Assembly: GCA_021782205.1 (NCBI GenBank)
Contig: JAJXVH010000018.1
Coordinates: 1-36,938 of the forward strand
Direction of reading: 5' to 3'
Source of the DNA: a bacterium
GTDB lineage: Bacteria; Elusimicrobiota; Elusimicrobia; UBA1565; UBA9628
Length of the DNA stretch: 36,938 bases
The position numbers were made by a program, and so were the translations under genes. Under the pieces are notes generated by a model that worked only from the letters and a program-made list of their open reading frames with translations, did not search any database and had not been told where the DNA came from. Positions 1 through 36,938 of this stretch are shown here, one piece after another. The number at the start of each line of letters is the position of its first letter. Within the stretch, counting starts at the first letter, position 1.

Positions 1-3
1 GGC

Positions 4-546
4 ATGACCGGCGCGCGCGTCTTGCTTCTGGCCGCGGGCCGCGGCCGCCGCGCGGGCGGGCCGAAAGCGTGGCGCGACTTCGCGGGCAAGCCGCTGCTGC
101 AGGAGCACCTGGAGTTCTTCGGCCGCTGCCTGGGCCCGGGGTCCGTTTCCGCGGCGATTCAGGCCGAATGGACCCAGCGCTGCCGCGCGCTGTCGCCTTC
201 GGCCACGTGGGTGGCGGCAGATCCGGACGCGGCTCCGCTGGACTCGCTGCAACGGCTGATCGCGGCTTCTCCCAAGACACGTTCATTCGTTCTGCACGTC
301 GACATGCCGGTCTTCGACGCGGGCGTGTATGAAGAGCTGTGGGCCGCGGACGGCGACGCCGTGGTTCCTGTTTTCGACGGACGGCGCGGCCATCCCGTTC
401 TGCTTTCGGCGCAGGCGCTGGCCCAGGTCGCGGCTTTGGACGCCCGCCAGGACCGTCTGGACGCGTGGCTACGGGCGCGGCACGTGCTGGAAGTTCCGGT
501 CACGACCGACGTCATCTTCCGCAATCACAACGAGGAGGCCTCGTGA
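4..546 (+). CDS. MobA/MocA-like molybdenum cofactor nucleotidyltransferase
   Basis: A 180-residue NTP-transferase. The N-terminus carries the nucleotide-binding signature LLLAAGRGRRAGGPK (residues about 7-21), an HVDMP metal-binding motif lies near residue 100, and a GRRGHPVLL segment near residues 126-134 is typical of MocA/MobA enzymes. These proteins attach CMP or GMP to molybdopterin, and the MocA type matures xanthine-dehydrogenase-family enzymes. The gene is 4-nt overlapped (GTGA) by allantoinase. A complete xanthine dehydrogenase operon lies about 10 kb away on the other strand, so a role in its cofactor supply is likely (inference). Only 3 nt of upstream sequence are visible, so a longer N-terminus cannot be excluded. 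Which nucleotide it transfers cannot be read from the sequence. Confidence 0.8.
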   Translation: MTGARVLLLAAGRGRRAGGPKAWRDFAGKPLLQEHLEFFGRCLGPGSVSAAIQAEWTQRCRALSPSATWVAADPDAAPLDSLQRLIAASPKTRSFVLHVDMPVFDAGVYEELWAADGDAVVPVFDGRRGHPVLLSAQALAQVAALDARQDRLDAWLRARHVLEVPVTTDVIFRNHNEEAS

Positions 547-1895
547 TCGACCGGGCGATCCGCGGCCGGAGGATACTGACGCAGGACGGCTTTCGTCCCG
601 GCGCCGTGCTGATCCAAGGCGAGAAGATCGAGGCCGTGGTCGGCCCTGATGAAGTCCCGGCCGGAACGGACACGCGCGAGTGCGGCGACCTGGCGGTGAT
701 TCCGGCGCTCGTCGACACCCATGTGCATGTCAACGAGCCCGGCCACACGGAGTGGGAGGGTTTTGCGACCGCGACCGCGGCGGCGGCGGCGGGCGGCATC
801 GGGACCATCGTCGACATGCCGCTCAACTGCCTGCCGGTGACCACCAGCCGCGCGGCGCTTGAGACGAAACTGGCCGCGATCTCCGGCAAGCTCGCGGTCG
901 ACGCGGCGTTCTGGGGCGGGCTGGTGCCGGGCAATCGCGCTGAACTCGCGCCGCTGGCGGAAGCGGGGGTGGTGGGCTTCAAGTGCTTTTTGACGCACTC
1001 GGGCTTGGACGAATTTCCGAACGTGGCGCGAGAGGATTTGGACGCGGCCATGCCCGTCATACGGGACCTGGGACTGCCGCTGATCGTGCACGCCGAACTG
1101 GACCCGTGCGAAGTCGCCGTCGGCGACCCCGGCCTGTATGCCACCTACCTGGCCACGCGCCCCGGAGAAATGGAGCTGCGCGCCGTCCGCCTGCTCATCG
1201 AGCTGTGCCGCAAGCACCGGGCGCGCACGCACATCGTGCACTTGTCGTGCGCGGAAGCGCTCTTGGACATCGCTCGCGCCAAGGACGAAGGCCTGCCGCT
1301 CACGGCGGAGACCTGCCCGCACTACCTGACCTTCGCCGCCGAGGAGATCGCCGCCGGAGCCACGCCGTTCAAGTGCGCGCCGCCCATCCGCTCCGCGCAG
1401 AACCGCGAGCGATTGTGGGAGGGCCTGGGGCGCGGCGTGATCGACTTCGTGGTCTCCGACCATTCTCCCTGCACGCCGGAGCTTAAAAAGCTGGAGTCCG
1501 GGGATTTTATGGGCGCGTGGGGCGGCGTGGCGGGCCTGCAGTTCGTCCTGCCCGCGCTGTGGTCCGGGGCCAAGCGCCGCGGCTACGGGCTTGAAAATGT
1601 CGCGCGCTGGAGCGCGGAGAAGACGGCGGCCTTCGTGGGCCTGCCCAAGGGCCGCCTGGAAAAAGGCCGCGACGCGGACGTGGTCGTGCTGGACGAAGCG
1701 GAGATTTTCGACGTATCGCCCGAGGAGGTGCGCCATCGCCACCGGGTGACGCCGTATCTGGGACGACGCCTTCAAGGCGTCGTCGCGGCGTGCTATCTGA
1801 GGGGAACGTTGATCGAGGAAAACGGCCGCCCGGCGTCCGCGCGGCGCGGCCGACGACTTCTTAAAAGGAGCGCATCATGGACTTCACCGGACTGA
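543..1895 (+). CDS. allB: Allantoinase
   Basis: A 450-residue cyclic amidohydrolase that opens the hydantoin ring of allantoin to give allantoate. The metal-site signature DTHVHVNEPG holds His60 and His62. GFKCF gives the probable carbamylated Lys147. Further ligands are His183 (IVHAE), His233 (IVHLS) and Asp306 (SDHSPC). NEPGHTEWEG near residue 64 and the SDHSPC block are allantoinase-like rather than dihydroorotase-like. The GTG start at 543 overlaps the previous stop, with AGGAGG just upstream at a short spacing. The reading frame stays open further 5', but that part would overlap the upstream gene and has no family similarity. The 3' end overlaps allantoicase by 19 nt, which points to translational coupling. 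Confidence 0.93.
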   Translation: MIDRAIRGRRILTQDGFRPGAVLIQGEKIEAVVGPDEVPAGTDTRECGDLAVIPALVDTHVHVNEPGHTEWEGFATATAAAAAGGIGTIVDMPLNCLPVTTSRAALETKLAAISGKLAVDAAFWGGLVPGNRAELAPLAEAGVVGFKCFLTHSGLDEFPNVAREDLDAAMPVIRDLGLPLIVHAELDPCEVAVGDPGLYATYLATRPGEMELRAVRLLIELCRKHRARTHIVHLSCAEALLDIARAKDEGLPLTAETCPHYLTFAAEEIAAGATPFKCAPPIRSAQNRERLWEGLGRGVIDFVVSDHSPCTPELKKLESGDFMGAWGGVAGLQFVLPALWSGAKRRGYGLENVARWSAEKTAAFVGLPKGRLEKGRDADVVVLDEAEIFDVSPEEVRHRHRVTPYLGRRLQGVVAACYLRGTLIEENGRPASARRGRRLLKRSASWTSPD

Positions 1896-2833
1896 TCGAC
1901 CTGGCGGCCGCGCGCACCGGCGGCCGCGCGGTCTCCGCCAACGACGAATTCTTCGCGCCGAAATCGAACCTGCTCAAGGCCGGCAAGGCCGTCTGGCTGG
2001 AGGGCAAATACACGGAGCGCGGCAAGTGGATGGACGGCTGGGAAACGCGACGGCGGCGCACGCCCGGCTTCGACTGGTGCGTGGTCAAGCTCGGCCTGCG
2101 CGGCGTCGCGCGCGGCGTGAACATCGACACCGCCTACTTCACCGGCAACTTCCCCTCGCACGCGGCGCTGGAAGCGCGCGACGGCGCGGGCCCGTGGCGG
2201 GAGATTCTGCCCAAAACGGAGCTCAAGGGGGGAAGCGACAATCTCTTCGAAATCCAGGACGCCGCGCCGATCACGCACGTGCGGCTGAACATCTTCCCCG
2301 ACGGCGGCGTGGCGCGCCTGCGCGTCTACGGCGACGTGGTCCCCGACTGGGCGGGCCGCGGTAAAAAAGTCCTCGTCGACCTGGCCGCCGTGCAGAACGG
2401 CGGCCTGCCCCTGCTCTCCAGCGACCGCTACTTCTCCCACCCGCAGAACCTGATCATGCCCGGCCGCGCCAAAAACATGGGCGACGGCTGGGAGACCAAG
2501 CGCCGCCGCGGCCCCGGCTACGACTGGACCATCCTGAAGTTGGGTGCGGCGGGTACGCTCAAGAAGATCGAGGTGGACACCAACCACTTCAAGGGGAATT
2601 ATCCCGACTCCTGCATGATCGAGGGCGTGCACATGCCGGCCGCCTCCCCGGAAGCGCTCGCCGATGAGTTCGCCCCTTGGATCACGGTCCTGCCGCAGAC
2701 CAAGCTGTCGGCGAACAAGCGCCATTTTTTCCAGAAGCAGATCGTCGCCCACGGTCCCGTCACGCACGCGCGCCTGAACATCTATCCCGACGGCGGCGTC
2801 TCGCGCCTGCGGCTTTGGGGGACGCGCGCCTGA
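1877..2833 (+). CDS. alc: Allantoicase
   Basis: A 318-residue allantoicase that hydrolyses allantoate to ureidoglycolate and urea. It has the typical internal duplication of two jelly-roll repeats. The first contains GWETRRRRTPGFDW and the second GWETKRRRGPGYDW, and each repeat ends with a HARLNIYPDGG-type motif followed by RLR. The N-terminal NDEFFAPKSNLL block is a family hallmark. The start is well supported by AAAAGGAG 6-7 nt upstream of the ATG, inside the end of allB. Length and motif order match full-length family members. The product would feed ureidoglycolate to a lyase or hydrolase that is not in this window. Confidence 0.94.
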   Translation: MDFTGLIDLAAARTGGRAVSANDEFFAPKSNLLKAGKAVWLEGKYTERGKWMDGWETRRRRTPGFDWCVVKLGLRGVARGVNIDTAYFTGNFPSHAALEARDGAGPWREILPKTELKGGSDNLFEIQDAAPITHVRLNIFPDGGVARLRVYGDVVPDWAGRGKKVLVDLAAVQNGGLPLLSSDRYFSHPQNLIMPGRAKNMGDGWETKRRRGPGYDWTILKLGAAGTLKKIEVDTNHFKGNYPDSCMIEGVHMPAASPEALADEFAPWITVLPQTKLSANKRHFFQKQIVAHGPVTHARLNIYPDGGVSRLRLWGTRA

Positions 2834-2894
2834 CGGGGTTGTCAAGGGCGGCCCAAGTTGTGAATACTTGGGACGGAGCAGCGCGGCTGAGAAA

Positions 2895-3398
2895 ATGACC
2901 CTCGCGGAACTCGACGGCTTGACGGCGGACGCGGCGCGCGCGGAGTTCCTGCGCTGCTGCGGGTCGGCGCGTTGGGCCGAGGGGATGGCGCGGCGCCGGC
3001 CGTTCGCCTCGAAGGCGGGACTGCTGGCCGCGGCCGAAGAGGAGTGGGCGCTGACGGGCGAGAAGGACCGCCTGGAGGCGTTCGCCGCGCACCCGAAGAT
3101 CGGCGGCAAGGACGCCCTGCGCGAGAAATTCGCGGCGACGGCGCAGTGGGCGAAGGGCGAGCAGGCGGGAGCCGCCGCCGCCGACGAGGCGACGCTCGAC
3201 GCGCTGGCCCGAGGCAACGCGGACTACGAGGCGCGCTTCGGCTTCATCTTCATCGTCTGCGCGTCGGGACGGTCCGCCGCCGAGCTGCTTTCAAGCCTGC
3301 GCGCGCGCCTGCCCAACGCGCGCGAGGCGGAGCTCAAGACCGCCGCCGCCGAGCAGGCGAAAATCACGCGGCTGAGACTGGAGAAACTGCTGGCATGA
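2895..3398 (+). CDS. uraD: OHCU decarboxylase
   Basis: A 167-residue 2-oxo-4-hydroxy-4-carboxy-5-ureidoimidazoline decarboxylase, which makes S-allantoin from the product of hydroxyisourate hydrolase. It opens with MTLAELDGL, as many family members do. AAHPKIGG contains the catalytic His66, and FGFIFIVCASGRS (residues 115-127) is the second signature. ATG at 2895 was chosen because it gives the usual family N-terminus. A TTG at 2868 would add nine residues without similarity. The 3' end overlaps the next gene by ATGA. The 61 nt between the allantoicase stop and this start contain no obvious promoter, so it is probably in the same operon. Confidence 0.92.
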   Translation: MTLAELDGLTADAARAEFLRCCGSARWAEGMARRRPFASKAGLLAAAEEEWALTGEKDRLEAFAAHPKIGGKDALREKFAATAQWAKGEQAGAAAADEATLDALARGNADYEARFGFIFIVCASGRSAAELLSSLRARLPNAREAELKTAAAEQAKITRLRLEKLLA

Positions 3399-3730
3399 GC
3401 GCCATCACCACGCACGTCCTTGACACCGCGCGCGGACGCCCGGCGGCGGGGGTGACCGTGATCCTGGCCAAGACCTCCGGCGGCGGCTGGGTCACGATCG
3501 GCCGCGGCGTCACCGACGCCGACGGCCGCTGTCGGACCTTGCTCAAGGAGGGCGCGCTCAAGCGCGGCACCTACCGCCTGACCTTCGGCACCGCCGCCTA
3601 TTTCAAGAAGACGCGCCAGGCCGCGTTTTATCCCTCCGTCTCCGTGGTCTTCCAGGCGCGCGACGCGCGCCATCACCACGTCCCGCTGCTGCTTTCGCCG
3701 TGGGGCTACTCGACGTACCGCGGCAGCTAG
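3395..3730 (+). CDS. uraH: 5-hydroxyisourate hydrolase (transthyretin-like)
   Basis: A 111-residue transthyretin-related protein that hydrolyses 5-hydroxyisourate, the unstable product of urate oxidation. The family fingerprint is complete: ITTHVLDTARGRPA with His7 at the N-terminus, DADGRC with Arg45, HHHVPLLLSP near residues 93-102, and the C-terminal tetrapeptide YRGS. No signal peptide is present, so it is cytoplasmic. The ATG overlaps the stop of uraD (ATGA). Its pairing with uraD means the organism makes hydroxyisourate, so a uricase or an HpxO-type monooxygenase should exist, but none is encoded in this window. Confidence 0.95.
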   Translation: MSAITTHVLDTARGRPAAGVTVILAKTSGGGWVTIGRGVTDADGRCRTLLKEGALKRGTYRLTFGTAAYFKKTRQAAFYPSVSVVFQARDARHHHVPLLLSPWGYSTYRGS

Positions 3731-3733
3731 CCC

Positions 3734-4933
3734 GTGCTCTTGCGCGCGTCTCTTCTGTGGTTCGTTCTCGGCGCGGCGCCCTCCGCGCGCGCGGCGACGT
3801 CGGCGGAGCTTGCGAAGTTCCTGGCCGACGCGGGAGCCAAGACCGGCATCGTCAAGCCCGCCGCGGGGATATTGAAATACCCGTATCTGGTGCCCGCCGG
3901 GCCCTACTTCCAACTTTTCGATTGGGACATGTATTTCATGAGCGTGGCGCTCAGCTATGACGGCGTCTCCCGGCCGGTCGAAGACTCGGTGCGCGATTTT
4001 TTGGAGTTCGTCAACGAGGCCGCCGACAGCCCCGGCTACGCGCCGCGGGAGATCGCCGCCGATCGGCCCTGGGCCTTGCCCGAGCAGTGCAAGCCGTTCC
4101 TGGCCCAGGCCGCGGCGCGCGCCGCTCTGACGTCCGGTCAATGGGAATGGATCCGGCCGCTGTATCCGAAACTGCGCGCCACGGTCGGCTTCTGGGAAGA
4201 CGCGCGCCGCGCGCCCGACGGCCTGTTCGTCTGGTATAACGGCGTGGAGAGCGGCACGGACAACAGCCCCGCGGTCGAGGACGTTCCGGCGCTGACCACG
4301 GAGGGCGTCGATCTGCAGGTCTATCTCTACCGCGAGTATCTGGCGCTGGCGCGCATCGGCCGCGAATTGAAGGAACCGGACGCGGACCGCCTCTACGCCA
4401 AAAAAGCCGAGGATTTAAAGGCGCTGATGCTCCGAAAAATGTGGTCCGCGCACGACGGGATGTTCTACAACCTGAACGCGCGCACCGGCCGCCCGATCAA
4501 GGTCAAGACCTGGACCAGCTTCACGCCGCTGTGGGCGCGCATGGTCCCCGCCGAGCAGGCGCAGCGCATGATCGACGACCATCTGCTGTCCGCGCGCGAG
4601 TTCTGGTCCGCGCACGGCGTGCGCACGCTTTCAGCCGACGAGCGCGCTTATCAACCGAAGGACGGCTACTGGCGCGGCCCCGTCTGGGTGGTCTCGAACT
4701 ATATCGTCATGCGCGGCCTGCTCAACTACGGCTACAACGCGCAGGCGCGCGTGCTGGCCCAGGAGACGGTCGACCTGCTGGTCGACGATTTCAAGAAGAG
4801 CGGCGGCATGAACGAGTGCTACGACCCCGACACCGGGGCTCCAACCGCCGGAGGACATTTCGTGAGCTGGAACCTGCTGGCCGAACACATGCGCCGCGAG
4901 GCCCAGACCGGCGCGGATCCGACCGCGTTCTAG
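3734..4933 (+). CDS. Secreted GH63/GH37-like glycoside hydrolase
   Basis: A 399-residue protein starting with GTG only 3 nt after the uraH stop. The first 20 residues look like a cleavable signal peptide ending in SARA-AT, so it should act in the periplasm. The rest is an (alpha/alpha)6-barrel of the trehalase/glucosidase type. FDWDMYF is near residue 62. ESGTDNSP at residues 172-179 probably includes the general acid Asp176. YWRGPVWVVSNY is typical of GH63/GH37 enzymes. MNECYDPDTG with Glu361 is the likely base. It is shorter than most GH63 enzymes and lacks their N-terminal beta-sandwich. Substrate cannot be told; trehalose, mannosylglycerate or another alpha-glucoside are candidates. A link to purine use is suggested only by operon position. 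Confidence 0.82.
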   Translation: MLLRASLLWFVLGAAPSARAATSAELAKFLADAGAKTGIVKPAAGILKYPYLVPAGPYFQLFDWDMYFMSVALSYDGVSRPVEDSVRDFLEFVNEAADSPGYAPREIAADRPWALPEQCKPFLAQAAARAALTSGQWEWIRPLYPKLRATVGFWEDARRAPDGLFVWYNGVESGTDNSPAVEDVPALTTEGVDLQVYLYREYLALARIGRELKEPDADRLYAKKAEDLKALMLRKMWSAHDGMFYNLNARTGRPIKVKTWTSFTPLWARMVPAEQAQRMIDDHLLSAREFWSAHGVRTLSADERAYQPKDGYWRGPVWVVSNYIVMRGLLNYGYNAQARVLAQETVDLLVDDFKKSGGMNECYDPDTGAPTAGGHFVSWNLLAEHMRREAQTGADPTAF

Positions 4934-6417
4934 CGCGTCTCGGAGCCCGCGACGTCGCTGGGCTTCACGGTCCGTGGTTGGGCCGCGCGCAAGGCGGCCT
5001 CGACGCGGGCGGCGCGGCGCGCGACGGACCCCGCGCGGATCAGTCCGGACAGGCTCAGCAGGAACCCGATGCCGGCCGCACCCGCCAGCCACCACGCGAC
5101 GGGCGTGGTCCAGAAGAAGAGCGCCGCGCCCAGGGCCAGCGCCTGGATGGTCAGACCGACGGACATGCGCGAGGCGGCGCGCGCGTCGCCTCGGCCGACC
5201 GCGGCCTGGGCGATCGCCGACACGGCGCTGACCGCCAGCGCGGAGGCGACGAGCAACTGCGGCACCGCGTAGTAGGAGAGGGTTGTCACGCTCTGCGTTC
5301 CCAGCAGGACGGCCGCGACGGCGGCGGGCAGGGCGCGGCGCACGCGCGCGCCGGGCGTCAGGGAGGAATCGGACAGCGCGGCGTAGGCGGCGCGGCCCAG
5401 CACGGCGGCGGACAGCGCCGTCATGTAGGGATTGAGGCCGACGACCGACAAGCCGTTGAGGGCCATCTGTGCCACGTCGAGCGCGACGTGCGCCTTGGCG
5501 GCACCCACCAGCACGCCTCCCGCGGCGGAGGCCGCAGTGCGGCCGACCGAGGCGCCCGAGCGCCGCGCGGCGATCAGTGCGGACACGCCGCCCGTGGCGG
5601 CGGCGAAGGCGGTCACGGCGGGGTGGATGGAGCCGATCCAAGCCGCGACGGGTGCTGCGTGCGCCGTCAGAGACGTCAGATGGGGCGCGGCCCAGCGCGC
5701 CAGCATCGCCGCGGACACGGCCATGCCGACGAAGCGCGCGGCCTTTTGAACGCGAGGCGAAGGAACTCCCGGCGCGGCGGCAGGGGCGGTGTTGGTGTCG
5801 GCGGGGTTCAGGCCGGACGGAGCGTCCGGCGCGGGCGCCGAGGCTTGGACCGGAGCGCCGTCGGCGGCGGCGGAAGCGGAGTCGTCGACGGCGCGGCCGC
5901 GGGAACGCCAGCCGTCGAAGAGGTGCCCCAGGCCGGCGAACGCGCCGCCTTGGGACTTCGCGGGGGTTTGCGCGAGAGGGCCGCCGATGCGGTCCGCGGG
6001 ATCGACGCGGAACACGGGTTCGGCTAGGTTTTCTTTGGGAGCTTGCTCCGTGCCCGCGGCGGGTGCTTCGGCGGCGGGGGCGGCCTCGGCCGGGGCGGCG
6101 ACGACGGGAGCGGCGGCGGCTTCAGCCGCAGGCTGAGCGGCTGCGGTCGGGACGGCGGCCGCGCCGGGTTCGGCGGCGGGCGCGGCCAGCGCGGGGGCGC
6201 CGTGGAAAGCGGATATCGACGGGGAGAGTGGCACGGAGATCGTCGCGAGCGCGGGCGCCGCGGAGACGACGGCGCCGGCGGCCGAGACGCCGACGGACGC
6301 GGAGGCTCCGGATTCCGCAGCAGCGCCCATGGCCTGCGCGGCGGCAAGGCCGGGTGCGCCGACAATCACGGAGGCGGCGAGGACGGCGCTCAGAGACGTC
6401 GAGAATATCTGCTTCAT
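4930..6417 (-). CDS. Ala-rich secreted/membrane protein, paralog A
   Basis: A 495-residue protein of no recognised family. It starts with a clear signal peptide (residues 1-28, ending AAAQA), followed by about 110 residues of Ala/Pro/Glu low complexity, then a HLFDGWRSRG segment near residue 160, a second Ala/Pro linker, and about 270 residues with several hydrophobic stretches. It is homologous to the adjacent gene: both carry a HPAV(S/T)A-x-(S/A)AA segment followed by an AARR motif, an NP-x-x-TAL motif and a charged turn before two long hydrophobic helices near the C-terminus. Its stop codon shares a CTAG palindrome with the convergent glycosidase gene. The ATG lies 6 nt after a TATGCT hexamer, so the mRNA is probably leaderless. 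Function unknown. Confidence 0.75.
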   Translation of the reverse strand: MKQIFSTSLSAVLAASVIVGAPGLAAAQAMGAAAESGASASVGVSAAGAVVSAAPALATISVPLSPSISAFHGAPALAAPAAEPGAAAVPTAAAQPAAEAAAAPVVAAPAEAAPAAEAPAAGTEQAPKENLAEPVFRVDPADRIGGPLAQTPAKSQGGAFAGLGHLFDGWRSRGRAVDDSASAAADGAPVQASAPAPDAPSGLNPADTNTAPAAAPGVPSPRVQKAARFVGMAVSAAMLARWAAPHLTSLTAHAAPVAAWIGSIHPAVTAFAAATGGVSALIAARRSGASVGRTAASAAGGVLVGAAKAHVALDVAQMALNGLSVVGLNPYMTALSAAVLGRAAYAALSDSSLTPGARVRRALPAAVAAVLLGTQSVTTLSYYAVPQLLVASALAVSAVSAIAQAAVGRGDARAASRMSVGLTIQALALGAALFFWTTPVAWWLAGAAGIGFLLSLSGLIRAGSVARRAARVEAALRAAQPRTVKPSDVAGSETR

Positions 6418-6462
6418 GACATCAGCATACCCCGGGAGCCGTTTGCGCGCCTGAAGCCAAAG
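6418..6462 (-). promoter_or_regulatory. Leaderless promoter with CTTTGGC box, paralog A
   Basis: On the - strand TATGCT (6424-6429) lies exactly 6 nt before the ATG at 6417. A CTTTGGC box (6456-6462) ends 26 bp upstream of the hexamer. The same box at the same distance occurs before the genes starting at 7989 and 18309. No good TTGACA-like -35 is visible at 16-18 bp. Confidence 0.6.
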
Positions 6463-6477
6463 TCCCGCTGCGGCGGG

Positions 6478-6498
6478 CCGAAGGGCCTAGGCCTTCGG
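6478..6498 (-). other. Hairpin at stop codon of paralog B
   Basis: Inverted repeat CCGAAGG/CCTTCGG with a 7-nt loop that contains the TAG stop of the upstream - strand gene (6487-6489). No T-run follows, so intrinsic termination is uncertain. It also includes a second copy of the CTTYGGC box (6477-6483), 21 bp upstream of the box used by paralog A. Confidence 0.35.
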
Positions 6499-7989
6499 GG
6501 CCGTCGGAGGCTCGGTCGGGGGCGGGACGGGGGCGGTGGGCGGCGTCGCAGGCGCGGGCGGCGCGGGAGGCGCGGCCGGGCGGCGCAGGGACGCGACCAG
6601 CGCCGTCAGCGCGGAGCGGAACTCGGCGAAGCCGGCGGACATGGCGTCCCAGAAGCCCCACGCCGCGAGCGTGGCGAAAGGCAAGGAAAACCAAGGATTG
6701 GTCAGAGCGAGAGCCAGGCCGCCCATGAGCGACAGGAGCACGAAGCCGCGCGCCATCCGCGCGGGACCGTCGGGGTCGGAGCGTCCGGGCGTGAACAAGG
6801 TCGCGTAGAAGGCGGCCACCAGACCGGTCAGCGACAGCGCCCCCGCCATCAGCGCGTGCGGCCAACTGGCGGCGGCCACGAACTGGACGATGGTGTAGGC
6901 ATTGAGGCCGAAGGCGGCGGCGACGGCGGGAAAGACGCTGAAGATGCGGTCGGCGGAGGTTGTCGTCGGCAGGCGGAAGGAGCCCTCGAAGGCGGTGTGC
7001 GCCAGCGCGGCGGTCACCAGAGCCGTCGAGATTGGATTGACGGAGGGCATCATTGAAAATCCGGTGAGCGCCGACTGGGCCATGCCCATCAAAGCGTAGG
7101 TGCCGACGCCGCCGATCACGCCGTAGCGTAGCGCGGAAGAGAACACCGACCCGGAGGTGGGGGTTTGTCCGTCGGCGCGCCGCGCGGCGGTCAGGCCGTA
7201 GACCACGCCGATGGCGGCGCTCAGAGCACTGACGGCGGGGTGCAGGGCGGAGAGGGCCGACATGGTCCCGGCGGTGGTGAATAACGGGGCGGCGGCGACG
7301 GCGGCCGTCGCGGCGAACGCGGGAACGGGAACGGCGAAGACCAGAAGCGCCGTCAGCGCGACGGTCAGACCTGCGGCGACGCGGCGGCGCACGGGGCGCG
7401 GGGCGGGTATGGCGACCGGCGCGGCGGTGAGAGTTCCCGCAAAACGGGGGAGAACGGAGTTCGCCCGTCCTTCGGAAGCGGCGACCGCGCCGGCGCGGGC
7501 TTCGTCGCGTCCGCCGCCGTCGAAGAAAGCGCCCCAGCGTCGCGAGGCGGAGGAGGCCGCGCGCGATGCGGCGGGGCGGACGGCCTCGACGAGGGCAGTC
7601 AGAAGAGTGGATGGCGCGCGCGTCGCGGGCGCCGCGGTTGGGGCGGAAACGGCGGGCGTGATCGACAGTTCGATGCCGGTCGTCGCCGCTTCGGCCGCGG
7701 CCGCTTCCGGGGCTTGGGCCGCCACGGCGGCGGCGGGTACCGTCGCGACGGCGGCGGGAGCGGCGAAGGCGAGCGACGGGGTCGGTGCGTCAATCGATAC
7801 GGCGCCCAGGGCCGACGGCGACGTCAAGGGCGCGGCCAGCGTCGCTGCGGCGGCCAGAGGTGCGGCCGTGGTGAACGGAGCAACGGATTCCGGCGCGGCC
7901 AGGCGCACATCGACCTGCGCGAGAACGGGCGCGGCGGCAAAACAAAGAGTCACGGCGGCGCCGAGGAAGCGCGTCATGCTTCGAGCCAT
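6487..7989 (-). CDS. Ala-rich secreted/membrane protein, paralog B
   Basis: A 500-residue protein paralogous to its downstream neighbour, in the same order: signal peptide (residues 1-24, ending VLAQ), a long Ala/Pro/Thr low-complexity region to about residue 150, a GAFFDGGGRDEA motif near 155, a basic stretch, then about six hydrophobic segments from residue 205 to 440, and a Pro/Ala-rich C-terminal tail with many PP pairs. The FDGG motif after a low-complexity presequence is a style I associate with Elusimicrobiota secreted proteins; no enzymatic motif is visible. The hydrophobic helices suggest it sits in the inner membrane with a periplasmic N-terminal arm. The ATG is 6 nt after a TATATT hexamer. 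A second in-frame ATG lies at codon 5. Confidence 0.75.
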   Translation of the reverse strand: MARSMTRFLGAAVTLCFAAAPVLAQVDVRLAAPESVAPFTTAAPLAAAATLAAPLTSPSALGAVSIDAPTPSLAFAAPAAVATVPAAAVAAQAPEAAAAEAATTGIELSITPAVSAPTAAPATRAPSTLLTALVEAVRPAASRAASSASRRWGAFFDGGGRDEARAGAVAASEGRANSVLPRFAGTLTAAPVAIPAPRPVRRRVAAGLTVALTALLVFAVPVPAFAATAAVAAAPLFTTAGTMSALSALHPAVSALSAAIGVVYGLTAARRADGQTPTSGSVFSSALRYGVIGGVGTYALMGMAQSALTGFSMMPSVNPISTALVTAALAHTAFEGSFRLPTTTSADRIFSVFPAVAAAFGLNAYTIVQFVAAASWPHALMAGALSLTGLVAAFYATLFTPGRSDPDGPARMARGFVLLSLMGGLALALTNPWFSLPFATLAAWGFWDAMSAGFAEFRSALTALVASLRRPAAPPAPPAPATPPTAPVPPPTEPPTAPKA

Positions 7990-8034
7990 GACCTTAATAT
8001 AACCCGTACGCGGCGCGGGCGCCTGGTGCCAAAG
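7990..8034 (-). promoter_or_regulatory. Leaderless promoter with CTTTGGC box, paralog B
   Basis: On the - strand TATATT (7996-8001) lies 6 nt before the ATG at 7989. CTTTGGC (8028-8034) ends exactly 26 bp upstream of the hexamer. Flanking bases GGG-N2 before the box and AGGCGC after it are also shared with the paralog A promoter. Confidence 0.65.
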
Positions 8035-8086
8035 GCCCGGCGCGCGGTGACAGAGGGCCCAGTCCCAGGCGGGCCCGTGGACCGGG

Positions 8087-9439
8087 TCAGTGGGCCCGGC
8101 GGCCTTCCAGAATTTTAAGGAACGAGCGGGAGGCGAATTCCTCGGGCGTCAGGCCCGTGGCGGCGGCCTCCTCGGCCGTGATCGCGCCGCAGTTGCGCGC
8201 GCGCAGGAAGTAATTGAGCAGGCCCTGGCCGGTGGCGGCGTCGTCGAACACGTCGCCGACGAGCGTGGCTTGTGCGGCTTTCTCGATGAAGTTTTTCAGG
8301 CGCGCGGTGGCCGCGGGCAAGCCGGACAGGAAGAAGGCGTCCACGGCGGCGTAGCGCGTGGGCAGCTGGGCGGGGTGCAGGTCCCAGCCTTGATAAAAGC
8401 CGTTGACCAAGGAATTCGTCGCGTGCTCGAAATGCAGGCGCCAGGCGCGGCGCACGGCCTCCACGTTCTCGCGGTCCTGCTCGGCGGACAGATAGGCGCC
8501 GGGGGCCGCGCGGTGCGGGGCGACCGGCATCACGTTGGTGGCGCCGTCGGACATGGTCACGCCGGTGCCGGCCAAGGTCACCTGCATGACGGACTTGGCG
8601 AAGGCGCAGGAGGCGTGCAGCATGTGCTGGTGGGCGGCGGTGATGTTGCAGGAGGCGGTGTAGTCGTAGGTGCCGAAGTGCGCGCCCGTGCAGCGCTCGC
8701 CCAGCGCGTCGACCATCGCGCGCAGCGGCGACGTCCCGTCCGCGCCGATGATGGACTGGGGCGTCTCCACCATTAATTCGACCTTGATCGTGTTCGGCGC
8801 CAGCTTCTTCTTTTTCTCAAAGGCGCCCAATAATTGGGCCAAAGTCGCGGCCTGGCCGGGGTGGACGATCTTGGGCAAGGTCACGCAGAACCACGGCGGC
8901 AGATGCCCCTTCGTCTGGCGGATCAAGGTCGTCAAAAAAATGTCCATGGTCCGCACGGACCTGCCGGCCAGCTCGTTGGAAAACGTCTTGATCCGGATGC
9001 CGAGAAACGGCGGCAAGGTGTTCTCCTCCAGGCCGCGGGCGACTTCCAGCGCGGCGCTCACCGCGTGGCCGTCCTCCTCGGCGTCCGGTCGGTTTCCGTA
9101 GCCGTCCTCGAAGTCGATGCGGAAATCCTCCACGGGCTCGCGCTTGAGCTTGTCGACGACGCGGTCGTAGACCTTGAGCGCCAGCGCCGCATCCAGGCCG
9201 AGGGCGAGCGCGAACGTCGCCGCGTCGGGCGCGTAGCGCGACAACGAGCGCAGGGCCAGTTCGCCCAGCTTCGCCGCGGAGTCCGACTTGAACAGGTGCG
9301 CGCCGCCGTAAACCGTGTGCACGGGCTGGCGTCCCGCGAAGTCGCCGGGAAAACGCCGCGCGTAGGCGGCGTTGCGCTTGGCCAGTGCCGCGAGCGCGGG
9401 CTTCAGGGATTTCGAGTCGAGGGTGGTCTGGGGCTTCAT
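8087..9439 (-). CDS. DUF6986 / HpcH-HpaI aldolase-like protein
   Basis: A 450-residue cytoplasmic protein resembling the citrate-lyase-beta/malate-synthase-like TIM barrels annotated as DUF6986 or aldolase/PEP-utilising proteins. Visible active-site blocks are DFEDGYG (residues 109-115), GIRIKTF (Arg149), VELMVETPQSI with the probable metal ligand Glu225, and FGTYDYTAS near residue 255. These parallel the Arg and acidic ligands of enzymes that condense or cleave glyoxylate or oxaloacetate-type substrates. The gene lies between the xdh operon and the allantoin genes, so use of glyoxylate from allantoin breakdown is a reasonable guess but not shown. It has an SD sequence and a real leader, unlike most first genes here. 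Confidence 0.75.
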   Translation of the reverse strand: MKPQTTLDSKSLKPALAALAKRNAAYARRFPGDFAGRQPVHTVYGGAHLFKSDSAAKLGELALRSLSRYAPDAATFALALGLDAALALKVYDRVVDKLKREPVEDFRIDFEDGYGNRPDAEEDGHAVSAALEVARGLEENTLPPFLGIRIKTFSNELAGRSVRTMDIFLTTLIRQTKGHLPPWFCVTLPKIVHPGQAATLAQLLGAFEKKKKLAPNTIKVELMVETPQSIIGADGTSPLRAMVDALGERCTGAHFGTYDYTASCNITAAHQHMLHASCAFAKSVMQVTLAGTGVTMSDGATNVMPVAPHRAAPGAYLSAEQDRENVEAVRRAWRLHFEHATNSLVNGFYQGWDLHPAQLPTRYAAVDAFFLSGLPAATARLKNFIEKAAQATLVGDVFDDAATGQGLLNYFLRARNCGAITAEEAAATGLTPEEFASRSFLKILEGRRAH

Positions 9440-9446
9440 GTCAAAG

Positions 9447-9451
9447 CTCCT
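9447..9451 (-). promoter_or_regulatory. Shine-Dalgarno site of the DUF6986 gene
   Basis: AGGAG on the - strand, 7 nt before the ATG at 9439. No TANNNT hexamer lies 5-7 nt from this start; the nearest candidate -10 is TACCAT (9476-9481), giving a leader of about 30 nt. This is one of only two first genes here that look leadered. Confidence 0.7.
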
Positions 9452-9524
9452 GGTCGGGTTTCGGATGCGGACCCCATGGTACTAATTTGAATGCGTCCGG
9501 GAAATGGGACTTCGGAAGGCAAGG

Positions 9525-9559
9525 AAAAGCCCGGCAGGCGCGAGGCCTGCCGGGCTTTT
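9525..9559 (-). terminator. Rho-independent terminator of the barrel-protein gene
   Basis: A perfect 15-bp stem, AAAAGCCCGGCAGGC paired with GCCTGCCGGGCTTTT, with a 5-nt loop (9540-9544). On the - strand it ends in TTTT and begins 17 nt after the stop at 9577. It is the clearest intrinsic terminator in the window and is nearly symmetrical. Confidence 0.88.
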
Positions 9560-9576
9560 GTCAGGCTTCTGATTCT

Positions 9577-10194
9577 TTAGAAGTAGTAGCGAAAGCCCGT
9601 GGTGAAGTTCATCACGCTGCCCAAGATGCCGAGGCCGACGTCGCTGGACGCGCCGCCGCCGGGCGAGTAGATGCTCAGGGAGAGCGGTTCCCACTCCGCG
9701 AAGATGCTGAGGCTGGGCATTTCTTCGACGGCGTGCTCGAGGCCGGCGCCGCCCTGGAACACCATGAAGAACGGATTATTGCCCGAGCCGGAGGCGAAGC
9801 CGGGCATCAGTTCGGCGTCCGCGTAGAGCACGTTGTGCTTGGTTTCCTTGAGCGCGACCATTCCTTCCATCCGGAAGGTCCCCAAGAACTCGCTGTGAGG
9901 GCTCGTCTGCGGGAAGCCGAAGCCCGCGCCCACATCGAAGCCGAATTGACGATTGGCCCAGTAGCGCGCGTCGACGCTGCCCAAGCTGGTGGCAGCGGCG
10001 CCGGACAGGTTGGGGGAGTTCACGATGTCCAAGGAAGGGCCGACGCCGAGTTTCTTGATGTTGACGTAGTCGCCGCCGGAAGTCGTCGCATCCGCGGCCT
10101 GGGCGTTCGCGAGGCCGAAAGACGGGCAGAGCCCGACAGCCGGAACTAAAAACATAAGGAACTTCGCTAAGGTTATGCGGTTTTTATTTTTCAT
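9577..10194 (-). CDS. Small outer-membrane beta-barrel protein
   Basis: A 205-residue protein. Residues 1-33 form a signal peptide starting MKNKNRITLAK with a hydrophobic core and ending ANAQA. The mature part alternates polar and hydrophobic residues with many Gly and aromatic residues and ends in TTGFRYYF; a C-terminal Phe preceded by aromatics is the classical insertion signal of outer-membrane barrels. It contains short strands such as FGFDVGAGFGF and GLEHAVEEM. About eight strands would fit this length (inference). An ATG 36 nt upstream is in frame but would destroy the signal peptide, so 10194 was chosen; a good promoter sits just before it. Function unknown. Confidence 0.75.
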   Translation of the reverse strand: MKNKNRITLAKFLMFLVPAVGLCPSFGLANAQAADATTSGGDYVNIKKLGVGPSLDIVNSPNLSGAAATSLGSVDARYWANRQFGFDVGAGFGFPQTSPHSEFLGTFRMEGMVALKETKHNVLYADAELMPGFASGSGNNPFFMVFQGGAGLEHAVEEMPSLSIFAEWEPLSLSIYSPGGGASSDVGLGILGSVMNFTTGFRYYF

Positions 10195-10201
10195 GTGGGC
10201 T

Positions 10202-10230
10202 AATTTAAAACAATCAGCGCGGCAAGTCAA
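10202..10230 (-). promoter_or_regulatory. Sigma70-type promoter of the barrel-protein gene
   Basis: TTGACT (10225-10230), a 17-bp spacer and TAAATT (10202-10207) on the - strand, with the ATG 7 nt after the -10. This is the best match to a housekeeping promoter in the window, and it predicts a leaderless or nearly leaderless mRNA. Confidence 0.75.
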
Positions 10231-10334
10231 TGTCTATTGGCTTCAGCGCGGGCGGAGATTTCGGGGGATCATGACGGCATCGCCATACCGCAGTTCGTGA
10301 ACATGCTCTTGAAAACGTACGATGCGCGGTGAAG

Positions 10335-10356
10335 CGCCGGTCGTCAACGGCCGGCG
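10335..10356 (-). other. Hairpin at the 3' end of the xdh operon
   Basis: CGCCGG (10335-10340) pairs with CCGGCG (10351-10356) around a 10-nt loop that contains the stop codon of the FAD subunit gene. No T-run follows on the - strand, so it may stabilise the mRNA end or be chance in GC-rich DNA. Confidence 0.25.
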
Positions 10357-11201
10357 AGGAAGCGGGCGAGTAGCCCGCGCGAGGCGGCCAGGCGGTAGGC
10401 GCGCGTCGAGCGGATGTCGTCGATGGGGGACACGTCCGCGTCGAGGAGTTGCGCCGCTTCGGCGGAGGTCGCGGCGTCCAGGCGACGGCCTTTCAGGAAA
10501 GCTTCCGCCGCGCGCAGGCGCCGCACGGTGGGCGCGAGGCTACCGAAGGCCAGGCGGACGTCCGCGACGACGCCGTCGCGGTCCAGCCACAGCGCGCCCG
10601 CGAACATGGTCTTGGAAATCGCCTGCGCGCCGCGCGTGCCGACCTTGCGGAACTGGGCGCGCGCGGGCTTGGGCAGAGACGGCAGGAAGACGGACTCGAT
10701 CAGTTCGCCGGGCTTGAGCCGGGTCTTCTTGACGCCCGCGAAGAATTCCAGGAGCGGAAGGGCGCGGCGTCCCTCGGGGCCCAGGCAATGAACGACGGCT
10801 TCATAGACCGCGAGCGCGGGAAACGTGTCGCCCGCGGGAGAGGCATTAGCCAGGTTGCCGCCCAAGGTGCCGCGGTTCTGGATCTGCGCGGCGCCGACCG
10901 TGGCGCAGGCGTCGGCCAGCAGGGAAAAGCGCGCGCGCACGGCCGGGTGGCGCAGGATCTCCGCGTGCGTGGCGAGACTGCCGATGCTCAGTCCGTCCCG
11001 GGATGCGCGGATCATTCGCCACGGCGTCAGGCGCGAAAGGTCGACCACGGCGCGGCCGTTGAGCAGGCCCATGTTCCAGGCCACCATCAGGTCCGTGCCG
11101 CCGGCGAAGGCCAGAGCCCGGGGATCGGCCGCGAGCGCGCGCACGGCCTGCGCGGGCGTGCGCGGGCTCGTCCACGTCATCGAGCGCGCGTCGCCCCTCA
11201 T
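10344..11201 (-). CDS. xdhB: Xanthine dehydrogenase-type FAD-binding subunit
   Basis: A 285-residue FAD subunit of the molybdenum hydroxylase family. AGGTDL (residues 33-38) and NRGTLGGNLANASPAGD (109-125) are the two FAD-binding motifs, and the last 100 residues match the CO-dehydrogenase flavoprotein C-terminal domain (KTRLKPGELI near 185). The ATG at 11201 overlaps the stop of the 2Fe-2S subunit (ATGA); a second ATG seven codons later is possible. It passes electrons from the Fe-S clusters to NAD or another acceptor. It is the last gene of the operon. Confidence 0.93.
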   Translation of the reverse strand: MRGDARSMTWTSPRTPAQAVRALAADPRALAFAGGTDLMVAWNMGLLNGRAVVDLSRLTPWRMIRASRDGLSIGSLATHAEILRHPAVRARFSLLADACATVGAAQIQNRGTLGGNLANASPAGDTFPALAVYEAVVHCLGPEGRRALPLLEFFAGVKKTRLKPGELIESVFLPSLPKPARAQFRKVGTRGAQAISKTMFAGALWLDRDGVVADVRLAFGSLAPTVRRLRAAEAFLKGRRLDAATSAEAAQLLDADVSPIDDIRSTRAYRLAASRGLLARFLAGR

Positions 11202-11680
11202 TTGCGGGACGCCTTCTTTTTCTTGCCGCGCGCGGCGGCCAGCACCGAATCGACGATGTGCTGGTAGCCCGTGCACCGGCACAGGTTGCCCGACAGCGCG
11301 GTCCGCACGGAGGCGTCGTCGGCCTTGCCGCCGGATTTCAGGTGCGCGTGCGCGCTCATCAGCATGCCCGGCGTGCAGATGCCGCACTGCGCGCCCGCGC
11401 AGTCGAGGAAGCCCTGCTGAAGCTTCGAGAGCTTCTCCGGCGAGCCCAGGGACTCGACCGTCTCCACGCGCCGTCCCGCGGCCTGGCCGACCGGGATCAG
11501 GCAGGAGTTGACCGGCGCGCCGTCGAGCAGGACGGTGCACGCGCCGCACTCGCCCTCGCCGCAGCCTTCCTTGGTGCCCGTGAGGCGGAAGTCCTCGCGC
11601 AGTACGTCGATGAGGCGCGTGAACGCCGCGCCGCGATAGGTCCGGCGGCGGCCGTTGACGGTCAGTGTCAGAGCGCCCAT
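11198..11680 (-). CDS. xdhC: Xanthine dehydrogenase-type 2Fe-2S subunit
   Basis: A 160-residue iron-sulfur subunit with both [2Fe-2S] sites intact. The plant-ferredoxin-type cluster uses Cys40, Cys45, Cys48 and Cys60. The second cluster uses Cys99, Cys102, Cys134 and Cys136 (QCGICTPG and NLCRCTGY). Length is normal for the family, and the C-terminus is a short Lys-rich tail (GKKKKASRK). It relays electrons from the molybdenum centre to FAD. There is a 9-nt gap after the upstream beta-lactamase-like gene and a 4-nt overlap with the FAD subunit gene. No Tat or Sec signal is present, so the complex is cytoplasmic. Confidence 0.95.
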   Translation of the reverse strand: MGALTLTVNGRRRTYRGAAFTRLIDVLREDFRLTGTKEGCGEGECGACTVLLDGAPVNSCLIPVGQAAGRRVETVESLGSPEKLSKLQQGFLDCAGAQCGICTPGMLMSAHAHLKSGGKADDASVRTALSGNLCRCTGYQHIVDSVLAAARGKKKKASRK

Positions 11681-11689
11681 GGGACTCGG

Positions 11690-12955
11690 TCAGTCCGCTT
11701 GCGCAAAGCCGTGCAGGGCGCCGATGCCGCGGTAGACCATGCCGGAAATCTCGCGGATCACGTTGCCGCGGGAGCGCAGCCAGCGGAAGTAGTGGCGCGC
11801 GCGGCGCCGCTTCTCGATGATGCCGACCAGGGCGTAGGCGTATTCGTGGCCGTCCGGGGCCTTGACGCGCAGCACGCCGATGTCGCCGCACAGGCGGCTG
11901 GTGCTGCCGGTCTTGCTGTAGACCTGTACGTCGTCGGGCAGCGGCGCGCCGGTCTTGATGCGGTCGCGCTTGGGCAAGGCCATCAGGCGCTTGATCTCCT
12001 CGGAGCCCGGCAGTTCGTCGCGCCACAACGCGAGCAGGAAGCGGCTGTAGTCGCGCGCGGAGGCCTTGTTGCGGTAGGTGCGGCCGTCGGCGGGGATGTA
12101 CTCCTTGATCTCCACGCCGGTGAGCAGCGCGCCGTAGCGGCGGCGCAAGAGAGCCTGCACCGCGGCGGGGCCGCCCAGGCGGCGCATGGCCCAGTCGGCC
12201 GCGGCGTTGTCGGAATGCTGGATCATGCGTTCCAATTCCGCGCGGCTCTGTGCGTCGTAGACCAGCTTGCCCTCGGAGACGCGGCTCATGTAGGCGAGCG
12301 CCAGCAAGGGCTTGATCAGGCTTGCGGCCTGAAGTTCCAAATCCGTGTTGATCTCGACGAGGGTCTGCCCGGTGGTGAAGTCGTAGACGGACCAGGCCGT
12401 GCGCTCGTCGGCCGACAGGCGGCCTTCGCGGCGCAGGAGGCGGACGTGCGCCGCGACCAGGCCTTCCAGGCGGCGTTGCTCGGCGCTGCGCGCCGTCTCC
12501 AATTCGGCCGGCGCGATCCGCGACGGCCGGGCGGCGCGGGCCGCGCGGCGCTTCTGGACCGGCTTTGCGGCGGCGACGGCGCGCTCGGCCGCGGGGCCCG
12601 GGGAGATCTCCGTCCAGTCGCGCGCGCCCACGATCCAGGCCTTGCCCAGGTGGCGGCGCTTGAGCAGGCGCGTGTGCGACGCGGCCAACTTCGCGGCGCG
12701 CGAGCGGTCGACTCCGCGCCGGTAGACGACGCCGCAGGCGCCGTCGGCCCAGACGACGCGGAGATTCTTGGCCGCGCTCGGACCCAGGATCTTGGCCACC
12801 GCGTCGCGGCGGGCGACGGCGGCGGCGCGGTCCACGTGCCAAAGGTAGGACACGTCGTAGAGCGCCGGGGCGGCGGCGCGCGACGCCGCGGGCGCCGACA
12901 TAGCGAGACCGAGCGCGGCGGCGGAGAGCCGCAACAGGCGGCGCGGCTCAAACAC
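11690..12955 (-). CDS. Secreted class A beta-lactamase-like serine hydrolase
   Basis: A 421-residue protein with an N-terminal signal sequence (about residues 1-28). An N-terminal domain of about 90 residues (YDVSYLWHVDR to ARDW, residues 33-114) resembles a SPOR-like alpha/beta fold. A basic Ala-rich linker follows, then a serine beta-lactamase/PBP-type domain. All three catalytic motifs are present: SLIK (Ser212-Lys215), SDN (248-250) and KTG (348-350). The Glu166-containing omega-loop motif of true class A beta-lactamases is not obvious, so antibiotic hydrolysis is doubtful and a peptidase or amidase role is possible. The gene overlaps the molybdenum subunit gene by 8 nt and sits between xdh subunit genes, an unusual place for a periplasmic enzyme. 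Confidence 0.82.
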   Translation of the reverse strand: MFEPRRLLRLSAAALGLAMSAPAASRAAAPALYDVSYLWHVDRAAAVARRDAVAKILGPSAAKNLRVVWADGACGVVYRRGVDRSRAAKLAASHTRLLKRRHLGKAWIVGARDWTEISPGPAAERAVAAAKPVQKRRAARAARPSRIAPAELETARSAEQRRLEGLVAAHVRLLRREGRLSADERTAWSVYDFTTGQTLVEINTDLELQAASLIKPLLALAYMSRVSEGKLVYDAQSRAELERMIQHSDNAAADWAMRRLGGPAAVQALLRRRYGALLTGVEIKEYIPADGRTYRNKASARDYSRFLLALWRDELPGSEEIKRLMALPKRDRIKTGAPLPDDVQVYSKTGSTSRLCGDIGVLRVKAPDGHEYAYALVGIIEKRRRARHYFRWLRSRGNVIREISGMVYRGIGALHGFAQAD

Positions 12956-15182
12956 GGGCGGCCTCTGCGTCTGCCGCGAGCGCGGCCGTTATGCGTTCGG
13001 GCGTGAGCGGGATCGTCGCGATCAGTCGGCCCGTCGCGTGCTTGACCGCGGCCGCGACGGCGGGCGCGGGCACGTCCATGGGCAGCTCGCCGACGCCTTT
13101 CGCGCCGAACGGGCCGCGCGAGTACGGCTTCTCGACGACGGTCACGTCGAAAGGCGGCGCGTCCAGGCTGGTCGGGATCACGTAGTTGGTGAGCTGGCTG
13201 TTGACCATCACCCCGTCATTATACACCGGTTCCTCGAGCAAGGCCCAGCCCAATCCCTGCAAACAGCCCCCGATGATCTGCCCCTCGGCGAACAGCGGAT
13301 GGATGGCCTTGCCGATGTCCTGGGCGGTCGTCACCCGAAGCACCTTCGTTTCGGCGGTGGCGCGGTCTATTTCCAATTCGACGGCGAAGGCCGCGTAAGA
13401 ATAGACGCCGTAGGCGTCGCCCTGGTAGGTCGCGTCGTTCCAGGTGACCTCGGACGGCTTTTCGTATTGGACCTCGAAGCGGCGCGCGGGCTTGGCGCCG
13501 CACAAGGCGGCGGCGGCTTTCTTGAGCTCCGCGCGGGTGCGCGGCACGCGGCCGTGTTCGGACTCGAAGGCGGCCTTCAGGTCCAGCGCCGCGCGGCGCA
13601 CGAGGCCCCCGACGACCATGCAGGTGCGCGAGGCGACCGTGGGTCCGGAGTCGGGCACCTTATGGGTGTCCGGCGTCTCGACCTCCAGCCAGTCGAGCGG
13701 CACGCCCAAGGTGTCGGAGGCGACCTGGGCGAACATGGTGTTCGTGCCCTGGCCGATCTCGGTGGAGGCCGCCAGCACCACCAGCGCGCCCGCGCGGGTG
13801 AGCGCCACACCCGCGCGGCTGGCCAGATAAACCTCGCCCGAGCCGGTGAAGCCCGCGCCGTGGTGGCAGACCGACACGCCGATGCCCTTCCAGGATGGTT
13901 TTTTAGGGTCCGCGTTCCAGCGGTCGTATTCCTTGCGCCGTTGCGCGTATTTCGAGCGCCGGACGACGACGTCGAGGCAACTCTTCGCGCCGACGGACTC
14001 GCGCAGGACCTGGCCGGTGGCGGTGATCGAGCCGATCTTGAAGAGATTCTTCCGCTTCAGCGCCAAGGAATCGATCCCCAGAACGTCCGCGATTTTCTCC
14101 CAATGCAGTTCCGCCGCGAACAAGGTCTGCGGCGCGCCGAAGCCGCGGAAGGCACCGTTGGGCGGGGTGTGCGTGGCGACCACGCGGGAGCGCACGCGCA
14201 CGTTCGGGCACTCGTAGGCTCCGGCCGCGTGCAAGGTCCCGCGCGAGAGCACCACCGCCGACAGCGTGGCGTAGGCGCCGCCGTCCATGACCACGTCCAC
14301 GTCCTGCGCCACCAGGCGGCCGTCGCGCGTCAGCCCCGTGCGGTGGCGCACCACCGCGGGGTGGCGCTTGGTCGTCGCGGCCATGTCCTCGTGGCGGTCG
14401 TAGACGATCTTGACCGGGCGCCGGGCCTTCAGCGCCAGCAGGGCGGCGTGGCCGGCGATCATGGAGGGATATTCCTCCTTGCCGCCGAAGCCGCCGCCGG
14501 TGACGGTCTGCGAGACGCGCACCTTCGACTCGTCGCGGCCCAGCAGGACCTTCAGCGCCTTGACCACGTAAAACGGACATTGCAGGGAGCCGCGCACCAC
14601 CAGCACGCCGTCCTCTTCCCAGGCGGCGACGGCGTTGTTCTCGATGTAGGCCTGCTCTTGATGGGGCACGCGGTATTCGCCTTCGATCACGACGTCCGCC
14701 GACGCGAGCGCTTGGTCGACGTCGCCCTTCCGGATCAGGAAGGACTTGAAGACGTTATCGTCCTTGTAGATCTTTTCTTTCACCGCCAGCGCGTCCGCGA
14801 TGGTCAGAACCGAGGGCAGCTTCTCGTATTCGACCGTCACGTGCTTGAGGGCTTCGTAGGCCTTCGCGCGGTCGGCGTGCGCGATCAAGGCGATGGGTTC
14901 CTCGCGGTGGCGCACGAGCCCCTCGGCGAGCAGGGGCTGGTCGGGCTCGATCAGGGTCACCACGTTGCGCCCCGGGATGTCCGCGGCGGTGACCACGACG
15001 TAGTCGCTCCACGGGAACGCGGGGTCGAACTTGACGGCCTTGATCCGGCCGTGCGGAACCGAGGAGCGCACGGTCACGCCGTGCCAGCAGCCGGGGATGT
15101 CCAGGTCGTCGAGGTAGACGGCGCGCCCCGTCAGCTTCTCGGGACCCTCGCGACGGGAGACGTTCTTGCCGACGCTGCGCAT
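12948..15182 (-). CDS. xdhA: Xanthine dehydrogenase-type molybdenum-binding subunit
   Basis: A 744-residue molybdopterin-binding large subunit of the xanthine oxidase family. It starts with VGKNVSRREGPEKLTGRAVY, the usual domain-1 opening. Cofactor and active-site motifs are GGGFGGKEE (residues 229-237), FRGFGAPQ (345-352), EIGQGT (475-480) and GAKGVGE, in which Glu699 is the universal catalytic base. The neighbouring purine genes make xanthine or hypoxanthine the likely substrate, but nicotinate or aldehyde substrates cannot be excluded by motif alone. It is the first gene of the operon and has a -10 hexamer 6 nt before the ATG. Confidence 0.92.
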   Translation of the reverse strand: MRSVGKNVSRREGPEKLTGRAVYLDDLDIPGCWHGVTVRSSVPHGRIKAVKFDPAFPWSDYVVVTAADIPGRNVVTLIEPDQPLLAEGLVRHREEPIALIAHADRAKAYEALKHVTVEYEKLPSVLTIADALAVKEKIYKDDNVFKSFLIRKGDVDQALASADVVIEGEYRVPHQEQAYIENNAVAAWEEDGVLVVRGSLQCPFYVVKALKVLLGRDESKVRVSQTVTGGGFGGKEEYPSMIAGHAALLALKARRPVKIVYDRHEDMAATTKRHPAVVRHRTGLTRDGRLVAQDVDVVMDGGAYATLSAVVLSRGTLHAAGAYECPNVRVRSRVVATHTPPNGAFRGFGAPQTLFAAELHWEKIADVLGIDSLALKRKNLFKIGSITATGQVLRESVGAKSCLDVVVRRSKYAQRRKEYDRWNADPKKPSWKGIGVSVCHHGAGFTGSGEVYLASRAGVALTRAGALVVLAASTEIGQGTNTMFAQVASDTLGVPLDWLEVETPDTHKVPDSGPTVASRTCMVVGGLVRRAALDLKAAFESEHGRVPRTRAELKKAAAALCGAKPARRFEVQYEKPSEVTWNDATYQGDAYGVYSYAAFAVELEIDRATAETKVLRVTTAQDIGKAIHPLFAEGQIIGGCLQGLGWALLEEPVYNDGVMVNSQLTNYVIPTSLDAPPFDVTVVEKPYSRGPFGAKGVGELPMDVPAPAVAAAVKHATGRLIATIPLTPERITAALAADAEAARV

Positions 15183-15188
15183 TGGCGC

Positions 15189-15194
15189 ATCTTA
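15189..15194 (-). promoter_or_regulatory. -10 element, xdh operon
   Basis: TAAGAT on the - strand, exactly 6 nt before the ATG at 15182. It faces away from the TATCAT of the divergent gene; the two hexamers are only 24 bp apart, so polymerase binding should be mutually exclusive. Confidence 0.5.
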
Positions 15195-15218
15195 ACAAAC
15201 TGCGTGGGGGCGAATTGA

Positions 15219-15224
15219 TATCAT
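15219..15224 (+). promoter_or_regulatory. -10 element, NADPH dehydrogenase gene
   Basis: TATCAT, five of six matches to TATAAT, exactly 6 nt before the ATG at 15231. It predicts a leaderless mRNA. A TTAACA lies further upstream, but at a 21-bp spacing, which is too far to be a standard -35. Confidence 0.55.
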
Positions 15225-15230
15225 GGCGTC

Positions 15231-16292
15231 ATGAGTCGCCTTTTCGAGCCCTTGCGCCTGCGCGGCATCGAACTGCGCAACCGCGTCTTCGTCTCGCCGA
15301 TGTGCCAATATTCGTGCGTCGACGGCCTGGTGTCCGACTGGCACCTGGCGCACCTGGGCGCGCGCGCGGTCGGCGGGGCGGGCTTGGTGCTCGGCGAGGC
15401 GACGGCGGTCTGCCCCGAGGGGCGCATCTCCCCGGCGGACTCCGGGCTGTGGAACGACGCGCAGGCCCAGGCGTGGGCGCGCGTGGCGCGCTTCGTGCGC
15501 GCGCAGGGCGCGGCCGCGGGACTGCAGTTGGCGCACGCGGGACGCAAGGCTTCCACGCCCGCGCCGTGGGACGGCGGCGGCGCGGTGCCGCCGGAGCGCG
15601 GAGGCTGGACGCCGCTGGCGCCGTCGGCGCTGGCCTTCGACGCGGGCTCTCCGCTGCCGCGAGAGATGACGGCGGCGGAGATCGCCGCGGTGCCCGCGCA
15701 GTTCGCGGCCGCGGCCGGGCGCGCGCTCGCGGCCGGCTTCGAGGTCGTCGAGCTGCATTTCGCGCACGGCTACCTGGTTCATGAGTTTCTCTCGCCGCTG
15801 TGCAACCGCCGCGCCGACGCCTACGGCGGCGGCTTCGAGGGCCGCGCGCGCCTGGCGCTGGAAATCGCCGACGCGGTGCGCCGCGTCTGGCCCGAGCGCC
15901 TGCCCTTGTTCGTGCGCGTGTCCGCGACGGACTGGGCCGACGGCGGCTGGGACCTGCCGCAGACCGTGGAGTTGGCGCGGCACCTGAAGACGCGCGGCGT
16001 CGACCTGATCGACTGCTCCAGCGGCGGCGCGGTCGCGGGCGTGAAGATCCCGGTGGGTCCCGGCTACCAGGTGCCGTTTTCGCAGGCCGTGCGCCGCGAG
16101 GCCGCGATTGCGACCGGCGCCGTCGGCATGATCACCGACCCGGCCCAGGCCGAGGCGATCATCGCCGAAGGCAAGGCCGACGCCGTCCTGCTGGCGCGCG
16201 AGCTGCTGCGCGACCCGCACTGGCCCCTGCGCGCCGCGCGCGTTCTGGGCGCTCAGGTGGCGTGGCCGCGCCAGTATGGGCGCGCGGCCTAA
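15231..16292 (+). CDS. namA: NADPH dehydrogenase, old yellow enzyme family (NamA/YqjM-like)
   Basis: A 353-residue FMN-dependent ene-reductase. It belongs to the YqjM/thermophilic-like class: VSPMCQYSC carries Cys25 and Tyr27, the residues that tune the flavin in this class. LHFAHGYLVHEFLSP supplies His176 and His179 for substrate binding, followed by CNRRADAYGG. DLIDCSSGG, GYQVPFSQAVRR and ADAVLLARELLRDP complete the barrel. It reduces activated C=C bonds with NADPH; the physiological substrate is unknown. It is monocistronic and divergent from the xdh operon, with an intergenic region of only 48 bp. The ATG fixes the family-typical start SRLFEPLRLRG. Confidence 0.92.
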   Translation: MSRLFEPLRLRGIELRNRVFVSPMCQYSCVDGLVSDWHLAHLGARAVGGAGLVLGEATAVCPEGRISPADSGLWNDAQAQAWARVARFVRAQGAAAGLQLAHAGRKASTPAPWDGGGAVPPERGGWTPLAPSALAFDAGSPLPREMTAAEIAAVPAQFAAAAGRALAAGFEVVELHFAHGYLVHEFLSPLCNRRADAYGGGFEGRARLALEIADAVRRVWPERLPLFVRVSATDWADGGWDLPQTVELARHLKTRGVDLIDCSSGGAVAGVKIPVGPGYQVPFSQAVRREAAIATGAVGMITDPAQAEAIIAEGKADAVLLARELLRDPHWPLRAARVLGAQVAWPRQYGRAA

Positions 16293-16401
16293 AACCTCTT
16301 TCGAGAATTTAGGCGGATAATCGCCGCGCGGCCTGCGACGCTAACGATAATCAGTGGCACCGGTGATAGTGGTGTCGTCGGCCGGGGTTGACGAGATCGA
16401 C

Positions 16402-18309
16402 TTACCGGCGCGGCTTTTTCGGCGGCTTGCGCGGCTTGGGCTTCGCGTGCGGCGCCTTCGGCGAGACCGGCTTACGCGGCTTGCGCGGCGCGTGGGCGGC
16501 TCCGGCGGAAGGCGAGCCGTGCTTGGCGTAGGCGGCTTTCATCTTGGCCATCAATTGCGCCGAGGGCATCTCGGCCAAGCCCCACAGCAGATCGAAGTGG
16601 GCCTGCATGTAGGCGGCGTGAAAGCCCTGCCATAATTCGACGTTCTCGAAGTTGTGCAGGAAGGCGTTCTCGCTGATGTTGAGCGAGTCGCCCAGCTTGG
16701 CCAGCGCGTCGGGCGCGGCGCCGTCGAAGACCATCACCTTTTCGTGCATCTTGGACGCGTCGGAATAGGGTGCGCCGTGAAGGACCACGTCGGGCCCCGC
16801 GATGGTCTTGAGCTGCATGCCGGAGTTGATCAGCGGCATCAGCTCCGCGCCGGCGTTGCCGACCTCGCCCACGTCGGCGATCAGGCGCACGGGAATTTTC
16901 TTGGCGAGCAGGGAGAGGATGGCGGCGGCGATCTTCGGCGTGGGAAAAGGGCTGAACATCAGGATGTCGAGCGTCTTCTGCACCGTCTGCTCGGCCTTGG
17001 CCAGCCAGTCCTCGGCGCCGCCGTTGGGCGAGCCCATGGCCTTGGGAAACGGAACGCCGTGGAACTTCAACTTGCGGCTGGGGTCCTGCGGGATGGGGTC
17101 CTTCGGATCCATGACCGGGTCCTGCGGTTGGAGCGAAGCCGAATAGGGCCGCGCGCGGCGGTAGATCCAGGCGTGGAACTTGGCATAGAACGCGAGGCGG
17201 TCCGCGTCGTTGGTGAAGACCACGTTTTCCCAATGGCTGTTCTGCGAGGTGGCCGTGTAGTTGAACGAGCCGGACTGGAGCAGTTGAGTGCCGTCGGCCG
17301 CGGTGAAGACGGTGAACTTGTCGTGGTTGATGCCGATGGAGCCAAGACCCTTGAGAATGCGCAGGTCCAGGTTCGGACCCAGATGGGCGATGATGTATTT
17401 CATGGCCGGCGTCTGCTGGGGCAGGGGGCGGCCGGTTTTCTTGGACTCGGCGACGGCCTCCGGCATGCGCTCGGGAAACCAATTGCTGTAGTCGCCGACG
17501 ATGGTCTGCTTCTGCCCGGCCTTCGCGGCGGCGACGATGGCCTGGGCCATGGCCATGTCGTCGAAGTTGTACATCGCGATCAGGGCGGAATCGCTTTGCG
17601 CGTGCGCGGAGCGCCACAGCGCCGAGATATTGTCGCCGATGGTGGGCAGGGCGATGACCGGCAGGCGGGCGGAGCCGAACGCCACGGTGGGCCGCGTCGC
17701 CGGGTTGAGGATGCCCGAGCCGGCGCCCGGCGCGGGCGCGCGGACGGGTGCCTCGGCGTCGGCCGGAAGAGCTTCGGATTCGGCGCGGCCCCAGTCGAGG
17801 AATTGGCGCAGAGTCGCCGCCAAATCCGGCGAGAGTCCTCGCCCCGGGCGCGCGGCGAGCGCGGCCGCGGCGGCTGCGGCGGCGCTGCGGGACTCCGCCA
17901 CGCGTGCGGCAAATGACGGGTTTCGAGCCGCGGCGGTGTCGAGTTTCTTCGCGGCCGAGACCAGGCGCGCGGCGGCGGCGGGCGGCACGCCGGCCTGGGC
18001 CAGCCGCGCGGGCAAGCCCTCGGCCGGGGCGGCCAAAGCGCCCAAGGCCGCGGCGGCGGCGGCGCGGGCCGGAGCGCTCTTCAGCGCGGGGGCGCTCGCG
18101 CTCAGCGCGTCGAGCGAGGACAGCGTCAGCGCCGGACTGCGCAGGGACAGCCCGGCGGCGGCGCTCGCGATTCCAGCGCCCAGCACGGCGCCGAACGCGC
18201 TGGGAATGGCCGAGGCGGGTAGAGATGCGGGTTCCGCGACGACCGCGGCGCTCGCCGGGGCGACGGCGATCAGGACGGACAGCAGCAGCCGGGCGAGTTT
18301 CGCGGTCAT
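16402..18309 (-). CDS. Secreted phospholipase D-like protein
   Basis: A 635-residue protein. It has a signal peptide (residues 1-22), about 170 residues of Ala-rich helical low complexity, a PLD-superfamily part from about residue 210 to 590, and a Lys/Pro-rich basic tail. Two HKD motifs are visible. The C-terminal one is regular: His522-x-Lys524-x4-Asp529 with GDSLN (540-544). The N-terminal one has His329 and Lys331 and GSFN (347-350), but its Asp is displaced to 339. Members act as phospholipases or nucleases through a covalent phospho-His. The tail is strongly basic. The 109 nt between its stop and the convergent namA gene show no clear terminator. The ATG lies 6 nt after TACTCT and shares the CTTYGGC box with paralogs A and B. 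Confidence 0.82.
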   Translation of the reverse strand: MTAKLARLLLSVLIAVAPASAAVVAEPASLPASAIPSAFGAVLGAGIASAAAGLSLRSPALTLSSLDALSASAPALKSAPARAAAAAALGALAAPAEGLPARLAQAGVPPAAAARLVSAAKKLDTAAARNPSFAARVAESRSAAAAAAAALAARPGRGLSPDLAATLRQFLDWGRAESEALPADAEAPVRAPAPGAGSGILNPATRPTVAFGSARLPVIALPTIGDNISALWRSAHAQSDSALIAMYNFDDMAMAQAIVAAAKAGQKQTIVGDYSNWFPERMPEAVAESKKTGRPLPQQTPAMKYIIAHLGPNLDLRILKGLGSIGINHDKFTVFTAADGTQLLQSGSFNYTATSQNSHWENVVFTNDADRLAFYAKFHAWIYRRARPYSASLQPQDPVMDPKDPIPQDPSRKLKFHGVPFPKAMGSPNGGAEDWLAKAEQTVQKTLDILMFSPFPTPKIAAAILSLLAKKIPVRLIADVGEVGNAGAELMPLINSGMQLKTIAGPDVVLHGAPYSDASKMHEKVMVFDGAAPDALAKLGDSLNISENAFLHNFENVELWQGFHAAYMQAHFDLLWGLAEMPSAQLMAKMKAAYAKHGSPSAGAAHAPRKPRKPVSPKAPHAKPKPRKPPKKPRR

Positions 18310-18354
18310 AGAACTAGAGTAGCGCTCCGCGGCGAGAGTTCGACAGTGCCGAAG
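18310..18354 (-). promoter_or_regulatory. Leaderless promoter with CTTCGGC box, PLD gene
   Basis: On the - strand TACTCT (18316-18321) is 6 nt before the ATG at 18309, and CTTCGGC (18348-18354) ends exactly 26 bp upstream of it. Same layout as at 6417 and 7989, although the encoded proteins are otherwise unrelated. Confidence 0.6.
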
Positions 18355-18380
18355 GACCCGAGACGCGCGGGACGGAGGGC

Positions 18381-19436
18381 CTAGCGTCCGCCGGACTCGG
18401 TCGGCAGGGGCGGGGCGTCCGTCGGCGGCGGCGGGATATCCGCGGGGACGTCCGCTCCTTCGGCGGCCCCGGTGTCGACGGCGGGCGGCGCGAGGTCGGC
18501 CGGGGCGTCCGGCGCGGGCGACGTTTCGTCTGGAGGCGCGACGGCGGGCGGGGTTGGATCGGGCGTCATCAGCACGCCGCCGTCGGCGACGGTGCAATTT
18601 TCATAACCGATGCCGTCGTTGAGAGAGACTCCGCCGCCGGGCGCGGGCCACCACCACCAGCCGCCGTCCAGGAAGCACCAGCGCCGCCAATACGGGTCGA
18701 ACCACCAGAAGCGGCCGTCGTAGCGGCGGGTCCAGAAATAGGAGCCGTTTTGGTAGAAGCCCCACCAGTGGAACCCGCGCCGGTCGTAATGATGGGACAC
18801 GTCGACGCCGCCCCAGTGATGCCAGGAGTAGCCGTGGTCGCGGCGCGAGCGCCAATGGTTTTGAAAGTCGACGACGCGGCCGAGGACGGCCGGATCGCCG
18901 AGCGTCGCCGCGGCGGCGGGCCCGGGAGGCAGAAGGCGGCCGCGGCGGCCGGCAAGCGGGCGCGCCGCGACCGGCCGTCCGTCGCGCAGACGCGGCGGCG
19001 CGAGAAGTTCCGTTCCCCCGTCGCGCGCCGCGTCCAGCCGCGCGCGCGCCGCGGGCGCGGCTGGCGGGTCGGGCAGAATCCGCCCGCTCAAGACGATCTC
19101 CGCGCGGGGCGGGAGCGGATCGGTGCGGAAGCGGCCGGCGGCGCGCGGCGTGCGCCAGGGCGAGGACTCGCCCGGCGCGTTCAGCGTCGCGCGCGGAGGA
19201 CGGCGCTGGATCGGCTCCCAGCGCCGGGCCGCGCCGCGTGGACGCGCCTTCGGCGCGACGGCTGGGCGGGGAAGCCAGCGCGGCGCGGGTCGGGGCGCGG
19301 CGGGCCGGGGCCGCGCGTAAGAAATAGAAGGAATTTTCAAAACGCGAGGCCGCGTGATTTCCGTCTCGCGATTTTGGTCGGCGGTCGCCGCGGCGGTCAG
19401 GAACAGGCAAAACAAGAGAACCGCCGTCGCGCGCAT
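18381..19436 (-). CDS. Secreted Trp/His-rich protein
   Basis: A 351-residue protein with an N-terminal signal peptide (residues 1-19, ending ATA-DQ). A Pro/Arg-rich disordered region runs to about residue 185. The core (about 190-265) is extraordinarily rich in Trp, Tyr, Phe and His, with short pieces such as YSWHHWGG, HWWGFYQNGSYFW, RFWWFDPYWRRW and GGWWWWP. A Pro/Asp-rich acidic C-terminal tail follows. Two Cys residues flank the core. The repeated (F/W)WxxFYxxG pattern suggests stacked short beta hairpins, possibly for envelope or glycan binding (inference). It follows the RlmI-like gene by 18 nt with GAGGA about 10 nt before the ATG, so it is probably co-transcribed. No named family recognised. 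Confidence 0.7.
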   Translation of the reverse strand: MRATAVLLFCLFLTAAATADQNRETEITRPRVLKIPSISYARPRPAAPRPAPRWLPRPAVAPKARPRGAARRWEPIQRRPPRATLNAPGESSPWRTPRAAGRFRTDPLPPRAEIVLSGRILPDPPAAPAARARLDAARDGGTELLAPPRLRDGRPVAARPLAGRRGRLLPPGPAAAATLGDPAVLGRVVDFQNHWRSRRDHGYSWHHWGGVDVSHHYDRRGFHWWGFYQNGSYFWTRRYDGRFWWFDPYWRRWCFLDGGWWWWPAPGGGVSLNDGIGYENCTVADGGVLMTPDPTPPAVAPPDETSPAPDAPADLAPPAVDTGAAEGADVPADIPPPPTDAPPLPTESGGR

Positions 19437-19454
19437 GGGCTTGCGTCCTCGCGT

Positions 19455-20696
19455 CTAAAGCACGCGGCACCAGAGGACTTTCAAATACTCGCCCTCGGGA
19501 TGGTCGACGGCGAACGGATGGTCGGCGCCGGCGCCGCTCTTGCGGAAGATCTGCACGCGGCGCCCGGCGGAGCCGGCGGCCGTGCGCACGAACTGCATGA
19601 AGTCGGGCCAGGTCAGCATGCCCGAGCAGGAGCACGTGACCAGTATTCCTCCCGGCTCCACCAGCGAGAGGCCCAGGCGGTTCAAGTCGATGTACTTCTG
19701 CCGGCCCAGGTGGTAGCCGTCCGGCGTGGCGATGAGCTTGTAGGGGTCGAGAACCACCAGGCCGTAGCGCTTGCCGTTCTGCGCGGCTTGGCGCATATAG
19801 GGGAAAGCGTCGGCGCAGACCGCGTCCACGCGGAGCTGGTTGGCGTTAGCGTTCTTCTTGAGCAGTTCGACGGCGTCGGGGTCCAGTTCCACGGCCGTGA
19901 CTTCCTCCGCGCCGTGCTTCTTGGCGTAGAGCGCGAAGCCGCCGGTGTAGGAGCAGACGTCCAGCATCTTCCGGCCGCGCGCGAAGGGAGTGATCGCCAG
20001 GCGGTTGTCGCGTTGGTCGCAGAAGAAGCCGGTCTTGTGGCCGCCGGAGGGATCGACGAGAAAGGTCACGCCGTTTTCCTTCACGCGCGTGCCCGTGCCC
20101 AGGTTCGGCTTGAGCTCGAAGCCCTCGTGGCTCTGCGTGTGGGGGCTGGCGCGGTGGAAGAAGCGGGCGTTCGGGTAATGGGCCTTCAGCGCGCGCTCCA
20201 GGCGCGCGGCCTGGCGGAACATGCCCAGCGAGTAGAACTCCAGCACCACGCAGTCGCCGTAGCGGTCGATGACCAGGCCCGGCAGGCCGTCGCCGTTGTC
20301 ATGGACCAGGCGGTAGGCGTCGCTGACGGCGTCCAGGCCCAGCACGCCGCGCCGGAAGTCCGCGGCCGCGGCCACGCGCTCGGCGAAGAACGCGTCCGCG
20401 TCGAAGGTGCCCACGCCGCGCGTCAAAAGGCGGAGCGCGATCAGGCTGTGCGGGTTGTAGAGCGCGATGCCGTAGGGGGCGTCCGAGCGGTCGTAGACCG
20501 CGACCAGGTCGCCGCCGCGCGCCTTGGAGTCCACCTCGCCGAGCATGCGCTTGTAGAGCTGGTGGCCGGAGCCGGCCGAGCGCAGGCGCACCCACGGGAT
20601 GGATAGGGCGTGCGACGCGGGCTTGCCGCCGGGCTTGGGCGGCGGAGCGGGGGCGGGCTCCTCGTCGTCCGGCGCGGCGGGGGCCTGTTCGGTCAT
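19455..20696 (-). CDS. rlmI: Class I rRNA methyltransferase (RlmI-like)
   Basis: A 413-residue SAM-dependent methyltransferase of the RlmI/RlmK group, which methylates C5 of a cytosine in 23S rRNA. After an acidic, Pro-rich N-terminus of about 30 residues comes a PUA-like domain. Then follow the group signature GHKTGFFCDQRDNR, motif I LDVCSYTGGFALYA, AVELDPDAVE, and the TCSCSG motif with the probable catalytic Cys. Motif IV reads VLDPYKL where DPPxF/L is usual. The ATG at 20696 is preceded by TATCAT at 5 nt; upstream in-frame sequence lacks family similarity. It faces away from the DUF2878 gene across a 69-bp gap. Confidence 0.87.
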   Translation of the reverse strand: MTEQAPAAPDDEEPAPAPPPKPGGKPASHALSIPWVRLRSAGSGHQLYKRMLGEVDSKARGGDLVAVYDRSDAPYGIALYNPHSLIALRLLTRGVGTFDADAFFAERVAAAADFRRGVLGLDAVSDAYRLVHDNGDGLPGLVIDRYGDCVVLEFYSLGMFRQAARLERALKAHYPNARFFHRASPHTQSHEGFELKPNLGTGTRVKENGVTFLVDPSGGHKTGFFCDQRDNRLAITPFARGRKMLDVCSYTGGFALYAKKHGAEEVTAVELDPDAVELLKKNANANQLRVDAVCADAFPYMRQAAQNGKRYGLVVLDPYKLIATPDGYHLGRQKYIDLNRLGLSLVEPGGILVTCSCSGMLTWPDFMQFVRTAAGSAGRRVQIFRKSGAGADHPFAVDHPEGEYLKVLWCRVL

Positions 20697-20701
20697 ACGC
20701 A

Positions 20702-20707
20702 ATGATA
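20702..20707 (-). promoter_or_regulatory. -10 element, rlmI gene
   Basis: TATCAT on the - strand, ending 5 nt before the ATG at 20696. An overlapping alternative TAGTAT (20705-20710) would leave 8 nt. Either predicts a leaderless or nearly leaderless transcript. Confidence 0.45.
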
Positions 20708-20753
20708 CTACAACGCCTGCGGCGCGTACGCGGAGCCCGCATCGACGAAGTGG

Positions 20754-20759
20754 TAATAT
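20754..20759 (+). promoter_or_regulatory. -10 element, DUF2878 gene
   Basis: TAATAT exactly 6 nt before the ATG at 20766, with no Shine-Dalgarno sequence that a leader could use. No convincing -35. Confidence 0.45.
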
Positions 20760-20765
20760 CGCCGG

Positions 20766-21293
20766 ATGAGCCGCTGGGTCAACGGCGCGGGCTTCGTGCT
20801 GGGCTGGCTTGCGTGCGTGGGCGGCGCGGTCTGCGGGTCGTTCTGGGCGGGTCCGACCGCGGCGGTCGCGCTGATCGGGCTCCATCTGGCGGTCACGCGC
20901 GACCCGGCGCGCGAATTGAGGCGGCTGGCTGCCGTCGGCGCGTTCGGTGCGGCGCTGGAGTCCGCGGCGATCTCTCTCGGGCTTTACGGCTACGCCGGCG
21001 GCTGGGGAGTCTGGTGGCTGGCGCCTGCATGGGTCGTGGCCGTGTGGGTTCTGCTCGCGTCCACGTTCGAGTCGTCTTTGGCCAGCCTCGGCGGCCGGCC
21101 CCGGCTGGCCGCGCTCTTCGGCGCGGTCGGCGGTCCGTTGAGTTTCTTGATCGGAGTGCGCATGGGTGCGGCCGGCTTCGTCGCGCCTCCTCTCGTGTCG
21201 TTGGCCGCGCTTTCCGCTCTGTGGGCCGCGGCCTTGCCTCTGGCCTTGGTCGTGTCGCTGACCGCCGGCGGAAAGCCCGCCGCCCCCGTGTGA
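20766..21293 (+). CDS. DUF2878-like inner-membrane protein
   Basis: A 175-residue protein made almost entirely of hydrophobic segments: about five or six membrane helices separated by short loops, such as RDPARELRR after the second. Features that fit DUF2878 are the N-terminal WVNGAGFVLGW, the HLAVTRDPARE segment, the Trp-rich middle (YAGGWGVWWLAPAWVV) and the FGAVGGPLSFLIG block. Function of the family is unknown. It forms a single-gene unit between the divergent rlmI gene and the histidine kinase, ending 46 nt before the kinase start, where a new promoter is visible. Confidence 0.75.
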   Translation: MSRWVNGAGFVLGWLACVGGAVCGSFWAGPTAAVALIGLHLAVTRDPARELRRLAAVGAFGAALESAAISLGLYGYAGGWGVWWLAPAWVVAVWVLLASTFESSLASLGGRPRLAALFGAVGGPLSFLIGVRMGAAGFVAPPLVSLAALSALWAAALPLALVVSLTAGGKPAAPV

Positions 21294-21303
21294 CCGCAAA
21301 GGC

Positions 21304-21333
21304 CTGGCACGTTCCCGGCCGTAGGGCTACACT
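21304..21333 (+). promoter_or_regulatory. Promoter of the hybrid histidine kinase gene
   Basis: CTGGCA (21304-21309), an 18-bp spacer and TACACT (21328-21333), with the ATG 6 nt later at 21340. The string GGGCTACACTG is repeated at the promoter near 34271. Confidence 0.55.
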
Positions 21334-21339
21334 GCTTGT

Positions 21340-23598
21340 ATGCGCGTCGCGTTCCTACGTGATGGTGCCGATCGTTGGCCGGCGCCGGGCGGCCCTCCCG
21401 AGGGCTGGGACGTGGCCGTTTTCTCCGGGGCCGACGAACTGATCGCGGCCCTTCTGGAGCGCGATTTCGACGCGGTCCTTGTCGCCCTGCCGGCGGACGC
21501 GGACCGGCTGACCTATATTCTCTCCCGCGCGCGCGTGGCCGCGCCCGACCTGCCCGTCGTGGTGGCGGCGCCGGCGCGGCGCGAGGCGGAAGCGGAGGCG
21601 GGAGCGGCCGCGGGGGCCGCGGACTACTGGCTCGACGCGATGGGTCCGCGACGCCTGCGTTTCGCTCTGGAGCGGGAAGCGCATCGCCGCCGCGGCGGCG
21701 CGCTGCGGCGCGCGCGCGACGAGGCGTTCGACCGGGTCGAGGACGCGGTGGCCGTGGCCGACGACGAGCATCGGATCGTCTCCTGGAACCGCGCGGCGGA
21801 GAGGATGAGCGGCCGGCGCTCCGAGGAGGTCGTCGGCTGCGCGGTGGCGGAGGTATTGGAGCCTTTGTGGCGGGACGCGGGAGCGCGCCTGAAAGCCTGG
21901 CGGGCCGTGGCCGCGCGCGGCGTCTGGCTCGGCGAGGCGCAGTTGACGCGGCGCGACGGCTCCTCAACTCGGATCTCCGCGGAGATCGCGGTCGCGCGAG
22001 ACGGGCGCGGGCGCCGCTCGGGACTCTTGTTCATCGCGCGGCCGACGGCGGCCCCAGCCGCGGCGACATCCGTCGGCGCACGCCAGTTCTTTGAGCGCAT
22101 TCTGAACGCGATCGCGGACCCAGTTTTCGTCAAGAACCGGGGCCACCGCATCCTTTTCGCCAACGACGCCTTCTGCGCTCTTCTCGCGCGCTCGCGCGAG
22201 GAGATACTGGCCAATGATGAGAACCAGTATCTTCCCTCGGAGCAGGCGGCGGTATTCCGACGACAAGACGACCTGGTGTTCGAAAGCGGGCGCGAGAACG
22301 TCCATCAAGAAACCGTGACCGACGCGCGCGGCCTGCCGCACGTCCTCATCACCAAGAAGACGGTCTGGCACGACACGGACGGACGTCCCTATCTGGTCGC
22401 CGTGATCCGTGAAATCACGGAGTTGGTGAAGGCTGTCGACGACCTTAAGCGCAGTCAGGAGACCCTGCGCCGGGCGCAAAATTTAGAGACGGTGGGACGC
22501 ATGGCCGGCGGTGTCGCCCACGACTTTAATAACGTGCTGACCGCGATCTCGGGCTGCGCGGCCGCGGCGCTGGAAGCGCTGCCGCATGACCATTCCGCCC
22601 GCGAGGAGGTTCTGGAAATCCGGCGCGCCGGCGAACGCGCGGCGGAACTCACCCGCCAATTGCTGTCGTTCGTGCGCCGCCCGAAAGGAGCTCCGCAGGT
22701 GCTCGACCTGCGTGAGGTCTACGGCGGCATGCGCAAGATGCTGGAGCGCCTATTGCCCGGGCAGACCTCGCTGGAGTTCCGCGCGCCGGATCAGCTCGGC
22801 TCGGTGAACGTCGATCCCGGTCGCGCGGAACAGATTTTGCTGAATTTGGTGGTCAATGCCGGTGACGCGATGCCGGGCGGCGGACGCGTGGTCGTCGAGC
22901 TTGAGGATGTCGCGGCGGGCCCGCCGGGCCTGCCGGGTCCCTGCGTGAGTCTGACCGTCGCCGATAGCGGCGTCGGCATGGACGAGTCGACGCGCGCGTC
23001 GATTTTTGAGCCGTTTTTCACGACGAAGCCGCAGGGTACAGGTTTGGGCCTGGCGACGGTGCGCGACGCCGTCGTCGACAGCGGCGGCGTCGTCGTCGTC
23101 GAGAGCGCGCCGGACCGAGGCTCCGTCTTTCGGGTATTTTGGCCGCTGTGCGCACGGAAAGCCGGCGCGCGGTCCGATAAACGTCCCGCGCGGGCCCAGT
23201 GCACCGTTCACCGCGCGCGCGTGCTCGTCGTCGAGGACGACGAGGCGGTGCGTCGTTTCGTCGTCCGCACGCTGGAGCATGCGGGCCACACGGTGCTGAG
23301 CGCCCCCGACGGACTTTCGGCGCTGCGCCTTTGCCGCGCGAGAAAAGCTTCCTTTGATGCCGCCGTGGTCGACGTGATCCTGCCACGCCTTCTCGGCCCA
23401 GAGTTTGTTGAGCGCCTGCGCGAGTACCAGCCGGAAGCGAGGATCCTGTACGTGTCGGGCCAGCTCTCGGATCCCGTCGTGCAGTCTTGCGTCGCGGCGG
23501 GCAGCGGCTCCTTCTTGCCCAAGCCGTTCGACGCGGCCCTGCTCGTCGAACGTGTGCGCGGTTTGCTGGCGGCCGGAGGGCCCGGCTCGGGGACTTGA
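21340..23598 (+). CDS. PAS-domain hybrid histidine kinase
   Basis: A 752-residue cytoplasmic sensor kinase without membrane segments. Domain order: an N-terminal receiver-like region without a recognisable phospho-Asp pocket (about 1-115), PAS1 (120-235), PAS2 (245-365), a short coiled coil, HisKA with the phospho-acceptor His394 in GGVAHDFNNVLT, the ATPase domain (N-box LLNLVVNAGDAM 500-511, DSGVGMD, FEPFFTTKPQGTGLGL), and a C-terminal receiver (627-750) with VEDDE and the acceptor Asp678. The HDFNN form is typical of large PAS hybrid kinases. No DNA-binding output domain, so it probably passes phosphate to a separate regulator. It is followed by a hairpin and then by the Ehr operon on the same strand; any functional link is a guess. 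Confidence 0.92.
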   Translation: MRVAFLRDGADRWPAPGGPPEGWDVAVFSGADELIAALLERDFDAVLVALPADADRLTYILSRARVAAPDLPVVVAAPARREAEAEAGAAAGAADYWLDAMGPRRLRFALEREAHRRRGGALRRARDEAFDRVEDAVAVADDEHRIVSWNRAAERMSGRRSEEVVGCAVAEVLEPLWRDAGARLKAWRAVAARGVWLGEAQLTRRDGSSTRISAEIAVARDGRGRRSGLLFIARPTAAPAAATSVGARQFFERILNAIADPVFVKNRGHRILFANDAFCALLARSREEILANDENQYLPSEQAAVFRRQDDLVFESGRENVHQETVTDARGLPHVLITKKTVWHDTDGRPYLVAVIREITELVKAVDDLKRSQETLRRAQNLETVGRMAGGVAHDFNNVLTAISGCAAAALEALPHDHSAREEVLEIRRAGERAAELTRQLLSFVRRPKGAPQVLDLREVYGGMRKMLERLLPGQTSLEFRAPDQLGSVNVDPGRAEQILLNLVVNAGDAMPGGGRVVVELEDVAAGPPGLPGPCVSLTVADSGVGMDESTRASIFEPFFTTKPQGTGLGLATVRDAVVDSGGVVVVESAPDRGSVFRVFWPLCARKAGARSDKRPARAQCTVHRARVLVVEDDEAVRRFVVRTLEHAGHTVLSAPDGLSALRLCRARKASFDAAVVDVILPRLLGPEFVERLREYQPEARILYVSGQLSDPVVQSCVAAGSGSFLPKPFDAALLVERVRGLLAAGGPGSGT

Positions 23599-23620
23599 GC
23601 GGGCCGCCGCAGTTCGGAAA

Positions 23621-23638
23621 GGGGCTTGAATGAGCCCC
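23621..23638 (+). terminator. Possible terminator hairpin after the histidine kinase
   Basis: GGGGCT and AGCCCC form a 6-bp stem around the loop TGAATG, 22 nt after the kinase stop. It is not followed by a T-run, so it may only weakly separate the kinase from the downstream operon. Confidence 0.35.
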
Positions 23639-23652
23639 GTTCACGCAATATA

Positions 23653-23661
23653 TGATATAAT
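23653..23661 (+). promoter_or_regulatory. Extended -10 promoter of the Ehr operon
   Basis: TGATATAAT combines a perfect TATAAT (23656-23661) with the extended TGn element, in a 40-bp AT-rich island (about 23647-23685) that stands out in this GC-rich window. No good -35 at 16-18 bp. The start codon is 68 nt downstream, so unlike most units here this one has a real leader. Confidence 0.65.
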
Positions 23662-23682
23662 GAGAATATAGTAATTAATAAA

Positions 23683-23727
23683 ATGGACCTGACGGTTTCA
23701 AGGGGCGGATTGCCGGGGGAACGGTAG
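23683..23727 (+). other. Possible 14-codon upstream ORF in the Ehr leader
   Basis: An ATG at 23683 opens a 14-residue frame (MDLTVSRGGLPGER) that stops 2 nt before the ATG of the HTH-EIIA gene. It has no clear SD. If translated, its termination would place ribosomes at the operon start. It may also be chance. Confidence 0.25.
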
Positions 23728-23729
23728 CG

Positions 23730-24386
23730 ATGGAGTTGAGCGTGCAGGACGCCGCCCGTGCCTTCGACGTCCCGGAGTCGACGATTCTCTTGTGGGTTCA
23801 GAACGAGGGCCTGCCGACCTTCTGCATCAACGGCCGCTATCGCTTTAATCACGTGGACCTGCTCGAATGGTCGAGCCTCCATAAGCGCTCGATGGTGTCG
23901 GCGGCCGCCCGGGAGTCGGCGCGGGGAATTCAATTCGCGCGTTTGTCGCGGGCCTTGACCGCGGGCGGCGTTCATCGCGGAATTTCGGGCGCGGACGCCG
24001 CGTCGATTCTCGCGTCTGCGGCCGAGCGCCTGCCCCTTCCCAAGGCGGACCGCGCCCTCGCCGCCGAGGTTCTCGCCGAACGCGAGAAGCATGGCACGAC
24101 GGCGGTCGGCGACGGGATCGCGATCCCCCATCCCCGTAGCCCGCTGGTCTTTCCGATCGAGGCTCCGGTCGTCGCGCTTTGCTTTCTCGACAAGCCTGCG
24201 GATTTCGCCGCGGCGGACGGCAAGCCGGTGTTCGCTCTTTTTATTCTGTTGACGCCGACGGTGCGCGAGCACTTGGTGCTTCTGGCCGATTTGGCCGCGG
24301 CCCTGCATGATCCGCGGTTTCGCGCCGCCGTGGCCCGCCGCGCGCCGGCCGATGAGATTCTCGCGTTTATGACGGCGGCGTCGTGA
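23730..24386 (+). CDS. HTH (excisionase/MerR-type) - PTS EIIA fusion regulator
   Basis: A 218-residue two-domain protein. Residues 1-50 form a winged helix of the excisionase/MerR type (LSVQDAARAFDVPESTILLWVQNEG, then GRYRFNHVDLLEW). Residues about 75-215 are a mannitol/fructose-type EIIA domain with VGDGIAIPHPR, whose His134 is the phosphorylation site in this family, and a DLAAALHDPRF segment. No EIIB or EIIC is nearby, so it more likely senses PTS phosphorylation than transports sugar. As the first gene of the Ehr operon it is a candidate autoregulator (inference). GGGGGA lies about 9 nt upstream of the ATG. The stop overlaps the next gene as GTGA. Confidence 0.88.
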   Translation: MELSVQDAARAFDVPESTILLWVQNEGLPTFCINGRYRFNHVDLLEWSSLHKRSMVSAAARESARGIQFARLSRALTAGGVHRGISGADAASILASAAERLPLPKADRALAAEVLAEREKHGTTAVGDGIAIPHPRSPLVFPIEAPVVALCFLDKPADFAAADGKPVFALFILLTPTVREHLVLLADLAAALHDPRFRAAVARRAPADEILAFMTAAS

Positions 24387-26359
24387 CGTTGATGCTCGTC
24401 TGCGTTTCGTGGCTGACGCTCGGAGCTTTTCTTTCGCTTCTTCTCCGCGATCATCCGCGCGCGTCGAGAGCGGCGGCTCTGATTTGTTTGGCGGCGGGCT
24501 GCTTGACCGGGTTGGTTCCGGCCCTGCGCGTCTTGTCCGGAGCCGAGGTGGCGCCGATTCATCTTCCGTGGTCCGTGCCGATGGGCGAGATTTCGCTGGC
24601 GCTCGATCCTTTGTCCGCTTTTTTTCTTCTGCCGATTTTCTTGGTCGGCCTGGCCGCCGGCGTCTACGGAGAAGGCTACCTCGTGGCGTCGCGCGGCCAT
24701 CTGCCGACGGCGGCCGTACGCTTCTTTTATTTTCTGCTGACCGCCTCGATGTCCGTGGTCGTCTGCGCGCGCAACGCCGTGCTCTTCCTCGCCGCCTGGG
24801 AGGTCATGGCGCTGGCCGCGTTTTTCCTGGTCTGCGCGGAAGACCGCAGACCGGAGGTGCGCCGAGCCGGTCTGATCTACATCGTGTGCACGCATACGGG
24901 GATCTTGTGCCTCTTCGTCCTCTTCGCCGTCTTGGGGACGCGCGGCGGCTCGATGGAATTTTCGGCCATGAGCGCCGCGATGCCCGGCCCGGGACCGGCC
25001 CTCACGGGCCTGTTCGCGTTGGCGCTGGTCGGTTTCGGTCTGAAAATCGGCTTTGCACCGTTTCATTTCTGGCTTCCGGAAGCGCATCCGGTGGCTCCGA
25101 GCCACGCGTCGGCCGTGTTGTCCGCGGTGGTCCTGAAGATGGGCGTTTACGGTTTGCTGAGATTTATCTCCTTCTGTCCGGTCGTGCCCGAAAGCTGGGG
25201 AGTCGTTTTGTTGGCTCTGGGGGCGGCGTCCGCCGTCCTCGGCGTGCTTTTCGCTTTGGCGCAGCGCGATTTGAAAAGACTGCTGGCTTATTCCAGCATC
25301 GAAAACGTCGGCATCATCACGATGGGGGTAGGCCTGGGTTGCCTGGGTCTGTCCCACGGCCGGCCCTTGATCGCGGCCGTCGGTTTCGCGGCGGCGCTGC
25401 TGCACGTTCTCAATCACAGTTTGTTCAAGTCTCTCCTGTTCCTTGTGGCCGGAGCTTTCGCGCAATCGCTGGGCGGCCGAGAGATCGAAGGCGCGGGCGG
25501 CCTGCTGCGGCGCATGCCGCGCACTTCTCTGCTCATGTGGGTCGCCGCGGCGGCGGCGTGCGGACTTCCGCCCTTCAACGGCTTCATCGGCGAATGGCTG
25601 CTCTACCGAGGCTTGCTGGGTGGGGAACTCGTCGAGGGCGCGCGCTACGCTGTTTTCGCGGCGGCGGCTTTGGCTCTGGCCGGAGGATTGGCCGCCGCCT
25701 GCTTCACGATGGCGTGCGGCGCCATGACCTTGGGGGAACCTCGCGGCCGGGCCGCCGGGGAGTCGCGGGACCCGGGGGGGCTGATGGTCTGGCCCATGGC
25801 GCTCTTGGGCGCGGCGTGCCTTGCCGTTGGAATCTTCCCCGTTCCCGCCGCGCTCGCCGCCGTTCGCGGCGCGGCGGTCCTTGGTCGTCTGGCGCCGGGC
25901 GCGGACCTTTCCTCCGTCGACGGAATGCTGGCTCCTCTCGCGGTCGTCGGCGCGCTCGGCGCCTGCGTGCTGGGGCTGGCCGGTCTCTTCTGGGCGCTGC
26001 GCGGCTTCTGGCTTCGCGATCGGAGCGTCGAAACTCAGCCGACCTGGGGCTGCGCTTTCAGCCGACCGTCTCCTGCGATGCAGTACACGGCGTCGTCCTT
26101 CGCGCAGCCCCTCGTGCGGGTGTTCCAGGGGCTGCTGCGGACACAGGTTGAAGCGCATCCGCCGTCGGGCTACTGGCCGGCGAGCGCGGATTTTCTCAGC
26201 CGCGCGCCGGACCCGGTTCTGGACCGGGCCTTGGCGCCCGCTTCCGTCGTGATGGAAACAGGGCTCTCCTTCATTCGTCGCCTGCAGCACGGCCGTCTGC
26301 AGTATTACCTGCTCTACGTGCTGGTGTTTCTTGTGCTCGTGCTGGTGTGGAAGCTATGA
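24383..26359 (+). CDS. Antiporter-like membrane subunit of Ehr complex (HyfB/NuoL-like)
   Basis: A 658-residue proton-pumping-type membrane protein with about 15-16 hydrophobic helices. Channel residues of the Mrp/NuoL family are present: Glu140 in LAAWEVMALAAFFL, Lys221 in GFGLKIGFAPFHFWLPEAHP, Lys252 in VLKMGVYGLLRF, and Lys298 in QRDLKRLLAYSSIENVG. HVLNHSLFKSLLFL and GLPPFNGFIGEWLLY also match HyfB and formate-hydrogenlyase HycC. The last 100 residues form an amphipathic stretch followed by a final helix. It should couple redox chemistry to ion translocation. It starts with GTG overlapping the HTH-EIIA stop, and its own stop overlaps the NuoH-like gene. Confidence 0.92.
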   Translation: MTLMLVCVSWLTLGAFLSLLLRDHPRASRAAALICLAAGCLTGLVPALRVLSGAEVAPIHLPWSVPMGEISLALDPLSAFFLLPIFLVGLAAGVYGEGYLVASRGHLPTAAVRFFYFLLTASMSVVVCARNAVLFLAAWEVMALAAFFLVCAEDRRPEVRRAGLIYIVCTHTGILCLFVLFAVLGTRGGSMEFSAMSAAMPGPGPALTGLFALALVGFGLKIGFAPFHFWLPEAHPVAPSHASAVLSAVVLKMGVYGLLRFISFCPVVPESWGVVLLALGAASAVLGVLFALAQRDLKRLLAYSSIENVGIITMGVGLGCLGLSHGRPLIAAVGFAAALLHVLNHSLFKSLLFLVAGAFAQSLGGREIEGAGGLLRRMPRTSLLMWVAAAAACGLPPFNGFIGEWLLYRGLLGGELVEGARYAVFAAAALALAGGLAAACFTMACGAMTLGEPRGRAAGESRDPGGLMVWPMALLGAACLAVGIFPVPAALAAVRGAAVLGRLAPGADLSSVDGMLAPLAVVGALGACVLGLAGLFWALRGFWLRDRSVETQPTWGCAFSRPSPAMQYTASSFAQPLVRVFQGLLRTQVEAHPPSGYWPASADFLSRAPDPVLDRALAPASVVMETGLSFIRRLQHGRLQYYLLYVLVFLVLVLVWKL

Positions 26360-27252
26360 ACGTCTTGGCCGCCTTCGAGAATGGGGCGGTCTTGCTTCTC
26401 TTGCCGCCGCTTCTGCCCGGCATCATCGGCAAGACCAAGGCTGTGTTCGGCGGGCGCAAAGGTCCGCCGTTTCTTCAGTCCTACCACGACATTCTGAAGC
26501 TCGTAGGCAAGGGCGCCGTTTACAGCCGCACGACGACCGCGATGTTTCGCCTGGGCCCGGTCCTGTCGCTGGCCGCGCTCATGGTCGCGGGCGCGCTGGT
26601 TCCCTTGGCGCATGATTCGCCGACTTCTTTTCCGGGAGATGCGCTTCTCTTCGCCTACCTCCTGGGGCTGGCTCGCTTCGCGACCATGGCCGCGGCGCTG
26701 GACGCGGGCTCCAGCTTCGAGGGCATGGGCGCCAGCCGTGAAGCGGCGTTCTCGAGCCTAGCGGAACCGGCGCTGGTTCTGGCGCTGGCCGCGTTGTTCC
26801 GCGCGACGGGAGGCTTGTCGCTCAACAGGATGTTCGGCGGCGCGCAGTGGAGCGTGTCCGGAGCCGGCCTGGTCCTGATCGGTGGAGGTCTCTTTCTCGT
26901 GCTCCTGTCGGAAAATTCCCGAATTCCCTTCGACGATCCGGCGACTCATCTGGAACTCACCATGATTCACGAGGTGATGACGCTGGACCATGGCGGCCCA
27001 GACCTGGCCTTCATCCTGTACGGCTCTTCGCTGAAGCTCCTACTCTGGTCGTCCTTGCTTGTCCGCTTACTGGTGCCCCTTCCGCCCGGGGCGCTCGGCT
27101 GGGCGGTTTGGACGGGCGGCGTCGCCGCGCTCGCGGCGGCCGTCGGCGTCGTCGAGTCGTCGATGGCGCGCCTCAAAATGACGCGGGTGCCGCAGGTTCT
27201 GGTCCTCGCGGTATGCGCGGCGGCTTTCGCGGTGATGCTCGCCCTGAAATAG
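26356..27252 (+). CDS. NuoH/HyfC-like membrane subunit of Ehr complex
   Basis: A 298-residue membrane protein with about eight helices. GRKGPPFLQSYHDILKL (residues 33-49) and SENSRIPFDDPATHLELTMIHE (about 186-207) are the two loops shared by NuoH, HyfC and HycD. The acidic residues in the second loop take part in coupling in related complexes. It anchors the peripheral arm to the antiporter-like subunits. ATG at 26356 (ATGA overlap with the previous stop) is preferred over a GTG nine bases earlier. Confidence 0.92.
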   Translation: MNVLAAFENGAVLLLLPPLLPGIIGKTKAVFGGRKGPPFLQSYHDILKLVGKGAVYSRTTTAMFRLGPVLSLAALMVAGALVPLAHDSPTSFPGDALLFAYLLGLARFATMAAALDAGSSFEGMGASREAAFSSLAEPALVLALAALFRATGGLSLNRMFGGAQWSVSGAGLVLIGGGLFLVLLSENSRIPFDDPATHLELTMIHEVMTLDHGGPDLAFILYGSSLKLLLWSSLLVRLLVPLPPGALGWAVWTGGVAALAAAVGVVESSMARLKMTRVPQVLVLAVCAAAFAVMLALK

Positions 27253-27253
27253 A

Positions 27254-27898
27254 ATGGAACAAACCGCCCAATTTCTCCTCGTCGGAACGCTGTTCCTGAG
27301 CTTGGCGCTTCTCGGGACCGCGTCTTTGTCCGGCTGCGTGGGGCTCGTGGCTCTGCAGGGCTATCTCCTCGCCTTGCTTCCGCTTTTCATTCATCGGGAG
27401 GGATTGACGGCGCGCGCGCTGCTGATCGCGGCCGGCATGGCGGGCCTGAAGGGCTGGCTGGTCCCCAGGGTGCTGCTTCACGCCATTCGGGAAGTCCGCA
27501 TTCGCCGCGAGGTCGAGCCTCTTGTCGGCTATATCCCCTCGCTCTTGATCGGGGGCGCGATCACCGTCGTCGCGTTCGTCCTTGCGGGGAGGCTTCCGAT
27601 TCCGCCGGGGCTACGCTCGGGCCTGCTCGTCCCGGTGTCCTTGGCGACGATGATGATGGGTCTTTTGCTGACCGTGTCTCGACTCAAGGCGCTGACGCAG
27701 GTCCTCGGCTATCTGGTTTTCGAGAACGGCATATTCCTTTTCGGCTTGCTGGTGTCCCGCGACATGCCGTGGCTTCTGGAGATGGGCGTTCTCTTGGACG
27801 TGTTCGTGGCCGTGTTCGTCATGGGCATCGTGATCCAGCAGATCAGCCGCGAGTTCGATTCGATTCACACGGACCGCTTGACCCAATTAAAGGAATGA
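27254..27898 (+). CDS. HyfE-like membrane subunit of Ehr complex
   Basis: A 214-residue protein with about seven hydrophobic segments, matching hydrogenase-4 component E, whose C-terminal part corresponds to NuoK. YLVFENGIFLFGLLV (about 149-163) contains the conserved membrane Glu of NuoK-like subunits, and EMGVLLDVFVAVFVMGIVI near 175-193 is a typical HyfE block. It begins one nucleotide after the NuoH-like stop, and its stop lies in the ATGAGG stretch just before the next gene. Presence of HyfE, not only the minimal subunits, puts this complex close to the Hyf-type branch. Confidence 0.9.
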   Translation: MEQTAQFLLVGTLFLSLALLGTASLSGCVGLVALQGYLLALLPLFIHREGLTARALLIAAGMAGLKGWLVPRVLLHAIREVRIRREVEPLVGYIPSLLIGGAITVVAFVLAGRLPIPPGLRSGLLVPVSLATMMMGLLLTVSRLKALTQVLGYLVFENGIFLFGLLVSRDMPWLLEMGVLLDVFVAVFVMGIVIQQISREFDSIHTDRLTQLKE

Positions 27899-27900
27899 GG

Positions 27901-29337
27901 ATGGAGCTTTTGTGCGTGATGATCGTTCCGTTCCTGGCCGCGCTCGCCGCGCTGGCTTGGCGGGACAACAGGCGTCGTCCCCTGCTTCTGCCCGCGGCCG
28001 GGGCGATCCACGCGGCCTGCACCCTGCGGTTGCTGCGCGCGCCTTCCGCTCCGCTGCCCGACGCCTGGCTGTCCTTGGACGCGCTCGGTCTCCTCTTGTT
28101 GGCCCTTTCCAGCGTCCTCTTCCTGGGCTGTGCGATCTATGGAGTCGAGTATCTTCGGCGCCGTGAAGAGCGGGATAATCGCCTCTTCGTCGCCTGCTAT
28201 TTGTTCATGCTCGCGGCCGCGAGCGCCGTGGCGGCGAGCCGCCACTTAGGGCTCATGTGGATCGCGATGGAAGCCACGACGCTCTCCGTCGCACCCTTGA
28301 TTCATTTCAAGCGCAGCGATCGTTCTCTGGAGGCGACTTGGAAATATCTCATCATGGGCTCGGTCGGCATCGGCCTGGCGCTGCTCGGCACCTATTTTCT
28401 GGCGTTGGCCGCCTCCGGCTCCTCGGGCGGCGGCTATACCCTGCACCTCGACGATCTCCTGAGTCTTGGACCAAGGCTGTCGGTGCCGTGGCTTAAGGGA
28501 GCATTTATTTTCATGCTGGTCGGCTACGGATTGAAGATGGGCCTGGCCCCGCTGCATTCGTGGAAGCCGGACGCTTACGGCGAGGCCCCCGGCATGGCCG
28601 GCGCCGCGCTGGCCGGCGTGCTGACGGGCTGTTCGTTTCTCGGCCTGCTGCGCGTTTATCAAATCTGCGCGGCTGCGGGCCAGTTGGACTTCGCCAAGGA
28701 CCTCCTGGTGCTCATGGGCTTGTTGTCTTTGGCGACGGCGGCGGCGTTCATGGTCAGCCAAAAGGATTTCAAGCGGCTTCTGGCTTATTCCAGCGTCGAA
28801 CACATGGGCCTGCTGGCGCTCGGTTTGGGACTGGGAGGCGGCGGATTATTCGCCGCGCTCCTGCATTTCATCAACAACGGATTGGCCAAGGGAGTGCTGT
28901 TCCTGACGGCGGGAAACATTCACCGGGCGTTCGGAGACAAAACCTTGGGCCGAGTTCACGGCGCGCTGCGCCGCGTGCCCGTGTCGGCGACGCTCTTTTT
29001 GCTTGGCTTCATCGCGATCACGGGCTCTCCTCCGTTCGGCCTGTTCCTGAGTGAATTCCTGCTCCTCCAGGCGGCCGTGGCCGCCGGGCGCTGGGCGGTC
29101 GCGCTGGCCGTCGTCGGTTTTCTCGCCATGATCTTTTTTGGCATGGCGGGCACCGCGTTCTCCGTGGCGCAGGGCGATCCGCCCGATGAACCGGTGCGGC
29201 CCGGCCAAGGAGATTCGCTCCTCACGACCATGGTGCCGGGGGCGTTCGCCTTGGCGCTGCTGGTTTTGGGCCTTTACATCCCCGCCTGGTTGACGTCCCG
29301 TTTGACCGGTGCCGCGTCGCTCCTGGGGGCTCCGTGA
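27901..29337 (+). CDS. Second antiporter-like subunit of Ehr complex (HyfF/NuoM-like)
   Basis: A 478-residue membrane protein with about 14 helices. Family residues include Glu in MWIAMEATTLSVAPLIHF, Lys in VGYGLKMGLAPLHSWKPDAYGEAP, and SQKDFKRLLAYSSVEHMG with Lys/His, plus FINNGLAKGVLFLTAGNI. It is a paralog of the first antiporter-like subunit, giving two ion channels per complex. ATG at 27901 is chosen because AAAGGA lies about 7 nt upstream; ATG at 27895, overlapping the preceding stop, is an alternative two residues longer. The GTGA at its end starts the large catalytic-type subunit. Confidence 0.92.
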   Translation: MELLCVMIVPFLAALAALAWRDNRRRPLLLPAAGAIHAACTLRLLRAPSAPLPDAWLSLDALGLLLLALSSVLFLGCAIYGVEYLRRREERDNRLFVACYLFMLAAASAVAASRHLGLMWIAMEATTLSVAPLIHFKRSDRSLEATWKYLIMGSVGIGLALLGTYFLALAASGSSGGGYTLHLDDLLSLGPRLSVPWLKGAFIFMLVGYGLKMGLAPLHSWKPDAYGEAPGMAGAALAGVLTGCSFLGLLRVYQICAAAGQLDFAKDLLVLMGLLSLATAAAFMVSQKDFKRLLAYSSVEHMGLLALGLGLGGGGLFAALLHFINNGLAKGVLFLTAGNIHRAFGDKTLGRVHGALRRVPVSATLFLLGFIAITGSPPFGLFLSEFLLLQAAVAAGRWAVALAVVGFLAMIFFGMAGTAFSVAQGDPPDEPVRPGQGDSLLTTMVPGAFALALLVLGLYIPAWLTSRLTGAASLLGAP

Positions 29338-30803
29338 GCCCGACCTCGCGCTTGCGCGCGCTGCGCAGTCCCGGGGCCGTGGAGCTGGCGTCGATTCCCA
29401 TTGTCCCGATCGACGAGTTCCGCGCGAGCGTTTTGCGGGCGGCGAAGGCCGGGCTGCGCCTATGCGCGCTGTTTTCTCGGGCCGCCGAGGGCGGCACGGG
29501 GTTATGCGCGGTTCTGGCCGACGACGCGCGCGGGCTCCTCTATGTCGTTTTTTCCGAACCGGCGAAAACCTGCCGCTCTCTCGCCTGTGAACTGCCCTCG
29601 GCGCATCTCTTCGAGCGGGAGATCGCCGAGTCGTCCGACGTCGAGGTCGAGGGGCACCCTTGGCTTAAGCCCGTGCGCAAAGGCTTTCCCGACTCCGTCG
29701 CATTTTTCCGCGAGAGCGGAGCGGAAATTCACGAGGTCGCCGTGGGGCCCATCCACGCGGGGATCATCGAGCCGGGGCATTTCCGCTTTCAATGTCATGG
29801 GGAGACGGTGCATCATCTGGAGATCCAGCTGGGCTATCAGCACCGGGGAGTCGAGGCCTTGCTCGCGGGAGGCCCGGACCGCCGCTCGGCATTCATCGCC
29901 GAGTCGATTTCGGGCGATACGGCGATAGGCCATGCCACGGCCTATTGCGCGAACCTGGAGGCGCTCGCCGGCGTCCGCGGCGGCCTGCGCGGCGAGGCCT
30001 TGCGCGCGGCGGCGCTGGAGCTTGAACGCCTTGCCAATCATATCGGCGACCTGGGCGCCCTCTCCAACGACGTCGGCTTTCTTCCCGTCGCGGCCTATTT
30101 CGGCCGCTTGCGCGGAGAATTCCTGAACATGCTGGCGGCGTTGTCCGGCAATCGCTTCGGCCGGGGGCTGGTTCGTCCCGGCGGCGCCGCATTCGACCTG
30201 ACGGCCGGCATGGCCGCGGATTTTTCGAAGCGGCTGGCTCAAGCGCGGACGGACTTGAACGCGGTCAGCGGTCTGCTGTTCGATTCAGCGTCGGTCATCG
30301 GGCGCTTCGATGAAACGGGAGCGGTGAGCCTGACGACCGCCCGGGATCTCGGGCTGGTGGGCCTGGCGGCGCGAGCCAGCGGCCTGGACCTGGACGTGAG
30401 GCGCGATCACCCCCACGGCCTCTACCGGTTCCGCCATATTCCGGCGGTGAAAATGGAGTCGGGCGACGTTTACGCACGGGCCATGCTCCGCCACCTGGAG
30501 TCTCTGCGCTCGCTCGAATTCCTGGAGGAACTCGTCGCGGACCTTCCCCGCGGAGCCGCGCGCGGGGCCTATCCCGCGCCGCGTCCCGGCCTCCTCGCGG
30601 TTTGCCTTGTCGAAGGGTGGCGCGGAGAGATATGTCACGTCGCGGAAACGGACGGCGAAGGCCGCTTCCGCGGCTACCGGATCGTCGATCCGTCGTTCCA
30701 TAACTGGGCGGCCGTCGCCATGGCCATGCGCGGCGGAGAAATTTCCGACTTTCCGTTGTGCAACAAGAGCTTCAACCTGTCCTATGCGGGTCATGACTTG
30801 TAA
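29334..30803 (+). CDS. NuoCD/HyfG-like large subunit of Ehr complex, lacking NiFe ligands
   Basis: A 489-residue fusion of an N-terminal NuoC-like part (about 1-125) with a NuoD/hydrogenase-large-subunit part. VGPIHAGIIEPGHFRF (137-152), LGYQHRGVE and LELERLANHIGDLGAL (about 228-243) confirm the family. In group 4 hydrogenases the NiFe ion is held by CGxC near the N-terminus and by CxxC near the C-terminus. Here the first site reads SGDT (Ser193-Thr196), within AESISGDTAIGHATAYC. The second reads SYAG (483-486), within NKSFNLSYAGHDL. All four Cys are absent, so it cannot hold a normal NiFe centre and should not make H2. The C-terminus also lacks the usual peptide removed by a maturation protease. 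The start is GTG, overlapping the previous stop. Confidence 0.92.
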   Translation: MSPTSRLRALRSPGAVELASIPIVPIDEFRASVLRAAKAGLRLCALFSRAAEGGTGLCAVLADDARGLLYVVFSEPAKTCRSLACELPSAHLFEREIAESSDVEVEGHPWLKPVRKGFPDSVAFFRESGAEIHEVAVGPIHAGIIEPGHFRFQCHGETVHHLEIQLGYQHRGVEALLAGGPDRRSAFIAESISGDTAIGHATAYCANLEALAGVRGGLRGEALRAAALELERLANHIGDLGALSNDVGFLPVAAYFGRLRGEFLNMLAALSGNRFGRGLVRPGGAAFDLTAGMAADFSKRLAQARTDLNAVSGLLFDSASVIGRFDETGAVSLTTARDLGLVGLAARASGLDLDVRRDHPHGLYRFRHIPAVKMESGDVYARAMLRHLESLRSLEFLEELVADLPRGAARGAYPAPRPGLLAVCLVEGWRGEICHVAETDGEGRFRGYRIVDPSFHNWAAVAMAMRGGEISDFPLCNKSFNLSYAGHDL

Positions 30804-30825
30804 GCGAGAGGGCTGAAGAACGTCT

Positions 30826-31617
30826 ATGTGGAAAATTCTGAAGACGCGCCTCCAGCAAGGCTATCGCACATCGGACTATCCCAAGGGACCCAGCGGCCTG
30901 CCGGAGCGGTTTCGGGGGCGTCCCGCCGTGTCGTCCCAACCGTGCGCGGAGGGTTGTTCGGCCTGCGCGGAGTCCTGCCCGACCCGGGCGATCCAAATCT
31001 CCGCTGACCGGCGGGTCCGGCTGGATCTGGGCAAGTGTCTCTTCTGCACCGAATGCGTCTCGGCCTGCCCGGAGGGGATTGTCGCCTATTCGATGGACCA
31101 CCGATTGGCGGCGCGCCAGCGTGAGGACCTGGTCTTGTCGGGCGAGGAAGCGCGCCTGGCTCAGGCTCTCGACGAGAAAGCCCGCAAGCTTTTCGGCCGT
31201 TCGCTGAAGCTTCGGCAAGTTTGCGCGGGCTCCTGCAACGGCTGCGAGGCGGAACTGACGGTCTTGAACAACGTCGTTTTCGACCTGAACCGGTTCGGCA
31301 TACAGTTCGTCGCGTCGCCCCGGCACGCGGACGGTCTCGTCGTCACCGGACCCGTGACCGCGCACATGCGTGCGGCGCTGCGCGCGGCCTACGACGCGAT
31401 CCCCGAGCCGAAACTCGTCATCGCCGTCGGCGCCTGCGCGATCAGCGGAGGACTTTTCGCCGGAAGCCCGCAGGCGCACGACGGAGCGGATTCGACGGTG
31501 CCCGTCGATCTTTATATTCCGGGCTGTCCTCCTCATCCGTTGACGATTCTCGACGGGCTGCTGCGGCTTCTCGGTCGCATCGGTTCGGAAAAGGACTGCA
31601 AGAATGTTCCATCATAA
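30826..31617 (+). CDS. Fused ferredoxin and NuoB/HyfI-like small subunit of Ehr complex
   Basis: A 263-residue iron-sulfur protein joining two subunits that are separate in Hyf and Nuo (HyfH and HyfI). Residues 30-95 form a 2[4Fe-4S] ferredoxin. Cluster one uses Cys40, 44, 47 and 51 with an unusual x3 first spacing; cluster two uses Cys71, 74, 77 and 81 in the classical pattern. Residues 125-250 form the NuoB-like domain with Cys137, Cys140, Cys204 and Cys234, a complete proximal-cluster set. Electrons could thus flow from ferredoxin to the large subunit, although the NiFe site there is missing. Its 3' end overlaps the DUF1275 gene by 14 nt. Confidence 0.92.
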   Translation: MWKILKTRLQQGYRTSDYPKGPSGLPERFRGRPAVSSQPCAEGCSACAESCPTRAIQISADRRVRLDLGKCLFCTECVSACPEGIVAYSMDHRLAARQREDLVLSGEEARLAQALDEKARKLFGRSLKLRQVCAGSCNGCEAELTVLNNVVFDLNRFGIQFVASPRHADGLVVTGPVTAHMRAALRAAYDAIPEPKLVIAVGACAISGGLFAGSPQAHDGADSTVPVDLYIPGCPPHPLTILDGLLRLLGRIGSEKDCKNVPS

Positions 31618-32362
31618 AATCGACGACAAAGTCGGCATCAAGACGTATTTCGACTGGTTCCTGCTGGCTTTTCTCGGTGGGCAGGTCAACGCCGGCGGCT
31701 ACCTGTCCTGCCATCGCTTCGTTTCGCATGTGACGGGGTTTGCCACGCTTGCCGGTGTTTCGGTTGAGAAGCGGGACTGGGCGGAGGCCATCGGCACGGC
31801 GTCGATCCCGCTCTATTTCCTGATCGGAGCGGTGACTGCCGCCTACTTCACCGAGAAGCGCCTCGCGGCACGAGTCCACGGAGAAAGATTCGCGCCGGTG
31901 ATGACGATCGAGGCGGCGCTCCTGGGGGTGGCCGCGTTCGGGGGCAACCGAGGTTATTTCGGCATCTTCGGCGCGCCGCCGAACATCGGAGACAACTTCA
32001 TCCTGCTTGCATGCCTGTGCGGCGCCTGCGGACTGCAGAACGCCGCGATCACTTCGGCCACCGGTTCCACCGTGCGGACGACGCACATGACGGGCTTAAC
32101 CACCGACCTGGGTCTCGGCCTGGTCCGCGCGGAAGTCCACCCGATGTCCGACGCGCATCGCGCCAAGGAGCGCCTGGCGAACATGGCCCGCATCGGTACG
32201 CTTGCCTCGTTCATGACCGGATCTCTGTGCGCGGCGTTTTTTTTCGCGAAGTGGCATTATCAGGCCTTCTATATCCCAATGGCCATCGCCCTCTATGCCG
32301 CTTGGGTCGCGCGACGCAGCGAGGCCAAGCTGTTCGCGGAGCTATTGCCGAAGATCGGATGA
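31604..32362 (+). CDS. DUF1275 (YoaK-like) membrane protein
   Basis: A 252-residue inner-membrane protein with about six helices. Family marks are GGQVNAGGY (about residues 25-33), HVTGFATLAG, CGLQNAAITSATGSTVRTTHMTGLTTDLGLG (about 142-172) and a final pair of helices. Members are related to solute-carrier-like proteins but have no firm function. AAAAGGA is about 8 nt before the ATG, which lies inside the upstream Fe-S gene, so it is translated from the Ehr mRNA. I know of no required DUF1275 subunit in Hyf, Ech or Nuo; it could move a substrate or ion for the complex (speculative). Confidence 0.85.
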   Translation: MFHHKIDDKVGIKTYFDWFLLAFLGGQVNAGGYLSCHRFVSHVTGFATLAGVSVEKRDWAEAIGTASIPLYFLIGAVTAAYFTEKRLAARVHGERFAPVMTIEAALLGVAAFGGNRGYFGIFGAPPNIGDNFILLACLCGACGLQNAAITSATGSTVRTTHMTGLTTDLGLGLVRAEVHPMSDAHRAKERLANMARIGTLASFMTGSLCAAFFFAKWHYQAFYIPMAIALYAAWVARRSEAKLFAELLPKIG

Positions 32363-32393
32363 AGACCTTTTCACGTCCCCAGCGAGATAGAAT

Positions 32394-32756
32394 ATGACGA
32401 TCGTTCCGAACAATAACCACCAAATGGCCAGCGAAGAGCTCGTATTCAAAATCAAGGCCGATTTCCTCAAATCTTTGGCCCACCCGGCTCGCTTGGCCGT
32501 GATCGAATACCTGAAGACTCGGGAAGCGTCGGTGGGCCAGATCGTCTCGGCGCTCAAGCTGGAGCAGTCCGGCCTCTCCAAGCATCTGTCGCTTCTGCGT
32601 CAGGCGGGGATCGTGACGTCCCGCCATGAAGGCGTCACCGTCTATTACTCCATCCGCGACCGCGGGATATTCAAGGTTCTCCGCCCCATCGCGGAGATAC
32701 TGCGCAAGAAGCTCCGTGAAAGCCAAGCGGTGCTCGGCCATCTCGGCGAAACTTGA
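32394..32756 (+). CDS. ArsR-family transcriptional regulator
   Basis: A 120-residue winged-helix protein. KADFLKSLAHPARLAVIEYLKTRE, then VGQIVSALKLEQSGLSKHLSLLRQAGIVTSRHEG and VYYSIRD, form the standard ArsR DNA-binding domain. There is no metal-binding Cys pair of the ELCVCDL type in helix 3, so it is not a classical metal sensor. It lies 31 nt after the DUF1275 gene and is probably the last gene of the Ehr operon, giving the operon a regulator gene at each end. ATG at 32424 is an alternative ten codons later. It converges on tsaC with only 9 nt between stops. Confidence 0.88.
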   Translation: MTIVPNNNHQMASEELVFKIKADFLKSLAHPARLAVIEYLKTREASVGQIVSALKLEQSGLSKHLSLLRQAGIVTSRHEGVTVYYSIRDRGIFKVLRPIAEILRKKLRESQAVLGHLGET

Positions 32757-32765
32757 AGAGGCGGC

Positions 32766-33752
32766 TCAGCCCGCCGCGGCGCGCCGCAGCCGGTCCATGA
32801 CGGCGCGGCCCACGCCGCGGTCGGGGACGGACTCGACGAACAGCACGCGGACGCGCCGCTTCTCGGCGTCACGCAGGGCCGCGAAGAGGGCGCGCGCGTA
32901 GGCGTCCAGGCCGCCGGCCACGCGCCGGCGGAACGCGGGGGAGGGGCCGTTCCAGCGCGAACGGTGGAGAAGCCCAGATGCGCGGGCGGACAATCCGGCG
33001 ACGGCGCCGCGGCGGACCAGCGCTGGCGCGACGAGTTCGATGCGGCACGTCGGCGCATAGTGGCGGTGCCGCGTTCCGGGAGCGGCCGGTGCGCGCCGGC
33101 CGGGGGCCGCGATGCTTGCGCCCGCGGCGCGCGCGATGGCGGCGGGCGTCAGCGTGCCCGGGCGCAGAAGGACGGGCCGACGCCCGCGCGCGTCGATAAT
33201 CGCGGACTCCAGGCCGCGGCGGCAGGGGCCGCCGTCGAGGATCAGCGCCACTCGGCCGTCAAGATCGCGGAGCACGTGCGCCGCGGTGGTGGGGCTGGGA
33301 CGCCCCGAGAGATTGGCCGAAGGCGCGGCGATGGGTTCGCCCAGCGCGCGGATCAGCGCGCGCGCCGCGGCGTGGGCCGGACAGCGTACCGCGACCGTCT
33401 CCCGGCCGCCGGTCACGGCATCGGGCACGCGCGCGGATCTTTCCAGGACGAGGGTGAGCGGTCCGGGCCAAAAGGCGGCCATTAGACGGCGGGCGAGCGG
33501 CGTGGTGCGGCGCACCACGCGCGCGAGCATCTCCGGGCCGTCCACGTGGACGATCAGAGGATTGTCCGACGGCCGGCCTTTCGCGCGGTAGATCCGTCGC
33601 GCGGCCGCGGCGTCGAAGGCGCGCGCGCCCAGGCCGTAGACCGTCTCGGTTGGAAACGCGACCAGTCCGCCGCGGCGCAAGACCGTCGCGGCTTCTTGGA
33701 CGGCGGCGGGCGTCGCGCGGCGAACACGCGTGCGGCGCGGCCAGGGGAGCAT
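32766..33752 (-). CDS. tsaC: Threonylcarbamoyl-AMP synthase (Sua5/YwlC type)
   Basis: A 328-residue enzyme that makes threonylcarbamoyl-AMP from Thr, bicarbonate and ATP for the t6A37 modification of tRNA. The YrdC domain has LVAFPTETVYGLGARAFD (about 30-47), IYRAKGRPSDNPLIVHV with the KGRP signature, FWPGPLT and AAPSANLSGRPSPT. A PGTRHRHYAPT linker leads to a C-terminal Sua5 domain ending VGRAVMDRLRRAA. That makes it the long Sua5 form rather than the short TsaC form. The ATG lies 6 nt after a perfect TATAAT, which fixes the start and predicts a leaderless mRNA. Confidence 0.93.
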   Translation of the reverse strand: MLPWPRRTRVRRATPAAVQEAATVLRRGGLVAFPTETVYGLGARAFDAAAARRIYRAKGRPSDNPLIVHVDGPEMLARVVRRTTPLARRLMAAFWPGPLTLVLERSARVPDAVTGGRETVAVRCPAHAAARALIRALGEPIAAPSANLSGRPSPTTAAHVLRDLDGRVALILDGGPCRRGLESAIIDARGRRPVLLRPGTLTPAAIARAAGASIAAPGRRAPAAPGTRHRHYAPTCRIELVAPALVRRGAVAGLSARASGLLHRSRWNGPSPAFRRRVAGGLDAYARALFAALRDAEKRRVRVLFVESVPDRGVGRAVMDRLRRAAAG

Positions 33753-33758
33753 GCGTGT

Positions 33759-33764
33759 ATTATA
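33759..33764 (-). promoter_or_regulatory. -10 element, tsaC gene
   Basis: Perfect TATAAT on the - strand, exactly 6 nt before the ATG at 33752. No convincing -35. It is divergent from the TAAAAT of the neighbouring gene, within a 69-bp intergenic region. Confidence 0.65.
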
Positions 33765-33809
33765 TCGTTTCGATCCGGTCCGCGCTTTTTTGCCGCGCGC
33801 GATTAAGGC

Positions 33810-33815
33810 TAAAAT
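33810..33815 (+). promoter_or_regulatory. -10 element, gene at 33822
   Basis: TAAAAT exactly 6 nt before the ATG at 33822. A T-run (33786-33791) lies near the -35 position. Confidence 0.55.
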
Positions 33816-33821
33816 AAGGCC

Positions 33822-34226
33822 ATGAGCCCCGAACCCAAGGAATCCGCGAAGATGGACGCCGCCGACCTCTGGAAGGAAGAGGTCTTCACCGACCGCAAGG
33901 TCGGCACGATCCGCCGCTTGAGCCCGGTCAAGGCCGACGGCTCGCCAGACCCGCTGCGCAAGCTGATGTTCGTGGGCGAGGCGTCCTTGCTGACGCCCGC
34001 GGGCTCCCTGCCGCTGAGCTTTGAGATTCCCGCCGAGTCCCTGGAGAAGGCGGTCGCCGGTTACGCGGACGCGGTGCAGTTGGCGTTCCAGGATGCGATG
34101 GCGGAACTTGAGGAGATGCGCCGCCGCGCGGCGACGTCTTTGGTTCTGCCTCCGGCCGGAGCGGGCGGCCTTGCGGGCCTCGGTGGCGGCCTGCCACCGG
34201 GCGCGGGCAAGCTCAAGCTGCCGTAG
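33822..34226 (+). CDS. Conserved small cytoplasmic protein of unknown function
   Basis: A 134-residue soluble protein. It has a charged N-terminus, a core VFTDRKVGTIRRLSPVKADGSPD (about 21-43), FVGEASLLTPAGSLPLSFEIPA, then an amphipathic helix (EKAVAGYADAVQLAFQDAMAELEEMRRRAA), and a Gly/Pro-rich tail ending GAGKLKLP. I recognise the pattern as a conserved bacterial hypothetical protein but not a named family. No metal-binding or catalytic motif, no signal peptide. It is monocistronic, with a -10 placed 6 nt before the ATG. Confidence 0.75.
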   Translation: MSPEPKESAKMDAADLWKEEVFTDRKVGTIRRLSPVKADGSPDPLRKLMFVGEASLLTPAGSLPLSFEIPAESLEKAVAGYADAVQLAFQDAMAELEEMRRRAATSLVLPPAGAGGLAGLGGGLPPGAGKLKLP

Positions 34227-34252
34227 CGCAAAGCGGCCGCCCGTCCGCGGCC

Positions 34253-34280
34253 TTGAAAATTCGGACGGCCGGGCTACACT
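34253..34280 (+). promoter_or_regulatory. Sigma70-type promoter of the DUF922 gene
   Basis: TTGAAA (34253-34258), a 16-bp spacer and TACACT (34275-34280). The 6-nt rule seen elsewhere points to the ATG at 34287 as the true start, not the ATG at 34284, which would be only 3 nt from the hexamer. Confidence 0.7.
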
Positions 34281-34286
34281 GTCATG

Positions 34287-35159
34287 ATGCGAGCGGACGG
34301 AAGACGTTCTCGCGCCAAAGCGTCGGCCCTGGCCGCGTATTTTCTTTTCGCGGCCGCGGTCGCGTCGCACGCTCAAGACGAGGACTCGGCGCTGGCGCAT
34401 GATTGCGTCAACGAGATCGGTCTTTTCTGTCCCGGCGAGTCAGGCGCGGCGCTGTTCGACTGCCTGAGCGCGTTCCGCGGCAGCGCCACGGCGCGGTGCC
34501 GGGCGCATTTGAAGGACGTCGACGCCTCCGCGCCTGCGGCCAAGGTCTGGGCCTCGTCCGCGGCGTCCGTCGGCCCGCCGCCGCCCGCGCCGCGTCCGGT
34601 TGCTCCCGGCTTCGACTTCGTCGCGCGGGACGAGCCGCGCGTCGAACGGGTCGGGGGCGCGCGGCCTAAGGAATTGATCGCGCGCATGGCCGCCTCGGGT
34701 CTTGAGGAGTCGTGGGATCCGGGTGCCACGTTGAGCTTCACGTTCGCGAGCGCGATGAAGGCCGGCGGCTGCGCGGTCTCGGCGGCCCACGTCCAGGCGC
34801 TCACGCCGCGCGTCTCGGCGCTCTGGAAAGAAGCGCCGTCCGCTCCGGCCGCGCTCGCCGCGGATTGGGGCCGTTTCACGGAGGCTCTGCGCGATCATGA
34901 GGGCGGCCACAAGGCCCTCGCGGTCAAGGCGGGCCGGGAGTTCCTGAGCCGCTTGAAAGCGCTCGGCGCTCGGCGCACCTGCGCGGAACTGGACGCGGAC
35001 GCGCGCGGGCTCTTGGCGCGCGCGCGTTTGGACGCCCGGCGCGCGGACGCGGACTACGACGCGCGTACCGCCCGCGGCCGGACGCAGTGGGAAAAGCTTG
35101 CGCCGCGGGCTCCGGCAAACCCTGACGGCGGGAAGACGACTCACAATTTGTTAAAGTAA
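34287..35159 (+). CDS. Secreted DUF922 metalloprotease-like protein with Cys-rich repeat
   Basis: A 290-residue protein. Residues 1-30 are a signal peptide ending ASHAQ. Residues 36-78 contain Cys40, Cys48, Cys59 and Cys71 in the spacing of a GLG1-type cysteine-rich repeat (DCVNEIGLFCPG, then CRAHL). A Pro-rich linker follows. The C-terminal part resembles DUF922, a predicted zinc protease: DHEGGHKALAVKAG has an HExxH-like His204-Glu205-x2-His208, and Cys162 and Cys232 could form a disulfide. The exact protease function of the family is unproven. The end of the gene is 9 nt before the next ATG. Confidence 0.75.
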   Translation: MRADGRRSRAKASALAAYFLFAAAVASHAQDEDSALAHDCVNEIGLFCPGESGAALFDCLSAFRGSATARCRAHLKDVDASAPAAKVWASSAASVGPPPPAPRPVAPGFDFVARDEPRVERVGGARPKELIARMAASGLEESWDPGATLSFTFASAMKAGGCAVSAAHVQALTPRVSALWKEAPSAPAALAADWGRFTEALRDHEGGHKALAVKAGREFLSRLKALGARRTCAELDADARGLLARARLDARRADADYDARTARGRTQWEKLAPRAPANPDGGKTTHNLLK

Positions 35160-35168
35160 TCCCTGACG

Positions 35169-35897
35169 ATGCGCTACTACATGCTGGTCGACCGGCGTCC
35201 CGCTGGCCCGTTCGAGAAAGACGAGCTTCTCGCGCGTTCGGATTTCCGTCCGGATTCGATCATCTGCGTGGTGGGCGCTACGACGGCCGACGCCTGGCGC
35301 CGCGCGGCCGACGAGCCGGAGCTGGCGGGCGCGTTTCAAGCGAGCGCCGCGCCGCTGGTGCTGGCGCCGGCGCCCGCCGCCGCGGTGGTGGTCGCGGCCC
35401 CCGAGCCCGCCGCTGAAGCGGCCAGGCCCGCCGAGAAAACTCCCGAGCCCGTTGAGGAGGCGCCCGCTCCGGTTCCTGTCGAGCCTTCCACCCGCCTGAT
35501 TCTGCTCGTCGAAGACGATGAGGATTTCCGCTCCTTGCTGGAAGCGTCCGTCAAGAAGGAAGGTTTTCGCGTGGTCGCCGCGGAAGACGGCCGCGCCGCC
35601 GCGGCCAAGCTGGAGCCGGACGCTCCGGACCTGGTGATCACGGACCTGATGATGCCGGGCGAGGGCGGCTACGAGTTCATGCGCGCCTTGCAGTCGGCGG
35701 GCCACGGCGGCGTGCCGGTGATCCTGGTGACCGGCGCGGTGCTGGACCCGTCGACCGTCGCCGCGATGCGCCAGGACGCCAACATCGTCCACACCTTCGC
35801 CAAGCCGGTGAAGATCGCGGCGCTGATGAACGTCATCCACGTCAAGCTCGGCACCTCCCGCCCGAAGGCGGCGGACGCCGGGGCCGGAAGTTTCTAG
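35169..35897 (+). CDS. GYF-like/receiver-domain response regulator
   Basis: A 242-residue cytoplasmic protein. Residues 1-50 (MRYYMLVDRRPAGPFEKDEL) resemble a GYF_2 domain, which binds proline-rich or signal peptides. An Ala/Pro/Glu-rich linker runs to residue 107. The C-terminal receiver has the acidic pair Asp116-Asp117, phospho-acceptor Asp159 in ITDLMMPGEGG, and Lys in FAKPVKI. No output domain, so it may act by protein contact, perhaps in motility or polar targeting (inference). The gene follows the DUF922 gene by 9 nt and shares a CTAG stop palindrome with the convergent hydrolase gene. Confidence 0.85.
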   Translation: MRYYMLVDRRPAGPFEKDELLARSDFRPDSIICVVGATTADAWRRAADEPELAGAFQASAAPLVLAPAPAAAVVVAAPEPAAEAARPAEKTPEPVEEAPAPVPVEPSTRLILLVEDDEDFRSLLEASVKKEGFRVVAAEDGRAAAAKLEPDAPDLVITDLMMPGEGGYEFMRALQSAGHGGVPVILVTGAVLDPSTVAAMRQDANIVHTFAKPVKIAALMNVIHVKLGTSRPKAADAGAGSF

Positions 35898-36938
35898 GGG
35901 CCCGGAGCGTCGGACGCGTCCAGCGCCGACAGCAGTTCGTCTAGGAAAGCGGCGTGGTCCCAGGCCGAGACGTCGATGGACAGCCCCAGCCGCACCACGA
36001 CCAGGCCGCGCGACGGGATCACGGTCAGGCACTGGCCCTCGTGGCCGAGCGCGTGAAAAGCGTCCGGGGGTAGGCGCGCGGCCGCGGCGGTCTGTCCACC
36101 CAGCTCCTTGGACAGCTTCAGCCACCAGTGCGCGCCGTAGCGTCCTTGCGGAGACTGCGGCGTGGGTGTGGTCAGAAAGCGGACCCAGCCTTCGGGAAGA
36201 AGTCTCCGGCCATCCCAGACGCCGTCCTGCGTCATCAGCAGTCCCAGGCGCGCCCAATCGCGCGCGGTCGCGAAGAGATACGACGAGGCCGTGAACGTGC
36301 CGGACGCGTCCGCCTCCAGGACCGCGCTGGACATGCCCAGAGGCTCGAACAGGGCGCGCCGCGGCCAGTCCGGATAGCCGCGCTCGCCCAAGCTCCGGCG
36401 CGCGATCAGCGACAGGATGTTCGAGGTGCCGCTGGCGTACTGCCAGCGCTCGCCGGGGGCCGCGTCCAGCGGTTGCGCGGCGGCGAAGGCACCGGCGTCG
36501 GGCTCGATGAAGAGCATGCGGTTGACGTCGGAGGACATGTCGGAGTAGACCTCGGAGAAGCGCAGGCCGCTGCGCATGCGCAAGAGGTCCTCAAGCGATA
36601 TGTCCGCGCGGCGGTCACCGTGCGCGCGCCATTCCGCCAGGAGCCCGCGCGACGACGTCGAAATCCTCCCGTCTGCGGCCAGGCTCCCGAGCAGGACGGC
36701 GAACGCGCTCTTGGTCATCGACCACCCGCACAGCGGCGTGGCCGGGGTGAAGCCCGGCGCGTAAGCCTCGGCCAAGAGCCGTCCGTTTTGAACGACGACG
36801 ATCGCGCGCGTGCGGCGCCTGCGCCGCGGTTCATGTTCCAGGAACGCCTGGGCCAGGACGCGCGCGACGGCCGCGGGCGGCGCGACGGCCGCGGCCTCGC
36901 CCTGGGGCCAAGGGGCGTCGGCGCGCGGGGGCGTCGCG
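35894..36938 (-). CDS. Class C beta-lactamase-family serine hydrolase (5' end cut by window)
   Basis: The frame is open to the window edge, so the N-terminus is missing. From the first ATG inside the window (36775) 293 residues remain, but 54 further in-frame codons upstream are clearly family-like (RAIVVVQNGRLLAEAYAPG), so the true start lies beyond 36938. CGWSMTKSAF carries the SxxK nucleophile motif. YAS stands at the position of the YxN motif, and GHEGQ near the C-terminus corresponds to the third motif. Family members include esterases, D-aminopeptidases and nylon-oligomer hydrolases, so substrate is open. Confidence 0.85.
   Translation of the reverse strand, partial: ATPPRADAPWPQGEAAAVAPPAAVARVLAQAFLEHEPRRRRRTRAIVVVQNGRLLAEAYAPGFTPATPLCGWSMTKSAFAVLLGSLAADGRISTSSRGLLAEWRAHGDRRADISLEDLLRMRSGLRFSEVYSDMSSDVNRMLFIEPDAGAFAAAQPLDAAPGERWQYASGTSNILSLIARRSLGERGYPDWPRRALFEPLGMSSAVLEADASGTFTASSYLFATARDWARLGLLMTQDGVWDGRRLLPEGWVRFLTTPTPQSPQGRYGAHWWLKLSKELGGQTAAAARLPPDAFHALGHEGQCLTVIPSRGLVVVRLGLSIDVSAWDHAAFLDELLSALDASDAPGP

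Follow-up and report, generated by a model that had tools for sequence, protein, structure and literature searches.

An HTH–EIIA fusion protein at the head of Ehr operons as a candidate PTS-responsive regulator

Why would a PTS phosphoacceptor domain, joined to a DNA-binding domain, stand at the head of an operon for an ion-translocating redox complex? The question arises from a 36,938-nucleotide stretch of an Elusimicrobiota genome (contig JAJXVH010000018.1, here called the window), in which the first gene of an Ehr operon encodes such a protein. Ehr complexes are common in anaerobes. A preliminary description had read the gene as a fusion of a helix-turn-helix (HTH) domain to an EIIA domain with its phospho-histidine, residue 134, intact, and this reading holds: both Pfam domains score above their cut-offs, and H134 and a second active-site-type histidine, H181, are in place (Table 1). 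The ORF has an ATG start and a TGA stop. HTH_17 and PTS_EIIA_2, about 45 residues apart, are its only Pfam matches, with no PRD domain between them. An AlphaFold2 model (30-sequence; mean pLDDT 89.1) has two folded domains joined by a linker that is weakly predicted around residues 59–65. Within the HTH domain, helices are predicted at residues 5–12 and 16–26, followed by a beta hairpin (31–40) and another helix (41–50).

The nearest solved fold is that of EIIANtr/PtsN (PF00359; PDB 3urr, 2a0j, 1a6j, 4gqx), with Foldseek TM values, by target, of 0.63–0.80 and profile E values down to 1.6e-20; the fold, the phospho-histidine motif and the second active-site histidine are shared. Regulation of ion transport, through KdpD and YcgO, is an established role of PtsN, and the fusion likewise sits with ion-transport genes. 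Since the fusion scores far below the cut-off of the PtsN equivalog (TIGR01419, NCBIfam; 60.7 versus 138.7 bits), we regard it as EIIANtr-like rather than as PtsN, from which it also differs in its N-terminal HTH, in having PHxRxP where PtsN has PHGK/PHGR following the histidine, and in being dedicated to a single operon. With PRD regulators of the LicR and MtlR type, some of which have a C-terminal EIIA_2 domain, the fusion shares an expected dependence of its regulatory activity on PTS phosphorylation. In contrast to these, the fusion lacks both PRD and EIIB, is half their size or less, and has as its predicted target genes those of an ion-pumping redox complex rather than of a sugar permease.

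The genes that follow without a gap form an intact Ehr cluster, with Hyf-like membrane subunits, a small subunit and a large subunit that lacks the NiFe ligands: in EhrL the position of the L1 CxxC reads SGDT, and a single cysteine is left in the C-terminal motif. The same composition (HyfB/C/E/F-like subunits, a NuoB-like small subunit and a large subunit without NiFe ligands) is that of Ehr of G. sulfurreducens, GSU0739–0745 (PMC7894505, PMC6349859); the passages on Ehr consulted in these accounts do not mention an HTH–EIIA gene. In the window, the stop codon of the fusion is overlapped by 4 nt (GTGA) by the GTG start of the HyfB-like gene at 24383, as first described. As an alternative in-frame ATG at 24392 could be the start and would abolish the overlap, the tight coupling is certain and the figure of 4 nt is not. 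Among 80 relatives of the fusion, 42 have the stop codon in an ATGA, GTGA or TTGA context. The statement that no PTS permease lies nearby was borne out by a profile scan of most large window ORFs from 16.4 kb on, which recognized none. Upstream, a gene for a PAS-PAS histidine kinase with a C-terminal receiver (21340–23598) ends 131 bp before the fusion; genome G010 has a neighbor 73% identical to this protein. Past the downstream ArsR gene, a Sua5/threonylcarbamoyl-AMP synthase ORF on the reverse strand (32766–34400) has about 230 extra N-terminal residues, its start possibly being mis-set.

Table 1. Features of the window and of related loci (positions without a locus label are those of the window)
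Feature	Position	Strand	Basis or remark
HTH_17-EIIA_2 fusion protein, 218 aa, Ehr operon gene 1	23730..24386	+	ORF, Pfam
HTH_17 (BldC/excisionase-like) DNA-binding domain, residues 3-47	23736..23870	+	Pfam 30.5 bits, cut-off 27
PTS EIIA_2 domain, residues 93-215	24006..24374	+	Pfam 69.8 bits, cut-off 27
H134 codon CAT, predicted phospho-acceptor, within GDGIAIPHPRSP	24129..24131	+	sequence, alignment
H181 codon CAC, second active-site-type His	24270..24272	+	sequence, alignment
Promoter-like block TATATGATATAATGAGAATATAGTAATT, extended -10 look	23649..23676	+	conserved in G016, G012, G038; kept in G014
HyfB-like antiporter-type membrane subunit of Ehr, 658 aa, hydrogenase-4 subunit B family, GTG start	24383..26359	+	profile matches
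HyfC/NuoH-like membrane subunit	26347..27252	+	profile matches
HyfE-like membrane subunit	27254..27898	+	profile matches
HyfF-like antiporter-type subunit, start codon inferred	27895..29337	+	profile matches
EhrL large subunit	29334..30803	+	profile matches, sequence reading
EhrS, NuoB-like small subunit with a fused ferredoxin-type 2[4Fe-4S] domain	30826..31617	+	profile matches, sequence
DUF1275 protein; adjoins Ehr in G012 and G014 too	31604..32362	+	profile, neighborhood comparison
ArsR-family regulator lacking cysteines; shared by the Ehr loci of most Elusimicrobiota relatives	32394..32756	+	profile, neighborhood comparison
Degenerate-EIIA fusions, Ehr-linked	L178:5008-5772 and L231:7891-8628		direct-repeat operator over start codon
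ClC-type loci	L179-L185		genomes G122, G230, G207, G090, G154, G182, G118

The fusion is linked to Ehr almost without exception. A full-length homologue (38–73% identity) is present in 19 of 57 related genomes, and an Ehr cluster adjoins it in each of the 18 whose flanks are long enough to tell, the 19th lying at a contig edge. Conversely, 19 of the 21 related genomes with a strong EhrL carry the fusion, and the only reason why EhrL is missing from one fusion genome is a truncated contig. The fusion is not always first, since several family members have a second HyfB gene upstream of it. In a wider survey of one genome per species (84,980 species), we found at least 548 relatives and read the best 80, which span about 15 phyla: a HyfB-like Ehr gene comes next in all 79 loci that have downstream sequence. 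As this list is ranked by similarity and hence biased, we also took 148 genomes drawn evenly from the phylum of Geotalea. In these we found 21 full-length fusions, of which 14 neighbor Ehr genes and seven lie elsewhere. Twelve of the 14 immediately precede HyfB in the same orientation, one is followed by EhrL and one is convergent with HyfB. The reverse association is weaker: of the 25 genomes of the sample with EhrL, about nine have no fusion and two only a degenerate one, leaving 14 with an intact copy. Random scatter relative to Ehr, one of the two outcomes that would have spoken against the first description, is ruled out by these counts (18/18, 79/79 and 14/14) and by Fisher tests of the co-occurrence of fusion and EhrL (p = 4e-12 among the related genomes, and 3e-13). 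The association is thus far stronger than that description, made from the sequence alone, could show. A search for carriage of the fusion on plasmids found no match.

The other seven fusions of the 148-genome sample lie directly upstream of genes for ClC-type chloride channels/antiporters, and the ClC neighbors that were scanned carry CBS domains. The ClC-type fusions form one clade (SH-aLRT 96). Because this sister clade heads ClC genes, what the two contexts have in common is neither hydrogen nor sugar metabolism but ion transport, and the initial proposal of carbon or nitrogen as the signal finds no specific support.

Could the EIIA domain be phosphorylated in its host? Searched family by family, the window's own genome contains every PTS component that the first description had suggested looking for, together with HprK: a cluster near dnaA on another contig (G000:C21, L057:2424-8687) reads hprK-rapZ-EIIA-EIIB-EIIC-EIID-HPr-EI and is of the mannose-PTS type. 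A host without a PTS is thus ruled out for this genome. Across 70 fusion genomes, EI was recognized in 67 and HPr in 66; both escaped recognition in three (G020, which is 97% complete, G075 and G076). The own genome also encodes other EIIA_2 proteins, among them a CNNM-CBS-EIIA fusion (G000:C166, L060:8134-9798) in which EIIA is again joined to an ion transporter.

H134 and H181 are invariant in all 115 intact fusions aligned, 108 of Ehr type and seven of ClC type, as are R118, T124 and R136. In two degenerate Ehr-linked fusions, from G178 and G215, H134 is replaced by S or R and H181 by Q or E, and G178 nonetheless retains EI and HPr. As these two proteins keep both the Ehr linkage and the operator described below without the histidines, phosphorylation is dispensable in at least one lineage.

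When exact hexamer repeats were counted in the DNA upstream of the fusions, one stood out, TGTCCA-N4-TGTCCA, with a 10-bp period. The repeat is present, on either strand, in 13 of 80 upstream regions, compared with at most two in 100 shuffled sets and two in coding controls. When up to one mismatch was allowed, 24 of 28 sites in 1.2 Mb of locus DNA fell 31–97 bp upstream of the fusion start, and a position weight matrix (PWM) at ≥15 bits located 41 sites between −130 and 0 and six elsewhere. Three of these six head second fusion genes, one at L107 and two at L104; the L107 locus contains a pair of divergent fusion-Ehr operons, both with a TGTCCA site of their own, and at L104 two fusion genes lie in tandem. 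In a split-half train/test comparison, 39 of 80 upstream regions were positive at a background rate of 0.5%. Of the loci not used for training, four of 14 Ehr-type loci, the two degenerate fusions, and G037 and G042 from the window's order have a site; by PWM, none of the seven ClC-type upstream regions does. A generic Ehr promoter element is ruled out, as the repeat is absent from the readable Ehr promoters that lack a fusion.

In many relatives, then, a fusion-linked direct repeat of one helical turn lies over the core promoter: in one orientation it overlaps a TTGACA-type −35 element and the spacer, in the other the −10 element and +1, and in the degenerate fusions the start codon. Such placement favors autorepression. 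The pattern is rare, at one to a few copies in a genome (43 sites in 28 genomes); at least 15 of 30 inspected sites are fusion promoters, and the others are near the number expected by chance and have no Ehr gene. A wide regulon is ruled out by this rarity and by the presence of about half of the inspected sites at fusion promoters. BldC, a MerR-like winged HTH protein, binds head-to-tail to direct repeats, its protected tracts being one helical turn apart (PMC5859096), and the geometry of the repeat therefore fits an HTH_17 protein. The small HTH domains are alike, and the operators of the relatives are, as for BldC, one-turn direct repeats of at least two copies in either orientation. Unlike BldC, which consists of the winged HTH only and has a wide regulon, the fusion adds an EIIA sensor, and its site is rare and mainly at its own promoter.

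In the window's clade there is no recognizable TGTCCA operator. The window's upstream region scores 0.1 bits by PWM and contains no TGTCCA site with three or fewer mismatches near 23600–23730. Where operator-bearing proteins commonly have K, Y, Q and E, the window's HTH has S17, L20, R36 and D43. K17/Y20, considered as candidate specificity determinants, are associated with the operator (40/55 versus 9/53), an association that a phylogeny-controlled test with too few independent pairs did not separate from ancestry. The promoter-like block upstream of the window's fusion was considered as its operator, a candidacy weakened by retention of the block in G014, which has an Ehr operon without the fusion. 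Because it is kept there, the block is probably the Ehr promoter and perhaps a site for ArsR, which may act at this position.

These findings raise the possibility that, in the window's clade, the Ehr promoter is mainly under the control of ArsR or of the PAS-kinase/receiver protein, leaving the fusion a residual role. G014, in which the block persists and the fusion is absent, encodes the ArsR protein (89.9% identity); EI and HPr were not found in this genome, which is 72% complete. The lack of a TGTCCA site in the window's promoter and the arrangement in G010, where ArsR is the first gene behind the perfect palindrome ATGAATAGTTATTCAT (L035, upstream of ArsR), are in keeping with such control. 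In G034 (L144), ArsR stands directly before HyfB, in the place of the fusion. We nonetheless consider it rather unlikely that ArsR or the kinase has taken over, as the fusion still heads the operon in the window's clade and all of its key residues are kept.

The reading that we favor, with a probability of roughly 0.6, is that the fusion serves the Ehr operon at whose head it stands as a dedicated, local transcriptional (auto)regulator responsive to the PTS. HPr-P would phosphorylate the EIIANtr-type domain at H134, and phosphorylation would alter how the BldC-like HTH sits on direct repeats in the fusion's own promoter. The protein would probably be an autorepressor, rather than an activator, and the PEP/PTS state would thereby set the amount of the ion-translocating Ehr complex that is made. 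The window's protein may use a diverged version of the TGTCCA operator. The broader statement made at the outset, that phosphotransfer state controls, or is read by, the redox complex, can thus be narrowed toward transcriptional control, to which the operator in many relatives points.

Might the EIIA domain instead act on the complex itself? In its unphosphorylated form it could bind the antiporter-type subunits of Ehr (or ClC) and gate ion transport post-translationally, with the HTH secondary or serving as an anchor. The fusions occur only with ion-translocating systems, Ehr and ClC, and the CNNM-CBS-EIIA protein of the own genome is a further case of the kind. There is also precedent in that EIIANtr/PtsN binds KdpD (PMC9239096) and is reported to act directly on YcgO, a K+/H+ antiporter of E. 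coli, as an inhibitor (PMC11808508). However, the conserved promoter operator tracks the fusion and not Ehr, and the degenerate fusions lose the EIIA active site but keep the HTH and the operator, which makes gating quite improbable. That the fusion is a constitutive or ligand-dependent local repressor, in which EIIA is a body for dimerization or ligand binding and the physiological input is something other than phosphorylation, would accommodate G178 and G215, which keep the operator without H134 and H181, and the three hosts apparently lacking both EI and HPr, but we find it very doubtful, since both histidines are absolute in 115 other fusions from about 15 phyla, which would be unexpected without phosphorylation.

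PTS-controlled regulators, control of ion transport by PtsN and winged HTH proteins on direct repeats are each already known. Their combination, with near-obligate linkage to Ehr and an operator, was not found described in the literature searched: our search, which covered mainly literature outside the subscription journals, returned no description of the HTH_17/PTS_EIIA_2 architecture, of a link between Ehr and EIIA or of the operator. A dedicated regulator with known sensor chemistry and a defined operator offers a handle on when cells produce Ehr and on its function, one that would be workable in cultured Geotalea or Desulforhabdus. PTS control would also reach past sugar uptake and the K+ links of PtsN to a general theme of ion transport.

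We give even odds to the wider proposal that HTH_17-EIIA proteins make up a widespread and as yet undescribed family of transcription factors for ion-translocating systems, phosphorylated through the PTS, which comprises the Ehr (TGTCCA) clade and the ClC-operon clade and connects the PEP phosphorelay to ion-motive force in about 15 phyla. In several of the ClC-type loci, a conserved gene of about 280 aa without a Pfam match then follows.
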